In this document: positions 1-64,000 of the stretch, piece after piece
Layout of the letters: each line of letters starts with the position of its first letter
Position numbering within the stretch: the stretch's first letter is position 1
Assembly (NCBI RefSeq): GCF_013402815.2
Contig: NZ_CP058601.1
Coordinates: forward strand, 3,162,001 to 3,226,000
Source of the DNA: Natrinema halophilum
GTDB taxonomy: Archaea; Halobacteriota; Halobacteria; Halobacteriales; Natrialbaceae
Length of the DNA stretch: 64,000 nt
Direction of reading: 5' to 3'
Program-made: the position numbers and the translations under genes
The notes under the pieces: generated by a model
The model's input: only the letters and a program-made list of their open reading frames with translations
The model's database searches: none
What the model was told of the DNA's origin: nothing

Positions 1-1
1 G

Positions 2-370
2 ATGTCGCCCCAAGAGTTCAATACGAAACTGGACCGGTTGATGGCGTTCTGTGACGAGGTCGGACGTGAGGTCGAGCGTGACGAAGCCGGCGTGATTCTG
101 CCATCTTACGTCGCTCGGGATCCGGACCGAGCCCGCGAAATCAAAGCGCGCGTTCTCGAGCGCCGAGGCCTCGTCGGTTCTTCGTCCAAATTCGAGGAAT
201 GTTCGGCGTTCGGAACCCCTGTGGACTGCGTCGAAACGATACAAAAATACGTTGACGCCGGCTGTACCAAGTTCGTTCTGATGCCGGCTGGACCGCCTTC
301 CGAACGCATCGGACAACTCGAACTCTACAGCAGGGAAGTACTCCCGGAACTTTCCTCGTCAACGTCGTAA
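2..370 (+). CDS. Luciferase-like (LLM class) flavin-dependent oxidoreductase, C-terminal part
   Basis: The frame is open to the left edge, so this is the last about 120 residues of a longer gene. The pattern fits the end of the LLM/F420-dependent oxidoreductase family (usual length about 330 residues): a stretch on a substrate-specific pocket (residues GTPVDCVETIQKYVDAGCTK) followed by a beta strand FVLMPAGPP and a final helix. In that family a TIM-barrel enzyme uses F420 or FMN; the substrate cannot be read from this tail. The first ATG at position 2 is probably an internal Met. No downstream partner gene is close by. Confidence 0.7.
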   Translation: MSPQEFNTKLDRLMAFCDEVGREVERDEAGVILPSYVARDPDRAREIKARVLERRGLVGSSSKFEECSAFGTPVDCVETIQKYVDAGCTKFVLMPAGPPSERIGQLELYSREVLPELSSSTS

Positions 371-773
371 CGCAATACGACCTCGTCTCGCTCGAGGCCG
401 CCTTCAAATGATATCCCTGTCTATTCTCTCGATGGGGTCGAGCGACCGCCTGCCCATCGCCGACGTACTCGCGGTCGGCGGCGGTCTTCCGATATCGTCC
501 CCGATTGCGTTGCCGCTTACTTCTGTTCTCTCGAGCGGTGGCGCTCGAGACCCCATAGCGATCTCTCCCGCGCACCACGAATGGCGCGTGTACGGTCGAG
601 CCAGAGCTGGCGAAGCGCGTCGATCCGATCGCCGCATCGTTCAAATCGTCGAATTCGTCGAGCCGGCTCGTTGCGAACCCTCATCCACGTGGTCAGTCTC
701 AGTCGATTGTGTACCCCCGGGAGTGAATATCACTCTGGAACGAACTATATGTGAGACCTCATAGGGGTGGAAG
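371..773. other. Intergenic stretch without a recognised gene
   Basis: Open frames are present on both strands but none has the acidic composition or motifs of a haloarchaeal protein. I see no RNA gene here. Confidence 0.5.
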
Positions 774-800
774 TTGATTCCATGCCCTGCGTGGAGTGGG

Positions 801-953
801 GTGATCGCCTTGCGCGACCACAACCGCGTTGTGGCCGTGTGCGTTCGCTGCGAGTCGGCGTACGCGGCGAAAGAGCTATTGAATGGTCGGATCCGCCCTA
901 TCGGAACAGACTGCTGTTCCTGTGGGTGTGAGAACTTCCGCGCGCTCGGGTGA
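801..953 (+). CDS. Zinc-binding microprotein (50 residues)
   Basis: A 50-codon frame opens at GTG 801 (TTG 774 is an alternative start; an in-frame TAG lies at 762). It encodes a CxxC pair at residues 14-17 (CVRC) and a dense CCSCGC cluster at residues 38-43, separated by a short helix-like stretch AYAAKELLNG. The two cysteine knuckles are what a zinc ribbon or treble-clef microprotein needs. Haloarchaea are known to encode many such zinc-finger microproteins of under 70 residues. No close neighbour suggests a role, and function is unknown. The cysteine spacing makes chance unlikely. Confidence 0.55.
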   Translation: MIALRDHNRVVAVCVRCESAYAAKELLNGRIRPIGTDCCSCGCENFRALG

Positions 954-1697
954 ATCGCTCCGGTCTTCCCATTCGCGGTCGCCCTTTTTCCTCGCAATAG
1001 TCAATCAATCGTCCACTCGTTCCCACTATAGTGAGGCAGTAGATGCCCTCTCTCGAGCTTTTAAGGTTCCTCTGCAAGATGAGGGCTCGACGTCCGAACT
1101 GTAATGAGGGACTGGGAAACAACGTAGAACGTACGTGTCCGACGGGTCTGCGATAGCGGACTTCATCTGCTCGGATTGCGACCATGAGTGGTCACTACCG
1201 CTATAGTCCGGTCCCTCTTCGCTAGTATATATCGTATAGGCGTCTTGATCCCGACCGTATAGCGAGTCCAAGCACCTATTCCGTTCCTCAAGTACAAGGT
1301 CTGACCGGGCCGGACCGGTTCCTCGAACGGGATTCCATCATCTCGTAGACCACTGTCTGCGCTGGAGGGTGAGTGATGGGTGGCAGCAGGAAGGAGGGTA
1401 ACACGCGCAAGTGGGGAGCGTGCAGTGAGTAATCTGGTGGGTGATCCTTGCCGCATTCCAATCTTTAACCCGGATTGGTAGTACCATTGTCCCAAACAAA
1501 TTTGGTCTCAGTAGTCATCCTCAAGAGACTTCACCTTGAGAAAACGCCAACTGGGGGTCGGGGTTGGAACTGCCCATCCCTTAGGTGATTTCGAGGTAAC
1601 GAGGGTATGTCTCGGAGTTGACCATAGGTGCGTATACGTTCGAATCTTCTCCCATCATTATTGTATTGTAATGGAAGGATATATATTGGTAAGTTTA
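954..1697. other. Gene-poor stretch with a possible degraded zinc ribbon
   Basis: No intact gene recognised. Between 1043 and 1206 two frames together read like a small zinc-ribbon protein: MPSLELLRFLCK from ATG 1043, then, after a frame change, FICSDCDHEWSLPL with CxxC before a stop at 1204-1206. This may be a decayed gene. The rest is AT-richer than the window average. Confidence 0.35.
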
Positions 1698-2087
1698 TCA
1701 CTGGTTAGCGTATGGCTTGAGCGTCCGACAGTTGGTTATCATTTGTTCGGGAAGAGCATCGGCTGCCGCCGTCATCGCCTGGATGATGGCTTCAACTTCC
1801 CTAAAGTTTGGGCCCTGTCTGGCTTCGAACGGGGATTCCTCCCAGATCACAAACCCATGGTTCGCTAATTTTGGGAGATGCTTGTGATAGAGGTCCAGTC
1901 GAAGGTCCTCGCTAGTTCCTTCGAAGTGAGGCGAATGTGCAGCATCGGGGAGCGGTACCCAATCAGAGGCTGACTTACCTGCGAGCGAGATCACTAATTC
2001 ACGTCGTGGTTCTTGCGAGAGGATATTGAACGCCCGATCCCAACGCTCTGCCACATCATCAGACCCAGATTTGTGAGTGATTGCCAT
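1698..2087 (-). CDS. Haloarchaeal winged-helix protein (DUF7344-like)
   Basis: A 129-residue soluble protein. The N-terminal half (about residues 14-45) reads as a helix-turn-helix of the type used to report family state in haloarchaea (AFNILSQEPRRELVISL), followed by the wing and the signature DLYHKHLPKLANHGFVIWE (about residues 65-85), which is typical of DUF7344 and related winged-helix proteins. In this family the domain usually binds DNA. Its target is unknown. It stands alone in a low-gene-density stretch, and the neighbouring HalOD1 gene lies on the same strand about 335 bp upstream. Start ATG 2087 fits the usual N-terminal length. Confidence 0.7.
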   Translation of the reverse strand: MAITHKSGSDDVAERWDRAFNILSQEPRRELVISLAGKSASDWVPLPDAAHSPHFEGTSEDLRLDLYHKHLPKLANHGFVIWEESPFEARQGPNFREVEAIIQAMTAAADALPEQMITNCRTLKPYANQ

Positions 2088-2422
2088 GGGATATGTTCAC
2101 CTAAGAGTGTAAAAAGTGTTACTGAGCCAACTCCAGTTGTTTCTTAATATTTAATACTAGCATGGTTGTACTGATAAAGATGTGGAAGAACTGATTAGCG
2201 AATTCAGGGTTTATTCACTAAAACCAGGATCATGGGTCAGAATAAGGCGATTGTGATAAGTCCTAACCGTTGTGAGGAGCTACTTTTACCCTTCCGATGC
2301 CTTTTTCAACGCATCTAGTTCCTTGTTGGCACCTATATTGTTGACAAGTAACATTGGGTTCAGGAGATCGATGCTGACCTCTGTCAACATTCTCCTAAAA
2401 ACAGTAGAAGGCGCTGGCTACG
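2088..2422. other. AT-rich spacer
   Basis: The spacer between the winged-helix gene and the HalOD1 gene contains A/T-rich tracts (around 2140-2200) that could hold promoters. No coding pattern was seen. Confidence 0.4.
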
Positions 2423-2734
2423 TCAGTCCCCAATTGGGTCTTTGGCTGATTGCAGATGTGAATTGGATTGTTCCTCGAATGATACCGTTTGTCCTATTTC
2501 AACCTCTTCTGAGCTTTTCACTCGAACCTGGTACCCTTTATATTGGAACTCAACCGTTCCATCCGTTCTAGCTGTACTGGAAGTAGATTGAAACAAAGCA
2601 TCTAGCGCTTCCGTATCTATAACTTTGTGAAGCGGCGGCTGAAGATTTCCCGGATCAACTCCCTCTCGATCAGCGACTTCGTCAACTACTTTGACACTAA
2701 CTCCTGCCCCCTGAGTCATGGAAAGTGGTGCCAT
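2423..2734 (-). CDS. HalOD1 output-domain protein
   Basis: A 103-residue protein built almost entirely of a HalOD1 domain: VSVKVVDEVADREGVDPGNL, then PPLHKVIDTEALDALF (about residues 12-48), then two beta strands (VEFQYKGYQVRV) in the last third. HalOD1 is a haloarchaeal output domain usually found attached to receiver domains or standing alone. Its biochemical activity is not established. ATG 2734 and ATG 2719 (Met6) are both possible starts. There are no adjacent signalling genes, so the partner regulator must lie elsewhere if there is one. Confidence 0.75.
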   Translation of the reverse strand: MAPLSMTQGAGVSVKVVDEVADREGVDPGNLQPPLHKVIDTEALDALFQSTSSTARTDGTVEFQYKGYQVRVKSSEEVEIGQTVSFEEQSNSHLQSAKDPIGD

Positions 2735-3035
2735 GTTCTCTTATATAAATCTGGATAGTATACAATAATCACAATACTAGTCTCATAATATAGCTAGTGG
2801 ATGATTTTCTGTCAGAAGAATTCTCGAGCGTTGCGAGCGGAACTGGTGAAAACGCTTATCTCTTGAGGAAATGGATGGGACCGCTGGTGTTCAAGATCCG
2901 CAAATACGCCGGTACGTTGATCTACAGTGGCCACGGCGAGAGTTCGACGGTGCGGCTCACCGCGACCACCCCGCGCTAACGCGATAGATAGCCGCTGCTG
3001 GCCTATATTCAATAGCGTTACGGCTTATATGAGAA
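2735..3035. other. Intergenic stretch upstream of the HalOD1 gene
   Basis: Short open frames on both strands lack recognisable motifs. The stretch 2735-2800 is AT-rich and likely carries the HalOD1 promoter on the minus strand. Confidence 0.4.
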
Positions 3036-3123
3036 TGGAGTCGCACGGATTTGAACTATGCCCGAGAACCTGCGCGGAGCGCAGAACCTCGGTCTACCCC
3101 AAATCCGGTCTCTATCAGATTCC
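3036..3123 (-). other. tRNA-like T-arm copy downstream of tRNA-Pro
   Basis: Read on the minus strand, the end of this segment (3036-3063) repeats the T-loop and acceptor 3' side of the neighbouring tRNA-Pro: AGTTCAAATCCG followed by GCGACTCCA, against GGTTCAAATCCG and GCGATCCCA in the tRNA. Upstream is a stem TGCGC-TCC-GCGCA nested in CCGAG/CTCGG. A matching 5' acceptor strand is poor, so this is not called a tRNA. It may be a remnant attachment site or a decayed tRNA. Confidence 0.4.
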
Positions 3124-3155
3124 TGCTGCTCGCGGGTTTACTCGCAGCAGCAATA

Positions 3156-3228
3156 TGGGATCGCCCGGATTTGAACCGGGGTCACGGGCACCCAAGGCCC
3201 GAAGTATACCAAGCTAACCCACGATCCC
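3156..3228 (-). tRNA. tRNA-Pro (anticodon TGG)
   Basis: Minus-strand cloverleaf of 73 nt. The acceptor stem GGGATCG/CGATCCC pairs perfectly and is followed by discriminator A. The anticodon stem CGGGC/GCCCG encloses loop CTTGGGT with anticodon TGG. The T-arm contains GGTTCAAATCC. CCA is not encoded, as is usual in archaea. No intron is seen. Confidence 0.93.
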
Positions 3229-3388
3229 GTACATCCGCTTCCGTCCCGACATCATAAAGCGTTTCGTTATCCCTCGGCGAAAACTGAGACGAGGAGTTGC
3301 ACTAATCGTCCTGATGAGTCGCCTCGCCGTTCGGTAGCCGACGACTGTTGACCGAACGGTTTTGCCCGATGCCGTGATACCGCCCGGT

Positions 3389-3643
3389 ATGACAGGCTTC
3401 GAGATTTTGCTTCTCGTTCTCGTTCTCATCTTCGTGCTGGGTGCCGCACAGCTCGTCCAGACGGCACGGCCGTTCATCGTCAACGCGGTGGCCGGGCTCG
3501 TGGTGTTGTATCTCGCACAGGTGATCTTCGGCGTCGCGGTGGCGGTGACGCCGATCGTGATCGCTCTCGTCGCGATCGGTGGCGTTCCGGGCGCGCTGCT
3601 CGTGATCCTGTTGTCCCTGTTCGGTGTTGCCTTCGTGCCGTAA
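3389..3643 (+). CDS. BofA-like small membrane protein
   Basis: An 84-residue, very hydrophobic protein with three likely membrane segments: residues about 3-19 (FEILLLVLVLIFVLGA), about 30-50 and about 55-80, the last rich in Gly/Val/Ile. Length and the pattern with a conserved region ARPFIVNAVAGLVVLYL match haloarchaeal proteins annotated as the BofA family, named after the Bacillus pro-sigma-K processing inhibitor. Archaea have no sigma factors, so the bacterial role cannot be transferred. A TTG at 3362 would extend it by nine residues, but ATG 3389 places the membrane segment at the N-terminus and is preferred. Confidence 0.65.
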   Translation: MTGFEILLLVLVLIFVLGAAQLVQTARPFIVNAVAGLVVLYLAQVIFGVAVAVTPIVIALVAIGGVPGALLVILLSLFGVAFVP

Positions 3644-3684
3644 ACCGATCTGCCAGAACGTGAGTCGAACCGTCGCGAGTGGGC

Positions 3685-4380
3685 TTATTTTCCGAGAATC
3701 TGTGCGACTTCTTCGTCGGTCGCTTCGGTACTCGCGTCCGGCTCGAGGTCGATCGCCGGCTCTTCTTCCCACTCGGCGAGGGTGGAGGCGACCTCTTCGT
3801 CGGTCGCTTCGGGGAGCGTTTCGTCGGTATGATCGTCGGCGACGACAGCGTCGAAGATCGTTCCGAACGTCGACACGACACGATCATCGTGGCGCGTGGG
3901 ATCGAAGTGGAAGTGAGCGTATGCATCGACGCCGGAGAGCCGATTCGTAACGACGTGCGTAAACTGGAAAACCTCTTTCGGCGAGGTGTGACGAAGAAGC
4001 GCGTCGAGCGAGTCGAAACAGACCGTAATGTCGTTGCTCGATTCGGACCAGTGTTTGCAGAATCGACTGATTGCGACGCCGATTTCTGAGAGGTCCGTCG
4101 GATCGGTCACCGAGTCGGTGACGACCGTTTGGGTATAATCTGGCATCGAGTCGTCACTGTCGCCGGTCAGTACGTTCCCAACCGTAATCTGTCCGAACTT
4201 GCCGTCGACCGTGGCCTCGTCCGGACAGTTGGGCTCTTTGTCTCCGAAGGTGACGGAGAGGCGTGCTGTGGTGGCGGTGTCGTGGCACAGTTCCTCGCAG
4301 GCGTCCGGTTCGGTCCGCTTTGGATGCACGAGCAGGACGTTCGCCGGTGGATCGATCGCGGCTGGCGTAAGCGGATCCAT
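3685..4380 (-). CDS. DUF7504 family protein (RecA/KaiC-like fold without P-loop)
   Basis: A 231-residue acidic protein. The order NVLLVHP (first strand, about 14-20), an alpha/beta middle region, ITVCFDSLDALL (about 117-129; like a Walker B strand) and FQFTHVVTNRLSGVDAYAHF (about 138-158) follows the layout of the haloarchaeal DUF7504/HTR-like family, which resembles a RecA/RadA/KaiC core. The classical P-loop GxxxxGKS is not visible. The C-terminal 60 residues are acidic and repeat the phrase EATDEEVA. A second member of the family lies at 45275-45970 next to a CHAT protease. The function is unknown; a regulatory role is inferred only. Confidence 0.65.
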   Translation of the reverse strand: MDPLTPAAIDPPANVLLVHPKRTEPDACEELCHDTATTARLSVTFGDKEPNCPDEATVDGKFGQITVGNVLTGDSDDSMPDYTQTVVTDSVTDPTDLSEIGVAISRFCKHWSESSNDITVCFDSLDALLRHTSPKEVFQFTHVVTNRLSGVDAYAHFHFDPTRHDDRVVSTFGTIFDAVVADDHTDETLPEATDEEVASTLAEWEEEPAIDLEPDASTEATDEEVAQILGK

Positions 4381-4528
4381 AGTGTCAGTAATCGGGACTC
4401 TATTCCCTCGTTAGCAGTTCGTTGTTTCCTCGCGCCCTTTATCGTTCCGGCCGCCGACACATCGATATGGCACTTTCGGGCTCTCTCTGGAGCGTTAACG
4501 GTAGTTACCGATACGTATTACTCCCAGA

Positions 4529-6595
4529 TTACAGGTCTTCGTCGCGGAGCTCGAGATCGGCGACGAGTGCGTACGGGTGGGCGTCTTTTCGGATGCCGTC
4601 CACGAGTGTGAACGCTTCCCCGGGTGCGAGAAAGTGTTCGGTGACGACACGCCCGAGCGGCGTCGGTTCGAAGCCGTCGATGAAATCGTACTGTAACAGT
4701 TTGCCGATGGCATGTTTCGTGGGGACGTCGCCGAGCATCCGATCGTTGAGAGCTTTCGCAGTCTTTCCACCGACAGTAATGTTTGCGAGCGTCTCCTCGA
4801 TAGCGGCGCTCTCGTCGTAGTGAGTCATCACCGACTCCATCTCGCCTTTGAGCAGCGTGAACGCGACTTCGTCTTCGGTCATCTCCATCGAGTTGTGGTA
4901 GGCACAGTCGGGTTCGACGAGAACGTACACTTTTCCCTTGTCGTGGTAATCTGGACGACCTGCTCGCCCGAGCATCTGGTGGAATTCCTGTACCGAAAGC
5001 CACTCGATTCCCATCGCCAGCGAGTCGAAGATCACCTGCGAGGCGGGAAAGTCGACCCCGGCGGCCAGCGCGGCGGTTGTCACGACCGCGGACAGTTCTT
5101 GCTCGCCGAACTTGCGTTCGACTTCTTTCCGGCGTTTGTAGTCGAGACCGGCGTGGTACGGTGCTGCGGAGTAGTCGAGTTTACGGCTGATCTCGTGACA
5201 CCGCCGCCGGGAGTTGGTGAAGATGATCGTCTGTCCGCGATACCCCTTCGAGGATTCGGTGTCGAACTCGCGTCTGACGAGTTTGTTCTCGACCCGAACT
5301 TTCTCCTGACCGTCCGCGAAGGTGACGTGGCGTTCGATGGGAACCGGCCGTTCCTCGAACTCGATGAGGGTCGACTCGAGCGCGTCGCCGAGTTGTTCGG
5401 GGTTGCCCACGGTCGCCGAGAGGTAGACCCACTGCGCCCCCTGGTAGTCGTCGCGTCGCTTCGCCCGCTGCTCGCAGGTGTACTTGAGCCGCGAGATGAG
5501 TCCGTCCAGCCGATGGCCGCGTTCGTCTTCTTTGAGCGTGTGAACCTCGTCGATGACGACGGTGCCGATGTCGCCCATGTCTTTGCCCGTCCGCAGCGCG
5601 TGGTCGATCCCCTCGTAGGTGCCGACGATCACGTCAGCGTTCGGATTAAACTGGTTCCCGTTGTCGGCGATCCGGCTCGCACCGACGCGGATGGAGACGT
5701 CGACGAGGTGGCCGTACTCGTCTTTGAAATCCTCGTATTTCTGGTTTGCAAGCGCCACCAGCGGGACGAGAAAGAGCATCGTTCCCTTTCCGTTCAGCAC
5801 GCGATTGATACCGGTCATCTCGCCAACCAGGGTCTTTCCAGTCGCCGTCGCCGAGACGACCAGCTGGTCCTCACCGTCGAACAACCCGTTCTCGACCGAG
5901 AGGCTCTGGACCGGCAGCAAGGAATCGAATCGGTCCTCGAGCAGGTCCTGCAGTCCGGGATGCAGGTTCAGCGAGTCGGTCCGGACGGGATCGATCTCGT
6001 CGACGGTTGCCGAAATCGTATCGAACTTCGTCAGGTCGGGATCGAGCTGGCCTTTCAGTAGGTTGACGATGCGCTCGAGATCCTGAACCTCGAGCATGAG
6101 ATCCTCGAGCCGGTCTTTCGCTGCGCCGGTCACCTCGCCGCCGCCGGTGAAAGAGAGTTGGCGCTCGAGTTCCTGCCGGGCGCAGTCCCGGCAGATCCAG
6201 TCGGAATCGTCCTTGACGGCCGTATCGGTGGTTATCGGTGAGTATCGGCCCGCGGAAGCGCAGTACCGACAGGTTCGGACGGCCTTTGCCTTGTCCTCGA
6301 GTTGATACCCCGCCAGCATCTCCGTGAGCTCCCGTCGAGCATCGGGCGACGTCTGCTCGGAGATGCGGATTCGCTCGGCTCGGCGGGCGAGTTCGACGAA
6401 CTCGTCGGGCTGGCGGGGTTCCTCGCTCGAGCCCTCCTTGAGTCGGAACTTCGCGGGTCGGGGGCCGGCCGACGTTTCCGAAAGGCCGAGCTTGGCCCGA
6501 AAGAGCCGCTGTCCGTCGCGCTCGACGACGACGAGATAGTCGTCACCGGTCTCGTGACAAAAGATCGTTTCGACCTGCGGGACCTGCTTCGACAC
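4529..6595 (-). CDS. DEAD/DEAH-box (DEVH) superfamily 2 helicase with zinc ribbon
   Basis: About 688 residues from GTG 6595, chosen because VSKQVPQVETIF begins the folded part. The open frame runs upstream to ATG 6925, but that extension is Arg-rich and does not look like protein. Order of domains: an N-terminal basic/acidic region; a four-Cys zinc ribbon (CRYC and CRDC); motif I SATATGKT; motif II DEVH (VIDEVHTL); motif III LSAT; then a helicase C domain with TIIFTNSRRR and motif VI QMLGRAGRPDY. These features place it with Hel308/Ski2-like SF2 helicases, which unwind nucleic acid using ATP. Its substrate (repair fork or RNA) cannot be deduced. It stands alone on its strand, head to head with the iron locus. 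Confidence 0.85.
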   Translation of the reverse strand: MSKQVPQVETIFCHETGDDYLVVVERDGQRLFRAKLGLSETSAGPRPAKFRLKEGSSEEPRQPDEFVELARRAERIRISEQTSPDARRELTEMLAGYQLEDKAKAVRTCRYCASAGRYSPITTDTAVKDDSDWICRDCARQELERQLSFTGGGEVTGAAKDRLEDLMLEVQDLERIVNLLKGQLDPDLTKFDTISATVDEIDPVRTDSLNLHPGLQDLLEDRFDSLLPVQSLSVENGLFDGEDQLVVSATATGKTLVGEMTGINRVLNGKGTMLFLVPLVALANQKYEDFKDEYGHLVDVSIRVGASRIADNGNQFNPNADVIVGTYEGIDHALRTGKDMGDIGTVVIDEVHTLKEDERGHRLDGLISRLKYTCEQRAKRRDDYQGAQWVYLSATVGNPEQLGDALESTLIEFEERPVPIERHVTFADGQEKVRVENKLVRREFDTESSKGYRGQTIIFTNSRRRCHEISRKLDYSAAPYHAGLDYKRRKEVERKFGEQELSAVVTTAALAAGVDFPASQVIFDSLAMGIEWLSVQEFHQMLGRAGRPDYHDKGKVYVLVEPDCAYHNSMEMTEDEVAFTLLKGEMESVMTHYDESAAIEETLANITVGGKTAKALNDRMLGDVPTKHAIGKLLQYDFIDGFEPTPLGRVVTEHFLAPGEAFTLVDGIRKDAHPYALVADLELRDEDL

Positions 6596-6996
6596 GCGCG
6601 AGTGTATGCGGGGACGGTATTTCAGCGATTCGGACTGGGTCGGTTGGTCGAAAAACTCCTGTTCCGGCCTGGAAATGACGTCTGCAGATCGTGGAACCGC
6701 CCGCCGATATCGTCGGTCAGGCCCCAACCGGTGTGTCATTCTGGCCTCTGCTCGTACTGTGGCGGGTAGCGGTCTCCTGGGAACTGATGTATCCACCCTG
6801 ATCACGCGGGCGGATCTGACAACGGTCCCTCGAGCGTCCAACTGGACCGCTCTGGAGTCGCCGCTTCGGATCGACCGACCGAGACTCACGATGGATCGTC
6901 CCCGTCGAAGGGGTTCGCGGCTCAACGTGCGAGGCCCTCGAGCGTGGCCCGCCGATGTGTCGGCAATGCGGGGTGGTGTACCGATCGAGCTATATT

Positions 6997-7012
6997 TTAG
7001 GCCGGCCGAAAA
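6997..7012. promoter_or_regulatory. Iron-type operator half-degenerate copy (TTTAGG-CCGG-CCGAAA)
   Basis: A palindrome with one mismatch to TTTAGG-N4-CCTAAA, 35 bp upstream of a perfect copy. It probably flanks the promoter on the far side of a T/A-rich box (7021-7031). Confidence 0.6.
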
Positions 7013-7031
7013 ATCGAAACCTCTATTATTA

Positions 7032-7047
7032 TTTAGGCAGGCCTAAA
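7032..7047. promoter_or_regulatory. Palindromic operator TTTAGG-CAGG-CCTAAA
   Basis: A perfect inverted hexamer pair that ends four bases before ATG 7052. It matches the operators at 10929 and 12950. The arrangement resembles DtxR/SirR/Idr boxes (TTAGG...CCTAA), so iron-dependent repression is inferred. A bound protein here would block transcription start. Confidence 0.75.
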
Positions 7048-7051
7048 TTCT

Positions 7052-7339
7052 ATGCAATTGGACTCTGTGAACGCCCAGGGGCCCACGCGTCGCGAGTACG
7101 TGACGTACGGTGGGTCCGCGGTCGTGGGCTCGGTACTCGCGGGCTGTACGGGCAGTGGGACCTCCGGACCATCGCTGGCTGACGGTGGAGCGGGAGGGGA
7201 TTCTTCGTACACGGTGACGATGGAACCGATCGGCGAGGTCAAGTTCGACAGCGTCCCGGAGACGTGGATCCCGTACACTGGCGATTACGACGACATGGGC
7301 GTCGCACTCGGTACGTCCATCGTCAACGGAGCGAGCTGA
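7052..7339 (+). pseudogene. Truncated iron-siderophore ABC substrate-binding lipoprotein
   Basis: Ninety-five residues beginning with a Tat-type leader (TRREYV) and lipobox (SVLAGC, Cys at about residue 31). The stretch YTVTMEPIGEVKFDSVPETW lines up with YTVSMPPVGEVEFDGIPEAW in the full-length binding protein at 9810-10925, and DMGVAL with DMGIAL. It then ends (SIVNGAS) where the homologue continues for nearly 300 more residues, so about three quarters of the gene is missing. The stop lies two bases before the FAD reductase start, which suggests an internal deletion brought the reductase under this iron-regulated promoter. A lipoprotein fragment could still be made, but it lacks the ligand-binding lobes. 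Confidence 0.75.
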
Positions 7340-7341
7340 CG

Positions 7342-8280
7342 ATGAGCGGTTCACCTACTTCACAGGAGAGCTCGGCGTTTGATCGCGACGTCGTCATCGT
7401 CGGGGGCGGTCCCGCCGGATGCACTGCGGGCGTTTTCACCGCCCGGTACGACCTGGATACGGTGATATTCGACCGGGGGCGCTCCTCGATCCAGCGGTGT
7501 GCGTCTCTGGAGAACTTCCCCGGATTCCCCGCCGGAATCGACATCGAGACGTTCTACGGATTGCTCCACGATCACGCGACAGCGGCGGGCTGTGAGATCG
7601 TTTCCGATCTCGTCGAATCGCTCGAGCGCGAAGACGGTGGATTCGCCGTCGAGACGCAAGACGGGCGCCGCGTCACCGCTCGCCGAGTCGTTGCAGCCAC
7701 GCGGTACGGCGGCGAGTACCTGCGCGGGCTCGACGACGAGGCGATGTTCGAGGCGCACGAGTACGACGGGGGCCAGCAGTCTCGATTCGACCGACGCTAC
7801 GCCGACCACGACGGGACGACGCCGATCGAGGGTCTGTTCGTCGCCTCCCCCTCTCGAGAGGCCGACCGCCAAGCGATCGTCGCCGCTGGCCGCGGTGCAC
7901 GGGTCGCTCTCTCGCTCGTGGAGGCGGCTCGACGGGACCGAGGCTATCCCGAACCATTGACGGATCGCTACGACTGGGTGCGCCGGGAGTCGGAACTCGG
8001 CGACGAGTGGAGCGACCGCGACCGCTGGCGCGAGCACTTCGACGATCGGGTTCCCGACGATTACGACCGTTCCGAGGATCGACTCGCCGAACTCCGCGAG
8101 CAGGAGATCGATCGCCGACTCGCGAGCTACATTCCCCCGGATGAGAGAGAACGCAGGGCCGAACGCGGCCAGCGGCGGCTCATCGAACACATCGACGACG
8201 AGATCGTGCTCGAGGCGGCGCGGGAAATCGAGGCCGGTCGGCGGTCTTCGGTGGAGATCCCGATTGACTATGAGTGGTAA
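7342..8280 (+). CDS. FAD-dependent oxidoreductase (thioredoxin-reductase-like)
   Basis: A 312-residue soluble enzyme. It opens with a Rossmann FAD motif VVIVGGGPAGCTAG (about residues 17-30), then NFPGFPAGI (about 60-68) as in thioredoxin reductase-like flavoproteins. The TrxR active-site CxxC is not seen; the middle NADPH domain is reduced, and the C-terminal 100 residues are highly charged and helical. GLFVASPSREADRQAIVAAGRG marks the C-terminal FAD-contacting segment. Position next to iron-siderophore genes and behind an iron-type operator suggests a role in releasing iron from ferric siderophores or in redox balance under iron limitation; this is inference. Start ATG 7342 follows the upstream stop by two bases. 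Confidence 0.8.
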   Translation: MSGSPTSQESSAFDRDVVIVGGGPAGCTAGVFTARYDLDTVIFDRGRSSIQRCASLENFPGFPAGIDIETFYGLLHDHATAAGCEIVSDLVESLEREDGGFAVETQDGRRVTARRVVAATRYGGEYLRGLDDEAMFEAHEYDGGQQSRFDRRYADHDGTTPIEGLFVASPSREADRQAIVAAGRGARVALSLVEAARRDRGYPEPLTDRYDWVRRESELGDEWSDRDRWREHFDDRVPDDYDRSEDRLAELREQEIDRRLASYIPPDERERRAERGQRRLIEHIDDEIVLEAAREIEAGRRSSVEIPIDYEW

Positions 8281-8401
8281 TCGCGGACGTACCTGAAGAC
8301 GGATACCCGTCGGAGGCGATCTGCCGGACGGACGGAACGGCCCCCTCTTTCGCAGCCCCTTCGACTCGGGCTCCGGCCACGTTTCCGTCTCCATTCGGTT
8401 C

Positions 8402-9049
8402 GTGACCGAGCGATCGACGGCTCGGCCGTATCCCCACATCGGCGACGACTGGTCCGACGATCGTTCCGATGAACTGCACTCGGCGGTCGACGAAGATGGG
8501 TCAACGGCCGGTCGGCAGTCGCTTACCGAGTACTGTCACACCGTCGCAGGAGCGATTTTCGGGACGATCGCCGAGTCATCCCACGACGACGTGGAGGGGG
8601 CGATCATGGATACGTCCCTCGAATGCGCCGAGACCATCGACTGCCCGGACGAGATCTGTCTCCGTCTCCTCGAGAGTATGGCGACGGAACTCGACCGGCG
8701 ACTGTCTCCCGAGGAACAGGCTCGCGTTCTCGTCGCGGCGGCGTCCAGACTGTCGCCGCTACGGGCGGCCGAGAACCCGCTCGAGGCGACGTTGGCGCAC
8801 CTGTGCTCGGTCGCCATCACCAAAGACTACACGCTCGCTCCCCGTTCGACCGCCCTCGAAACGGACACGCGATCGTGGGACGTGACCCTATCGGGGTACG
8901 CCGTGGCCCGGTCCGGTGACCGATTGGCCACGCTGTCGCTCGTGCTCGAACTGCTGCGACGGCACCCGGACCCCGCCCTGACGATTTCACGGGCGATGCG
9001 ACTCGACCGGGGGCTGCGACGTCGACGTGGCGGTTCAGGCTCACGATAG
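8402..9049 (+). CDS. Hypothetical protein in the iron locus
   Basis: I do not recognise this 215-residue protein. It is mostly alpha-helical by composition: acidic in the first 60 residues, then Leu/Ala/Arg-rich helices, ending in a basic tail rich in Arg and Gly. No signal peptide or membrane segment is evident. GTG 8402 is the start of the longest frame; ATG 8468 lies in another frame. The gene follows the FAD reductase by 121 bp on the same strand and converges on the gene at 9297-9806, so it belongs by position to the iron-siderophore locus. Codon use (G/C at third positions) supports real coding. Confidence 0.55.
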   Translation: MTERSTARPYPHIGDDWSDDRSDELHSAVDEDGSTAGRQSLTEYCHTVAGAIFGTIAESSHDDVEGAIMDTSLECAETIDCPDEICLRLLESMATELDRRLSPEEQARVLVAAASRLSPLRAAENPLEATLAHLCSVAITKDYTLAPRSTALETDTRSWDVTLSGYAVARSGDRLATLSLVLELLRRHPDPALTISRAMRLDRGLRRRRGGSGSR

Positions 9050-9296
9050 CCGCGGAGTCAGCGCCCACGGGGCTCGTCTGCGTCTCGGAGGTGACCCCGT
9101 CGTGAGCGTTCGAACGCCGATCCACCACGCACGCGACCGCGTAACGGAAGATGCGCGATCACGTGCGCGAGAAGCGGGGCTTCGTTCGACACCTTCGAGC
9201 GTCAGGTTCGACAGATCGCCCCTCGCTCGCTGTTGCACCCACCGGTGGCGCCAGCCACCACGGACGGGGGCGCTCGCAGGGCACCGACGATTCGCG

Positions 9297-9806
9297 TCAC
9301 TCCTGTGGGGTATTCCGAGAAGACACGTTCGAATCGAGTTGCCGCGAGACGAACTCATCGTCCAGCAGCGAATCGGGCCCTGCCAGGTGCACGACTGGGC
9401 AGTTCTCGATTCGAAGCCATTCGTCGTTCCGATCGCCCGCCACGGTCACGGTCTGGCGCGTTTGCGGGAGGCCGTTCGCTCGACGTCGATCGATCGACTC
9501 GCGCACGGTCGAACTCTCGAGCGAACCCGTAAACCGCTCGGAAGCGACGAGGTCGTACCGCGTGAGCGAACGGTCGAGCGTTCCGAGTGCCTCCCGGTAC
9601 TGACGCGCGGCCTCGCACGCGCAATCTGCCGCCTCGTACGAGTTGAAGCTCGCGTCCGTGACCGGCTCCGGAACGACGCCGGTGTCCTTGCAGACGACTG
9701 CGAACTCGCCGTTGGGAACCGAGAGCTCCTCGATCAGCCGGCGTGCCTGCTCGAGCGTTTCTTTGACGCCGCCTTCGTCGCCGGCTTCCGTTTCGGTCCT
9801 GTCCAT
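9297..9806 (-). CDS. DUF7552-like haloarchaeal protein of the iron operon
   Basis: A 169-residue, acidic soluble protein starting four bases after the stop of the siderophore-binding protein gene, so almost certainly co-transcribed with it. About residues 15-80 hold a helix KETLEQARRLIEEL, a short sheet GEFAVVCKDTGVVPEPV and a Cys pair ADCACEAARQY. The second half has no recognisable motif beyond LRIENCPVVHL. The layout resembles small haloarchaeal proteins (DUF7552) seen near iron uptake genes, but I am unsure of that assignment. Function is unknown; a role in handling the imported siderophore or its iron is only suggested by context. Confidence 0.6.
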   Translation of the reverse strand: MDRTETEAGDEGGVKETLEQARRLIEELSVPNGEFAVVCKDTGVVPEPVTDASFNSYEAADCACEAARQYREALGTLDRSLTRYDLVASERFTGSLESSTVRESIDRRRANGLPQTRQTVTVAGDRNDEWLRIENCPVVHLAGPDSLLDDEFVSRQLDSNVSSRNTPQE

Positions 9807-9809
9807 CGA

Positions 9810-10925
9810 TCAGAAGTCGCCGTTGACGATGTCGCCGACCCGCTGTCGGTCGTAGAGTTTCTTCTCGACGCCGTAGACCTGCTTGGCCGCTCGATCGGTG
9901 ACGACGAGGTTCGTGATCGGGCCCTGGTAGAGCGGACCGCCGCGGTAGACATCGCCGTTCTTTACGGCGGTCAATTTGCTGGCGACGCTGTCGGACTCCA
10001 TTTGTGAGACGATGGCGTCCTGAAACTCCGAAACGGTCTTCGCTTCCTGTCCGCGGAACAGGATGATATCGGGATCGATCTCGAGGAGCGTCTCGTACCC
10101 GACCGAACCGCGGGTGCTGTGGAAGTCTCGCACGTCCGTTTCGGCGAACGCGTCGACGACCTCGAGGTCGCGCCACTGTTTGAAACTCGTCCCCTCGCCG
10201 ATCAGGTACGGGGAGAACGATCCCATTTCGTCCGCGCTTGCCCACATGATCGCGACGCTCGGCCGCTCTCCTTCCGGCGGCACGATATCGGCGACGTTCG
10301 ATTGGAACTCCTCGTGGAGGCTCTCGAAGGCTTCGTATCGCTCTTTTTCTTTGAATACCTGCGACAGCTTCTCGAAGGCCTCCAGCAACGTCAGATACTT
10401 GTAATCGTGCCACTCGTAGCCGGTCGAAAAGATACTGTTGCCGAAAAAGGGCGTTCCGGTCGATTCGATCCGATCGATATCCTCCTGTTTCCAGTTGTCG
10501 GTCCGTCCGATGATGAAATTCGGATCGTTTACAAATACGTCCACGTCCTCGCTCAGGTTCATGAACTCCTCTGCGGTTAATTCGTCTCCCCACAGCGACT
10601 TCATATCGCTTTTGTTGACGCTTACGTCCGGTATCTCGTCGTAGTACTGCGTATGATAGCGGTTGGCGAGATAGACTCCTTTCGGCGGCCCCTGGCCCAG
10701 CGCGATCCCCATGTCGGCCCAACTGCCGTTGTTGGCGGCCCATGCTTCCGGTATGCCGTCGAATTCGACCTCGCCGACCGGCGGCATCGAGACCGTGTAC
10801 GGGTCAGTGTTCGCGGAGCCGTCGTTGTCAGTATCGCTGATGCAGCCGGCCATCGCGCCCATGCCGGCGATTACTCCACTGGTCCGGAGCACGTTGCGTC
10901 TCGTCCGTAGCCGTCGGTCGCTCAT
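9810..10925 (-). CDS. Iron(III)-siderophore ABC transporter substrate-binding lipoprotein
   Basis: A 371-residue exported protein. The N-terminus has a Tat motif (TRRNVLR) and lipobox (MGAMAGC, Cys about residue 28), so it is anchored outside the membrane. The rest matches the FepB/FhuD-type class III binding proteins: first lobe with PYTVSMPPVGEVEFDG, a long linking helix (FEKLSQVFKEKERYEAFESL) and second lobe with DIILFRGQEAKTV. ATG 10925 lies three bases beyond a perfect TTTAGG-N4-CCTAAA palindrome; this start is preferred over an upstream in-frame ATG at 10997, which would bury the operator in coding sequence. It is separate from the permease/ATPase genes and has its own operator. Confidence 0.88.
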   Translation of the reverse strand: MSDRRLRTRRNVLRTSGVIAGMGAMAGCISDTDNDGSANTDPYTVSMPPVGEVEFDGIPEAWAANNGSWADMGIALGQGPPKGVYLANRYHTQYYDEIPDVSVNKSDMKSLWGDELTAEEFMNLSEDVDVFVNDPNFIIGRTDNWKQEDIDRIESTGTPFFGNSIFSTGYEWHDYKYLTLLEAFEKLSQVFKEKERYEAFESLHEEFQSNVADIVPPEGERPSVAIMWASADEMGSFSPYLIGEGTSFKQWRDLEVVDAFAETDVRDFHSTRGSVGYETLLEIDPDIILFRGQEAKTVSEFQDAIVSQMESDSVASKLTAVKNGDVYRGGPLYQGPITNLVVTDRAAKQVYGVEKKLYDRQRVGDIVNGDF

Positions 10926-10928
10926 ATT

Positions 10929-10944
10929 TTTAGGCCGACCTAAA
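10929..10944. promoter_or_regulatory. Palindromic operator TTTAGG-CCGA-CCTAAA
   Basis: A perfect inverted hexamer pair ending three bases from the start codon of the siderophore-binding protein gene (minus strand). The same spacing and hexamers occur at 7032 and 12950, which points to one metal-responsive regulator of the DtxR/SirR type. The regulator gene is not in this window. Confidence 0.8.
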
Positions 10945-10977
10945 AGTATTAAATTCTTCCGAAACTGACCGAATTCG

Positions 10978-11835
10978 TCATCGATCCGGAAGCGCACGCT
11001 TCGGCAGCACCTGGAGTTCCGGCTCGTATTCGACCGTCGCCTCGACGCCGAAGACGTCGGCGAGCAACTGTTCGGTGACGACCTCCTCGGGCGGCCCCCA
11101 GTCGTACAGTTCCCCGTCGCACATCGCGATCAGGTAATCCGCGAAGCGAGCCGCCTGCGAGATATCGTGCAGGATGACGGCAACGGTGACTCCTTTCTGT
11201 ACGTTGAGCTGGCGGATCGTCTCGAGAACCCGGAACTGGTGGTGGACATCTAGAAACGTCGTCGGTTCGTCGAGCAGGAGGACATCCGTATCCTGTGCGA
11301 GTACCATGGCGATCCAGGCCAGTTGTTTCTGTCCACCGCTCAGCTGCCCGAGTTCGGCGCTCCGCAGATGCTCGATTCCGGCCAGTTCGAGCGCCCGATC
11401 GACCGCATCGCGGTCCGCATCGTCGACGTTGTCGAAGAAGCCCCGGTGAGGATATCGGCCGTGGTAGACGAGGTCCTCGACGGTGATCGAACCCAGCGAG
11501 TCGTTTTCCTGGGAGAGGACTCCCAGTTCCCGCGCCAGTTCCTTTTGACTAAACGAGTCGAGGTCTTCGCCGTGGATCCGGACTGTCCCGGTATCTGGCT
11601 CGAGGTGGTTCGAGAGTGACTTCAGCAGTGTGCTCTTCCCGCAGCCGTTCGGGCCGACGAGGGCGGTCACCGCTTCCTCGGGAACGTCGAGGCGTGCACA
11701 CTCGACGATCGGTTCCTTGCTCGTCGGGTAACTCAACTCGAGGTCGTCGCCGACGAGCGCGCTTTCGACGGCGACGCCGTCCCCGTCGGTTATGCGATCC
11801 GATTCTCCGGTCGCGTCCTGCTGTGTACGTCCCAT
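10978..11835 (-). CDS. Iron-siderophore ABC transporter ATP-binding protein (FecE/FhuC type)
   Basis: A 285-residue ATPase with Walker A GPNGCGKST (about residues 57-65), a Q-loop, signature LSGGQKQ (about 157-163), Walker B VLLLDEP and H-loop VILHD. This order and the insert typical of iron-siderophore importers fit FecE/FhuC. Its ATG overlaps the stop codon of the permease gene by one base (TAATG), showing translational coupling. It provides energy for uptake of ferric siderophores through the FecCD permease. The first 30 residues are an acidic haloarchaeal extension. Confidence 0.92.
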   Translation of the reverse strand: MGRTQQDATGESDRITDGDGVAVESALVGDDLELSYPTSKEPIVECARLDVPEEAVTALVGPNGCGKSTLLKSLSNHLEPDTGTVRIHGEDLDSFSQKELARELGVLSQENDSLGSITVEDLVYHGRYPHRGFFDNVDDADRDAVDRALELAGIEHLRSAELGQLSGGQKQLAWIAMVLAQDTDVLLLDEPTTFLDVHHQFRVLETIRQLNVQKGVTVAVILHDISQAARFADYLIAMCDGELYDWGPPEEVVTEQLLADVFGVEATVEYEPELQVLPKRALPDR

Positions 11836-12947
11836 TAGAGTTCACCCATCGTTTGTTGCTTGCGCATCAGGTAGAGGAAGTAGGGGCCTCCGACCAACCC
11901 GGTGACGACGCCGACCGGCAACTGGATGCCGGGAAGCGCGAGGCGTGCGCCGACGTCCGCGACGACCATCAACGCTGGACCTGCGAAAAGACAGCCGACT
12001 AGCAGCCGCCGGTAATCGCTGCCGACGGTGTTTCGGACGATGTGCGGGACGACCAGGCCGAAGAAGCTGACGATGCCGGCGACGGCGATCGCGACGCTCG
12101 CAGCCAGGATTGCACAGACCGAGAGGAGAAAGCGCGTTCGCTCGACCCGCATTCCAAGCGATTGAGCGGTGCGCTCGCCGAGCATCAAGACGTTCAACTG
12201 TCGCGCTCCACCGATCGCGATCGCGATCGCAAACAGCGCCGGCAGGAGCGCGATCCGCACCTGGTCCCATCGCGTTCCCGTAAGCGACCCAGTTAGCCAG
12301 GCGATTGCGGTCTGGACGACGCCGATGTCGTCCGCGAAAAAGAACAGCCCCTGTTGCAGGGATTGAAAGATCATGTTCACGATGACGCCGGCGAGGACCA
12401 GACGGACGGGGCTCGTCCCACCCTTCCAGGCGATCGTATAGACGAGTAAAAACGCCACCGCGCCCCCCACAGTCGCGATCAGGGGTAACAATTGCGAGAG
12501 CCCGCTGAAGACGATCAGCGTCGCCAGCACGGCGAACCCTGCGCCGGAGCTCACTCCAAGCACGAACGGACTCGCCAACTCGTTGCGCGTCACGGCCTGG
12601 AATATCGCACCGGAGATAGCCAGCGTGGCACCGGCGATGATCCCGACCAATACTCGCGGGAGTCGTAGCTCCCAGACGACGACGCTCGCGGTGCTCATCT
12701 CCGGTGTTTCCGTCCCGAGCAGGAACGACGACCACGCGTCGAGATTGAACATGACCGCGGGATTGAATACCGCGTGCCATGTTTCGACGACCGTCATCGA
12801 GTACTCGCCGAAACTCATCTGTACGAGTCCGGCGACGACGGTGACGATCGCACTCGCCAGACAAAAGAGGACGAGGGTCCCCGTCACCCACCCCTCTCGC
12901 TCTCGAGCGGACGAATGCCCCCCGACCGACTGGGCGTCTGCCATCAT
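11835..12947 (-). CDS. FecCD-family siderophore transporter permease
   Basis: A 370-residue membrane protein with about ten transmembrane segments and the FecCD signatures LRLPRVLVGIIAGATLAISG (about residues 94-113), a conserved cytoplasmic loop GMRVERTRF and a C-terminal GLVVPHIVRNTVG with ALMVVADVGARL. It forms the channel for ferric siderophore import as a homodimer with the adjacent ATPase. Start ATG 12947 or ATG 12944; both are right behind the operator at 12950. Gene order permease-ATPase, then the binding protein under its own operator, is a complete importer. Confidence 0.9.
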   Translation of the reverse strand: MMADAQSVGGHSSAREREGWVTGTLVLFCLASAIVTVVAGLVQMSFGEYSMTVVETWHAVFNPAVMFNLDAWSSFLLGTETPEMSTASVVVWELRLPRVLVGIIAGATLAISGAIFQAVTRNELASPFVLGVSSGAGFAVLATLIVFSGLSQLLPLIATVGGAVAFLLVYTIAWKGGTSPVRLVLAGVIVNMIFQSLQQGLFFFADDIGVVQTAIAWLTGSLTGTRWDQVRIALLPALFAIAIAIGGARQLNVLMLGERTAQSLGMRVERTRFLLSVCAILAASVAIAVAGIVSFFGLVVPHIVRNTVGSDYRRLLVGCLFAGPALMVVADVGARLALPGIQLPVGVVTGLVGGPYFLYLMRKQQTMGEL

Positions 12948-12949
12948 AG

Positions 12950-12965
12950 TTTAGGAGGACCTAAA
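12950..12965. promoter_or_regulatory. Palindromic operator TTTAGG-AGGA-CCTAAA
   Basis: A perfect inverted hexamer pair two to five bases from the permease start codon. It is the first of three operator-like sites spaced 35 bp apart here, because a 35-bp repeat follows. Confidence 0.8.
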
Positions 12966-13030
12966 AAGCGCTTAGTAGTTGCGATTCAGGAAGGCCTAAA
13001 AAGCGCTTAGTAGTTGCGATTCAGGAAGGC
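12961..13030. repeat. Two perfect 35-bp direct repeats carrying operator copies
   Basis: Copies at 12961-12995 and 12996-13030 are identical. Across the first junction they recreate an operator-like site TTCAGG-AAGG-CCTAAA (12985-13000), and across the second a weaker one TTCAGG-AAGG-CCAAAC (13020-13035). They lie directly upstream of the FecCD operon. Confidence 0.9.
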
Positions 13031-13101
13031 CAAACTGACGCTTCGGAGTCGTACTTCCGGAAGGTCGACCCTCCAACCCCGGTAGATGACCGCTCGTGCG
13101 G

Positions 13102-13467
13102 TCACTCGAGTAACTGAATCTCGTCGTCGCCGTTCGGGACGGCACAGAGGAACGCGCCTCGTTCGTCGCTTTCGTTTCGATACCAGTGGGTCGTCCCGGC
13201 CGGAATGAACAACGAATCGCCCGGTTCGACGTCGTGTTCCTCGCCATCGATTCCGACCGTGTACTCGCCCTCGAGAACGTACTGTTCGTGTTCCACGTCG
13301 TTGGTGTGTTTCGGGACCTCGCCGCCGGCCTCGAGGACGAATCGCCGGATCGCGAAGTTCGGCGCGCCGTGATCGTCGGCGATCAGGACGCCCTTCGAGA
13401 GACCGTCTGTGGCCTCGACCGGTTCGTACTCGATTTCGTCATCGCGTCGCAACACGGAGTCGGGCAT
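13102..13467 (-). CDS. Cupin-domain protein
   Basis: A 121-residue single-domain cupin. The first cupin motif runs through PKHTNDVEHEQYVLEGEYTV (about residues 53-72), with the metal ligands His and Glu in HTNDVEHEQ; the second includes GDSLFIPAGTTHWYRN (about 83-98). Such small cupins bind a metal and either isomerise sugars, degrade small molecules or act as sensors; which one cannot be told. It is a single-gene unit, divergent from nothing and 136 bp downstream of the repeat block. Confidence 0.85.
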   Translation of the reverse strand: MPDSVLRRDDEIEYEPVEATDGLSKGVLIADDHGAPNFAIRRFVLEAGGEVPKHTNDVEHEQYVLEGEYTVGIDGEEHDVEPGDSLFIPAGTTHWYRNESDERGAFLCAVPNGDDEIQLLE

Positions 13468-13554
13468 ATCGGAAATCGGACCCGAAGGAACAAAACCGTC
13501 CGGGTCGGCGTCCAGGGCGAGTCCGTCCGGTCGCGGCCCGAACCACCGTCCGTC

Positions 13555-13674
13555 TCACAGTGTCCGTCGGAGTCTGGCGATCAAATACAAGAGGCCCCCG
13601 ATAGCACCGGCGACGAGTGAGAGGTTGATAAGCAAAACGAGAAGCTCAGGCGGACCGAGTGAGAGGGGAGACAT
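13555..13674 (-). CDS. Small membrane protein (39 residues)
   Basis: ATG 13674 opens a 39-residue frame with one hydrophobic segment (LLVLLINLSLVAGAIGGLLY, residues about 12-31) and a basic end ARLRRTL, so the C-terminus should be cytoplasmic. Size and composition fit the many single-span haloarchaeal microproteins. No function known. It precedes the cupin gene on the same strand. Confidence 0.5.
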   Translation of the reverse strand: MSPLSLGPPELLVLLINLSLVAGAIGGLLYLIARLRRTL

Positions 13675-13820
13675 ATCGGTTTCAACGACGATCTGTCGCG
13701 ACTAATTTAGCTGTATAGTAACCAGTCCTGGCCTGCGCTCCGTCAGCCTCACTTGTGCTGGCGCTGCCGCTGGACGGTTAAAATACTGCAGTCAAGTGCC
13801 GATACCGTAACGAATTCGCC

Positions 13821-14015
13821 TTACAGGCGCTCGACGTTCGTTGCGCGCGGGCCCTTGGGGGCCTGCTCGATGTCGAACTCGAGTTCCTGTCCTTCTTCCA
13901 GGTCCGGGCCGCCGATGTCTTCCATGTGGAAGAACACGTCGTCGTCCGCGTCCTCAGTCTCGATGAATCCGTAGCCGCCAGTGTCGTTGAAGAAATCAAC
14001 GGTTCCTTTCGCCAT
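13821..14015 (-). CDS. cspA: Cold-shock protein CspA family
   Basis: A 64-residue single cold-shock domain: RNP1-like GGYGFI (residues 13-18) and RNP2-like DVFFHM (about 26-31), with the usual ending KGPRATNVERL. These proteins bind single-stranded RNA/DNA and act as RNA chaperones. The acidic composition is typical of haloarchaeal CspA. A TATA-like GGGTTTATGAG sits about 30 bp upstream on the minus strand (14040-14052), so the leader is short. The gene stands alone. Confidence 0.93.
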   Translation of the reverse strand: MAKGTVDFFNDTGGYGFIETEDADDDVFFHMEDIGGPDLEEGQELEFDIEQAPKGPRATNVERL

Positions 14016-14126
14016 TGCTTCTAAAGAGAACGGCCCCTAACTCATAAACCCTCCGACTCGGTATATCCGCCCAATTCGCCCGTATCAGTCCCTGACAGTC
14101 CGGTATTCGTTCTCATCTCTAATTGA

Positions 14127-14345
14127 TTAGATACCGTCACCGTCCTCGAGTCGCTGTACTGAAATCGAAATAAAGTAGACCAACATGAACAGCAAGAACC
14201 CGCCCGAGAGTCCGACGAGTTCCACCGTGCCCACGCTCCCTGGACTGATCACGGCGAATGCCACCATACCGACGACGTAGACCGCGATCATGAATACCCC
14301 GACAGCGTAGTAGAACCCGATATCGGACTCGAGATACTCTCGCAT
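14127..14345 (-). CDS. Small integral membrane protein
   Basis: A 72-residue protein with two membrane segments (YYAVGVFMIAVYVVGMVAF, about residues 12-31, and LVGLSGGFLLFMLVYFISI, about 43-62) joined by a short loop, with an acidic C-terminal tail. I do not recognise the family beyond haloarchaeal small membrane proteins. It lies between cspA (same strand) and the enone reductase gene (opposite strand); no operon is evident. Confidence 0.6.
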   Translation of the reverse strand: MREYLESDIGFYYAVGVFMIAVYVVGMVAFAVISPGSVGTVELVGLSGGFLLFMLVYFISISVQRLEDGDGI

Positions 14346-14546
14346 TGGTGTTTGCAGTCTTTCGATCCAAACCGCAAAACGCTATCGACCCGTCTCGATT
14401 CGGCGCGATGGCGACGGTCCTCTCCGGGTGCGGTCCGATCAGTGCTCGGACGGGCGTGCAAATCGCGCAACTGCGGATCGGTTTCCGTCTACTCTTGCAG
14501 GTTCCGCGAGCCCAACATTGATTTATGGATAGGAACATTGAAACGT

Positions 14547-15563
14547 ATGGCAGAAACCAGGCAGTGGCGACTCGCCAGCCGTCCCGTCGGTGAACCGTCC
14601 ATGGAGAATTTCGAACTCGTCACTGTCGACCGACCCGAACCCGGGCACGACGAAGTACTCGTCGAGACGCTGTATCAGTCGGTCGACCCCTATATGCGCG
14701 GGCGGATGCGCGACGCCGAATCCTACGCCGAACCGTGGGACGTCGGCGATCCGATGAAAGCCGGCGTCGTCGGCGAAGTCATCGAGTCGAATGCCGACGA
14801 GTTCGAGGCGGGCGACGTCGTGACCGGCGACCTCCTCTGGGCGGAACACGCGGTTGCCGACGCGGACGAACTCCAACGAGTGAATCCGGACCTCGGCCCG
14901 GTCTCGACGGCTCTGGGCGTTCTCGGCATGCCCGGCGTGACCGCCTACTGGGGCCTGCTCGACGTCGGCGACCCCAAGCCCGGCGACACCGTATTCGTCT
15001 CGGCTGCCGCGGGGGCGGTCGGTTCGGTCGTCGGCCAGCTCGCCCAGATCAACGGTGCGCGCGTCGTCGGTACCGCCGGCAGCGACGAGAAGATCGAGTG
15101 GCTTACGGAGGAGTTGGGCTTCGACGCCGCGATCAATTACAAGGAGACCGACGATCTCTCCGGGGCAGTGGCCGAGGCCTGCCCGAACGGGATCGACGTC
15201 TACTTCGACAACGTTGGCGGCCCCATAACGGACGCCGTCTGGCCCCGACTGAACGAGTTCTCACGGGTCGCGATCTGTGGCCAGATCGCGCTGTACAACG
15301 AGACGGATGTTCCGACCGGTCCCCGAAAGCTCGCGACGCTCATCGAGAAACGCGCGAAAGTCGAGGGACTGCTCGTCAGCGACTATCAGGATCGCTGGGG
15401 CGAAGCGCTCGAGCGACTCTCTCGGTTCGTCCACGAGGACGAAATCCGCTACCGCGAGAACGTCGTCGAGGGCTTCGAGAACGCACCCGACGCATTCCTC
15501 GGGCTCTTCGAGGGTGAGAACATCGGGAAACAACTCGTCAAGGTCGCCGACTACGACGGCTGA
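14547..15563 (+). CDS. NADP-dependent enone/alkene reductase of the MDR superfamily (CurA/LTB4-DH type)
   Basis: A 338-residue zinc-free medium-chain reductase. N-terminal GroES-like half with SVDPYMRGRM (about residues 50-59), which is a signature of the leukotriene B4 12-hydroxydehydrogenase/CurA family, then a Rossmann half with VSAAAGAVGSVVGQLA (about 150-165) and DVYFDNVGG (about 215). These enzymes reduce activated C=C bonds using NADPH. No zinc ligands are seen. Start ATG 14547 rather than the 5' extended frame, since residue 4 onward matches the usual N-terminus QWRLASRPVGEP. Single gene, convergent with the decayed HTH gene. Confidence 0.9.
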   Translation: MAETRQWRLASRPVGEPSMENFELVTVDRPEPGHDEVLVETLYQSVDPYMRGRMRDAESYAEPWDVGDPMKAGVVGEVIESNADEFEAGDVVTGDLLWAEHAVADADELQRVNPDLGPVSTALGVLGMPGVTAYWGLLDVGDPKPGDTVFVSAAAGAVGSVVGQLAQINGARVVGTAGSDEKIEWLTEELGFDAAINYKETDDLSGAVAEACPNGIDVYFDNVGGPITDAVWPRLNEFSRVAICGQIALYNETDVPTGPRKLATLIEKRAKVEGLLVSDYQDRWGEALERLSRFVHEDEIRYRENVVEGFENAPDAFLGLFEGENIGKQLVKVADYDG

Positions 15564-15830
15564 CGTCGTCGTCTGACTCCGACGCTGCGCCGGGACGGAT
15601 CGGCCCAGGCCCGCGGACCGAACTCGCCCATCGCGGCGCGAACGACTTTCATCTCCGCTTTTTGCACGTGTTCGCTCCCTGTCGCCGATGTACTCCCGAG
15701 TTCGGCGGCGACGTCCGCGCAGGTAGCACTTCGAGGCCGGTCGGAATAGCCGAGTTCCAGCGCAATCGCGAGTGCTCGCCCTGTCTGTCGCTCACTGTCG
15801 GCTCCGGCCCGGGCAGCTCTCGGGGGGCAG
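15551..15830 (-). pseudogene. Decayed bat-type HTH_10 regulator fragment
   Basis: Read on the minus strand, the frame contains an HTH_10 (bacterio-opsin activator) domain: ALAIALELGYSDRPRSAT, then DVAAELGSTSATGSEHVQKA and RAAMGEFGP. The matching start of the domain, VSDRQ, is in another frame, so at least one indel separates them. Upstream of this the frame loses similarity. The C-terminal end overlaps the reductase gene. It is likely the remains of a transcriptional regulator that once controlled the divergent RND transporter, also decayed. Confidence 0.6.
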
Positions 15831-15954
15831 TTCCGATTTCGTCGATCCGAACGTCGATCACGATTCCGGTCCGATCTCTCGAGTCGGTGTACGACGCGTT
15901 TTTCGCGCCAATCCGGAACTCTCCACCCGGTATATTCACCGCACTGACGTCTGC

Positions 15955-16693
15955 GGGTACGATGTGCTCAGGCTTCGCATGAGCGGTGATGGCACCGCGG
16001 AGCCGTCGACCGTCGAGAGTCAGGTGACCGCCGTCGCGTCGACGCTCGAGACTGACGACGACGAGCGCCGGGTGACTGCAACCGGTGGGCCGATCGTCAC
16101 CGCTGCAGTTACCGAAGAACTCACCGCGCCCTCACTGAGAGCCTCGGAAACCGTGGCGGTGATTCTCTCGTTGCTCATCGTCGTCTTTCGAACGACCGGA
16201 TCGAGCGCCTCGCTCGGCACTGTCACGCTCGCGCCGATCCTCTGTGCCGTGATCTGATTGCTCGGGATGCTGGCCGTCCTCGAGATACCGCTTGGCCAGG
16301 TTTCCGCGCTCGTCGGCAGCATCTCGCTCGGCCTGGGGGTCGACGACGCGCTCCCCGTTACCGAACGGTTCAGTCACGAACCCGAGGCGGGAGCCGACGT
16401 GGCGACGGCCCTGCACCGGACCGTCGTCGGGACGGGCGGTGCCCTTCTGAGTAGCGCCGTCACGACGGCGGCCGGCTTCGGTGTTCTGGCGGTTGCCGTG
16501 ACTCCTGCGCTTCAGCAGTTCGGAATCAGCCTCGGGATCGGGACTTGTACGCCCTCCTCGCGAGCGTCTTCGTCCTGCCGAACCTGCTCGCCCTCTGGGT
16601 CCGATACGGCTGCGGCTCGGTCGAAACGCCGATCACGACAGTGACCGCCGGAGACGATCGGCGTTCTCGTCCGAACGGTCGCGTCGACCGGGG
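15955..16693 (+). pseudogene. Decayed RND/MMPL-family permease, C-terminal part
   Basis: One frame carries RLRMSGDG, VTATGGPIVTAAVTEEL and a membrane segment VAVILSLLIVVF, then a TGA at 16255-16257 where the family has Trp (CAVI-stop-LLGML). It continues in the same frame through GADVATALHRTVVGTGGALL and TTAAGFGVLA, and then needs a frame change at about 16544 to read LYALLASVFVLPNLLALWVRYG. So there is one stop and one single-base deletion. RND permeases of this type in haloarchaea have about 800 residues; only the last quarter remains. Confidence 0.8.
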
Positions 16694-16699
16694 TCGCAG

Positions 16700-17503
16700 T
16701 CAGTCGGTCAATCCGTATCCGGTCTTGAACAGGTAGACGTCTATCGCCAGGACGAGTCCGCATCCCAGCGTAAGCACTGCGAGCGAAATCAGTGGCGCGA
16801 AGCCACCGTAGGGTTCGGGCAAGATTCCGACTTCGATCAGGTCCGAGTAGCCGAGCAGTCCGTATCGGACGCTGTCGACCATGTAGACCATCGGGTTCAC
16901 CAGCGAGAGGTTCACCTGCCACGCATGCTCGAACGTCTCGAGCGAGTAGAAGACGGCGCCGAAGAACACCAGGGGTCGGAGGATGAACTGGTTCATCACC
17001 GTCAGATCGTCGAAATCCCGTGCGACGAGACCGCCGATGATACCGAGTCCGGCGAACAACGACGTGATGACGACCATCGTGGCGACCAGGTACAGCCCGT
17101 GTTCCATGCTGATCGGAACGAACAACCGCCCGATGACGGCGATGATAACGCCGACGACGAGTCCCCGCACCGCACTGGCGCCGACATAGGCGACGACCAT
17201 CTCGATGTACGACAGCGGCGACGTCAGCGTTTCGTGGATGTACTCGTTCCACCTGCCGTGGAAGATCGAGAACGACGCGTTTTCGAAGGCGTTCGAAATC
17301 GCACCCAGCACGATGAGCCCCGGGACGATGAAGACGATGTAGTCGAACGTCGCAATCTCATCGATTCGGTTTCCGAGGATGACCCCGAAGACGGCGAAGT
17401 AGAGGACGTTCGTGATCGCCGGCGGCATGAAGGTGTTCTTGGGCCGGCGGACGAACCGCAGTATCTCGCGCCGGAACAGCGCGCGAAAACCGACCGAGAG
17501 CAT
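16700..17503 (-). CDS. ABC-2 type exporter permease
   Basis: A 267-residue membrane protein with six predicted segments and the ABC-2 signature: an N-terminal cytoplasmic run ALFRREILRFVRRPKNTF, then segments through LYFAVFGVILG, and the family loop GRWNEYIHETLTSPLSYIEM (about residues 84-103). It pairs with the ATPase gene upstream (they overlap by one base at 17503), forming a DrrAB/NodIJ-like exporter. Substrates in this class include drugs, lipids or polysaccharide; none can be read here. The 3' end touches the decayed RND gene. Confidence 0.9.
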   Translation of the reverse strand: MLSVGFRALFRREILRFVRRPKNTFMPPAITNVLYFAVFGVILGNRIDEIATFDYIVFIVPGLIVLGAISNAFENASFSIFHGRWNEYIHETLTSPLSYIEMVVAYVGASAVRGLVVGVIIAVIGRLFVPISMEHGLYLVATMVVITSLFAGLGIIGGLVARDFDDLTVMNQFILRPLVFFGAVFYSLETFEHAWQVNLSLVNPMVYMVDSVRYGLLGYSDLIEVGILPEPYGGFAPLISLAVLTLGCGLVLAIDVYLFKTGYGLTD

Positions 17504-18519
17504 CAGACGACCCCCTCTTGTTTTTGCGTTCGCTTCCGTTCATCGTTCGTTGGTGGTCCGTCACCGTCGCCTTCACCCTCCGCTTCGGACCGGGTTACGG
17601 TCCGGTCGTCGCGTTCGGTGAGATCGACGAATATCTCTTCGAGCGAGGTGCGGGTGATCTCGAGATCGGCGATCTCGTAGCCCTTCGCCTCGAGATCGTT
17701 GAGCAGTCGCGGTGCGGTCGAGCCGCCGTCGTCGACGCGGACCTCGAGGCGGTCGCCGGACACCGTCGTTTCGTGTGCATACACCCCGAGGTCGGGCGCA
17801 CTGATGGGAGCGGATTCGAGTCCGACGGCGATGGTGTCGGTGCCCCGTTGTTTCAGTTCGTCCGGGGTCGCGACCGTCACCTTCCGACCCTCGTTCATGA
17901 TCGCGACGCGGTCACAGAGGCGCTCGGCTTCCTCGATGTAGTGGGTTGTAAGCAGGATCGTCGTCCCTTCGTCGTTGAGCTCGGTGACGAGCTCCCAGAG
18001 GTCGTGGCGCAACTGGACGTCGACGCCGGCGGTGGGTTCGTCCAGGATCAGGAGGTCTGGGTCCGTTACCAGCGCTCGAGCGAGTAGCAGCCGGCGTTTC
18101 ATCCCGCCGGAGAGCCAGTCGAAGCGTTCGTTGCGTTTGTCGTAGATGCCGACGCGTTTGAGAACCTCGTCGGCCCGCTTGGCGGCCTCACCTTCGGGAA
18201 TTCCGTGGTAGCCAGCCTTGTGCATCAGGACTTCCTTGATCGGGAAGAAGCGATCGACATTAAATTCCTGGGGGGCGAGTCCGATCGAATCGCGGGCCCG
18301 CTGGTAGTCTTCCTCGACGTCGTAGCCGAAGACTCGCGCTTCGCCGCCAGTCTTCCGGACCAGGCCGACCAGCGTGTTGATAAACGTCGTCTTGCCCGCC
18401 CCGTTCGGACCGAGCAGGCCGAAAAATTCGCCCTCTTCGACGGTCAGCGACAGTTCCTGCAGGGCGCGCAAATCGCCGTACTCCTTCACGAGGTCGACAG
18501 TCTCGATGGCCGGTGGCAT
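17503..18519 (-). CDS. ABC-2 exporter ATP-binding protein (DrrA-like)
   Basis: A 338-residue ATPase with Walker A GPNGAGKTT (about residues 38-46), Q-loop APQEF, signature LSGGMKRRL (about 137-145), Walker B LLILDEP and H-loop TTHY. After the ATPase core (to about 220) comes a DrrA-type C-terminal extension with about 60 residues of regulatory sheet and a highly charged, acidic-then-basic tail. It drives the permease encoded immediately downstream; the one-base overlap TAATG-type arrangement indicates co-translation. Confidence 0.92.
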   Translation of the reverse strand: MPPAIETVDLVKEYGDLRALQELSLTVEEGEFFGLLGPNGAGKTTFINTLVGLVRKTGGEARVFGYDVEEDYQRARDSIGLAPQEFNVDRFFPIKEVLMHKAGYHGIPEGEAAKRADEVLKRVGIYDKRNERFDWLSGGMKRRLLLARALVTDPDLLILDEPTAGVDVQLRHDLWELVTELNDEGTTILLTTHYIEEAERLCDRVAIMNEGRKVTVATPDELKQRGTDTIAVGLESAPISAPDLGVYAHETTVSGDRLEVRVDDGGSTAPRLLNDLEAKGYEIADLEITRTSLEEIFVDLTERDDRTVTRSEAEGEGDGDGPPTNDERKRTQKQEGVV

Positions 18520-18616
18520 CGGCCCAGCCTCAGCCCCGATTGCGGTTAAGAATATTGGTTGCGCAACGCAGAACGCCCGTTTTTGCCGGGACGGCTCTTC
18601 GCAGGAAGTCGTCCGC

Positions 18617-18706
18617 GCCCCTCTTCGCCGTCAATCCGCCGTCCCTGCCCCTCTTCGCCGTCAATCTGCCGTCCCCGCCCCTCTTCGCCGTCAATCTGCC
18701 GTCCCC
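18617..18706. repeat. Three tandem 30-bp repeats
   Basis: Units at 18617-18646, 18647-18676 and 18677-18706. Units 2 and 3 are identical; unit 1 differs at two positions. Unit 3 contains the last codons and the TGA of the site-2 protease gene (18691-18693), so units 1 and 2 are copies of that gene end. Thirty is a multiple of three, so the repeat keeps frame. There are no variable spacers, so this is not a CRISPR array. Confidence 0.9.
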
Positions 18707-19914
18707 GCCCGGCTCGAGGGTGAGACAGAACCGCTTTGCTGGACGATATCGAGGGCTGTCATCACATCGCTGCGTGAAATCAACCCCACGAGATTTCCGT
18801 CTTCGCGCGTCGTTTGGTCGGCCAGTGAGTCGGCGGACCGATCCTCGCGACCGACGACGAGAAGTCGACCGATCCCGTGTTCTTGCATGCGTTCGATCGC
18901 GGTCATCGCATCCGAATCCGGCGTGATCGTCTGTAAGTCGGTCGTCATTACGTCAGAAACGGTGTACGCGTCGCGCTCGACGGGCTGGACTTCACGGGCG
19001 TCGGTCAGCGTGACGAGGCCGACGAGTCGCTCTCCCTCGAAGGCCTTGCCGTCGACGACCGGATATCCCGTATGTCGTTCGGTGAACATCCGCTGGACCA
19101 GCTCTGCGACCGTCGTCTCCGGTTCGACCGTGTGGAGCTCGTCTGCCGGTGTCATGATGTCACCGACAGTGACGTCCTGGAAGGCAGCCTTCATGGTCAC
19201 CTGCTGGGCCTCGCTCGAGGCGGCGATGAAGACGAAGAAAGCGACGCCGATTAAGATGATGTTGCCCCCCAAGAGGCCGACCAGGCCCATGAAAACCGCG
19301 AACAGTTTTCCGACGCTGGCGGCTTGCTGGGTCGCCTGTGCGTAGGGTTTGCTGCGTGCGAGCAACGCGCGTAGCACCCGTCCGCCGTCCATCGGAAACG
19401 CCGGGAGCATGTTGAAGATGGCGAGCGTAACGTTCAGAATGGAGAGATACCCGAGTACGAACCGTAATCCGCTGAGGCTCTCCGGTGTGACGGCGAACAA
19501 TGCGTACGAGCCGATGCCGACGAGTACGCTGACGATCGGCCCCGCGATGGCGATGTTGAGTTCCTGGCGCCAGTCTTCGGGCATCTCGGAGAAGGCGGCG
19601 ATCCCGCCAAACAACCAGAGCGTAATCGAGTCGATCGGAAATCCGTAGCGCTGGGCGGTCAGCGAGTGGCCGAGTTCGTGAAGGACGACGCCGACGAACA
19701 ACCCGAGTGCTGCAGTTAGTCCTAGTATCCACGGCATCGACCCGCCGGTGATCGTGCTCACCTCGATCCCCGCACCGAGCACGTCGTTCAGGATCTCCGA
19801 AACGGGGCCGATCCGCGTTCCGATGAGATACGCGAACAGCGGAAGGACGAATAAGAACGTAAGGTCGAGCTTAATCGGGATGCCAAACAGCGAGCCGATC
19901 CGAAAACTCCTCAT
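18691..19914 (-). CDS. Site-2 protease (M50) with CBS domains
   Basis: A 407-residue intramembrane metalloprotease starting MRSFRIGSLFGIPIKLDL (ATG 19914; longer frame to 20001 lacks family similarity). HELGH zinc motif (in VVLHELGHSL) in the third segment region and a second ligand motif NMLPAFPMDGGR give the active site. After six membrane segments come two CBS domains (DVTVGDIMTPADELHT and VSDVMTTDLQTITP) ending near residue 390; CBS pairs usually bind adenosine nucleotides and control activity. Substrate is unknown. The stop lies inside the 30-bp tandem repeat, and the last five residues (RAGTAD region) come from the repeat unit. Confidence 0.9.
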   Translation of the reverse strand: MRSFRIGSLFGIPIKLDLTFLFVLPLFAYLIGTRIGPVSEILNDVLGAGIEVSTITGGSMPWILGLTAALGLFVGVVLHELGHSLTAQRYGFPIDSITLWLFGGIAAFSEMPEDWRQELNIAIAGPIVSVLVGIGSYALFAVTPESLSGLRFVLGYLSILNVTLAIFNMLPAFPMDGGRVLRALLARSKPYAQATQQAASVGKLFAVFMGLVGLLGGNIILIGVAFFVFIAASSEAQQVTMKAAFQDVTVGDIMTPADELHTVEPETTVAELVQRMFTERHTGYPVVDGKAFEGERLVGLVTLTDAREVQPVERDAYTVSDVMTTDLQTITPDSDAMTAIERMQEHGIGRLLVVGREDRSADSLADQTTREDGNLVGLISRSDVMTALDIVQQSGSVSPSSRAGTAD

Positions 19915-20153
19915 GTGTACTAGTTTCGGCGGCGGAACCTTAAGTACGCCGCCAACTAGTAGTTCACGTGCGCGTGATGTGCCAGGATGGTCAGCGATCA
20001 TTACGAACTGTCATCAGCCGTTACCGCTTCGATACCCCTTTCGCTTCGAACACCGTGAACCTAATACAGATATAGTCACGATATTACTGACTAACTAGTC
20101 TATATCCAATGCAGCATAGATTTATACACAGGCTCGTAGTCGCTCGTCATACG

Positions 20154-20384
20154 ATGCTAGAACAGACCGACCCGATCGACCGAATCAGTCCGCTTCCGGC
20201 CGAAATCGGCTCTCCGCAGGGAAAACTCGTGTACCTCGCCCTCGAGACGTCCGGCGGAGCGACGGTGGCGGACCTTCATCGGACGCTGAACATGCGAAAA
20301 CTCTCGATCCTGAGCGTGCTCGCCTCGCTCTCGGGTCGCGGGTTGATCGAGCAGACCGACGCTGAGTACGTTCTCGCGAATTGA
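20154..20384 (+). CDS. Winged-helix (MarR/TrmB-like) small regulator
   Basis: A 76-residue protein that is one winged helix-turn-helix: helices around LVYLALETSGGATVADLHR, recognition helix LNMRKLSILSVLASL and wing RGLIEQTDAEYVL. Start ATG 20154 was chosen because the upstream 15 codons of the frame (from 20109) are basic and lie in promoter-like AT-rich DNA. Small stand-alone HTH proteins of this type in haloarchaea act as DNA-binding regulators. It precedes the L10e gene by 198 bp; a link is not evident. Confidence 0.72.
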   Translation: MLEQTDPIDRISPLPAEIGSPQGKLVYLALETSGGATVADLHRTLNMRKLSILSVLASLSGRGLIEQTDAEYVLAN

Positions 20385-20537
20385 TCTCGGCGGCGGCCCC
20401 GGCCAGTACTCATCGCCCCACCGTTTCGGACCGCGGTCGGCACCTGGATGGGCGTTGCAGACGACAACTCCTCGATCCCTCGTTCGAACCGATCGAGACG
20501 CTCGCTCGTCAAACCGGCCGACGCGGCGCTTCGAAGC

Positions 20538-20545
20538 CTTTATCC
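20538..20545 (+). promoter_or_regulatory. TATA-box of the L10e gene
   Basis: CTTTATCC lies 38 bp upstream of ATG 20583. With initiation about 27 bp downstream this predicts a leader of some 10-15 nt. Confidence 0.4.
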
Positions 20546-20582
20546 GCGCGGTGGGCCTGCGTTTGCGTAAGTAACCACAACC

Positions 20583-21113
20583 ATGTCCGACAAACCCGCC
20601 TCCATGTATCGGGAAATCAGTAAACCGGCCTACACGCGCCGCGAATACATTACTGGGATCCCGGGTTCGAAGATTGCACAGCACAAGATGGGCGACGTCA
20701 AGGCAGACCCCGAGGACTACCCCGTCCAGATCAGCCTCGTCACCGAAGAAGAAGTCCAGATCCGTCACGGCTCACTCGAAGCCTCGCGCCTGTCTGCGAA
20801 CCGCCACATGCTGAAAAACGCCGGCGAGGGGAACTACAAGATGATCCTCCGAAAGTTCCCCCATCACGTCATCCGGGAGAACAAACAGGCGACCGGTGCC
20901 GGAGCGGACCGTGTCTCTGACGGGATGCGCCAGGCCTTCGGGAAGATCGTCGGCACTGCCGCCCGCATGGATGCCGGCGAGCGCATCTTCACCATCTGGT
21001 GTGACATCGACGACGCCGACTTCGCCAAGGACGCGCTCCGACGCGCGTACAACAAGATCTCGCCGCCGTGCCGAGTCGTCGTCGAGAAAGGCGAAGCGCA
21101 ACTCATCGCCTGA
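20583..21113 (+). CDS. rpl10e: Large-subunit ribosomal protein L10e (uL16)
   Basis: A 176-residue ribosomal protein (usual archaeal length about 175). It begins [20 protein letters not shown] and contains the L16/L10e core [17 protein letters not shown] and the closing segment [13 protein letters not shown]. It sits at the base of the large subunit, near the aminoacyl end of the peptidyl-transferase centre. Acidic enough for haloarchaeal cytoplasm while retaining basic rRNA contacts. Monocistronic here with its own TATA element. Confidence 0.96.
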
Positions 21114-21395
21114 AGCGACGGGTCGTTCAGTCGTGCGAGAGCACGCTACTTTCTCGTCTCTGAGCGGAACTTCCTGTTGCTCGGCTTCGAGTAACTGAAC
21201 TGAAAGTCCGGTGTGTCGGTGGGACTTCCGGGCTCTCGTTCACTTCGTTTCGGGGGACTCAGCCTCCGACCGCTCGATACTGTGTATCACATCACACAGT
21301 CGCCGGCCCGCTCGACCAAGCTTCGGAACTCCGGATACGCGACCGAACCGATCGGTCCCGAGCACCTTTTTGCCTGTCTGCTCCGAGTCCCTCGT

Positions 21396-22268
21396 ATGAT
21401 CGATCTCGCGGTCGCGAACGATCAGGAGACGTTCCGGCGGATGCAGGAACCGCTGGCCGAACGTGGGATACGGGTCCATCACGTACCCGTGCGCGAGCGG
21501 ACGATTGCGCTGGGCGATCCGCCGTGGGTGCCCGACGAGTACGACGTCGGCTACGTGTATCCCGGCCGGCTGATGGAGGGCGGAGTCGCCGACACTTTGC
21601 TCGAGGTGCCGTGGCTCAACAGGCGCGAGGCCGTCCTGACCTCGCGGAACAAAGCCGAAGTGCTGGCGCGACTCGATCGAGCAGCCCTCCCGGTTCCCGA
21701 CTCCGTGTTCGTCTCGAACGACGTTTCAGAAGCCGAGCTGGCGGCGGTCTTCGACCGCTTCGAACCGCCCGTCGTGGTCAAACCGAACTCGACGACGCGA
21801 GGCGTCGGCGTCGCGAAGGCCCACGACCTCGATTCGTTTCTGGGGATCTGTGACTACCTTTCACTGGTCCACGACTACCGGGCGACCGACGACCAGTCGT
21901 TTCTGGTTCAGGAGTTCCTCCCGAACGCGACCGACTATCGGGTGATGGTTCTGGAAGGGGAGTACGTCGGCGCTGTCGAGCGCCGATTGCCCGATGAGGC
22001 TGTGCACGAAGGCCAGTGGAAACACAACGTTCACCGCGGCGCCGTAGCGACCGGGGTCGATCTTCCCGAACCCTGGCGCGACCTCGCCGAGTCCGTCGCC
22101 GCCGAACTCGAGATTCCGTTCCTGGGCGTGGATCTGCTCGAGACGGGCGACAGGCTGGTGGTCAACGAGACGAACGCGCGGCCGACGATCGACGAGGAAA
22201 CGAAGTACGAACCTGGGTTTTACGATCGACTCGCGTCTGCGATCCGCCGGGTCGCCGATCGATCCTGA
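21396..22268 (+). CDS. ATP-grasp (RimK-like) ligase
   Basis: A 290-residue ATP-grasp protein. The start ATG 21396 gives MIDLAVANDQETFRRM; the longer frame upstream is not family-like. About residues 85-140 form the ATP-grasp lid (VLTSRNKAEVLARLDRAALPVPDSVFVSND), followed by PPVVVKPNSTTRGVGVAKAH (ATP-binding Lys), VQEFLPNATDYRVMVLEG and the metal-binding end FLGVDLLETGDRLVVNETNA. Such enzymes join a carboxyl-phosphate to an amine; RimK adds Glu residues, others make cofactors or peptides. The acceptor cannot be inferred. Monocistronic between L10e and Hsp20. Confidence 0.85.
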   Translation: MIDLAVANDQETFRRMQEPLAERGIRVHHVPVRERTIALGDPPWVPDEYDVGYVYPGRLMEGGVADTLLEVPWLNRREAVLTSRNKAEVLARLDRAALPVPDSVFVSNDVSEAELAAVFDRFEPPVVVKPNSTTRGVGVAKAHDLDSFLGICDYLSLVHDYRATDDQSFLVQEFLPNATDYRVMVLEGEYVGAVERRLPDEAVHEGQWKHNVHRGAVATGVDLPEPWRDLAESVAAELEIPFLGVDLLETGDRLVVNETNARPTIDEETKYEPGFYDRLASAIRRVADRS

Positions 22269-22305
22269 AAACTGAAAACGAGTTCGTTCGACCGCGACTG
22301 ATCGA

Positions 22306-22707
22306 TCACTCCAGACTGATGTCCGAGGACTGCTCCGCGGGATCGAAGACGACCTCGAGGACGCCGTTGTTGTAGGTCGCGGCGGCGGTGTGTTCGTTTA
22401 CGCGGGTCGGCAGCGAGACGCGCTCGTCGTACTGGCGGTGATCGCTCTCCGCGGAGATGGTCAGGGTTTTGCCGTCGCATTCGAGTTCGATGTTGTCCTT
22501 CTCGACGCCCGGAAGGTCGGCGACGACGCGGACCTCGTCGTCGGTTTCGTGGATGTCTACGTGCGTGTCCATCCCGAACCCGCTGTCGATAGAATTCGAG
22601 GAGTCGAAATCGACGTTTGGGTCGGCACCGTTCATCATCTCGTTCATCATCCGCTCGATTTCGCGGAACAGGTCGTCGAAGGGTTCGTCGCGGTCGTCTC
22701 GGCGCAT
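22306..22707 (-). CDS. Hsp20/alpha-crystallin family small heat-shock protein
   Basis: A 133-residue chaperone. N-terminal segment with DDLFREIERMMNEMMNG, then an alpha-crystallin domain: HVDIHETDDEVRVVADLPGV (about 49-68), GKTLTISAESD and ending NNGVLEVVF (about 115-123), with the family pattern A-x-x-x-N-G-V-L. Start ATG 22707 is preferred over 22734. Haloarchaeal Hsp20 holds unfolded proteins without ATP. Stand-alone gene, tail to tail with the ATP-grasp gene. Confidence 0.92.
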   Translation of the reverse strand: MRRDDRDEPFDDLFREIERMMNEMMNGADPNVDFDSSNSIDSGFGMDTHVDIHETDDEVRVVADLPGVEKDNIELECDGKTLTISAESDHRQYDERVSLPTRVNEHTAAATYNNGVLEVVFDPAEQSSDISLE

Positions 22708-22802
22708 GGGGGGACTTAGGGTATCCGCTGGCAAAAACTTTCTGTCGTTACTATACGAACGATCTTCCGACCGCGGTATCGGTCTGTCGCCCCGTCACGG
22801 CG

Positions 22803-23816
22803 CTAGAGGCCGATCCCTAACGTCTCGTTGGTCGTCTCGATACTCTCTTCCGCGTCGGCGGCGCCGGTCACGGCTCGAATTGCATCGATGTTCTCCGGTA
22901 CCACGTCCGACTCCTGGTGAATGCCCTGGAACAGATAGAGGTCGGTGCCCACTGTCGAGACGGATTTTTCCCAGATGCAGTTCTCCCAGAGATCGCCGCG
23001 GGGTCGGCCCGCGTCCAGCGCGTACTCCTTGAGCTTGCCGCTCCCGTCGATGTTCATCCGCTCGGGGATCAAGAACAGACGCGACTCGTCGGCGAACAGT
23101 TCGCGAACGTCCGATGGGTCGACTTCCTCCTCGAGGGTGACGTTCAGACTGTGCATGTGCATCAGCGTAGCGGGCACCTTCATCCCGAGGGTATCGATAT
23201 CGAGGTCTGGGAAGATAGTTTCGACGTCGGGACCGTGGTGGGACGGAACCGTCACCGGATCCGGGAGGATGTCGTTGATCGGGCCGCGGTCGGTTTGACC
23301 GGGGTCGCCGCCGCGTCGAACGAGCGTCGCGCGGACCTTTTCGACGCCGTAGGCTTCCTGAAGCGGGGCGATAACTCGGGAGAGGCCGGTGGTGTTACAG
23401 GAGACGACGCGCACGTGATCGGCGTCGGTGGCGTTTTCGAAGTTCGAGCGTGCGTTGAAGCTCACGTCGGCGACGTCTGCGTCCTCGCCGCCCTGGTAGA
23501 GCGCGGGCGTCTCGTACTCCTCGTATAGTTCCTTGTTTCGAGCGCCGATTCCCGAGGGCGTTGCATCGACGACGACGTCGGCGGCCTCCACGAGATCCTC
23601 GACGGGGCCAGCGATCTCGAGGCCGGCTTCGCCGAACTGGTCGGCCCGGTCTTCGACGGCGGCGTAGAGGGAAAACCCCTTTTCGATCGCTGTTTCGGCC
23701 TCGAAATTCGGCCGCGTTTTCGCGACGCCCAGCACTTCCATATCGGGTTGCTGTCGGACGGCGTCCGCGACGCGTTTACCGATCGTGCCATAGCCGTTGA
23801 TGGCGACCTGTTGCAT
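22803..23816 (-). CDS. gapII: Type II glyceraldehyde-3-phosphate dehydrogenase
   Basis: A 337-residue archaeal GAPDH. NAD(P)-binding start [18 protein letters not shown], catalytic Cys in [10 protein letters not shown] (about residue 140), and substrate-pocket sequence [17 protein letters not shown]. Start is ATG 23816 (frame to 23834 adds six residues not seen in homologues). The type II enzyme interconverts glyceraldehyde-3-phosphate and 1,3-bisphosphoglycerate and in haloarchaea works mainly in gluconeogenesis. Stand-alone gene. Confidence 0.94.
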
Positions 23817-24046
23817 GTACTCGGAGTGATCCACCGAGCGGGATAATCGTTTCGAGGTCTTTCAGCCGATTTTTACTCGAATCGGAGTTTTCGATCCCTC
23901 TCGAGGCCGTCTAGCTATTCGTTCACACCTATCGTATAATCCTGTTCGTCTCTCCGCACCGACTCGATAGGCGGTAAAGATTGAAAGAGGGGTCGCGAGT
24001 CGACCCGAAGGCAAGACATATCGGTTCGCTCTCCGCACGGTCACGT

Positions 24047-24997
24047 ATGACCGAACTTCGAGCCGCGGCGGAGACGGCTGTCAAACAGTGTCTCGGTCTC
24101 GATCCGGGGGAGTCGTGTGCGATCGTCACTGACGACGAGCGCGAACCGATCGGCGAGGCATTGTACGCGGTTGCCGGCGAGGTCACCGATGCTGCGGTGA
24201 TCGTCAGGTATCCGCCTGGCGAGACCCACGGCGGCGAACCGCCCGACCCCGTTGCGGCGGCGATGGCTGGTGCCGACGTCGTCCTCGCGCCGACGACCAA
24301 GAGCCTGAGTCATACCCGTGCCCGGACCGAGGCAAACGAGGCCGGGACCCGAGTTGCGACGCTTCCCGGGATCACCGAGGACGTCTTCACGACGGGGCTG
24401 GATACCGACTACGAGTCGATCGCGGCTCACTGCGAGGCCGTACGCGAGCAGGTCGACGGGGCCGACGAAATCCGCGTGACGTCCGCGGCCGGAACGGACA
24501 TCACATTTGGCCTCGGCCGCCGATCGTGGCTCTCGGATACCGGAATCGTCCACGACTCGGGCGCGATGTCGAACCTACCCGCCGGTGAGGTGTTCATTAG
24601 CCCGGAAACTGCCGACGGGACGTTCGTCGTCGATGGGACGATGATGCCCCACGGACTGCTCGAGAACGGTCGAACTCTCTCGTTCGAGGTCGAGGATGGA
24701 TACGTCACCGACGTCTCCGACGACGACATTCGTGAGGAGATCGAAGATGCAGCCGATGCAGTCGGCGATGCTGCATACAACCTTGCCGAACTCGGTATCG
24801 GAACGAACGTCGCGGTCACAGAACTGGTCGGTTCGGTTCTGCTAGACGAGAAGGCCGCCGGGACAGTTCATATCGCGATCGGCGATGATGCGGGGATCGG
24901 CGGTGACACGGATGCGCCGATCCATCTCGATGGGATCATCCGAGAGCCGACTGTCTTCGCCGACGGCACTCCGATCGACCTTCCGACAGCGGACTGA
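24047..24997 (+). CDS. M29-like aminopeptidase family protein
   Basis: A 316-residue acidic protein; start ATG 24047 gives MTELRAAAETAVKQCLGLD. Features of the thermophilic aminopeptidase (M29) fold: first domain with ADVVLAPTTKSLSHTRA (about residues 78-94), a middle ITFGLGRRSWLSDTG, EVFISPETADGTFVVDG with a likely metal-binding Glu (EVFISPE) and a final TVHIAIGDD. It is shorter than bacterial M29 enzymes (about 410), as are haloarchaeal members. Role: removal of N-terminal residues from peptides, by family. Stand-alone gene. Confidence 0.78.
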   Translation: MTELRAAAETAVKQCLGLDPGESCAIVTDDEREPIGEALYAVAGEVTDAAVIVRYPPGETHGGEPPDPVAAAMAGADVVLAPTTKSLSHTRARTEANEAGTRVATLPGITEDVFTTGLDTDYESIAAHCEAVREQVDGADEIRVTSAAGTDITFGLGRRSWLSDTGIVHDSGAMSNLPAGEVFISPETADGTFVVDGTMMPHGLLENGRTLSFEVEDGYVTDVSDDDIREEIEDAADAVGDAAYNLAELGIGTNVAVTELVGSVLLDEKAAGTVHIAIGDDAGIGGDTDAPIHLDGIIREPTVFADGTPIDLPTAD

Positions 24998-25148
24998 TAC
25001 GTCGAGCTGGGAACATCTGTTTTCGCGACCGTGGGTCGACCGCCGGTACCAGTACACTCGCGTTATCCGTATTCTCGGGGCGATTCCTCCTCTATTGTCA
25101 TTTATCCACATACTAGTTTCAAGTGCGTGGCGTGTGAGATAATGTCTG

Positions 25149-25730
25149 ATGACCGCTACTCGATCATACGATATCGAGGGGATCGAACTCACTGACGACC
25201 GTTACACGGTCGAACAGGGGCTCATTCGGAGCAAGTACAGGGCGCTCGACGCCGATGGAAACGTCGTTCTCAGGGGGAAACAGAAGCGATTCAAGATGAA
25301 AGAGGAGTTTCCCTTCGTCGATGCTGAGGGAAACACGGTGTTCACGGTAAATGCCGGCGGAGTCCTTGATATTGCGGGGAATTACGTTCTATCGGACGCC
25401 CAGACCGGCGAGGATCTCGTTATCTTGGACAACGATTATTCGATCTTCCAGGACACATGGAAGATCCGCGATGCGACCTCCGAGGTGAAACTGGCGGAAA
25501 TCAACTCTCGAGGTGCGATGATAACGTTGGCTCGGAACGTCGTTCCGTTCGGCGGCTGGATTCCACACAAGTACGAAATTTCTGATCAGGATAGCGCACA
25601 CGTCGGTTCCATCAGCGGACAGTTTTCCCTGCGGGATCGCTACGAAATCGCCATCGACGACGCCAGTTCCGTTCCAAAAGAGCCGATCGTAGCGGCTGCG
25701 ATGGTGATCGACGCGATTCAGGGCAATTAG
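25149..25730 (+). CDS. LURP-one/phospholipid scramblase-like family protein
   Basis: A 193-residue soluble protein with a repeating beta-barrel pattern (RYTVEQGLIRSKYRALDAD, then GKQKRFKMKEEFPFVDAEGN, then NDYSIFQDTWKIRD) and closing SGQFSLRDRYEI. This is the tubby-like LURP1/scramblase fold seen in haloarchaeal LURP-one-related proteins. The biochemical role in archaea is unknown. Start ATG 25149 is used; ATG 25142 lies in another frame. Neighbours on both sides are unrelated. Confidence 0.78.
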   Translation: MTATRSYDIEGIELTDDRYTVEQGLIRSKYRALDADGNVVLRGKQKRFKMKEEFPFVDAEGNTVFTVNAGGVLDIAGNYVLSDAQTGEDLVILDNDYSIFQDTWKIRDATSEVKLAEINSRGAMITLARNVVPFGGWIPHKYEISDQDSAHVGSISGQFSLRDRYEIAIDDASSVPKEPIVAAAMVIDAIQGN

Positions 25731-25946
25731 TATCTCCCAGCATCGCTTCTTGCAGCATCGGATACGGCGATCGATGGCGGCGACCAGGCGCGTAAGTCGA
25801 ATCGGGATGGATACGACGCCCGTTCCGTCCGGAGTCTGAGCGCCGAGTGTACTCGAGTGTACGCACGTCGGCCCGGTAGTCCATATCTGGATCGGGACTC
25901 CGACGGGTTCAATCGCCTTTTAGGTGCGTAGCGTATACCGTGTTCT

Positions 25947-26600
25947 ATGACCGAGACACCGGATCGGGTCCCGACGCCCTGTCCATCCTGTTCGCCGGAT
26001 CTCGAGACGGTCCACGAGGTGCTCACGACAGGCGGCGGCACCGTGACCGTTCGATGCAGCGAGTGTAGTCACGTCCACAAAATTCAGCCGGATAGCGAGC
26101 GCGAGGTCACCCTCGACGTGGTGGTTTCCCAGGGCGGCGAGTCCTTCACGGCGAACGTCACCACACCCGAAGACGAATCGATCGAGGTGGGCGACGAGTT
26201 CATCCTCGAGACCGAGGAAGTGCTGTCGACCGTTCGCGTGACGAGCGTCGAACTCGGTGGCCAGCGGCGCGTCGATGAAGCTCCCGCCGACGAAATCCAA
26301 ACCGTCTGGACTCGCGAGGTCGACAACGTTGCGGTCAACGTCACCGTCCACCCACAAGACGGGTCACGAGACGACAGTCGGAGCGTTACCGTCCACGTTC
26401 CCGGTGACTACGAGTTCGAGGTCGGCGCGATCGAGTCATTCGGCGACGACGAGTTCGAAATCGACGCGTTCGTCGTTCGTGACGACGCCGCCGGATACCA
26501 GCGAGACCGCTTCGAAGTCGAGGGCGATACCGCATTCGCCAAGGACCTAAAGCGCGTCTACGCGTACGACGAGCAGAGTAGCGCCTGGTCTGCCTGGTAA
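25947..26600 (+). CDS. HVO_0476-family zinc-finger protein
   Basis: A 217-residue protein that starts with a zinc ribbon (CPSC at residues 12-15 and CSEC at about 37-40), followed by three beta-rich repeats: REVTLDVVVSQGGESFTA, VRVTSVELGG and VAVNVTVHP. This combination matches the HVO_0476 family of haloarchaea, conserved but uncharacterised. It is followed 84 bp downstream by two Pcm-like methyltransferase genes on the same strand, an arrangement that suggests a transcription unit. Confidence 0.88.
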   Translation: MTETPDRVPTPCPSCSPDLETVHEVLTTGGGTVTVRCSECSHVHKIQPDSEREVTLDVVVSQGGESFTANVTTPEDESIEVGDEFILETEEVLSTVRVTSVELGGQRRVDEAPADEIQTVWTREVDNVAVNVTVHPQDGSRDDSRSVTVHVPGDYEFEVGAIESFGDDEFEIDAFVVRDDAAGYQRDRFEVEGDTAFAKDLKRVYAYDEQSSAWSAW

Positions 26601-26684
26601 CGGACCGGGCGTGAGCACCGATGATCGCCCAGTATTCGCTACCCCATTCTCTACTACACTCGAGCGCGTTACCGAACCCGAACC

Positions 26685-27326
26685 GTGTTCGATAGCGACG
26701 ATCCATCACGACGGCGAATGGTCGAGACCGTCTCACCGCGCGTCGATGACGACCGCGTCCTCGACGCGCTGGCTTCGGTCCCGCGCCACGAGTTCATCCC
26801 GCCGGACAGACGGGACAGCGCATACGCCGACCGACCGCTTCCGATCGGCGACGGTCAGACGATCAGTGCCCCGCACATGGTAGCGATAATGGTCGATCTG
26901 CTCGACGCCGAACCCGGCGACGACGTCCTCGAGATCGGTACCGGCTGTGGGTATCATGCCGCGGTTACGGCTGAGCTGGTCGGCGACGAAAACGTCTACA
27001 GCGTCGAGTACAGCGCCGACCTCGCCCAGCAAGCCCGCGATCGACTTGCGAAACTGAGCTACGACGGCGTCTCCGTTCGTACCGGTGACGGTCGCGAGGG
27101 CTGGGCCGAGCACGCACCGTACGATGCTGCGTACGTCACCTGTGGGACGGCGGAGCTTCCAGCGTCTGTCGTGGATCAGCTCCGACCAGGCGGACAGTTG
27201 CTCGCTCCGGTTGGAACCGGCCGGCAGACGCTCGTCGACGCAACCAAGCGATCGGACGGCTCGCTCGACCGGAACGATCGTGGCGGCGTTCGCTTCGTTC
27301 AGATGCGTGGGTCGGTTGACGGTTGA
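26685..27326 (+). CDS. pcm: Protein-L-isoaspartate O-methyltransferase
   Basis: A 213-residue methyltransferase from GTG 26685. It has the Pcm substrate loop DGQTISAPHMVAIMVDLL (about residues 56-73), SAM motif I VLEIGTGCGYHAAV, acidic motif VYSVEYSADLA, and post-motif GDGREGWAEHAPYDAAYVTC. It methylates isoaspartyl residues so damaged proteins can be repaired. A divergent paralogue follows 45 bp downstream, which suggests co-transcription. Confidence 0.9.
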   Translation: MFDSDDPSRRRMVETVSPRVDDDRVLDALASVPRHEFIPPDRRDSAYADRPLPIGDGQTISAPHMVAIMVDLLDAEPGDDVLEIGTGCGYHAAVTAELVGDENVYSVEYSADLAQQARDRLAKLSYDGVSVRTGDGREGWAEHAPYDAAYVTCGTAELPASVVDQLRPGGQLLAPVGTGRQTLVDATKRSDGSLDRNDRGGVRFVQMRGSVDG

Positions 27327-27371
27327 CCGCGCAAGCGCGCCATTGATAATGGCCGGTGCGATAGCTGGCGT

Positions 27372-28142
27372 ATGGACCCCGCGGTACTGCGCGAGGATAT
27401 GGTCGATGGCCTCGAGTCCGCGCCGAAAAACGTTCTCGTCGACGAGAACGTGGCCGTCGCGATGCGTGACGTCCCCCGTCACGCGTTTGTCGACGACGAA
27501 CGAACGGCCTACGCGGACCGCGAGCACGAGGCGCTCGGCACTCGCGTCCTCGCTCCGCGGACAGTTGCTCGCTTGATACAGGCGCTCGCCCTCGAGGACG
27601 ATGAATCCGTTCTTATCGTCGGCGTCGGCGTCGGCTATACGGCTGCCGTTATTGCCGAACTCGTCGGTGAGACGAACGTTCACGCCGTCGACATCTCCCG
27701 GCCGCTGGTCGTCGAATCCCGACAGAACCTCGCAGAGGCCGGATACGACGGCGTTCTCGTCGATTGTCGCGACGGCGCAAACGGATTCCCGGAGTACGCG
27801 CCATTCGACCGTATTCTGCTCGAGGCAGCAGCAGTCGAGCCGCCTCGGGCGCTGCTCGAACAGTTAGCGGATGGCGGTCGATTGGTCCTGCCGCGTGGCA
27901 CCCAGAAACAGCACCTCGAGGCTATCTCAGCCGACGGTGAGGCTGATCGGTTCGACGCCGTTTCGTTCGATCCGCTGCTGGTCGAGGGCGAGCAGTCGGG
28001 TGCGGTCGAACGAAATCGGATGACGCGAGAAGATCGGGAACGAGCCCAGCGACGCGCCGAATCTCACCGCGGTTGGGAACAACACTGGATCGAGTGGGAC
28101 GAGGCGACGGACCCGCAGTCACGGCGCAGCCGCTCACGGTAG
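27372..28142 (+). CDS. Divergent Pcm-like SAM methyltransferase
   Basis: A 256-residue paralogue of the gene before it. The first 55 residues (MRDVPRHAFVDDERTAYADR) and SAM motif (VLIVGVGVGYTAAVIAELV, DISRPLVVESRQNL) are clearly Pcm-like, but the isoaspartate-binding loop TISAPHM is replaced by LGTRVLAPRTVARL, so the substrate may differ. The last 60 residues are a charged, Arg-rich extension absent from the first copy. Haloarchaeal genomes often have these two genes in tandem; the second may act on another protein, which is inference. Confidence 0.78.
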   Translation: MDPAVLREDMVDGLESAPKNVLVDENVAVAMRDVPRHAFVDDERTAYADREHEALGTRVLAPRTVARLIQALALEDDESVLIVGVGVGYTAAVIAELVGETNVHAVDISRPLVVESRQNLAEAGYDGVLVDCRDGANGFPEYAPFDRILLEAAAVEPPRALLEQLADGGRLVLPRGTQKQHLEAISADGEADRFDAVSFDPLLVEGEQSGAVERNRMTREDRERAQRRAESHRGWEQHWIEWDEATDPQSRRSRSR

Positions 28143-28396
28143 ACGGCCGTGTGGCCGTCCCAGTCACCCTTCCCTGGGTCGACTCTGTCGGTTTCCAGCG
28201 TTGCGAGGGGATTCGAACTCCGTACGCACACCGGTACGCGTTGCGTTCTGAGTACGAGAGGTATCATCTCACACGCCTCCGTAGACGGTCGCCTCTCGTC
28301 GAGTTGAGCCGTTGCTTTTTCACCGCCGGTGACGACTGGAAAAGCGGCTACTACCGATTTTCGACGAACACCCCTATACAATGTGAAGTACGGAAA
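28143..28396. other. Intergenic stretch with a tRNA T-loop-like sequence
   Basis: No gene recognised. Read on the minus strand, 28200-28222 contains GGAGTTCGAATCCCC, which looks like a T-arm, but stem pairing is poor and no other tRNA arms are found. Confidence 0.35.
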
Positions 28397-28471
28397 GGGG
28401 TGGGGGAAGTACTGAAAGGGGGGATGGGGGGATTGGGGGGGTGGCGACAATCTATCTCAGATCGCCAATTA
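28397..28471 (+). repeat. G-tract repeat, copy 1
   Basis: G-runs of four to seven bases at 28397-28400, 28402-28406, 28418-28423, 28426-28431 and 28435-28441, followed by a 41-bp core (28431-28471) shared with 29077-29117 at 37 of 41 positions. The core includes CTCAGATCGCCAAT. The G-runs can form a quadruplex on the plus strand. Confidence 0.8.
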
Positions 28472-28985
28472 CTGGTACGAGCCACGGCTGGTTAAATATG
28501 ATCTATAATTGTTTAGTGATTCTCTCCGTTATGTTCTATATGATTAGTATCGAAGGACGCAATAGCGATACTGAATGTCTATCCGCTACGACCGATGTCG
28601 ATACCCCTTCACGAAAGTCAGCGCATGTTAGCATATGAGATCCTGTCGGAAACAAGGGAACACCCTCGGTTGTACGGGATCGGCTGCAAGCGGTGCATTA
28701 ATCGGTTCACGTGTGACGAACGGTGATGGGGACTCGACTCGTACACGTTGCCGAAACTGGACCTGCCGTGGTGCCCAGCAGGCTGACTCCCGTGTCGCGG
28801 AGGGACGGTCAGTATTCCGTCCCGGTGGAACGCCTATTGCAGATGGGTGGGGAGACCGCTTTGACACGGCTCCACGCGCTGCAAAGCAGGTCCTCGGTCA
28901 TAATTGGATGGCGACCATGTGGTGGACGCGAAAGCGTCCCTCGCTCCCGAGAAAATGCGCAATCTCGATGTCCTCTTCGAGGAAC

Positions 28986-29014
28986 CTTCGCTGTTTACGG
29001 CGAGAGGATGTCAC
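28986..29014 (+). mobile_element. Remnant right end of an IS200/IS605-type (tnpB) element
   Basis: The segment reads a stem around GTTTACGGCG followed by AGGATGTCAC. The intact element at 55312-57013 ends with the same GTTTACGGCG...AGGATGTCAC at the same spacing less one base. About 290 bp upstream (28720-28985) have open frames that could be decayed tnpB 3' sequence, but I cannot show it. Confidence 0.6.
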
Positions 29015-29066
29015 CAGCCGAACGATCGTACCATACTCTATCAGTGCAACGCACACTCCTAGGAAA

Positions 29067-29117
29067 GGGGGTGGGGGATTGGGGGGGTGGCGACTGTCTA
29101 TTTCAGATCGCCAACTA
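29067..29117 (+). repeat. G-tract repeat, copy 2
   Basis: G-runs at 29067-29071, 29073-29077 and 29081-29087, then the same core as at 28431-28471, 646 bp away in the same orientation. The two copies enclose the IS end remnant. Confidence 0.8.
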
Positions 29118-29185
29118 AACGTATGGATGGTTACTGATTAAGTATAGCTTCTAACCAGTTACATAGCGACGCAATACCATACTAA

Positions 29186-31357
29186 TTAATTAGGATCTCT
29201 GTCGAAAGCCAGTGCGACGAGCTTTCGCTCTGCTGCCCGAAGGTGATAGTGATACGTCGGCGGTGAGACGTCGAGTGCGTCTGCGAGGTCCTCGCCGGTA
29301 CTCTCTCGCGGCCATTCGAAGAACCCGCTATAGTGTGCGGCCTGGAGGGCTTCGAACTGCTTGTCGGTGAGTTGCTCCGCGAGATACGTATCGAGTTGTC
29401 GCGCCGTCCGCGTATGGGTCGTCTCCCGTTTTGCTACCAGTTCTGTCTCCGGATATTCTTCCCTGATCGCTTCGACTAACGATCGCGTTTCGACACGCTG
29501 TGGGACCTCGAGAACGAGCGTCGACGTGCCACGTTCGGCTGACGCCATTCGGACTTGCACGTCATATGTTTGCAAAACGTCGAGAAACGGCGTCGTCGCA
29601 ACAGTCAACTCGAACAGCGTTTCGTCGTCCCCTTCCGAAACTACCGACAGCGTCTGAATCGAGGCCCACGCTGCCTCGAGCGAGGTGAGATCCGCTGTCG
29701 TTGGCGCACTCACGAACAGCACGATTCCGTCCTCTCCGCGATCGACGACCCCCTCGAGCGTGATCGGATCGGTTCCTGTAATGTAATCCGAGAGGCGATT
29801 GAGCAACAGTCGCGAGCCACCGACGGCGAGTTCGAGCTCGATCCGGCTGTCTGTCACCATGGCTCGAGTTCGTTCGACGGATCGAATCGCGTGGCCGATC
29901 GTTTCCCCGAGTTCTATGAGCACTTCGCGCTCGCTTTCGCCCATCGAATCAGCTCCCGCGACGTGAACACCCAGTACACCGTACTGTCGCTCGTCGGCAA
30001 CGAGCGGGACGCCGAGTACCGTTTGATATCCGTATGTCAATGCTTCTTTGCGCCGCGATTGCCACTCCGTTGCCTCGAGAACGTCGGGAATCAACACGAC
30101 ATCCCCCGACTCGAGTATGTCGCGAACCAGTTCGACCTCGGGAGCGCGGCCACTATCCTCGCGGATACGGTCGATGTAGGCCGCATCGATTCCGGCCCAC
30201 GCAGTCGGTACAGGCGGTTCGTCGTCGCTTGCCGCGATCCATGCGAACCGATATCGATCCGTGTCGGCGAGGCGTTCGCACACTGTTTCCTCGATCGCTT
30301 CGCGCGTCGACGCCTGTGCAACACCGTGGTTGATCTCGCGAACGATCTCGTTTGTGTGGTTGAGACGGGTCAATTCCTCGTTTTGTTGTGTAAGCGTCCG
30401 GTCGTGATCCCGAAGCAACTGCTCGCGTTCGGCCCGATCCAGTGCGGCCTCAGTATTGGCCGCCAGAATGTGTACCAGCTCCGTCATCGTCTCATCGAAC
30501 CCGTCGACGTCGCCCGTTCCTGCGACCAGCACGCCATGAGTTCCGAGCGGGACGATTAGTTCACACCGGCTTACTGCACCCGCCGTCGCTTCGACGCCGT
30601 CGACGGCTTCGCCGTCTGCTCGCGCGCTATCCACCCCCTCGCTGTCCTCTCGCGTCACGTCCTCGTAATACACGCTTTCGCCTTCCGAGAACACGTCCCA
30701 GACGAGCCCCTCTCCCCGATCGAACGTCATCTCCGGATCGACCCGATTGGGGGACTGCTGCGTCGACGAGACGTGCTCGAGCATCCCGGCCGTCGGCTCG
30801 AACGCGTAGGCCGCGGCGACTGCCACGTCGAGAATGTCGCCCGCTGTCTCGACCGCGGAGCGATAGATCTCTTCTTTCGTTTCTCCTCGCATGAGATCCC
30901 GAGTCGTCTCGTGCAACGTCGTGAGCGTCCGCTCGTAGCGTCGCTCGCTCTCTCGCAGTTCCGTTTCCGTGCGGTACTGGGAGACGGCGTTCGTGATTTG
31001 ATTCGCGAGCAGTGCGTACTGCTCCTTCCCTGACCCTTTCTGGAGATACTGGGTTACCCCCGCTGCAATCGCTTCGCTAGCAATCTCTTCGGATCCGCGC
31101 CCCGTAAACAGAATAAACGGGAATTCGGGATCATCCTCACGGATCGCCTCGAGCAACTCCAGTCCGGTCATCTCCGGCATCTCGTAATCGCTGACGATAC
31201 AATCGACCTCCCGCCGCTCGAGTACCTCGAGCGCTTCCGTGGCGTCCGTCGCCCCGACGGTGACGATCGACTTGTGCTCGCGCTCGAGCATCTCTCCAGC
31301 GAGAGCGGCGAAATCCGGTTCGTTGTCGACGACGAGTACGGTTATCGGTTGTGCCAT
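29186..31357 (-). CDS. Receiver-GAF-GAF regulator with bat-type HTH output
   Basis: A 723-residue multidomain protein; start ATG 31357 (MAQPITVLVVDNEPDFA) is preferred over ATG 31396 or 31432. Domains: response-regulator receiver (residues about 1-125; phospho-acceptor Asp in DCIVSDYEMPEM), a linking coiled-coil, GAF domain 1 (about 150-320), coiled-coil, GAF domain 2 (about 340-500, with VLGVPLVADERQYGVLGVHV), a bacterio-opsin-activator N-terminal-like region, and a C-terminal HTH_10 (QLTDKQFEALQAAHYSGFFE, about 670-720). It should bind DNA in response to phosphorylation and to small ligands or redox state. No adjacent kinase is present. Confidence 0.88.
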   Translation of the reverse strand: MAQPITVLVVDNEPDFAALAGEMLEREHKSIVTVGATDATEALEVLERREVDCIVSDYEMPEMTGLELLEAIREDDPEFPFILFTGRGSEEIASEAIAAGVTQYLQKGSGKEQYALLANQITNAVSQYRTETELRESERRYERTLTTLHETTRDLMRGETKEEIYRSAVETAGDILDVAVAAAYAFEPTAGMLEHVSSTQQSPNRVDPEMTFDRGEGLVWDVFSEGESVYYEDVTREDSEGVDSARADGEAVDGVEATAGAVSRCELIVPLGTHGVLVAGTGDVDGFDETMTELVHILAANTEAALDRAEREQLLRDHDRTLTQQNEELTRLNHTNEIVREINHGVAQASTREAIEETVCERLADTDRYRFAWIAASDDEPPVPTAWAGIDAAYIDRIREDSGRAPEVELVRDILESGDVVLIPDVLEATEWQSRRKEALTYGYQTVLGVPLVADERQYGVLGVHVAGADSMGESEREVLIELGETIGHAIRSVERTRAMVTDSRIELELAVGGSRLLLNRLSDYITGTDPITLEGVVDRGEDGIVLFVSAPTTADLTSLEAAWASIQTLSVVSEGDDETLFELTVATTPFLDVLQTYDVQVRMASAERGTSTLVLEVPQRVETRSLVEAIREEYPETELVAKRETTHTRTARQLDTYLAEQLTDKQFEALQAAHYSGFFEWPRESTGEDLADALDVSPPTYHYHLRAAERKLVALAFDRDPN

Positions 31358-31589
31358 GGTCCGCGTAACCGACGAATCGTTGTTTGGGACGGGCATCAGT
31401 TCACGTGATCGTCGGCTTATATAACTTGACAACGCGATAGTACTAATATATTAGGATATATGTCCTGTATCCACTAATTGTTTATACGAGGGAACGCCAG
31501 ACAGTCGATATTTGAACTGTGGTCATAGATAGATTCTCACAGTTGCTATACTGTAGAACGCCGATATTCAACCGACGCCTTGAAGACGA

Positions 31590-32000
31590 TTACGGCAGCC
31601 GAACCTCGAATCGGTACGTCTCTGCATGGTTGACGTTTGGATGGTCAATCTTCGGTTCGGTCAATCGCAGGTACGTACTTTTCTTTCCACAGTCTTCAAT
31701 CGGTACCCAGTACAGCTCGTTGTTTTCTTTGCATCGTACGGCGAACGCGTCAATCTCCCCATCGTAGTCTTCCATCGTCATATCTCCATCGGTAGTCGTT
31801 TTGCTAGCCGTCTTGAAGCGAACAACGTTACCTTCTACCCATCCAGTTTTACACTGTACTCGAAGAAATCTCTTCCCAGTATCTAAAACGAGATCATACT
31901 TATCGTTGTCACCGAACGGGAGCGAGACGGAATAGCCCTCTGCGATGAGTGCTGTGATAATCCGCGCTTCGGTTTCGTCACCGACCTGTTTAGTATTCAT
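31590..32000 (-). CDS. PD-(D/E)XK endonuclease-like protein
   Basis: A 136-residue protein with the restriction-fold core: helix GDETEARIITALIAEG (about residues 7-22; Glu), then strand YDLVLDTGKRF and LRVQCKTGWV (about 46-56) giving D...QxK. This order (E-D-QxK) matches group I intron-associated PD-(D/E)XK endonucleases (PDDEXK_5). It lies 223 bp from a tRNA-Asp gene and is AT-richer than neighbours, suggesting recent arrival. No methyltransferase partner. Function by family: DNA cleavage; its target is unknown. Confidence 0.7.
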   Translation of the reverse strand: MNTKQVGDETEARIITALIAEGYSVSLPFGDNDKYDLVLDTGKRFLRVQCKTGWVEGNVVRFKTASKTTTDGDMTMEDYDGEIDAFAVRCKENNELYWVPIEDCGKKSTYLRLTEPKIDHPNVNHAETYRFEVRLP

Positions 32001-32222
32001 TTAAATAGACTTATCATGAATGCATTCGGAACCGTCTTTATATGTCCTTCCTCTCACTACCAATGATCAGTGCTTGGAGAAAATAGAAACGCGAACCCGT
32101 CTGAGTCCACGGAGCTTTCACCAGAGGTATACAGAGTTTTACCCTCTGTCCAACCACTCTGTGTAGCTTTTCGAAATCGGAATACCTGCCGGCAACTGCT
32201 CGAAAGTACAGAGTCCAGAAAA

Positions 32223-32295
32223 CGCCCGAGGCGGGATTTGAACCCGCGTCACGACCGTGACAGGGTCGTATGATGGGCCACTACACCACCCGGGC
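32223..32295 (-). tRNA. tRNA-Asp (anticodon GTC), copy 1
   Basis: 73-nt cloverleaf: acceptor GCCCGGG/CTCGGGC (one G-T pair), anticodon stem CGACC/GGTCG with loop CTGTCAC (anticodon GTC), T-arm GCGGGTTCAAATCCCGC, discriminator G. No intron, no encoded CCA. Confidence 0.95.
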
Positions 32296-32628
32296 TCGCA
32301 ACTCCTCGTTTCCGGGTGACGGTATTAAGGGTTTTGCTCCCTCTTCGATTGTGTTTTTCCGTGACAGAATACGTTCTCCGTAGCAATTACTCGCAAATAG
32401 CGTCACCGCCCAGTCACACATTGGTGGTGTTCGCCTCTCAGTCTCTGATATCTGTAGTCAACGGTCTACTTTCGAATCGAAAGAGACCAACTGAAGCGGT
32501 TTGAACTACAGTTACCTTGCTCGTTGCATTTGGTATCTTCTTCTTCAAGTTCCGGACACATCACTCGTCGGTCTCGACGTGGCCGGGATACACAATGCGT
32601 TCCCTCACGGAACCAAAATTCGTAGAAG
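32296..32628. other. Spacer between the two tRNA-Asp genes
   Basis: It holds the minus-strand promoter of copy 1: GGTATTAAGG (32321-32330), which reads CCTTAATACC on the minus strand and lies about 27 bp before the tRNA 5' end. The rest has no coding pattern. Confidence 0.6.
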
Positions 32629-32701
32629 CGCCCGAGGCGGGATTTGAACCCGCGTCACGACCGTGACAGGGTCGTATGATGGGCCACTACACCACCCGGG
32701 C
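32629..32701 (-). tRNA. tRNA-Asp (anticodon GTC), copy 2
   Basis: Identical in sequence to copy 1 over all 73 nt. The upstream promoter-like box GTATTAAGG (32727-32735) is at the same distance as in copy 1, so the duplicated unit includes promoter and gene. Confidence 0.95.
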
Positions 32702-33023
32702 TTCCGACTCATCGTTGCCCGGTGGTAGTATTAAGGCTTTTCAATCGGGTCCCGTGTGGTACGGTCAATCGGGACACGGACTCGACTCGAGCACTGCCCC
32801 CTGCTCCATCGTGGTACAATTTCGCACGGTCCACAAGGAATATAACTGAGAACCGGATACTCTCGTGTGTGATCGTTCGTCCCGGTCAGGTTCGCCCCGG
32901 CCGGATAGCTCTGCTTGTGCGCCGACTTAGTAACCGTTAAATGCCTGCCGCCGCTATCTGCCTGTAGTATCTCGTGACAGCCGCTTCTCTCCCGATAGCC
33001 AACACGCACACCCACACCAATCC
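32702..33023. other. Promoter region of tRNA-Asp copy 2 and of the RNA polymerase operon
   Basis: Contains GTATTAAGG (32727-32735) for tRNA-Asp copy 2 on the minus strand and a TTAAATG box (32937-32943) that may start the rpoH operon, implying a leader of about 55-60 nt. No gene seen. Confidence 0.45.
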
Positions 33024-33251
33024 ATGGTAGATGTAAGCCAACACGACCTGGTTCCCGAGCACACCGTTCTCGAGGAGGATGTCCTCGCGGACGTGCTCGC
33101 GGAATACGATATCGACCGTACAGATTTACCGAAGATCAAACGCAACGATCCCGCCCTCCCGGACGAGGCTGAGATCGGCGACGTCATCAAGATCGTCCGG
33201 GATTCACGTACAACTGATCAAGCAATCGTATACCGGCTCGTGGTAGAATAA
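33024..33251 (+). CDS. rpoH: RNA polymerase subunit H
   Basis: A 75-residue archaeal Rpb5 homologue: it corresponds to the C-terminal domain of eukaryotic Rpb5 with [19 protein letters not shown] (about residues 10-28), [11 protein letters not shown] and the final YRLVVE. First gene of the polymerase cluster. Its stop codon abuts the ATG of rpoB2. Confidence 0.96.
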
Positions 33252-34832
33252 ATGGCAATGGAACTGAACCGCGACGAACGGCGAGAAATCTCGCGCGAAT
33301 ACTTCTCGAAGGAACGAATCGCCGAACACCACTACCGCTCGTTCAACGCCTTCCTCAATCGAGGAATGCAAGAAGTCGTCGACGAGAAGGAAACGATCGA
33401 CACGGACATCGGCGACAAAGAAGGCGAAGAACCGGTCCATGTCGAACTGGGCGACGTCCGCGTCGTCACCCCGCGAGTTCGAGAAGCGGACGGCTCCGAA
33501 GAACTGCTCTATCCACAGGAGGCCCGCCTTCGCAACATCACTTACTCCGCGCCGGTCTTCATGGAGATGTCCATCGTGAAAGGCGAGGAGGGCGACCAGC
33601 GGGTCGTCGACTCGACGGAGACGAAAATCGGCCGGATGCCGATCATGGTCGGCTCCGAAAAGTGTAACATCGCCGGCTTCTCAGACGAGGAACTGATCGA
33701 AATCGGCGAGGACCCCGCCGATCCCGGCGGCTACTTCATCGTCAACGGCTCGGAGCGAGTACTGATGACCAGCGAGGACCTCGCGCCGAACAAGATCCTC
33801 GCGGAGTACGACACCAAATACGGCGACGAGATTCAGGTCGCAAAGACCTTCTCGCAACGACGTGGCTACCGCGCACTGGTGCTGTGTGAGCGCACTCGTG
33901 ACGGCCTGCTCGAAGTTTCGTTCCCCTCGGTATCGGGTTCGATCAACTTCGTGACGCTGGTTCGTGCCCTCGGACTCGAGAGCGACGAAGAAATCGTCCA
34001 CAAGGTCTCGAACGATCCCGAGGTCGTCAAGTACATGCTCGAGAACCTGGAGGAAGCAGACGTCCAGACCGAAGAGCAAGCCATCGAGGCGCTCGGTAAG
34101 CGCGTCGCCTCCGGCCAGGGGAAGAATTACCAGCTCAAGCGTGCCAACTACGTCATCGACCGCTATCTCCTTCCGCACCTCCACGAAGACGGTGTCGAGG
34201 AGGAAGACGTTCGGATCAACAAGGCCCATTACCTCTGTCGGATGGCGGAGGCCTGTTTCGAACTCGCGCTTGGCCGCCGCGAATCCGACGACAAGGACCA
34301 CTACGCGAACAAGCGGCTGAAGGTCAGCGGCGACCTGATGAAAGACCTGTTCCGGACTGCGCTGAATAAGCTCGCACGGGACGTCAAGTATCAGCTCGAG
34401 CGAGCGAACATGCGCAATCGGCAGCTTTCGGTGAACACGGTCGTCCGCTCGGACGTCCTCACCGAACGGCTCGAGCATCCGATCGCAACGGGGAACTGGG
34501 TCGGAGGTCGCTCCGGGGTCTCCCAGCTAGTGGATCGGACCGACTTCATGGGTGTGCTCAGCCACCTGCGACGACTTCGGAGTCCGCTCTCACGGTCGCA
34601 GCCACACTTCGAAGCGCGGGACCTGCACGCGACCCAGTGGGGACGTATCGGCCCGTCCGAAACGCCGGAGGGACCGAACTGTGGTCTGGTGAAGAACTTC
34701 GCGCAGTCGATGGAACTGTCCCAGAACGTCGAGGACGAACAGGAACTCAAACGCGAACTGGCATCGATGGGTGTCGAGGGCATTCCCGGCCTCGAAGGCA
34801 TCGAACGGACGACGGCGTCAGGAGACGATTAA
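33252..34832 (+). CDS. rpoB2: RNA polymerase subunit B''
   Basis: A 526-residue N-terminal half of the split beta subunit. Motifs include EFYFVNGSERVL-like GGYFIVNGSERVLMTSEDL (about residues 159-177) and the fork/rifampicin-like region RSPLSRSQPHFEARDLHATQWGR ending in GPSETPEGPNCGLVKN (about 470-485). ATG 33252 follows rpoH without gap. The split between B'' and B' is usual in Halobacteria and methanogens. Acidic composition; no anomaly. Confidence 0.97.
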   Translation: MAMELNRDERREISREYFSKERIAEHHYRSFNAFLNRGMQEVVDEKETIDTDIGDKEGEEPVHVELGDVRVVTPRVREADGSEELLYPQEARLRNITYSAPVFMEMSIVKGEEGDQRVVDSTETKIGRMPIMVGSEKCNIAGFSDEELIEIGEDPADPGGYFIVNGSERVLMTSEDLAPNKILAEYDTKYGDEIQVAKTFSQRRGYRALVLCERTRDGLLEVSFPSVSGSINFVTLVRALGLESDEEIVHKVSNDPEVVKYMLENLEEADVQTEEQAIEALGKRVASGQGKNYQLKRANYVIDRYLLPHLHEDGVEEEDVRINKAHYLCRMAEACFELALGRRESDDKDHYANKRLKVSGDLMKDLFRTALNKLARDVKYQLERANMRNRQLSVNTVVRSDVLTERLEHPIATGNWVGGRSGVSQLVDRTDFMGVLSHLRRLRSPLSRSQPHFEARDLHATQWGRIGPSETPEGPNCGLVKNFAQSMELSQNVEDEQELKRELASMGVEGIPGLEGIERTTASGDD

Positions 34833-34838
34833 GCAATC

Positions 34839-36668
34839 ATGAGCAGTCAAGAACGAGAGGCGAAAGTCTACGTCAACGGGTCGCTGGTGGGGACCCATCC
34901 CGATCCACACGAACTCGCAGAACAGATCCGCGAAGCACGACGCATCGGCGACGTAAGCGAAATGGTCAACGTGTCGGTGAAAGACCGAACCCGCGAAGTG
35001 ATCGTCAACGCCGACGCGGGCCGAGCCCGGCGGCCGCTGCTGGTCGTCGAGGACGGTGAACCTCGCATCTCCGACCAGGAAATCGACGCGCTTCACGACG
35101 GCGACCTCGAGTTCGAGGACCTCGTCGATCACGGCTACATCGAGTTCATCGATGCCGAGGAAGAAGAGGACATTCTGGTCGCTGTCGACGAAGACGATCT
35201 CACTGGAAAACACACGCACCTCGAGATCGACCCGTCGCTGATCTTCTCGATCGGTGCAGGGATGATTCCGTATCCCGAGCACAACGCAAGTCCCCGCATT
35301 ACGATGGGGGCCGGGATGATCAAGCAGTCGCTCGGACTGCCGAGCGCGAACTATCGGATTCGGCCGGATACGCGCCAGCACCTGCTGCACTATCCGCAGC
35401 TCTCGATGGTGAAAACCCAGACGACCGAACAGATCGGTTACGACGAGCGCCCGGCGGCGCAGAACTTCGTCGTCGCCGTGATGAGCTACGAAGGGTTCAA
35501 CATCGAAGACGCGCTGGTCATGAACAAGGCCAGCGTCGAGCGAGCACTCGCCCGCTCGCATTTCTTCCGCACCTACGAGGGCGAGGAACGGCGGTATCCT
35601 GGCGGGCAGGAGGACCGCTTCGAAATACCGAGCCAGGACGTTCGCGGCGCTCGCGGGGAAGAAGCGTACAATCACCTCGACGAGGACGGCCTCGTCAACC
35701 CCGAGACGGACGTCGACGAGAACTCCGTTCTGCTGGGCAAGACGAGTCCGCCGCGATTCCTCGAGGAACCCGACGACATGGGTGGCCTTTCGCCCCAGAA
35801 GCGCCGCGAAACGTCAGTCACGATGCGTTCGGGCGAGTCGGGGATCGTCGACACCGTCACCCTCATGGAGGGCGAAGACGGGTCGAAACTCTCGAAGGTC
35901 TCGGTACGCGACGAGCGGATTCCCGAACTCGGGGACAAGTTCGCCAGCCGGCACGGCCAGAAGGGAGTCGTCGGCCACCTCGCACCGCAGGAAGACATGC
36001 CCTTCACCGAGGAGGGCGTCGTCCCCGACCTCGTGTTGAACCCCCACGCGTTGCCCTCGCGGATGACTGTCGGCCACATCCTCGAGATGATCGGCGGGAA
36101 ACTCGGCGCGATGGAAGGCCGTCGCGTCGACGGGACGCCGTTCCTCGGCGAGGACAAAGATGAACTCCGAGAGGGGCTCGAAGATGCCGGCTTCGATTCC
36201 GCCGGCAAGGAAACCATGTACTCCGGGATCACCGGCGAAAAGATCGAGGCCGAAATCTTCGTCGGAGTCATCTTCTACCAGAAGCTCTACCACATGGTTT
36301 CGAACAAGCTGCACGCCCGTTCGCGCGGGCCGGTGCAGGTGTTGACCCGCCAGCCGACGGAAGGTCGCGCTCGCGAGGGCGGACTGCGTATCGGGGAGAT
36401 GGAACGCGACGTGTTCATCGGCCACGGAGCGGCCATGACGCTCAAGGAACGACTGCTGGACGAGTCCGACCGCGAGTTCATCCACGTCTGTGCGAACTGT
36501 GGGATGAGCGCTGTCGAAAACGTCGAACAACGGCGCGTCTACTGCCCGAACTGCGACGAAGAGACCGATATCCACGAGATCGAGATGAGCTACGCGTTCA
36601 AGCTCTTGCTCGACGAAATGAAAGCGCTGGGTATCGCGCCGCGACTCGAACTGGAGGACGCCGTCTAA
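34839..36668 (+). CDS. rpoB1: RNA polymerase subunit B'
   Basis: A 609-residue C-terminal half of the beta subunit. Active-site flanking sequences: [21 protein letters not shown] (about 222-240), [10 protein letters not shown] (about 370) and the clamp/anchor [19 protein letters not shown]; a zinc ribbon near the end (CANC...CPNCDE). It begins six bases after rpoB2 ends. The gene ends three bases before rpoA1. Confidence 0.97.
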
Positions 36669-36671
36669 ATC

Positions 36672-39599
36672 ATGCAAAACAGTACACCAAAAGACATCGG
36701 ACGGATCTCGTTCGGGCTCATGGAGCCCGAAGAGTATCGGGAGATGAGCGCGACGAAGATCATCACCGCCGACACCTACGACGACGACGGCTTCCCCATC
36801 GACATGGGGCTTATGGACCCACGGCTGGGCGTCATCGACCCCGGCCTCGAGTGCAAGACCTGCGGAAAACACTCCGGCTCCTGTAACGGCCACTTCGGTC
36901 ACATCGAACTGGCCGCGCCGGTTATCCACGTCGGCTTCACGAAGCTCATCCGGCGGCTTCTGCGGGGAACCTGCCGAGAGTGTTCGCGGCTCCTGCTGAC
37001 CGAGGACGAACGCGACGAGTTCCGCGGCCAACTCGAGGAGTCCCGGAAATTGAGCCGGGACCTAAACGACGTGACCAAGGCCGCGATTCGACAGGCGCGC
37101 AAGAAAGATCGATGTCCGTTCTGCGCCGAGATTCAGTACGACATCGACCACGAGAAGCCGACGACCTACTACGAGGTCCAGCAGGTACTCACGAGCGAGT
37201 ACTCCCAGCGCATCGCAGGTGCAATGCAGGGCGACGAGGAAGCCGGCGTCGACCGTACGACGCCGGACGAACTCGCCGAAAAGACCGATATCGAACTGAC
37301 GCGAGTCAACGAAATTCTCTCCGGTTCCTTCCGGCCGCGGGAGAGTCAGCGCAAGGCCATCGAAACGGCACTCGACATCGACCTCACGGAAGAGGACACG
37401 AACAAGCTGATGCCGAGCGACATCCGGGACTGGTTCGAGAACATCCCGGACGAAGACATCGAGGTGCTGGGGATCAACCCCGAGCGATCCCGCCCCGAGT
37501 GGATGATCCTCACCGTCCTCCCGGTGCCGCCTGTTACCGCTCGACCGTCGATCACGCTGGATAACGGTCAGCGATCCGAGGACGACCTCACGCACAAGCT
37601 AGTCGACATCATCCGGATCAACCAGCGATTCATGGAGAATCGCGAGGCGGGCGCACCCCAACTGATCATCGAGGACCTCTGGGAGCTCCTCCAGTACCAC
37701 GTGACGACGTTCATGGACAACGAGATTTCGGGGACGCCACCAGCCCGTCACCGTTCTGGCCGACCGCTCAAGACGCTTTCTCAGCGGCTCAAGGGGAAGG
37801 AGGGTCGTTTCCGCGGCTCGCTGTCCGGAAAGCGGGTCAACTTCTCCGCTCGGACCGTCATCTCGCCGGACCCGACGCTTTCGCTGAACGAAGTCGGCGT
37901 TCCGGACCGCGTTGCAAAGGAGATGACCCAGACGATGAACGTCACCGAGCGTAACCTGGCCGACGCCCGGCGGTTCGTTTCGAACGGCCCCGAGGGCCAT
38001 CCCGGAGCGAACTACGTCCGCCGACCCGACGGTCGACGGCTGAAGGTGACCGAAAAGAACTGCGAGCAACTCGCGGAGAAAGTCGAAGCCGGCTGGGAGG
38101 TCAACCGCCACCTCATCGACGGTGACATCGTCATCTTCAACCGTCAGCCATCGCTCCACCGGATGTCGATCATGGCCCACGAGGTCGTGGTCATGCCGTA
38201 CAAGACGTTCCGCCTGAACACCGTCGTCTGTCCGCCGTACAACGCTGACTTCGACGGCGACGAGATGAACATGCACGCGCTGCAAAACGAGGAAGCGCGC
38301 GCCGAGGCGCGCGTCCTCATGCGCGTTCAAGAGCAGATCCTGAGCCCGCGCTTCGGTGAGAACATCATCGGAGCCATCCAGGACCACATCTCCGGGATGT
38401 ACCTGCTTACCAACGACAACCCCCGGTTCAACGAGACGCAAGCACTGGATCTGCTCCGTGCCACCCGGATCGACGAACTGCCCGACCCCAGCGGAATCGA
38501 CGACGAGGGCGAGCCGTTCTGGACGGGTTACGACGTTTTCTCCGAACTCCTGCCCGACGACCTCTCCCTCGAGTTCACCGGCACCGTCGGCGACGAAGTC
38601 GTCATCGAAGACGGCCAGTTGATCGAGGGTACCATCGCCGAAGACGAAGTCGGCGAGTTCGGCGGCGAGATCGTCGACACGATCACGAAGATCTATGGCA
38701 ACACACGCTCGCGGATCTTCATCAACGAGGTGTCGACCCTGGCGATGCGGGCGATCATGCACTTCGGGTTCTCGATCGGTATCGACGACGAGACCATCCC
38801 TGAGGAGGCCCAGTCTCGTATCGACGAAACGATCACCGACGCTAACGACCGCGTCGAAGAACTGATCGAGGCCTACGAGCGGGGCGAACTGGAGAGTCTC
38901 CCCGGCCGAACGATCGACGAGACGCTCGAGATGAAAATCATGCAAACGCTCTCGCGTGCGCGTGACAACGCAGGAAACATCGCCGACGAGCACTTCCAGG
39001 ACGACAATCCCGCCGTCGTCATGGCAAACTCCGGTGCGCGTGGGTCGATGCTCAATCTGACCCAGATGGCCGGTGCCGTCGGCCAGCAGGCTGTCCGAGG
39101 CGAGCGGATCAATCGGGGATACGAAGATCGCACCCTCTCACACTACGAGCCGGACGACCTGTCTGCTGAGGCACACGGCTTCGTCGAGAACTCCTACACG
39201 AGCGGCCTGACTCCGCGGGAATTCTTCTTCCACGCGATGGGTGGTCGCGAAGGGCTGGTCGACACTGCGGTCCGAACGTCGAAATCCGGTTACCTGCAGC
39301 GCCGGCTGATCAACGCCCTCTCCGAACTCGAGACGCAATACGACGGCACCGTTCGCGATACGTCGGATACGATCGTCCAGTTCGAGTTCGGTGAAGACGG
39401 AACCTCTCCGGTCAAGGTGTCTTCCGGCGACGAGAACAACATCGACGTCGCACATATCGCCGACCGTGTGCTCGACTCCGAGTTCGCATCCGAGGCCGAA
39501 AAACAGGAATTCCTCGGATCGAGGCCGCGACCGACGAACCTCTCGGAACACGCCGACGACCGGCTCGCCGAGGGAACGGAGGTGACCTCCGATGACTGA
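36672..39599 (+). CDS. rpoA1: RNA polymerase subunit A'
   Basis: A 975-residue N-terminal part of the beta' subunit with a zinc cluster [17 protein letters not shown] (about residues 60-76), the second zinc site CRECSRL.., and the Mg2+-binding active-site motif [12 protein letters not shown] (about 525). The bridge-helix region and trigger-loop-proximal [10 protein letters not shown] are present. Its stop overlaps the start of rpoA2 by eight bases, a common coupling. Confidence 0.97.
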
Positions 39600-40785
39600 G
39601 GTCAGCTACGACGTCGACGACGACACGATCGCGGTCGTCGAGGACACGGACCTCCCGCGGCGGCTCAAAAACGAGGTCTACGAAACGCTCGAGGCCCGCG
39701 ACGGTGCGACAGTCGCGGACGCCGACGAACTCGCCAAGGCGGTCGAGACCCGCTACCTGGATACCCGGGTCGACCCGCTCGACCCCGTCGGAACGGTGTC
39801 GGCCCAGTCGATCGGCGAACCCGGGACTCAGCTAACGATGAACACGTTCCACTATGCGGGTGTCGCCGAGATCGACGTGACCCAGGGGCTGCCGCGATTG
39901 ATCGAACTGGTCGACGCCCGGAAGACTCCTGACACGCCGATGATGACCGTCTACCTCGAAGGCGAGTACGCGACCGAGCGCGAGCGCGCTCACGAAGTCG
40001 TCTGGAAGATCGAGGCGACGAAGATTCTCGCACTGGGCGACGTCTCGACGAACGTCGCTGACATGCGCGTTCAGATTTCGCTCAATCAGGACACCTTAAA
40101 AGAGCGGATGATCACGCCCGAAGAGGTTGCAGAAATCATCGAGGACTCGTTGGGCGTCAGTACGGTCCAACAGGGAACCCAGATCGAGTTCGGTCCGGAA
40201 GAACCCTCGTATCGGGACCTGCTGCAACTCGTCGAGGAACTTCGCGATATCACGTTCAAGGGTATCGAAGACATCTCTCGGGTCGTCATCCGTCGCGAAG
40301 AACTCGATGAGGGCGAAGAGTTCGTCCTCTACACCGAGGGATCGGCGTTCGGCGACGTCTTAGAGATCGAGGGCGTCGATGCCTCGCGGACGACGTGTAA
40401 CAACATCCACGAGATCCGGCGTAACCTCGGTATCGAGGCGGCGCGCGAAGCGATCATCGAGGAGACGAACAACACGCTGGCCGAGCAGGGGCTGGACGAC
40501 GTAAACGTCCGCCATCTGATGCTCGTCGCGGACATCATGACCAACCGCGGCGAGATCGAGTCGATCGGGCGCCACGGTATCTCGGGCTCGAAGGAGTCGG
40601 TCCTCGCTCGTGCCGCATTCGAGGTGACGGTCAACCACCTCCTCAATGCTGCAATCCACGGCGAGATCGACGATCTCGACGGTGTCACGGAAAACGTTAT
40701 CGTCGGCAAGCCGATCAAGCTCGGCACCGGCGACGTCGACCTCCGAATGGGATCGACCACGTCAGGCAGCAGTCAGGCCGACTGA
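39592..40785 (+). CDS. rpoA2: RNA polymerase subunit A''
   Basis: A 397-residue C-terminal part of beta'. [18 protein letters not shown] (about residues 74-91) is the trigger-loop region; the end [19 protein letters not shown] is the conserved clamp/foot part. Overlaps rpoA1 by eight bases and is followed three bases later by nusA. Confidence 0.97.
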
Positions 40786-40788
40786 TCG

Positions 40789-41214
40789 ATGGGCGTAACC
40801 CTCGATGATACCGCACGGCGGTTCCTGGCCGCCTTCGAGGACGTCACCGGCGTCGACGGCCGAGACTGTCTCGTCACCGAGGGCGGCGATCGGCTGTTGA
40901 TCGTCGTCGAACGCGGTGGGATGAGCGAGGCGATCGGCCCCGATGGCCGAACGGTAAAACGGTTCGAGGCGCGCATCGATGCACAGGTCCGTCTCATCGA
41001 AGGGTCGGACGATCCCGAGGAATTCGTCGCAAACGCGCTCGCACCGGCGGCCGTGTACAACGTTACCATCAGCGAGAATACCGATACCGTCGCCTACGTT
41101 GAGGTAGCCGAAGACGATCACGGCGTCGCGATCGGTACGAACGGACGAACGATCGATGCCGCACGCACCCTCGCGAAGCGCCATTTCGATATCGACGACG
41201 TACAGCTGATCTGA
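40789..41214 (+). CDS. nusA: NusA-like transcription elongation/termination factor
   Basis: A 141-residue archaeal NusA with two KH domains: first GxxG-like loop in GMSEAIGPDGRTVKRFEARI (about 45-64), second in DHGVAIGTNGRTIDAARTLA (about 105-124). It lacks the S1 domain found in bacterial NusA. It sits between rpoA2 and rpsL as in other archaea, so it probably travels with polymerase. Confidence 0.95.
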   Translation: MGVTLDDTARRFLAAFEDVTGVDGRDCLVTEGGDRLLIVVERGGMSEAIGPDGRTVKRFEARIDAQVRLIEGSDDPEEFVANALAPAAVYNVTISENTDTVAYVEVAEDDHGVAIGTNGRTIDAARTLAKRHFDIDDVQLI

Positions 41215-41598
41215 CCGCCGGTTTGGGAGCGGGTGGTTCGGTAGGCCGGATCAGCGACTCGAGAGTGAGCTATTTTCGCGTTCGGTCGTGGTATTGCGGT
41301 CGTTCTGTGCGTCTACGGTACTCTCGGCCGTCGTTTCGTTCGCGGTATTGATCTCGTCGGTCGGTGGAAACGAACGGTACTGTCCCAATCGGATCCGTTT
41401 CCAGTCTTCGACCGGCACCGCTGCTTACGATCCGAACGCGACTCCGCGCAGGCGCTTGGTCCGTCAGGGTCGACACCAGGTTCGAGCAACGGCACGGACC
41501 GGTCGAGAGCAACTGTTCGGTGATGAAACCCGCTCAGATTCCTTCGTTCGGGCCCATCGTCGATTCTCGAGCCGTAACGGAGATTCGAAACGGGTCGC
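41215..41598. other. Spacer upstream of rpsL
   Basis: About 400 bp with no gene on either strand; short frames lack motifs. It separates the polymerase genes from the ribosomal genes, suggesting two transcription units. Confidence 0.5.
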
Positions 41599-41604
41599 TT
41601 AAGT
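41599..41604 (+). promoter_or_regulatory. TATA box of the rpsL-rpsG unit
   Basis: TTAAGT lies about 28 bp upstream of ATG 41631, so transcription should start at or within a few bases of the start codon (leaderless mRNA). Confidence 0.45.
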
Positions 41605-41630
41605 GCCTTCGTCGGATAGCGACGGGTACT

Positions 41631-42059
41631 ATGGCAAACGGCAAATACGCCGCGCGCAAGCTCAAGAAGGACCGCCAGAATCAGCGGTGGTCCGACTCGG
41701 ATTACGCGCGTCGCGCCCGTGGACTTCGCGAGAAGTCGGACCCCCTCGAGGGTGCACCCCAGGCTCGCGGTATCGTACTCGAAAAGGTCGGCATCGAGGC
41801 TAAACAGCCCAACTCGGCGATCCGAAAGTGCGTCCGGGTACAGCTGATCAAGAACGGAAAACAAGTCACCGCCTTCTGTCCCGGTGACGGCGCCATCTCG
41901 TTCATCGACGAACACGACGAAGTCACCATCGCCGGAATCGGTGGGGCGAAGGGTCGTGCGATGGGTGACCTTTCCGGCGTCAACTACAAAGTCGACAAGG
42001 TCAACGGCGTCGCGATGAAGGAACTCGTTCGCGGAAACGCCGAGAAACCGGTGCGATAA
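41631..42059 (+). CDS. rpsL: Small-subunit ribosomal protein S12 (uS12)
   Basis: A 142-residue archaeal S12 (start [17 protein letters not shown]). The decoding-site segments are [20 protein letters not shown] and [15 protein letters not shown]. Positions equivalent to streptomycin-resistance residues are in the usual archaeal form. ATG 41631 is used because a leaderless promoter fits. Followed two bases later by rpsG. Confidence 0.97.
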
Positions 42060-42061
42060 CG

Positions 42062-42670
42062 ATGGCTGCAGAAGACCAACCCGACCCTGATGCGCCGGCC
42101 GGCGGTGCAGAGGTTTCCGCGAAGCTCTTTGGCACGTGGGAAATCGGCGAAATCGATTACGACGACCCCTCGACCGAGCGGTATATCACCGTCACCCCCG
42201 TCGCCCACACCGCGGGTCGCCATGCCAGCAAGCAATTCAAGAAGTCTCAGGTCTCGATCGTCGAACGATTCATCAATCGTTTGATGCAGACCGAGGAGAA
42301 CACGGGCAAGAAACAGCAGTCGCTCAACTACGTCCGTGATGCGTTCGATATCATCAACGAACGCACCGAAGAAAATCCCGTTCAGGTCCTCGTGACGGCC
42401 GTCGAAAACGCCGCCCCGCGGGAGGAGACCGTCCGCCTGAAATACGGTGGCATTTCGGTCCCAAAAGCTGTCGACGTCGCTCCGCAGCGGCGAGTCGATC
42501 AGGCGCTGAAGTTCCTCGCCGAAGGGGTCCAAAACGCTTCGTTCAAGACAGCGACGTCGGTCGAGGAAGCTATCGCTCGCCAACTCATCGGCGGGGCCAA
42601 CTACGACGTCCAGACCTACGCGATCAGCCAGAAAGAAGAGAAAGAGCGCGTTGCGGCAGCCGCACGGTAA
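42062..42670 (+). CDS. rpsG: Small-subunit ribosomal protein S7 (uS7)
   Basis: A 202-residue archaeal S7 with the conserved N-terminal region ERYITVTPVAHTAGRHASKQ, helix cluster VERFINRLMQTEENTGKKQQ and core ENAAPREETVRLKYGGIS; ends KEEKERVAAAAR. In most haloarchaea the next gene but one is fusA; here accessory genes intervene. Confidence 0.97.
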   Translation: MAAEDQPDPDAPAGGAEVSAKLFGTWEIGEIDYDDPSTERYITVTPVAHTAGRHASKQFKKSQVSIVERFINRLMQTEENTGKKQQSLNYVRDAFDIINERTEENPVQVLVTAVENAAPREETVRLKYGGISVPKAVDVAPQRRVDQALKFLAEGVQNASFKTATSVEEAIARQLIGGANYDVQTYAISQKEEKERVAAAAR

Positions 42671-42681
42671 CGCGATTTACG

Positions 42682-42686
42682 TTTTT
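42682..42686 (+). terminator. T-run after rpsG
   Basis: TTTTT 11 bp beyond the rpsG stop; archaeal termination often needs only such a T-tract. Weak evidence. Confidence 0.35.
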
Positions 42687-43093
42687 GTTCGTCGAGCGGC
42701 ACCTCTTCTGACAGGTCTATGAGGTCGTCTCGTTGCTCGGCGAGTCGGTTCCGGTGGCGAGTTCGCATACGTGTCCCCCAATCGATGAGTCGCACCGATC
42801 GCCGTCCCACTGGTCGACTGGGTGAACTGTGCGCCACCGGTTTTCGACCGGCAGGTTCCGGAATGATATTATTAACATTCTGTATGTGATATTAAAATAC
42901 GTTCATTATCATATAGTCCATCTTGAAGAATGATATATGCCGAAACTGGACAATATTTGGAGCGCCCGACCACTACACAATATCCGGTACAGTATCGATA
43001 GATGATGCGTTTCTCGAGTGTGGACCACCGGTTGCTGGCACAGGTATGGCGTGGCACAACAGTAAACGGCGGTCTCTTTACGGGGCCATGAGA
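42687..43093. other. Spacer with AT-rich block
   Basis: Gene-free; 42860-42960 is strikingly AT-rich. It begins the accessory interval between rpsG and the CHAT gene. Nothing further is recognised. Confidence 0.5.
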
Positions 43094-45172
43094 TTAGCGT
43101 CCAATCGAGACGATATCGTCACTCCAGTGAATCGTCCCGTCGAGGAGAACTGGGAACTGACCCGTATCGAAGAATTCCATGAGTTCTGCCTCAGTCACAC
43201 GAATGTTTCCCGTTTTTCGGGGAAGCACGTAGTACGTCGTGACTGGATCGAGGTACGGTGAGAAGACACACCCCCGTCGGATTTCTGCTGAGGTGTACAT
43301 GATAATCTCTGCGACAAGCCCGTCAGTTGTTCGCGTAACGGTACATGCATTTGGCACCCCTGTTTCTGCCTGCGCTATCGTCGTTCGCCCGTCGCCAACC
43401 ATAACGTAGTGTTGCCCCACGACGCTTGCTTGCCGAGCGATATCCAGCGCTGCGTAGAGTGGGAAGCCGCGGTTGAGTAATTGAGCGATCGTACTTCCGA
43501 TACTGACTGCACCGCTGTTGACGACGTTCTGGAGTGTCACAATCCCGCCGATGCTTCCGGCCTCGACGAGGGCCAGTCCTTGATCGTGTGACTGACACGC
43601 GTTCAACAAGAATGCCTGTATGCCGACGGAATCGAGCGTCGTCGCATCCAGTACCCCATCCGAACACCGGAATCCCGCGTCGTCGATGTGCCCGATATAG
43701 TGGAAAAAGTCGCTGTCGGTCGCCAGCACTTCCGTAAGTTCGTCTCGGGAGAGGTCCTGATGAACCGTAATCTCGAACGGCAATTCCTCGCGCGTTCCAT
43801 ACGTGTTGTTGACGTTCTCGAGTTCCGTGAGCATGTCCTGATCGTTGCAGACGGCCGCTATCTCGAGCGGGCCGTCTTTCGGCGTTCGGCCGATGCTATT
43901 TTCGTAGGCGGCAAGCGGGGTGGTACTGACGATCTCCGAACCGTCGATACCGGTCCAGGCTTGTTGCAACGTCGAACGCTGTTGTGACTGTGTCGACGGT
44001 GCGACGATCCCGTTGCCACGAGCGGTTCGCAACAGTGATCGGTGGCCGAACTCGTCTCGAGTAAACTCCTCGATTGCTTCTTCGACGGCTGGCTGCCGGT
44101 GACCCGTGGTCGTACTCCCGTTTTCCACACTGACGACCGCGAGAGCGTTCGCGACGAACGGAAGGAACTCGACGTGCTCCTCGGTCGGCTTCAGCCGCGT
44201 TTCGAATTGCCAGTCGGGGAGAGACGGCTCCAGAGCAGTGAACGACACGTCGAGGTAGGTCTCGAGCCGTTCGTCGAGCGGTTGGTGATACGCTGTTTCG
44301 AAGTCGAATTCGAGGAGCGATTCGACCGCTTTGCGTTCGTGCAGCGGGAGCTGAGTGGTTCCCGTGGTTCGAACCAGGCAATCGAGAAAAAACACCTGTC
44401 TCATTACTCGCTCGACGTTGTGTTCGAACCCGTCGTCTCCGTTGAGAGCGTACGTGAAACCGGTATCGATGGCGATCTGGGGACTCGAGCCGGAACGGAC
44501 GTCCGCGCCGAGATAGTACGCGAGCGGTGCGATAACGAATACGTCTCGGAGTGACGCGGGAACTTCTATTCGAACGCCGGTGTCAGTTCGCTCGAAGCCG
44601 TCGGGAATTCGTAGCTCGTCTCCGAGCTCGAGTCGCGGCGGATGTCCGCGGAGCGTCGGATAGGAACGTTCGGGCGACGTCGTCTTCAACGCCGAGCCGA
44701 ACGCAGAAACGGCTGCCATGACGTCGATCGGATTCGACGTCGTCGCAATCGTCCCCGCTGGCCGCTCGTGGAACGACCGGGCGCCGAGGATCACCTGCGT
44801 CGCATCGTCGAACGCGACGTGCGTCCGTTCCGCATCGGAGTAAATCCGAACCGCACTGTGAACGTCGGCGTAGACCTTCAGCGGACCGGAAATATCCAGT
44901 ATGTACTCATCCGACGGGAACTCCGCTCCGTCGGTCGGATGGACCGTTGCTCGCATCGTCCCGTCGGAGTCGCGAACCAGGACGTGGTCGGTCGTCGGTA
45001 GCGCAATCGTATCGGTCGTCACCTGTACTACTGTTTCCACCGGAAATCGAATCCGATCGTTTGACACGGGCTGGAGGGAACTCGGCTCGTCTATCGTTAA
45101 CCGATACCGGTGGCGTTCGATCGGATCGACAATCTCGACTCCCGTTCGTGTCGGCTCGAATTCCGGTTTCAT
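43094..45172 (-). CDS. CHAT-domain (caspase-like) protease
   Basis: A 692-residue protein without signal peptide. Residues 1-430 form a region without a named domain (beta-rich at first, then helical). The last 230 residues are a CHAT fold: strand DFFHYIGHIDD with the catalytic-type His at 495 (in GHI, as in the GHG motif), strand AFLLNACQSHDQG with the catalytic-type Cys 526, then EAGSIGGIVTLQNVVNSGAV and the final sheet QHYVMVGDGRT. CHAT peptidases cleave after specific residues and often act in signalling, cell-death or defence. The adjacent DUF7504 gene starts about 100 bp upstream on the same strand. The N-terminal region is a probable sensor; this is inference. Confidence 0.75.
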   Translation of the reverse strand: MKPEFEPTRTGVEIVDPIERHRYRLTIDEPSSLQPVSNDRIRFPVETVVQVTTDTIALPTTDHVLVRDSDGTMRATVHPTDGAEFPSDEYILDISGPLKVYADVHSAVRIYSDAERTHVAFDDATQVILGARSFHERPAGTIATTSNPIDVMAAVSAFGSALKTTSPERSYPTLRGHPPRLELGDELRIPDGFERTDTGVRIEVPASLRDVFVIAPLAYYLGADVRSGSSPQIAIDTGFTYALNGDDGFEHNVERVMRQVFFLDCLVRTTGTTQLPLHERKAVESLLEFDFETAYHQPLDERLETYLDVSFTALEPSLPDWQFETRLKPTEEHVEFLPFVANALAVVSVENGSTTTGHRQPAVEEAIEEFTRDEFGHRSLLRTARGNGIVAPSTQSQQRSTLQQAWTGIDGSEIVSTTPLAAYENSIGRTPKDGPLEIAAVCNDQDMLTELENVNNTYGTREELPFEITVHQDLSRDELTEVLATDSDFFHYIGHIDDAGFRCSDGVLDATTLDSVGIQAFLLNACQSHDQGLALVEAGSIGGIVTLQNVVNSGAVSIGSTIAQLLNRGFPLYAALDIARQASVVGQHYVMVGDGRTTIAQAETGVPNACTVTRTTDGLVAEIIMYTSAEIRRGCVFSPYLDPVTTYYVLPRKTGNIRVTEAELMEFFDTGQFPVLLDGTIHWSDDIVSIGR

Positions 45173-45274
45173 CGAAACGGATGATCGGTTCGTGGGTGTC
45201 TGTCGGGCTGTTCCTCGTCGTGTGCTTTCAGTTCGGAACGAGCGAGGGACGGGACGCAGCGACGGCTCTGTTCT

Positions 45275-45970
45275 CTATTTCGGGTTCACCGAAAGCCATC
45301 CCGAAGAGTGCGCTCCGTCACCGATCATCCACCGCTCCTGGGTGTCGCCGTTTCGTTCCCGCAATTCGACGACCACGTCGAAAAGCGGCGACAGAACGGG
45401 GACGATTCTTGCGCTTGGTTCTACTGGTAAATGATAGTGCGCCATTCCGCTGACGTCTCGCGTCAGACCGTTGATCAGATGAAGAAATTTGAAGATGCGC
45501 TGTCGGCCGTACTCTTCGAGCAACGGTAACAACGAATCGACGCCGACCCTGACCTCTGCGGGCTCAAGTCCGTCTGCGTCGCGTTCGAAGGACTCGATCG
45601 CGTTTGAGATGGCCATGCCGAGGTCTGCGAGGGCGTCGACCTCGGTCGTCGACGTGATGGACTCTCCAGGCGTGGAACTATTCGTGGCGGTGCTGCGGGC
45701 CTGGACGTCGTAGTTGATGAACGACAGCGTTTCCGAATCGATTGCGCCGGCTAGATTCGAAAGCTGTCGGAAATCGCCAGTTGTCGAGATGAGAACACGT
45801 CGGCGGGCTTTTTCCGACCCCTGTCCGAGTAGCCGTCGACACGCATCTCGTCGTTGGCTGGGTCGGACGGAGCCGATAACGAGGACACACGCACCCTGAC
45901 GCTTTAACCGTGATAGCTCGTTGGCAAAGCCATCGTCGTCTGTCCCCGCGCGGTCCGGTTCCGCGAACAT
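45275..45970 (-). CDS. DUF7504 family protein paired with the CHAT protease
   Basis: A 231-residue protein (start MFAEPDRAGTDDD, ATG 45970; an upstream in-frame ATG at 46054 is unlikely). Layout as in the DUF7504/HTR-like family: a Rossmann-like start ACVLVIGSV, middle region DALADLGMAISNAIES, VRVGVDSLLPLLEEYG (about 146-161; Walker B-like), then FKFLHLINGLTRDVSGMAHY. It lines up with the protein at 3685-4380 in its second half (RVGVDSLLPLL against TVCFDSLDALL; MAHYHLPVEP against YAHFHFDPTR). No P-loop. It precedes the CHAT gene by about 100 bp and is probably co-transcribed. Function unknown. Confidence 0.65.
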   Translation of the reverse strand: MFAEPDRAGTDDDGFANELSRLKRQGACVLVIGSVRPSQRRDACRRLLGQGSEKARRRVLISTTGDFRQLSNLAGAIDSETLSFINYDVQARSTATNSSTPGESITSTTEVDALADLGMAISNAIESFERDADGLEPAEVRVGVDSLLPLLEEYGRQRIFKFLHLINGLTRDVSGMAHYHLPVEPSARIVPVLSPLFDVVVELRERNGDTQERWMIGDGAHSSGWLSVNPK

Positions 45971-46114
45971 CACTGGTATGTTCCAGCAATATATGGTATC
46001 AAACAATAAATGTTCGGGTTGAAGTGTAAAGTCGTCGGATCCGCCACTGGACACCGTCGGCTTGCGGTTCCGGACGGACTCGGCCGACCGAATCGTATCC
46101 GTGATCGGGTTCGT

Positions 46115-46870
46115 TCAGTCCGCGGCCGGACCCTCACCGCGTATATACGAGCGGGTCGCGTCGACGAGCACCTGGCGGTAGGTACTTGCATCCGGTTCGC
46201 GGGCGAGCTCGCGGAACCGACGCTTGAACTCACTGAATTCGATTTCGGGGGCGTCCATCGCTGCCGCGTGGGCGAGGTCGTAGAGCCGGTGATCCTCTTC
46301 GATGAGGTCATGTCGTTCCGCGAGCGCGAGCGCGAAGGCCGCGTTCACCGCCGTGATTTCGGGATCGGCGCCCGGGGAGAGGCGCTCGAGCCCCGGGCGC
46401 GGCGGCGTGTCGGGGCGGTCGGCGACCGCAGTCGCGAGACTCGACTCGAGAAACGAGAGGAGCTTTTCGCCGGGACCGACCGAGAGCGTAATGTCGTCGG
46501 CGTAGATGTCTTTCATGTGGTTGGCGATTTGATAGCAGTGGGAGAGCTTACGCCGTTCGACGCTGCGGCCGGCCAGTGCGAGGTAGAGCACTTCTTCGGT
46601 CGACTGCGTGTGGGAGGGGTGTCGCTGTTCGTGGCGGGCCATGTGGGAAAACTCGTGGAGGGCGAGTTCGCGGGCCATCGCTGACGACGCGGCTTGCCTC
46701 GAAATATTGAGGACGTGATGATCGTCGTAGTGGGCGGCCCAGGTCCGTTCGTCGGGATCGTCCCGCAGGTGGACGTGGACTGGCAGCGAGAGGTCGTGCT
46801 CCGTCTCGAAGAGGTCCCGGGCGCTGAGAAATGGTGCGGTCGGACCCGGGCCCTGGACGCGTATATCCAT
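46115..46870 (-). CDS. DUF5781 family protein with HExxH motif
   Basis: A 251-residue acidic protein (start MDIRVQGPGPTAPF, ATG 46870). A zinc-metallopeptidase-like motif HEFSHMARHE is at about residues 69-78, preceded by a conserved loop NISRQAASSAMARELAL. A helical second half follows (VNAAFALALAERHDLIEED). By my recollection DUF5781 genes lie between rps7 and fusA in haloarchaea, so this would be the native member of the interval and the CHAT and beta-helix genes the intruders. Enzyme activity is not established. Confidence 0.78.
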   Translation of the reverse strand: MDIRVQGPGPTAPFLSARDLFETEHDLSLPVHVHLRDDPDERTWAAHYDDHHVLNISRQAASSAMARELALHEFSHMARHEQRHPSHTQSTEEVLYLALAGRSVERRKLSHCYQIANHMKDIYADDITLSVGPGEKLLSFLESSLATAVADRPDTPPRPGLERLSPGADPEITAVNAAFALALAERHDLIEEDHRLYDLAHAAAMDAPEIEFSEFKRRFRELAREPDASTYRQVLVDATRSYIRGEGPAAD

Positions 46871-47085
46871 GCTTATACGTCCCAAGGTCTCCATCGCTAT
46901 TACAGTGACGGCTGCGGACAGATGGCGCAGACCGTCGTTTCACGCCTTCATACGTCGAGTGACAGTGTCGTCGGGAACGGTGGTCGGGACGGTCACACGG
47001 CCCGGACGGTCACTCGCGTGGATCAGACGATACGAAGTGCGTGACCCGAATGGAGCGGGGGATGGAGGGCGTGGGTGATTCGGAT

Positions 47086-49557
47086 TCAGGCAGTCCCCAC
47101 CGAACCGAGGGCGTTGTTCTCGTAGGTGACGGCCACCGTCGTCACGTTACTCGCGTTGGTGTAGAGACCGTACCCCGCTCCGTTGCGAATCGTCGTGTTC
47201 TCGAGGAGTAGCCGCGCTCCGATGTAGGCCGCCACGTTCGCGGGCTCGACCCGGTGGTTGAAGCTCCCTGAGCCGGCGTACTCGACGACTGCGTAGATGA
47301 GCCGATTCTCGACCCGGTCGCTCTCTCGGTAGGAGAGCCCTCGCCAGAAGCCTGGCGTCTTCTGCTCGCCCGTAAACGTAATCGGCGTGTCGGCAGTCCC
47401 CGTTGCGTTGAGGCTACCTGTCGACCAGACCTGTAGTCCCGCGTCGCTCTCGAAACTCACGGTCGCACCGGTCTCGATCGTGAGATCGCCCTGGACATCG
47501 AGAACGTCCTCGACGACGTATCGCGCGTCGACGCCCTGCCACGTGACGGTCGATCCCTCCTCGATGCCGCTGCTCGTGGGGATAACGTCGATCCGATCGT
47601 CGTCGTTGCCGACGTAGGTGCTCGTATCCGGGAAGAAGTGCGAACTCGTACTTCTGGCCCACGCGGCGCCGCTCGCGTTCCTCGTGACGGTGTTGGTGTG
47701 GAACGAATCGATCGTCTCGTTCGAACCGAAACAGACGCCGTAACCGCCGCCCTCGCGGATGGTCGAACTATCGACGCTGAGGCGGGAGCCCGCACGAACG
47801 GTGACGTTGGCGGCGACGGTGCTGTGGTGGAAGGACTCTGAGCCGCCGTACTCGACGACCGCGTGGCCGAGTCGGTTCTCGGTCCGATCGGTGTTACAGA
47901 ACTGGATGCCCTGCCAGTAGCCGCGGGTCTTCTGCTCGCCGGTGAACGTGATCGGAGCGACCGACTCGTCCTGGTTCGTGCCGACTGCAGTGAGGCTCCC
48001 GTCGTCACGTACGTCGAGGCCTGCGTCCTGATCGAAGCTGACGGTCGCGCCGGGTTCGATCGTGAGGTCGCCGTAGACGGTGACCGTCCCGGTGACTACG
48101 TAGCGAGCGTCGACGGCTTCCCAGCTATCCGAGATCGTCTCGGGAAGTCCGCCCGAGGTCGGCACGATGTCGATCCGGTCGTCGTCGTTGCCGGTGTAGG
48201 TGCTCGTGTCGGAGAAGTAGACCGAACTCGGGGTCCGGACCCAGGCAGCGCCGTCCGCGTTCTTCGTGACCGTGTTGTTGTGGAACGCGTCGACGGTTTC
48301 GTTCGAGCTGAAACAGACGCCGTAGCCGCCACCCTCGCGCACGGTGGTGTTGGTGACGCTGAGCCGTGACCCGTAGCGGACGGTGACGTTGGCGGCGACG
48401 GTGCTGTGGTGGAAAGACTCGGAGCCGCCGTACTCGACGACTGCGTGATCGAGTCGGTTCTCCGTGCGGTCGCTGTCCTGAAACTGGAGTCCGCGCCAGT
48501 AGCCGCGAGTCTTCTGCTCGCCGGTGAACGTGATCGGAGCGACCGACTCGTCTTCGTTCATCCCGACGGCGGTGAGACTCCCGCCGTTTCGCGTGTTGAG
48601 GCCCGCGTTTTGCTCGAAGCTGACGGTCGCGCCGGGTTCGATCGTGAGGCGACCGTAGTTGTCGGTCACGCCGGTCAGCACGTACCGGGCGTCGGTGACT
48701 CCCCACTCCACGTCCACTGATTCGGAGATGCCGCCGGACGTCGGCGCCACGTGAATCCGGTCGTCGTCGTTGCCGGTGTACTGACTCTTGCCGGCAAACT
48801 GGTGGGCGCTCTGATCGCGACAGGCCGCGGCCGTCGCGTTCGCAGTGACGAGACACCGATCGAACGCGTCGAGCGCCGCGTCGTATTTGAGATAGATACC
48901 CTCACCCGCGCTCTCGCGGATCGTACATCGCTCGAAGGCGGCACGAGCGTCGAGCAACTCGATACCTGCCTTCCGTACGCTGTGGTGGCTCCGGCTCGCA
49001 CCCGCGTACTCGACGATGACGTGTCGCAATTTGTTGTCGAGATTGTTCGACCCGTAGAAGACCAGTCCGCCCCAGTATCCTCGCGTCTCCTGTTCCCCGG
49101 TCATCCGAATCGGAGCCTCGCACGTCCCCTGTGCGGTCAGACTCGATCCCTCTCTGACCTGCAGTGACGAGCCGCTCGCGAACGTGACGGTCGTTCCCGG
49201 CCGGATCGCCAGGTTCGCACCGTTGCGGACCCAGATCTCGGTGGTCACGTGGTAGTTCGAACACTCCTCGCCCCACACCGTATCGCTCGAGAGGCTGGCC
49301 GAAACCTCGACGGCGTCGCAATCCGTGTCGAGTTCGCCCGTGGGACACGCTCCGTAAGTCGGTTCGTCGCCGCCGGTATCGGCCGAGTCGTCGGACTCGG
49401 GGTCAGCGTCGGTATCGGAGGCGTCGTCCGGCGTTTGCTCCCCCTCAGACGACGAGAGTGCACGTTCCGAACAGCCGGCGATTGCGCCAGTGATCGATGC
49501 TGTGCCGAACGCCCGCAAGAGCGATCGGCGACTGGTTGGGTCGTTGGTTCCTGTCAT
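47086..49557 (-). CDS. Tat-exported lipoprotein with right-handed beta-helix repeats
   Basis: An 823-residue surface protein. Tat motif SRRSLLRAF (residues 9-17) and lipobox GAIAGC (Cys 29), then a 40-residue acidic linker (DDASDTDADPESDD). The rest has four modules of about 194 residues, each beginning with a variant of TVSFEQNAGL, containing TGEQKTRGYWRG, then HAVVEYGG and TVREGGGYGVCF. The first TGEQ is at residue 153. The modules are parallel beta-helix coils with similarity to pectate-lyase-like and surface adhesin proteins. It probably sits on the outside of the cell. Modules 2 and 3 are very similar at DNA level. Divergent from fusA. Confidence 0.8.
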   Translation of the reverse strand: MTGTNDPTSRRSLLRAFGTASITGAIAGCSERALSSSEGEQTPDDASDTDADPESDDSADTGGDEPTYGACPTGELDTDCDAVEVSASLSSDTVWGEECSNYHVTTEIWVRNGANLAIRPGTTVTFASGSSLQVREGSSLTAQGTCEAPIRMTGEQETRGYWGGLVFYGSNNLDNKLRHVIVEYAGASRSHHSVRKAGIELLDARAAFERCTIRESAGEGIYLKYDAALDAFDRCLVTANATAAACRDQSAHQFAGKSQYTGNDDDRIHVAPTSGGISESVDVEWGVTDARYVLTGVTDNYGRLTIEPGATVSFEQNAGLNTRNGGSLTAVGMNEDESVAPITFTGEQKTRGYWRGLQFQDSDRTENRLDHAVVEYGGSESFHHSTVAANVTVRYGSRLSVTNTTVREGGGYGVCFSSNETVDAFHNNTVTKNADGAAWVRTPSSVYFSDTSTYTGNDDDRIDIVPTSGGLPETISDSWEAVDARYVVTGTVTVYGDLTIEPGATVSFDQDAGLDVRDDGSLTAVGTNQDESVAPITFTGEQKTRGYWQGIQFCNTDRTENRLGHAVVEYGGSESFHHSTVAANVTVRAGSRLSVDSSTIREGGGYGVCFGSNETIDSFHTNTVTRNASGAAWARSTSSHFFPDTSTYVGNDDDRIDVIPTSSGIEEGSTVTWQGVDARYVVEDVLDVQGDLTIETGATVSFESDAGLQVWSTGSLNATGTADTPITFTGEQKTPGFWRGLSYRESDRVENRLIYAVVEYAGSGSFNHRVEPANVAAYIGARLLLENTTIRNGAGYGLYTNASNVTTVAVTYENNALGSVGTA

Positions 49558-49685
49558 GGTATGTCGTTGTCCGACGCGAATCTCCGTGCGAACGCCAAGA
49601 GCCGAAAACCGACTGAAATCCGCCGCGTTCGTCCACTTTTCGCGTCCTGATTCACTCTCCCACTACGGCAGGATATACTCTCCTC

Positions 49686-49763
49686 GTGAACTCAGTTCAC
49701 GTCGTGAACGTTCGTGTACCTGTTCACGCGGTGACCTATTACGACCGCTTTCGTGGTGTGAAC
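49686..49763. promoter_or_regulatory. Cluster of GTTCAC/GTGAAC hexamers
   Basis: Five hexamers: GTGAAC 49686-49691, GTTCAC 49695-49700, GTGAAC 49704-49709, GTTCAC 49722-49727, GTGAAC 49758-49763. The first three are spaced nine bases apart and give two overlapping palindromes; GTTCAC-GTC-GTGAAC (49695-49709) is perfect. The site lies between the divergent lipoprotein and fusA genes. Confidence 0.65.
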
Positions 49764-49952
49764 TTCGTGCACCGACCTCTCCGAACGTTCGAGTGACATG
49801 ATCGCGAAACAGGCAGGGTGGTGGCGACGGCTAACTGCGTGGTATTCACTCACGCAAACGTGACTTTCCGGCGCTCGGACGGGGGAAGACGACGAATTCC
49901 GGCGAGGACGAAACACTACCCTTTTGACCCCGCTGGCGGTATTGGGGTGTAT

Positions 49953-52139
49953 ATGGGCCGACGCAAGAAGATCGTCCAAGAGTGTGAACGGCTGATGGAC
50001 GAACCGGAGAACATCCGGAACATCGCCATCGCCGCTCACGTCGATCACGGAAAAACGACACTTTCTGACAATCTCCTCGCCGGTGCCGGCATGATCTCCG
50101 ACGAGACCGCCGGCGAACAGCTCGCGATGGACACGGAAGAAGACGAGCAGGAACGCGGGATCACCATCGACGCGGCGAACGTTTCGATGACCCACGAGTA
50201 CGAGGGGACCAACCACCTCATCAACCTCATCGACACGCCAGGCCACGTCGACTTCGGTGGCGACGTCACCCGAGCGATGCGCGCCGTCGACGGTGCACTG
50301 GTGGTCGTCGACGCCGTCGAAGGGGCGATGCCCCAGACGGAGACGGTGCTGCGCCAGGCACTCCGCGAAGGCGTCAAACCGACCCTGTTCATCAACAAGG
50401 TCGACCGCCTCATCTCCGAACTGCAGGAGGGACCGGAAGAAATGCAACAGCGGCTTCTCTCGGTCATCCACGACGTCAACGAACTCATCCGCGGCATGAC
50501 CGAGGAGCGAGACGACGTCGACGACTGGACCGTTTCCGTCGAGGACGGTACCGTCGGCTTCGGCTCCGCGCTCTACAAGTGGGGCGTCTCGATGCCGTCG
50601 ATGCAGCGAACCGGCATGGATTTCGGCGACATCATGGAACTCGAGCGATCGGACAAGCGCCAGGAACTCCACGAGCGGACGCCGCTCTCGGACGTCGTTC
50701 TGGACATGGTCTGTGAGCACTTCCCGAACCCCGTCGACGCCCAGCCTCGGCGTATTCCTCGTATCTGGCGCGGTGACGACGAGTCGGATCTCGCAGAATC
50801 GATGCGCCTTGTCGACGAGGACGGCGACGTCGTCTTCATGGTCACCGACATCGCGATGGACCCCCACGCCGGCGAAGTCGCGTCCGGTCGCGTGTTCTCT
50901 GGGACGCTCGAGAAGGGCCAGGAGCTGTACGTCTCCGGGACCGCGGGCAAGAATCGTGTCCAGAGCGTCGGCATCTACATGGGTGGCGAGCGCGAGGAAG
51001 TCGAGGAAGTTCCCGCCGGGAACATCGCCGCGGTCACCGGCCTCAAGGACGCCATCGCCGGCTCGACCGTTTCCAGCGTCGAGATGACTCCGTTCGAGTC
51101 GATCGAACACATCTCCGAACCGGTCATCACGAAGAGCGTGGAGGCCCAGAGCATGGACGACCTGCCGAAACTCATCGAGACCCTCCGGCAAGTGTCCAAG
51201 GAGGACCCCACCATCCAGATTACGATCAACGAGGACACCGGCGAACACCTCATCTCCGGACAGGGTGAACTCCACCTCGAAGTCATCACTCAGCGTATCG
51301 AGAAGAACCAGGGTATCCCGGTCAACACCGGCGAACCGATCGTCGTCTTCCGCGAGGCCATCCAGCGTTCCAGCGACCAGGTCGAGGGTATCTCGCCTAA
51401 CCGCCACAACCGCTTCTACATCTCCGTCGATCCGCTGTCGGACGAAATCGTCGAGACGATCAAGAAAGGCGAGGCTTCGATGGACATGCCCGAGCAGGAA
51501 CGCCGCGAGGCGCTGCAGGAAGCCGGCATGGACAAAGACGACTCCCAGGAGGTCGAGCACATCCACGGCTCGAACATTCTGCTCGATCAGACGAAGGGTA
51601 TCCAGCACCTAAACGAGACGATGGAGCTGTTCATCGAGGGGCTCGATGAGGCCCTCGATAACGGTCCGCTGGCAAACGAGCCGGTCCAGGGAACGCTCGT
51701 CCGATTGCACGACGCCAAACTCCACGAGGACACCATCCACCGCGGTCCGGCACAGGTTATTCCCGCGACCCGCGAGGCCGTCCACAAGTCGCTTATCGAC
51801 GGCCAGATCAAGATGCTCGAGCCGATGCAGGACGTCCGCATCGACGTGCCGAACGACCACATGGGCGCTGCCTCCGGCGAGATTCAGGGTCGCCGTGGCC
51901 GCGTCGACGACATGTACCAGGAAGGCGACCTCATGGTCGTCGAGGGGATCGCACCCGTCGGCGAAATGATCGGCTTCGCGAGCGACATCCGCTCTGCGAC
52001 CGAGGGTCGTGCCTCCTGGAACACCGAAAATGCCGGCTTCGAGGTCATGTCCGACTCGCTCCAGCGCGAGAAGATCATGGAGATCCGCGAGCGCAAGGGC
52101 ATGAAACTCGAGTTGCCGCCTGCGGTCGACTACATCTAA
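49953..52139 (+). CDS. fusA: Translation elongation factor 2 (aEF-2)
   Basis: A 728-residue GTPase. G1 AHVDHGKT (about residues 27-34), G2 region [12 protein letters not shown]3 DTPGHVDF and G4 NKVD are all present; the diphthamide site His lies in [15 protein letters not shown] (about 590-604). Start [15 protein letters not shown] at ATG 49953; the 5' extension to 49818 is not family-like. It moves tRNA and mRNA through the ribosome. The usual rpsG neighbourhood is separated by 7 kb of other genes. Confidence 0.96.
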
Positions 52140-52144
52140 GCACC

Positions 52145-52149
52145 TTTTT
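52145..52149 (+). terminator. T-run after fusA
   Basis: TTTTT six bases beyond the fusA stop; plausible archaeal terminator, weak evidence. Confidence 0.35.
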
Positions 52150-52306
52150 ACTGCGGGTTTTCGCTCGCGTCGCTCGCTCAAACCGCTTGTAAAAATCTGC
52201 CCCAAAAAAGCCGCTCGCGTCTTCGACGCTCGCGGTACAATACCTGGACTGCCAGTCCAAATTATCGCCTGACGTTTGTCTTTGGACGTTCAAATCCCAC
52301 GCGACC

Positions 52307-52444
52307 ATGGCTCGAGAGCCGGAACCGGAACGTCTCGTGGGAATACTTTCACCGGACGAGGTCGAAGACGCACGAAACGCAGCCGAGCGGTTCGGCGGCC
52401 GTGATGAAGCCAGATTCCGGCGGGCGCGAAACGCGTTCGAATAG
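52307..52444 (+). CDS. Small charged protein (45 residues)
   Basis: ATG 52307 opens a 45-codon frame with balanced acidic and basic residues (MAREPEPERLVGILSPDEVE, then NAAERFGGRDEARFRRARN). It has the helix-forming pattern of a small soluble protein and the third-base GC typical of real genes. No motif is recognised. It lies between fusA and serS with neither overlap nor obvious operon. Confidence 0.4.
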   Translation: MAREPEPERLVGILSPDEVEDARNAAERFGGRDEARFRRARNAFE

Positions 52445-52472
52445 TGAGCTACCGCTGTTCAGTTTCCGTTTG

Positions 52473-53852
52473 TTACTCCCGCTCGCCGGCTCCCAACGCG
52501 CTCTCGCCGACCTTCTCGTGTCCCTCTATGACTTCTTTGTCGCCCATGTACGGCCGCAGGGGCTCGGGGATGGTCACCGTCCCGTCCTCGTTCTGGTAGT
52601 ACTCGAGGACGGCGACCATGACCCGCGGGATCGCCAGCCCGGATGCGTTCAGGGTGTGCAGGTACTCGGCCGATTCGTGGCGCTCGGGACGGTAGCGAAG
52701 GCCGGCGCGGCGGGCCTGGAAATCCTCGAAGTTCGATGCCGAGGAGACCTCGAGCCAGCGGCCGCCGTCCTCGGGGCCGTCGTCCATGTCGTCGCCGGGG
52801 GCCCAGACTTCGATGTCGTAGGTTTTGGCGCTGGCGAAGGTCAGATCGCCGGTACAGAGTTCGAGGATGCGGTACGGAAGACCGAGCTGTTTGAGAACTT
52901 CTTCGGCCTCCTCGAGGAGGGTCTCGAGGCGGTCGTAACTGTCCTCGGGCTCGACGAAGTTGACGAGTTCGACCTTGTTGAACTGGTGGACGCGGACGAT
53001 GCCGCGGGTTTCGGTGCCGTGTTCGCCGGCCTCGCGCCGGAAATTCGGCGTGTACGCCTGATGTTTGAGCGGGAGATCGTCCTGCAGGAGGATCTCGTTT
53101 GCGTACATGTTCGTGACCGGGACCTCGGCCGTGGGACAGAGCCAGAGATCCTCGTCGTCGTATTCCTCCTCGTTGCTGCCGCCGAGGCGGTAGGCGTCGT
53201 CTGCGAACTTCGGGAGCTGACCGGTGCCGCGCATGGATGCGCTCTTGACTGGGACCGGCGGGAACAGGTCGACGTATCCCTGCTCGCGGTGGATGTCCAT
53301 CATAAACTGGATCAGGGCGTGCTCGAGGCGAGCGCCGTCGCCCTTGAGGAAGTAGAAGCCGGAGCCGGTCGTCTTGGCGGCGCGCTCTTCGTCGATGACG
53401 TCTAGGTCCTCGCCGAGGTCGTAATGGGGCGTCACTTCGTCGGGGAGATCGCGCAAGTCGTCGAAGCCCCAGCGCCGGTCTTCGACGTTGTGCCGTTCGT
53501 CGAGTCCCAGCGGGACGCTCTCGTGGGGGAGCTGTGGAATTTCGAGCATCCGCTCTCGGAGTTCCTCCTGGCGGTCGGCGGCCTCGGCTTCGACGTCCTC
53601 GATCTCGGCTTTGAGCTCTCGGGATCGATCGATGGCCTCCTCGCGCTTTTCGTCTTCGCCTTCGGCGACGAGTTTGCCGATCCGCTTGGTTATCTGGTTG
53701 CGATCGTGGCGCAGGTCGTCCCCCTGGGCTTTCAGTTCCCGCCAGCGTTCGTCGATCTCGAGGACCTCGTCTATGTCGACGTCGGCCCCGCGGTTCTCTA
53801 AGGCATCGCGTACCTCGTCGGGATTTTCGCGCAGATACGTCCGGTCGAGCAT
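52473..53852 (-). CDS. serS: Seryl-tRNA synthetase
   Basis: A 459-residue class II synthetase. N-terminal coiled-coil arm (about residues 30-105: RWRELKAQGDDLRHDRNQI, EIEDVEAEAADRQEELRE). Class II motif 2 in FRREAGEHGTETRGIVRVHQ and motif 3 in GLRYRPERHES follow. This is the common (bacterial-type) SerRS, not the rare methanogenic one. Start ATG 53852; a longer frame to 54326 is antisense noise. It charges tRNA-Ser in the cytoplasm. Divergent from the PhoU/TrkA-C gene by 121 bp. Confidence 0.97.
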   Translation of the reverse strand: MLDRTYLRENPDEVRDALENRGADVDIDEVLEIDERWRELKAQGDDLRHDRNQITKRIGKLVAEGEDEKREEAIDRSRELKAEIEDVEAEAADRQEELRERMLEIPQLPHESVPLGLDERHNVEDRRWGFDDLRDLPDEVTPHYDLGEDLDVIDEERAAKTTGSGFYFLKGDGARLEHALIQFMMDIHREQGYVDLFPPVPVKSASMRGTGQLPKFADDAYRLGGSNEEEYDDEDLWLCPTAEVPVTNMYANEILLQDDLPLKHQAYTPNFRREAGEHGTETRGIVRVHQFNKVELVNFVEPEDSYDRLETLLEEAEEVLKQLGLPYRILELCTGDLTFASAKTYDIEVWAPGDDMDDGPEDGGRWLEVSSASNFEDFQARRAGLRYRPERHESAEYLHTLNASGLAIPRVMVAVLEYYQNEDGTVTIPEPLRPYMGDKEVIEGHEKVGESALGAGERE

Positions 53853-53973
53853 TATTGCTCGTGCGTTCTTTGTGCCCGGGCAAAACCGTGTCGGAAGGTC
53901 GCGTCGCCGGATCGGAGCCGAGGACGACCGTCGGCGGGAAACGCTTTTTCCGCGGGCCTCCGTCTCTCGAGGT

Positions 53974-55188
53974 ATGGACCCGCTCGAGGGTGAAACGTCG
54001 TCGGCGCCGATCGAGTACGAGCCGGTCAGCGTCAAGGACGTGCTCGTGGAGATGAAAGACACTGCGGAGTTGCTGATCGACCTCTCGTACTCGGCGGTCC
54101 TCCACCGGAGCGAGGAACTCGCGACCGAAGTGCTTCGGCTGGAAGAGCGGATGGATATCCTGGAACTCCGTGCCCGGATGAGCCTCCTGATGGCCGCACG
54201 GAAACCGGCCGATGCAGAACAGCTCGCTCCCGTCCTCGGCATCGTCGGCGCGGCGGATGGGATCAGCGACGCCGCCGGCGACATCGCGAAAGTCGTCCTC
54301 GACGAGACCGGATTGCCGGAAGCCATGCGAGCGGCGCTTCCCGACGCGACGGAGACGCTGGTTCGTGGGATCGTCGCCGCGGACGCACCCTATGCCGGGC
54401 GGACGCTCGCGGACATCGACCTCGAGTCGAAGACGGGCGTGCGAGCGATCGCGCTCCGGCGAGGGAACGATTGGCTACTCAATCCGGGGCCGGAGACGCG
54501 AATCGAGGCCGACGACGTGGCGCTCCTCCGCGGACCCGATACGGCTATCGGAGACGTATACGAGACGCTTACTGGTGACGAATACGAGGCGCCGATCGTC
54601 GAAACGCCCGACATCGACGACCTGGAGCGGGCCGTGGACACGATCGTCCACATGAAGGACTTCTCCGAACTCGCGGTCGATCTGGCTTACAGCAGCGTGC
54701 TGTTCGACAGCGAGGAACTCGCGGAGGAAGTTCGCAACCTCGAGGTCGAAGTCGACGCGATGCAGTCTCGGTTCGAGGCCTGGACGCTCAGAGCGGCCGC
54801 CGACGCGGCGGATCCGGTCGTCCTGCGCGGATTGATCCAACTGGGAAGCAGTACGGAAGGGATCAGCGACGCCGCGATCGAGATCAGCGAAGGCGTCCTT
54901 CGGGACATCGACGTCCACCCGGTCGTTCAACTGGCCGTCCAGGAGAGCGACGAGATCATCACCCGCGTCGCGGTCGAACCGGGAAGCGAACTCGACGGAA
55001 CGGCGGTGACGGCGGGTGTCCCCGACGCCGATTCGACGATGTCGGTGATCGCCATCCGTCGTCCCGACGACGGATGGCTGCTGGTCGCGGACGGCGACGC
55101 CGAGTTGCGCGGCGGCGACGTGCTCATCTCGAAAGGGACGCGGACCGCCGCGGCCGCGTTCCGCGAGTTAGCGTCTGCGACGTCGTGA
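53974..55188 (+). CDS. PhoU/TrkA-C domain protein (potassium-channel regulatory family)
   Basis: A 404-residue soluble protein made of two tandem modules. Each module has a PhoU-like helical part (VKDVLVEMKDTAELLIDLSY at about residues 20-39; AVDTIVHMKDFSELAVDLAY at about 213-232) and a TrkA-C (RCK C-terminal) part. The first TrkA-C contains RAIALRRGNDWLLNPGPETR and the second VIAIRRPDDGWLLVADGDAE. Such proteins bind K+ channels or other transporters and sense nucleotides; the family in haloarchaea is annotated as potassium channel family protein. No transmembrane segment is visible, so it would act through a partner. Divergent from serS. Confidence 0.82.
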   Translation: MDPLEGETSSAPIEYEPVSVKDVLVEMKDTAELLIDLSYSAVLHRSEELATEVLRLEERMDILELRARMSLLMAARKPADAEQLAPVLGIVGAADGISDAAGDIAKVVLDETGLPEAMRAALPDATETLVRGIVAADAPYAGRTLADIDLESKTGVRAIALRRGNDWLLNPGPETRIEADDVALLRGPDTAIGDVYETLTGDEYEAPIVETPDIDDLERAVDTIVHMKDFSELAVDLAYSSVLFDSEELAEEVRNLEVEVDAMQSRFEAWTLRAAADAADPVVLRGLIQLGSSTEGISDAAIEISEGVLRDIDVHPVVQLAVQESDEIITRVAVEPGSELDGTAVTAGVPDADSTMSVIAIRRPDDGWLLVADGDAELRGGDVLISKGTRTAAAAFRELASATS

Positions 55189-55209
55189 CTGTCCGTCGGT
55201 ATGAGTCAG

Positions 55210-55311
55210 TCAGGTAAACGGATTGCTCGGGGCGGTCAGTCGAACGAGTCCATCGATGGCGTCGAAGTCGGTATCGAACGAGTACAGGTAGTCGACGTTC
55301 GTTCGGTCCAT
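55210..55311 (-). pseudogene. VapC-family toxin, C-terminal piece (split by IS)
   Basis: The minus strand reads MDRTNVDYLYSFDTDFDAID, then a short end and TGA at 55210-55212. YLYSFDTDFDAID is the last conserved part of a PIN-domain RNase. The first part of the same gene lies at 57014-57340, beyond the IS. Confidence 0.75.
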
Positions 55312-55442
55312 CTTCCGCAAGGAGGGAATCCCGCCCTTCAGGACGGGAGGGAATCCGATACGCTCACTCGAACCACGTTCTGACACTTGGCCTGAATGCC
55401 GACCGTCCTCTTTAACTTACGTCACTCCTTACGCTTAGTCGG

Positions 55443-55604
55443 ATGAGAGCCGACTTCGATATGGAGCGTGGCGGGCCACTTCACGAAGCCGTGAAGCAAT
55501 ACGCCCGTGACCACGGGATACGCCACTCACGCGCGTACCCCGAACTCCTCCGCAAAGCACTCGAATCCGAAGGCTACGATGTCAACGACTCCGACAGCGA
55601 ATAA
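55443..55604 (+). CDS. Small protein upstream of tnpB (53 residues)
   Basis: ATG 55443 opens a 53-codon frame: MRADFDMERGGPLHEAVKQY, then a helix HSRAYPELLRKALESEGYD, then an acidic end. The helix-turn-helix-like arrangement and the position, overlapping the start of tnpB by 26 bases in another frame, suggest a conserved partner rather than noise. I do not know a function; a small DNA-binding regulator of the transposon is one possibility. Confidence 0.55.
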   Translation: MRADFDMERGGPLHEAVKQYARDHGIRHSRAYPELLRKALESEGYDVNDSDSE

Positions 55605-56733
55605 AACACTGGAGGCCACGCTCGCACCACCCACGCGGTGCAAAGAGCAACGCCTCCAGCAAACGCTGTCCGAATACCGTCACGCACTCCACGACGCCTT
55701 CGAGCAAGACTGTACGACGATGAGTGCCACGAACGACGTGGTGACGCCGTACAACCTGCCGTACCAGGCGAAAGACGCCCTCAAATCCTACGTCCCGAAA
55801 CTCCACGACACGTACAACGCACAGGAGTTAGACGACGAACACCCGCTCCGGTTCGTCAATCGAGCCGGGAAGTTCGACCGTGACTCCTCGCGCGAGTACG
55901 AAATCTGTTGGAACGTTCCGCAACCCGGTCGTGGAACCAACTTCTGGATACCCCTCCGATTGAACCCCGAACAAGAGGAACTGTGGGACGACCTGCTCGA
56001 TGAGGGGTCGAGTACGAAGGTGGGCGAACTTCGCTTGCAGAAACATCGGAAGACGTGGACACTCCACGTCACCGTCGAATACGAGGTCGAAGAGACGACC
56101 GAGCTACCCGAGGAACCAACTCGGGTTGGGTTCGATATTGGTGAGTCGATGCTGGTCACGGGCTGTGCCCTCCAGCACGCCACTCCCACCAAGCCGTTGC
56201 TCATCAACGGGAAAGAAGCCAAGCGACTCCGCAAGGAGATGTTCACGACGCTCAAGCGCCTGCAAGAACGAGACGCCTCGGAGTGGCGGGTCGAAGAACG
56301 CTTATCGTACTACCAGAACCGGCTCACGGACATCATCGAGAAGGCGTCTCGGAAGTCCGTCGAATACGCCAAACAGTTCGAGAACCCCGTCGTCGTGATG
56401 GAGGACTTGGCATACATCCGTGAGTCGCTGGACTACGGGAAGTATATGAACCGACGGCTGCACTCGTGGGCGTTCGCTCGGTTGCAGGGACGTATCGAGG
56501 ACAAGGCACGAGACGCGGGAATTCCGGTCCGATACGTTCACCCGCAGTACACCTCGCAGACGTGCCACTCGTGCAAGCATATTGGGAATCGGCTCCAGCA
56601 AGCCGAGTTCAAGTGCAAGAACCCTGAGTGCCACGTATCGACGTTTCAGGCGGACATCAACGCGAGTGCGGAACATTGCACGTCGCGTAGACCCGTGGGG
56701 AGAGAGCCTGCCGTGGAAACAGGCAGGCGATGA
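55579..56733 (+). CDS. tnpB: TnpB RNA-guided endonuclease, frameshifted near the 3' end
   Basis: 384 residues from ATG 55579. The RuvC-like nuclease is complete: motif I FDIGES (about residue 192), motif II VVMEDLAYIRE (about 275), zinc ribbon CHSCKHIG...CKNPEC, motif III FQADINASA (about 360). After ADINASA the reading frame is wrong: an extra G at 56670-56671 replaces NIARRVDPWGESLPWK by an unrelated Arg-rich tail. In the other frame coding continues to 56959. TnpB uses a guide RNA made from its own 3' end (omegaRNA) to cut DNA. The nuclease core is intact, so activity is possible but uncertain. Confidence 0.85.
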   Translation: MSTTPTANKTLEATLAPPTRCKEQRLQQTLSEYRHALHDAFEQDCTTMSATNDVVTPYNLPYQAKDALKSYVPKLHDTYNAQELDDEHPLRFVNRAGKFDRDSSREYEICWNVPQPGRGTNFWIPLRLNPEQEELWDDLLDEGSSTKVGELRLQKHRKTWTLHVTVEYEVEETTELPEEPTRVGFDIGESMLVTGCALQHATPTKPLLINGKEAKRLRKEMFTTLKRLQERDASEWRVEERLSYYQNRLTDIIEKASRKSVEYAKQFENPVVVMEDLAYIRESLDYGKYMNRRLHSWAFARLQGRIEDKARDAGIPVRYVHPQYTSQTCHSCKHIGNRLQQAEFKCKNPECHVSTFQADINASAEHCTSRRPVGREPAVETGRR

Positions 56734-57013
56734 CTTCTTGGAAGACCAAGTCTTCCAATGGTCAGGAAATCTTCGATTTCCTTCGACGCCACAGGACGGG
56801 AGCCGTAGTGACACGGCCACGACTCAGTGTGAGCAGAGCGAGACACCCTCGCAGATGACACTCACATCGTCTCAAGAGTCGGAACCCACTGCCAGCGTTC
56901 ACGAGACTGAAAGTCTCGTGCAGCCCGCCAGAACCTTCGGTTCTGGAGACGACGACTGACTGGCATTCCTCTCGTAGGGGAAGCCCCGCCGTTTACGGCG
57001 GGGAGGATGTCAC
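56734..57013 (+). ncRNA. Probable omegaRNA/sotRNA region at the tnpB 3' end
   Basis: In IS1341-type elements of haloarchaea an overlapping sense transcript covers the tnpB 3' end and right end, and TnpB proteins use such RNA as guide. Here the region is rich in hairpins: CACGAGACTGAAAGTCTCGTG (56901-56921), CCAGAACCTTCGGTTCTGG (56928-56946) and the terminal hairpin 56984-57003. A guide segment would start just beyond 57013. No expression evidence is available. Confidence 0.5.
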
Positions 57014-57340
57014 ATATGCCGCAATCGTTGCATCGACGAAGGAGAGTGCCGGGTACCGACGGAAAGCGCCTGTGCAGCGTTGAAGTCAACTCGAGGCGCG
57101 TGGACGATCTCGAAGTGTGTCTCTTCGATAAGCCGGTCGAGTATCGCGTTCGCTGCATCAGAGCCGAGCTTTTCTCGAGTCAGATTCAGCGTTTCGGCGA
57201 GGACGTAATTCGTCACTATCGCCGCCGGGAGTTCGCCGTGGTCGACGCCGCGGACGATATCCCGTGCCGTCTCGTGATACTCATCACGGGCACTGGCAGT
57301 GGCGAAGAGAACGTTCGTATCCAGGAGGATCGACAGTCAC
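57014..57340 (-). pseudogene. VapC-family toxin, N-terminal piece with frameshifts
   Basis: The minus strand reads LLDTNVLFATASARDEYHET, then VTNYVLAETLNLTREKLG, and after a frame change YPALSFVDATIAAY. The PIN-domain acidic residues (DTN, ETLN, DATIAAY) are visible. There are at least two lesions besides the insertion: no proper start codon in the DTN frame after the overlapping vapB stop, and one missing base at a CTTTCC run near 57085. Confidence 0.75.
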
Positions 57341-57583
57341 TCGTCACCGAAGTCGCCTTCGATCTCGACTGCGTTCGTGTGTCCCGCGTCGACCGGCTCG
57401 AAGTCATCGAACACGCCTTCGCGTTGGTGTGCGATCTCGACGGCCAACGTCTCGTCCTCGGTCACGTTCCAGCGGAGCTTATCGCCGGCGTCGATACCGA
57501 GGTGGCGACGAATCTCCGCAGGGATCGTTACCATCCCGCGGTCGCTCACTTTTGGTCTCTTCGGGAGTCTCTTCGGCGACCAT
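57337..57583 (-). pseudogene. VapB (AbrB/SpoVT-type) antitoxin, frameshifted
   Basis: About 80 residues with an AbrB-like domain KVSDRGMVTIPAEIRRHLGI, GDKLRWNVTEDETLAVEI and an acidic end. ATG 57583 reads VAEETPEE in one frame, and the body lies in another; one extra A in the AAAA run (near 57552) explains it. The body could still be made from another start, but no good one is seen. Antitoxin of the neighbouring vapC; both are disabled. Confidence 0.65.
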
Positions 57584-57639
57584 ACGCATCGATACAGGTG
57601 TTGTCGCCTTACATGTTTCTCCACATGTGTCTCTGGAAT

Positions 57640-57870
57640 TCAATTCAGAACGACGAGTGCGACCCCCGAGAGCACGATCACGCCCAAGATATCACAGAGG
57701 TTCGTCACCACCGGGATCGTCGTGTCGTCCGGATCGGGCCCCCGGGTGGACGAAATGTAGGGCTCGACGAGGCTCAACGCGATCGCGATCAAGGGGAATG
57801 GCATGACGATGATCGCTGTGACGTATTTTCCGTAACTAACTCCGGTTTGAAATGGCGCGAGCAGCGAGAG
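57640..57870 (-). pseudogene. MgtE membrane-domain C-terminal fragment (duplicate)
   Basis: The minus strand encodes a C-terminal MgtE region (IAIALSLVEPYISSTRGPDP, then TTIPVVTNLCDILGVIVLSG). The last 85 bp (57651-57735) match the intact mgtE gene (59167-59251) at 84 of 85 positions, while upstream sequence is more divergent. The N-terminal half of the domain is missing. It is a duplicated, partly diverged gene end. Confidence 0.85.
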
Positions 57871-57959
57871 GATACTGCAATCACAGGAGCATTTCTCCTT
57901 TGCCTGAACGAGACGCTTCGAATCTCGCTAATGCCGCGCAATTTTCATCTCCTGTTCGA

Positions 57960-58214
57960 TCACCGCTGATCCCCATCTAAATCATCTTCTCGAGAGAGCA
58001 TGATCACTGTCATGAACAGTGAGACCGTCGTAATGGCGAGCAATACTCGAGTGTATACTATCGGTGAAATGCCGATCGATCTGAGAGTACTGTTCACTGT
58101 TCCAAGCGTTGATTCTGCAACCATCGAAACGAAAAGGATAAAGAACGCTATCATTCCAATATCTGTCCACGTGCGCCAGTGGATACCTATGACCATCATC
58201 AATAGTTGTGTCAC
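57960..58214 (-). CDS. Small two-span membrane protein next to a halocin-like gene
   Basis: An 84-residue protein with two membrane segments (WTDIGMIAFFILFVSMVAES, about residues 16-35, and VYTRVLLAITTVSLFMTVIM, about 53-72) and an acidic end REDDLDGDQR. AT-rich composition unlike most neighbours. It is divergent from the Cys-rich precursor gene, with 153 bp between. By position it may provide immunity or export for that peptide; no motif proves it. ATG 58214 is the natural start. Confidence 0.5.
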   Translation of the reverse strand: MTQLLMMVIGIHWRTWTDIGMIAFFILFVSMVAESTLGTVNSTLRSIGISPIVYTRVLLAITTVSLFMTVIMLSREDDLDGDQR

Positions 58215-58298
58215 GCACCAATATAAAAATGACTTTCACAACATAAAATTTTGATGAATATATATGTTCTTATAGGCGGCTGTTTTACCAAATAACGG

Positions 58299-58345
58299 AT
58301 TGTGTGATTATATTTACACAATTTTCAGTAGATACATTTAATAGA
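58299..58345 (+). promoter_or_regulatory. Palindrome and TATA box of the halocin-like gene
   Basis: ATTGTGT-N10-ACACAAT (58299-58322) followed by a TATA-like CATTTAATAG (58335-58344), 24-33 bp upstream of ATG 58368. This spacing predicts a leaderless or nearly leaderless mRNA and a regulator site just upstream of BRE/TATA. Confidence 0.55.
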
Positions 58346-58367
58346 TTGGGTCTTGTAACCAATTACA

Positions 58368-59057
58368 ATGTCTAAAGAACACAACCGATCGCAACATGGT
58401 GCAGTACGGAATTCGGGTAGACGACGTGACATACTCCGTGGAATAGCAACAGGAGCAATCTCGTCAATTGGTCTGAGCGGATCCGTGTCCGCAACCGAAT
58501 CCCGAAACCCAAAACACTCTGACACGACCGTCGAGTCTGTGGATTTCAGTATCGCATCTGCGAAGGATACCCTCGAAGAGATTACTTCCTCGAAATTGTT
58601 CGAGAGCTTAGTTACTGACGGATATTTTACCGAATCGTCAATTGAAGCAATACCATTTGAAGAATTAATTGACGAATCTCTGCCGGGGGGTATCGAACGA
58701 TTGCGGGTTAACGGCGATATCGAGCAGTATAACTACCATATCCCGCTTGATGGGAATAGACTAGAAATAATGCTTCCTCTTTCTGATTTTATACCAAACG
58801 CCTATCTTCACAAAAAGGACGGTGCGGAAATCGTATATGCACCTGATAATTCATATCAGGGAGAGGAACTTCGTGCATCAACTGCAAGTACAGAGGCAAG
58901 TTCGAACGAATGCGGCCCACCGTACATGCGATTTTGCACGAGTTGTATAGCCTGCTGTGGCCTCCGTGGCTGGAGCCGAAATGAAAAGAAGGTCGAATGT
59001 TCTAACTGCGTTATCGGTAATTGTAAGTGGGTTAAAACGGGGTGTTGTAAACAATAA
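58368..59057 (+). CDS. Halocin-like Tat-exported Cys-rich peptide precursor
   Basis: A 229-residue preproprotein. The leader is a Tat signal: GRRRDILRGIATG (residues 17-29), a hydrophobic stretch AISSIGLSG and a likely cleavage site after SVSA (about residue 42). Residues about 45-175 are an acidic propeptide without Cys. The last 50 residues (180-229) hold ten Cys at 182, 190, 193, 196, 197, 211, 214, 219, 226 and 227. This mirrors halocin C8, where a Tat-exported precursor has a C-terminal 76-residue core with ten Cys and an N-terminal immunity part. The sequence is not the same as HalC8. The gene is AT-rich and lies between copies of an mgtE end, hinting at transfer. Antimicrobial activity is inferred. 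Confidence 0.6.
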   Translation: MSKEHNRSQHGAVRNSGRRRDILRGIATGAISSIGLSGSVSATESRNPKHSDTTVESVDFSIASAKDTLEEITSSKLFESLVTDGYFTESSIEAIPFEELIDESLPGGIERLRVNGDIEQYNYHIPLDGNRLEIMLPLSDFIPNAYLHKKDGAEIVYAPDNSYQGEELRASTASTEASSNECGPPYMRFCTSCIACCGLRGWSRNEKKVECSNCVIGNCKWVKTGCCKQ

Positions 59058-59155
59058 AAACTAACATCTTCGATCGTATAACGGAATGCATTTTCACAAT
59101 TTGGGTAGTCTATATAAGACTTAATTAGAAGAATCGTTTCGATATCGAAAACGAT

Positions 59156-59791
59156 TCAGTTCAACACGACGAGTGCGACCCCCGAGAGCACAATCACGCC
59201 CAAGATATCACAGAGGTTCGTCACCACCGGGATCGTCGTGTCGTCCGGATCCAGTCCTCGAGTGTACGAGATGTAGGTCGCGACGAGGCTCAACACGATC
59301 GCGATCACGGAGAGGAGCATTCCGCTGACGATCGAGATGATGAACAGATCTACGAGGGGCATCGGTTCGGCGATGATCCGGCCGACGACCCAGGCCGCGA
59401 CGCCGAGCGCGGAAAAAACGGTCGCCGCCAGTCCCAGGATCGCCGTCACGTTCGTCCACAGCACTTCATTCCGTGGATCGAATTCGAGCAGTCCCAGGTG
59501 GAGCCGCGTCGAGAGTCGAGACGAGAGGATTGCCCCGAGGTTGCCGCCCATGCCGATCATAACGGGGACGAGAACGAGAAGCGTCGGGTTCTCGAGGTAC
59601 GTTCGCTCGAGTTCCTCGAGAACGTATCCCGACCCCATCTCGAGCATCGAGAGTACGATCAGGATGGGGAACATCGTGCTGACGATGTTGCGGATCGACC
59701 AGGTGCCGAGGGTGTCGTCGGAATCCGTAGCGTCACTCGTGTTATCGGAGCGTGTGGCGGCGAGCGTGTCGTCGGGTTCGGTGGCCGCCAT
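59156..59791 (-). CDS. MgtE-like magnesium transporter subunit (membrane domain), B
   Basis: A 211-residue protein comprising only the MgtE membrane domain: about five segments with the motifs LLVLVPVMIGMGGNLGAILS and SVIAIVLSLVATYISYTRGL, ending VTNLCDILGVIVLSGVALVVL. The N and CBS gating domains of full MgtE are absent. The first 30 residues are acidic and soluble. Its ATG overlaps the stop of the preceding half-transporter gene by one base, so the pair is likely a heterodimer for Mg2+ or another divalent cation. A degenerate copy of its end occurs at 57640. Confidence 0.88.
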   Translation of the reverse strand: MAATEPDDTLAATRSDNTSDATDSDDTLGTWSIRNIVSTMFPILIVLSMLEMGSGYVLEELERTYLENPTLLVLVPVMIGMGGNLGAILSSRLSTRLHLGLLEFDPRNEVLWTNVTAILGLAATVFSALGVAAWVVGRIIAEPMPLVDLFIISIVSGMLLSVIAIVLSLVATYISYTRGLDPDDTTIPVVTNLCDILGVIVLSGVALVVLN

Positions 59792-60366
59792 CAGAACAAC
59801 ACCCCCGCGACGGTGAGTGCGGTAAAGAGAAAGACGACGCCGAAGACGTCACCGAGCGTGGTGACGATGGGGCCGATCAGATTGTCGGGATCGAGACCGT
59901 ACTTGTAGCCCGTAAAGACGAGCGCCAGCAGGCCGAAGATCAACGTGGTGGAGGTCAAAACCCCCGAGACTAACATGATCGAGATGAGTTCGACGAGTCT
60001 GGCGGACTCGCGTCCCAGCACCTGCATGATCCCCCACGAGAGGACGGCGATGAAGATGGAGACGCTGATCCCGTTGATGAAGGAGGCTGCGATCGCGTTG
60101 ATGAGTCGGCGATCCCACGAAAATTCGGGATCGATCATCCCCTGGTGGAGGCCGCTCGAGATGCGCGCCCCCAGCGCGCCGTATACGTTGCCGCGGGTCG
60201 CAAGAAACGCGGGAAGTAACAACAACATGCCCGGAAACCGCTCGAATCCGTTCGTCATCCCCTCGGAGCCGAGAACCGACCCCGCGAAGATTCCGCCGGC
60301 GAGGCTGACCACGAGGATCGGGAGCGACTCGCGGTAGATGCGCCATGCGGTTTGGCGAGCCTCCAT
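59791..60366 (-). CDS. MgtE-like magnesium transporter subunit (membrane domain), A
   Basis: A 191-residue MgtE membrane domain partner of the gene downstream. Motifs: LLLLPAFLATRGNVYGALGA (about residues 47-66), and the ending GPIVTTLGDVFGVVFLFTAL. Five membrane segments are expected. Bacterial MgtE has one such domain per chain and is a homodimer; here two different half proteins overlap by one base (TAATG-type), suggesting a 1:1 complex. Lacks cytoplasmic sensing domains, so gating must differ. Confidence 0.88.
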   Translation of the reverse strand: MEARQTAWRIYRESLPILVVSLAGGIFAGSVLGSEGMTNGFERFPGMLLLLPAFLATRGNVYGALGARISSGLHQGMIDPEFSWDRRLINAIAASFINGISVSIFIAVLSWGIMQVLGRESARLVELISIMLVSGVLTSTTLIFGLLALVFTGYKYGLDPDNLIGPIVTTLGDVFGVVFLFTALTVAGVLF

Positions 60367-60624
60367 AGCGGCGTATAACGAAGTCCGGACATAAACCTAC
60401 CGCGGGTCAAACTCGAGGATATCGATCGAATCTGTAAGGATTGGTACCGTTCCTGTACGCATGCGAACATGCGGTGAATGTTCGGATAGATCGTTTATTC
60501 GGACAGATCACCGTCTCACACTCATCCGTGCTCGCCGATTTTCATTCGCCACTTCCGTACCGAGGCAGTGTGTTCCCGTTTGACTACTGATGCGTCAGAT
60601 GTGTGGGCTCGAGTGAGTCCCCTC

Positions 60625-61065
60625 TCAGAGCGGTCCGGCAGCGCCGGCGGCGACGAGGCCCCATGCGAGGCCGATCGCTGCGAGCGAGCACGCGAGGTTT
60701 GCAGCGGCGTTGCCGACCGCGAGAGCTCGGTCCCCGCGCTCGTAGAGCCGAACCGTCTCGACCGAAAACGATGAGAACGTCGTAAACGAGCCACAGACCC
60801 CGGTTCCAACGAGTTGCAGCGTCGAGTTCCCCGCGCCCGCGAAGACGGCCAGTCCGAAGACGAAACTGCCGACGACGTTGACCACGATCGTCGAGAGCGG
60901 GAACTGAGCGCTCGGGACGCGACTCGAGACCCGCTGGCCGACCAAGTATCGAAGGACCGAACCGATCGCGCCGCCGGTCCCGACGACGTGTGCCGGATCG
61001 GGATCGAACGTCACCAGCGCGTTTGCGATCAGATCCCCGGTGACGACGGTTTCACTCGGGCTCAC
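60625..61065 (-). CDS. crcB: Fluoride channel CrcB/Fluc, subunit 1
   Basis: A 146-residue protein with four membrane segments. It carries the family motifs GGAIGSVLRYLVG (about residues 31-43), FPLSTIVVNVVGSFVFG (Asn of the pore) and GSFTTFSSFSVE (the phenylalanine/threonine track, about 92-103). Exports F-. Its ATG overlaps the stop of the upstream crcB homologue (ATGA), so the two form a heterodimer, as in organisms with paired Fluc genes. Confidence 0.93.
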   Translation of the reverse strand: MSPSETVVTGDLIANALVTFDPDPAHVVGTGGAIGSVLRYLVGQRVSSRVPSAQFPLSTIVVNVVGSFVFGLAVFAGAGNSTLQLVGTGVCGSFTTFSSFSVETVRLYERGDRALAVGNAAANLACSLAAIGLAWGLVAAGAAGPL

Positions 61066-61469
61066 GCCGTTTCACCTCCCGTAGGATGCAGGTGGCCGAG
61101 TCGACGTGCGACCGTTCGTCCTGCGAGGACGCCCGCGATTCCGAGGCCGTAGTTGGCGGCGACGATTCCGACGATCGCGACCGGGGACGGTGCGAACGCC
61201 GTCTGGAGTGCGAACGTACTGTAGGTCGTCAGCGAGGAGAGAAAGCCCGTTGCGAAGACGGTCCGCGTTCGCGATCCGATGTGACCCGCGTACTCGGCCT
61301 CGTAGACCAGAAAGCCAAGCACCGCGCTTCCGGCGGCGTTGACGAGGACGATCGATGGAACGTCCGAGAGCAACTCCATGGCCAACAACCGGAGGTTCGA
61401 GCCGGCGAAGCCGCCGACTGCGATCAGCGCGAGCGTCTCGAGTCGGATGAGTGGATGGTCGTCTGCCAT
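61062..61469 (-). CDS. crcB: Fluoride channel CrcB/Fluc, subunit 2
   Basis: A 135-residue partner of subunit 1. Four membrane segments with GGFAGSNLRLLAMELL, SIVLVNAAGSAVLG and TGFLSSLTTYSTFAL (the corresponding pore motif). Start ATG 61469; the open frame continues upstream to 61526 but is Arg-rich. The four-base overlap with subunit 1 shows coupling. Together the pair makes the dual-topology fluoride channel. Confidence 0.9.
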   Translation of the reverse strand: MADDHPLIRLETLALIAVGGFAGSNLRLLAMELLSDVPSIVLVNAAGSAVLGFLVYEAEYAGHIGSRTRTVFATGFLSSLTTYSTFALQTAFAPSPVAIVGIVAANYGLGIAGVLAGRTVARRLGHLHPTGGETA

Positions 61470-61732
61470 GGCTGGGTGGGACGAGGGCCGTCGGCGATCT
61501 ATCACCCGATGCGGGTGGCGACACACGCTGGTCCGACCTCGGTGCCACCGACCCGCCGCTTAGATTGAGGGGCCCGTCGTCCAGATATGTCGGCCCTCTC
61601 ATGGAACTGCTATGAGCGTTGCGAAAGCCGGCCTTTGGTTTGGATGTGGATCACCGATTTGAGTCTGTCGTCGATCACCGGACCCTCCACGGAAGGAAAA
61701 GACCCAAGGTTAGACTGCCTCTAAACCGATCC

Positions 61733-62650
61733 ATGGCTACGGACGACGCTGGCGTCACGGGTGCCCGAAGCGGATTCGCGCGAGCGTCGTGGGCAAACGT
61801 GTTAGGTAACGTCGTCAAAATCGTCGCCGAAGGAGCGGCGGGACTCGCCTTCGGCAGCGTCGCCTTGCTCGCGGACGCAGCGCACTCGCTCGCGGATCTC
61901 GTCGCGAGCGTCGTCGTTCTCGTCTGGGGCCGGAGTGCGTTCGACGAGCCGGATACCAACCACCCGCACGGGCACGACCGAATCGAGCCGTTGACGGCGT
62001 TGTTCGTCGGTGCCGTCATCGCCTTGCTCGGGCTCAACCTGCTTTACCGCTCCATCGAGGGGCTCGTTGCCGGGACCGAGATCGAATTTAGTGTCCTGTT
62101 GCTCGCTGCGCTCGGCTTCGCTATCGTCGATATGTACCTCGTTTACGGCTACACCGTTCGAATCAACGAGCAACTGCAATCGCCCGCGCTCGCGGCGCTC
62201 GCGAGGGACTGTCTAAACGACATTTACACCTCGATCGCAGCGATCGCCGGTGTGCTCGGCGTTCTGGCCGGCTATCCGCTGCTCGACCCCGTCGCCGGCG
62301 GTCTCGTCAGTCTGCTCGTCATCTACCAGGGCATCGAGATCGGCAAGGAGAACGTCGATTACCTGATCGGCGCCGCACCCGGCCCCGAAAAACGCGGCGA
62401 AATCACGCATGCTCTCCGCCGCCACCCGGACGTCGAAGGCGTCCACGATCTTGCCGTGTTCTACGACGGAACCGCTCTCGAGGTCGAAGTCCACGTAGAG
62501 GTCGACGGCGACATGCCGTTTCGCGACGCACACGACATCGAGTCGGAACTGGTCGCTCGTCTGCGTGGCCTCGAGGACGTCGGAGACGCCCACGTCCACC
62601 TCGACCCGTCGGGTATCGGCGAGTGGAAGGAGTCGGCCGACGAGCACTGA
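61733..62650 (+). CDS. Cation diffusion facilitator (CDF) metal exporter
   Basis: A 305-residue transporter starting MATDDAGVTGARSGF. Six membrane segments, the metal site ADAAHSLADL (segment 2: D-x-x-x-D pattern), HPHGHDRIEP in the loop, second site ARDCLNDIYTS in segment 5, and a C-terminal cytoplasmic domain with ALEVEVHVEVDGDMPFRD. This layout fits Zn2+/Mn2+/Fe2+ exporters; the metal is not determined. Stand-alone gene, divergent from crcB and convergent on the histidine kinase. Confidence 0.9.
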   Translation: MATDDAGVTGARSGFARASWANVLGNVVKIVAEGAAGLAFGSVALLADAAHSLADLVASVVVLVWGRSAFDEPDTNHPHGHDRIEPLTALFVGAVIALLGLNLLYRSIEGLVAGTEIEFSVLLLAALGFAIVDMYLVYGYTVRINEQLQSPALAALARDCLNDIYTSIAAIAGVLGVLAGYPLLDPVAGGLVSLLVIYQGIEIGKENVDYLIGAAPGPEKRGEITHALRRHPDVEGVHDLAVFYDGTALEVEVHVEVDGDMPFRDAHDIESELVARLRGLEDVGDAHVHLDPSGIGEWKESADEH

Positions 62651-62659
62651 TCAGTCGTC

Positions 62660-63808
62660 TCATCCGAGAGCGCCCGCGGTGTCGTCTTTCGAACGCGGCA
62701 GCGTCACGACGAAGACGCTCCCGTCGGGCCCCGTCTCATCGAGTTCGATCGTTCCGTCGTATCTGTGGGCGAGGATATCGGAGAGATAGAGTCCGAGGCC
62801 GTGATTGTCCGTCCGCCGTTCGAACAGCGTTCTCCGTTCCCCCTCGGGAATGCCCGAGCCGTTGTCGGCGACCGTGACAGTCACCGTCTCAGCCGTCGCA
62901 TCCGCGGCCACGTGTACGCGCGGCGTCTCGCTGTCGTTGTGAACGATCGCGTTCTCGAGTAGATTCGAGAAGATCCACCGCACGCCCTGATTGCCACTGG
63001 CGTGCACCTCGCTCGGGATGTCCGTCTCGAAGACGGCGTCGTCGAACCGGGCACGGAAGTCGACAAGTTGCGCCTCGAGCACCGCGGCGAGGTCGACACG
63101 GGTGCCGGTTTCGGACCCTCGATTGGCGTCTAACATCGCTCGCACGTCCCTGATGACTTCGACGAGATTTTCGCTCTCGCGTTCGATCGTTTCGAGGCGG
63201 TCACGCTGTTGCTCGTCGTCGCAGTCCGTCCGTACGAGCGACGCGTGGCCGCCGATGATCTGGGACGAATTGAGCACCTCGTGTCGAAGGAGGTCGTTCA
63301 GGTAGGTCAGGAGTTCACGTTCGTCCTCGAGTTGCTCGGTTCGAACGGTGGCGGCCGTCGCTTTTACCTCTCGTCGGATGGCGCGCGCTTCGACGTAGCC
63401 GATGGCGAAGCCGCCGACTGCACCCACGTTCACCGAGAAGTGAGCCCAGTAGATGTTTCCGACGAGCGTATACCACGGGAAAAAGACCATCGTCAGCAAA
63501 TTGAGAGCCAGAAAGCCGATTCCCCCGCCGATACACCACTGGGCGATCCGGGGATATCGACGTGTCTCGATGTCGCTTCGCTCGACTCTATGGCAACCCC
63601 AGATTAGCCCGAGCGCAGGAACGCCAGCCGAAATGAAGCTGACCAGAAAGAGCGTTACGTCGACCACGTCCAGAAATGCGATCCACCAGCCGACGAGGAC
63701 GAAAAACGAGAGGGCGCTGAACCAGCTTACGAGTCGAAGACGGTGTTCCTGCTGGAGCCACCGAGAAGATGGCCGTACGGTGATACGGTCCGACGTATCG
63801 TGGCTCAT
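62660..63808 (-). CDS. Membrane-bound histidine kinase
   Basis: A 382-residue sensor kinase (start MSHDTSDRITV at ATG 63808). Four hydrophobic segments (LVSWFSALSFFVLVGWWIAF, VTLFLVSFISAGVPALGLIW, WCIGGGIGFLALNLLTMVFF and YWAHFSVNVGAVGGFAIGYV) span about residues 25-145, then a DHp region with the H-box LLRHEVLNSSQIIGG (about 195-209). The ATP domain has N-box NLLENAIVHN, G1 DNGSGIPEGER and G2 HGLGLYL. No response regulator is adjacent. The signal is unknown; the membrane part may sense directly. Confidence 0.88.
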   Translation of the reverse strand: MSHDTSDRITVRPSSRWLQQEHRLRLVSWFSALSFFVLVGWWIAFLDVVDVTLFLVSFISAGVPALGLIWGCHRVERSDIETRRYPRIAQWCIGGGIGFLALNLLTMVFFPWYTLVGNIYWAHFSVNVGAVGGFAIGYVEARAIRREVKATAATVRTEQLEDERELLTYLNDLLRHEVLNSSQIIGGHASLVRTDCDDEQQRDRLETIERESENLVEVIRDVRAMLDANRGSETGTRVDLAAVLEAQLVDFRARFDDAVFETDIPSEVHASGNQGVRWIFSNLLENAIVHNDSETPRVHVAADATAETVTVTVADNGSGIPEGERRTLFERRTDNHGLGLYLSDILAHRYDGTIELDETGPDGSVFVVTLPRSKDDTAGALG

Positions 63809-63963
63809 CTCGTGGCCGGGGGCGGAGTTGGTTTCGCGACGGTTCGAAGCATCTACTATGTGCAAGAGTACGGTGTGTAAAGTCTGTAACGGCTCGCATC
63901 AACGTGATAGATTCGGCAGACTGCGACGGGAGCTTTTATCCCGTTCGCTATCCGGGTACCGAT

Positions 63964-64000
63964 ATGGAAGTCGGAGACGTCCGTGAAGTTACAACCGGTT
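63964..64000 (+). CDS. Start of a gene cut by the window edge (MBL-fold-like N-terminus)
   Basis: ATG 63964 opens MEVGDVREVTTG and runs to the window edge. The start resembles haloarchaeal MBL-fold metallohydrolase N-termini, but twelve residues are not enough to be sure. The T/A-rich sequence TTTTATCC (63934-63941) 30 bp upstream fits a leaderless promoter. Confidence 0.35.
   Translation, partial: MEVGDVREVTTG

What the first reader, a model, noticed from the sequence alone, without database searches (positions are those of the whole stretch)
58368..59057. Candidate new halocin: Tat leader plus a 50-residue ten-cysteine core
Seen: all ten Cys of the 229-residue product lie in the last 50 residues, with two adjacent pairs (CC at 196-197 and 226-227), a Tat signal at the N-terminus and a Cys-free acidic propeptide. 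Known: halocin C8 is made as a Tat-exported precursor whose C-terminal ten-Cys core is the toxin and whose N-terminal part is the immunity protein HalI. Inference: this is a distinct member of that class. The core differs in sequence and Cys spacing from HalC8 as I remember it.
Basis: partly seen in the sequence, partly recalled or inferred. Interest (0 to 1): 0.85.

Follow-up and report, generated by a model that had tools for sequence, protein, structure and literature searches.

The report
Haloarchaeal peptide-toxin cassette with immunity gene
A salt-loving archaeon carries a two-gene cassette that most likely makes a secreted, disulfide-rich peptide for attacking competing microbes together with a small membrane protein that protects the producer; it belongs to a family distinct from the one well-studied haloarchaeal peptide toxin, halocin C8.

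Summary
A 229-residue ORF (58368-59057 +) has a Tat-like leader, a Cys-free acidic middle and ten Cys in its last 48 residues. Homologues in other haloarchaeal families keep all ten Cys and nearly the same spacing; one same-genus copy is truncated. A wider family of about 15 clear members in 391 Halobacteria genomes shares the architecture with 8-10 Cys.

It is not a halocin C8 family member: no TIGR04449 match, no profile match outside the Tat region, different Cys spacing, polar rather than hydrophobic core.

Context nevertheless argues for a bacteriocin-like system. A small two-TM protein (57960-58199 -) accompanies four of five close homologues. In 29 genomes of the genus both genes are present (2) or both absent (27) at one site. 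Halorussus relatives keep the small protein without the precursor, as orphan immunity genes would. All ten sister-subfamily loci have an ABC-2 transporter nearby. Four family loci have a 'PEYTG' membrane protein that also sits beside some halocin C8-family genes.

Best reading: a new microhalocin-like family with a separate candidate immunity gene. Secretion, cleavage, disulfides, killing and immunity are inferred. A 2019 mBio survey of archaeal toxins, which I could not read, may already list relatives.

The parts
58368..59057 (+). precursor gene, 229 aa: Tat-like leader, acidic pro-domain, 10-Cys core
   Evidence: homologues
58368..58496 (+). Tat-like signal peptide (residues 1-43, RRRDILRG...SVSA); end of signal approximate
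   Evidence: Tat-region alignment with HalC8-family precursors
58497..58910 (+). Cys-free acidic pro-domain (residues 44-181), strongly conserved in close homologues (VNGxxEQ...RLEIxLPLSD...YLH), ending in a variable Ser/Thr/Ala/Glu-rich linker
58911..59054 (+). C-terminal core, residues 182-229, C-7-2-2-0-13-2-4-6-0, net charge +6
57960..58199 (-). small two-TM protein with motif HWRTWxxIGxxAF ('WRTW protein', 79 aa from ATG at 58199; ORF is open to a GTG at 58214): candidate immunity protein
58337..58342 (+). TATA-like TTTAAT about 30 nt before the precursor ATG, as expected for a leaderless haloarchaeal transcript
   Evidence: sequence; by eye only
58222..58227 (-). TATA-like TTTATA about 28 nt before the ATG of the small TM protein (favours the ATG at 58199 over the GTG)
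   Evidence: sequence; by eye only

Best explanation
The two divergent genes at 57960-59057 form a toxin-immunity cassette of a new microhalocin-like family. The 229-aa product is exported by Tat as a precursor; its acidic pro-domain keeps the core soluble or inactive; the roughly 48-residue ten-Cys core folds with disulfides outside the cell and is released by cleavage in the variable linker, probably by an extracellular halolysin-type protease; the released cationic peptide inhibits related haloarchaea, and the small membrane protein encoded back to back protects the producer. Shown here: gene, architecture, Cys conservation, homologue family, linked presence of the two genes, bacteriocin-like gene context in relatives. 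Inferred: export, disulfides, cleavage, toxicity, immunity.
For: (1) Ten Cys with the same order and near-identical spacing in the three full-length close homologues from three other haloarchaeal families. (2) Wider family with Tat leader, Cys-free pro-domain and terminal 8-10 Cys core, 15 clear members in 391 Halobacteria genomes. (3) WRTW protein is found in 12 of 391 genomes, and its four strongest hits are the ones beside four of the five close homologues; co-occurrence p about 2.5e-6, not corrected for phylogeny. (4) In 29 genomes of the genus a conserved PhoU/TrkA-like gene and MgtE-like gene are 114-720 bp apart in 27; the other two carry both cassette genes between them. (5) Halorussus relatives keep WRTW at the thermosome locus without the precursor. 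(6) All ten sister-subfamily loci have an ABC-2 ATPase and permease within about 3.2 kb, against 3 ATPase hits in 491 kb of background. (7) The PEYTG protein lies 1-103 bp from four family genes, beside HalC8-family genes in L099 and Halobacterium sp. GN101 and beside other Tat/Cys-rich precursors; L108 has family gene, PEYTG, ABC-2 and HalC8-family gene in one cluster. (8) The homologue in G077 has two stop codons before its last CC pair while its WRTW gene stays open. (9) The cassette is AT-rich (GC 0.43 against 0.60) and more diverged than its flank.
Against: No expression, secretion, processing or activity data. No significant similarity to any known toxin or antimicrobial peptide. The pro-domain is about as conserved as the core, so the whole protein could be the functional unit. 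PEYTG is in 92% of Halobacteria genomes, so it is not specific to toxin loci. Core charge is not conserved across the family. No homologue in the plasmid collection. The structure prediction was uninformative (pLDDT 35).
Confidence: 0.66

Rival explanations
1. A secreted, never cleaved two-domain protein whose Cys-rich tail binds metal (Zn, Fe or Cu) or stabilises a surface structure; the neighbouring membrane proteins and ABC transporters handle the metal or assemble the protein.
For: CxxC pairs in the core; pro-domain as conserved as core; Tat can export metal-loaded folded proteins (general knowledge).
Against: Cys number and spacing differ between subfamilies (10, 10, 8) with CC or CxC ends, which suits disulfides better than one metal site; no Pfam, NCBIfam or PDB match to a metal domain; presence/absence cassette behaviour and orphan WRTW genes are unusual for metal handling.
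Confidence: 0.14
2. A secreted signalling (quorum or pheromone-like) peptide precursor, with the small membrane protein or ABC transporter as sensor or importer.
For: Same precursor logic; linked membrane proteins.
Against: WRTW has no obvious soluble signalling domain (74-85 aa); no regulator gene directly beside the window gene; ABC genes are of the ABC-2 exporter type, related to drug and lantibiotic protection pumps, not substrate-binding importers.
Confidence: 0.1
3. A true halocin C8 family member that has diverged beyond detection, with the pro-domain acting as HalI-type immunity protein.
For: Same layout: Tat, long pro-part, terminal 10-Cys core; shares the PEYTG partner with some HalC8-family loci.
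Against: No TIGR04449 match; profiles align over the Tat region only; Cys spacing C-7-2-2-0-13-2-4-6-0 against C-2-7-3-7-13-7-8-8-5 and GRAVY -0.19 against +0.89.
Confidence: 0.08

Closest known systems
Halocin C8 (HalC8/ProC8, NCBIfam TIGR04449 halocin_C8_dom)
   Same: Tat-exported precursor, long N-terminal part, ten-Cys C-terminal core; some loci share the PEYTG partner gene
   Different: No sequence or profile similarity outside the Tat region; different Cys spacing; 48 polar cationic residues against about 76 hydrophobic ones; a separate small membrane protein as immunity candidate rather than self-immunity by the N-terminal part
HalH4 and HFX_0892, haloarchaeal precursors activated by the protease HlyR4 (PMC12893001)
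   Same: Secreted precursor activated by extracellular proteolysis is the model proposed here; HalH4 and HalC8 release active C-terminal fragments
   Different: HFX_0892 releases an N-terminal fragment; no homology between these proteins and the window protein was tested
Bacterial bacteriocin loci with small membrane immunity proteins or ABC-type self-protection (lantibiotic LanFEG, drug-resistance DrrAB type)
   Same: Precursor next to a small TM protein or an ABC-2 ATPase plus permease; ATPase resembles lantibiotic-protection and DrrA families
   Different: Export here is by a Tat leader, not by a dedicated peptidase transporter; no modification enzymes seen; analogy only

Membership tests
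Halocin C8 family (TIGR04449) | Match to the halocin_C8_dom profile above its cut-off | tested here: not met
   No NCBIfam match for P0001 at E<=10; two other genes of the same genome score above cut-off
Halocin C8 family (TIGR04449) | Ten Cys with spacing near C-2-7-3-7-13-7-8-8-5 in a hydrophobic core | tested here: not met
   C-7-2-2-0-13-2-4-6-0, GRAVY -0.19
Halocin C8 family (TIGR04449) | Tat-exported precursor with long N-terminal part and C-terminal core | tested here: met
   Sequence layout and Tat-region profile match; export itself not testable here
Halocin C8 family (TIGR04449) | N-terminal part acts as immunity protein (HalI) | not testable with these tools
   Profiles of the pro-parts do not align, but function cannot be tested
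Microhalocin (secreted haloarchaeal antimicrobial peptide under 10 kDa) | Released peptide under 10 kDa with antagonistic activity | not testable with these tools
   Predicted core of 48 residues; activity unknown
Bacteriocin-type locus | Precursor genetically linked to a candidate immunity or self-protection gene | tested here: met
   WRTW linkage, ABC-2 linkage in sister subfamilies; that these genes protect is not shown
New family defined here (group A) | Ten-Cys pattern C-(5-7)-2-(1-2)-0-(12-13)-2-4-6-0 at the extreme C-terminus after a conserved pro-domain | tested here: met
   Window, L039, L040, L041; L004/L038 truncated

The most novel reading that the evidence does not exclude
A previously undescribed family of archaeal peptide toxins in which immunity is given by a separate small membrane protein (WRTW) or an ABC-2 pump in place of the precursor's own N-terminal part, with the PEYTG membrane protein as a shared accessory (maturation, disulfide or immunity factor) of several unrelated Tat-exported Cys-rich toxin families including halocin C8.
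Probability: 0.4. Interest if true: 0.75.

Novelty: new variant of a known kind. Interest (0 to 1): 0.6.

Why it matters
Halocin C8 is described as the best-characterised halocin at the molecular level, and most halocins have not been fully sequenced (PMC11509114). If correct, this gives a new sequence-defined peptide family with an obvious immunity-gene candidate that can be tested by single-gene deletion, and partner genes (WRTW, PEYTG, ABC-2) that can be used to find further archaeal peptide toxins. It would also show that separate immunity genes, usual in bacteria, exist for archaeal peptide toxins beside the halocin C8 self-immunity model.

Tried and rejected
Family searches with Pfam, NCBIfam, PADLOC and PDB sequences gave nothing above chance. 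Two scans of genome contigs found no relative and the plasmid collection held none of the precursors. The first full-length profile search was flooded by matches to Tat signals only, so it was repeated without the leader. PEYTG was first considered as a toxin-specific partner; it occurs in 358 of 391 genomes, so only its close adjacency counts. My first gene caller missed the ABC genes beside L044; the six-frame search corrected this. Makarova et al. 2019 (mBio, 10.1128/mBio.00715-19) is not held.

Full report
Observation. The ORF at 58368-59057 (+) is as described: 229 aa, all ten Cys between residues 182 and 227, CC at 196-197 and 226-227, a Tat-like leader and an acidic Cys-free middle. The chance of ten Cys all falling in the last 50 residues is about 1e-7.

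Homologues. Direct search in the family found an orthologue in another species of the genus (G077, 58% identity) and distant relatives. Profile searches over 391 Halobacteria genomes gave 15 clear members plus a few weak ones. Close homologues (group A: window, L004/L038, L039, L040, L041) come from four haloarchaeal families; the three full-length ones outside the window's family keep all ten Cys with nearly the same spacing and also a conserved pro-domain. Group B (L042, L043, L046, L050) has ten Cys with spacing about C-3-2-1-4-10-2-4-5-1; group C (L044, L048, L049) has eight; L052 has ten with another spacing. More distant Tat/Cys-rich proteins lie in other loci.

The G077 copy has two adjacent in-frame stop codons just before its last CC pair, so its product lacks that pair, while its neighbouring WRTW gene is open.

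Not halocin C8. The genome itself has two TIGR04449 genes elsewhere (L002, L003), but the window protein has no match. BLAST and profile comparison give nothing beyond the Tat leader. Another species of the genus carries a core that I recognise from memory as halocin C8 itself (L059), which suggests the genus is Natrinema; its spacing and hydropathy differ clearly from the window core.

Linked small membrane protein. A two-TM protein of 74-85 aa with motif WRTW lies divergently next to the window gene, to the G077 orthologue and to the L041 gene, and 0.9 kb from the gene in L040. It occurs in 12 of 391 genomes, and the four best hits are these four loci. In the genus, 27 of 29 genomes have neither gene between two conserved neighbours, and two have both. 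In Halorussus the WRTW gene is present at the thermosome locus where the precursor is absent, in flanks that are about 89% identical to the locus with the precursor. Halorussus is identified from matching plasmid lengths and positions and is an inference. This pattern (joint presence, orphan partner, partner open when the precursor is truncated) is what a toxin with a dedicated immunity protein would give.

Other partners. All ten loci of the sister subfamilies have an ABC-2 ATPase and permease within about 3.2 kb, several directly adjacent; the ATPase resembles DrrA and lantibiotic-protection pumps. Three of these loci (L042, L043, L045) and another two (L046, L047) closely resemble one another, so the independent events are fewer than ten. 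A membrane protein with motif PEYTGxNRCxPCT lies within 1-103 bp of four family genes. It is common (358 of 391 genomes, mostly 1-6 copies), but the same kind of adjacency is seen with HalC8-family genes (L099; Halobacterium sp. GN101, L199) and with other Tat/Cys-rich precursors (L145, L159, and L200 in Haloferax larsenii NCIM 5678). Locus L108 holds a group C gene, PEYTG, three small TM proteins, ABC-2 genes and a HalC8-family gene within about 7.5 kb.

Evolution. The cassette region 57960-59060 has GC 0.43 in a window of 0.60. Against the G077 copy, dN is 0.28 with saturated dS for the precursor and 0.37 with dS about 3 for WRTW, whereas the flanking MgtE-like gene has dN 0.10 and dS 0.68. 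Faster change or separate acquisition of the cassette are both possible.

Mechanism and limits. The likeliest reading is a Tat-exported toxin precursor, processed outside the cell to a disulfide-rich peptide, with the WRTW protein as immunity factor. HalC8 and HalH4 are reported to release active C-terminal fragments, HalH4 by the protease HlyR4 (PMC12893001), and the HalC8 precursor is reported to be Tat-exported and split into HalI and HalC8 (PMC11509114). None of these steps is shown for the window protein. A 2019 survey of archaeal antimicrobial peptides is cited in the literature but not held here; from memory it predicted further archaeocin-like families, so parts of this family may already be listed there.

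Noticed in passing
G000:C1 2906366-2906578 (L002) and 2732424-2732621 (L003): The same genome carries two other genes with a halocin C8-like domain above the TIGR04449 cut-off, outside the window.
   Followed up: partly
L105 5345-6355 (G000:C1 about 2.767 Mb): Own-genome copy of the PEYTG membrane protein with no Tat/Cys-rich precursor beside it; PEYTG is near-universal in Halobacteria and its function is unknown.
   Followed up: partly
L200 2983-4798 (Haloferax larsenii NCIM 5678 plasmid): A Tat protein with a hydrophobic Cys-rich tail (10 Cys) stands divergently to a PEYTG gene in a strain listed as producer of halocin HA3 (PMC11509114 table); a candidate halocin precursor, untested.
   Followed up: partly
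L199 2527-4916 (Halobacterium sp. GN101 megaplasmid 2): HalC8-like gene divergent from a PEYTG gene that looks frame-broken, in the strain listed as producer of halocin R1.
   Followed up: partly
L181, L182, L183, L184, L186, L055: Further Tat-leader proteins with Cys-rich tails of other patterns, three of them in tandem in L055: a larger pool of possible haloarchaeal Cys-rich secreted peptides.
   Followed up: no
window 55507-56733 and 57010-57624: TnpB-like ORF of IS200/IS605 type and remains of an AbrB/PIN (VapBC-like) pair lie between the PhoU/TrkA-like gene and the cassette; similar VapBC remains sit at the site in L208 and L209, which lack the cassette.
   Followed up: partly
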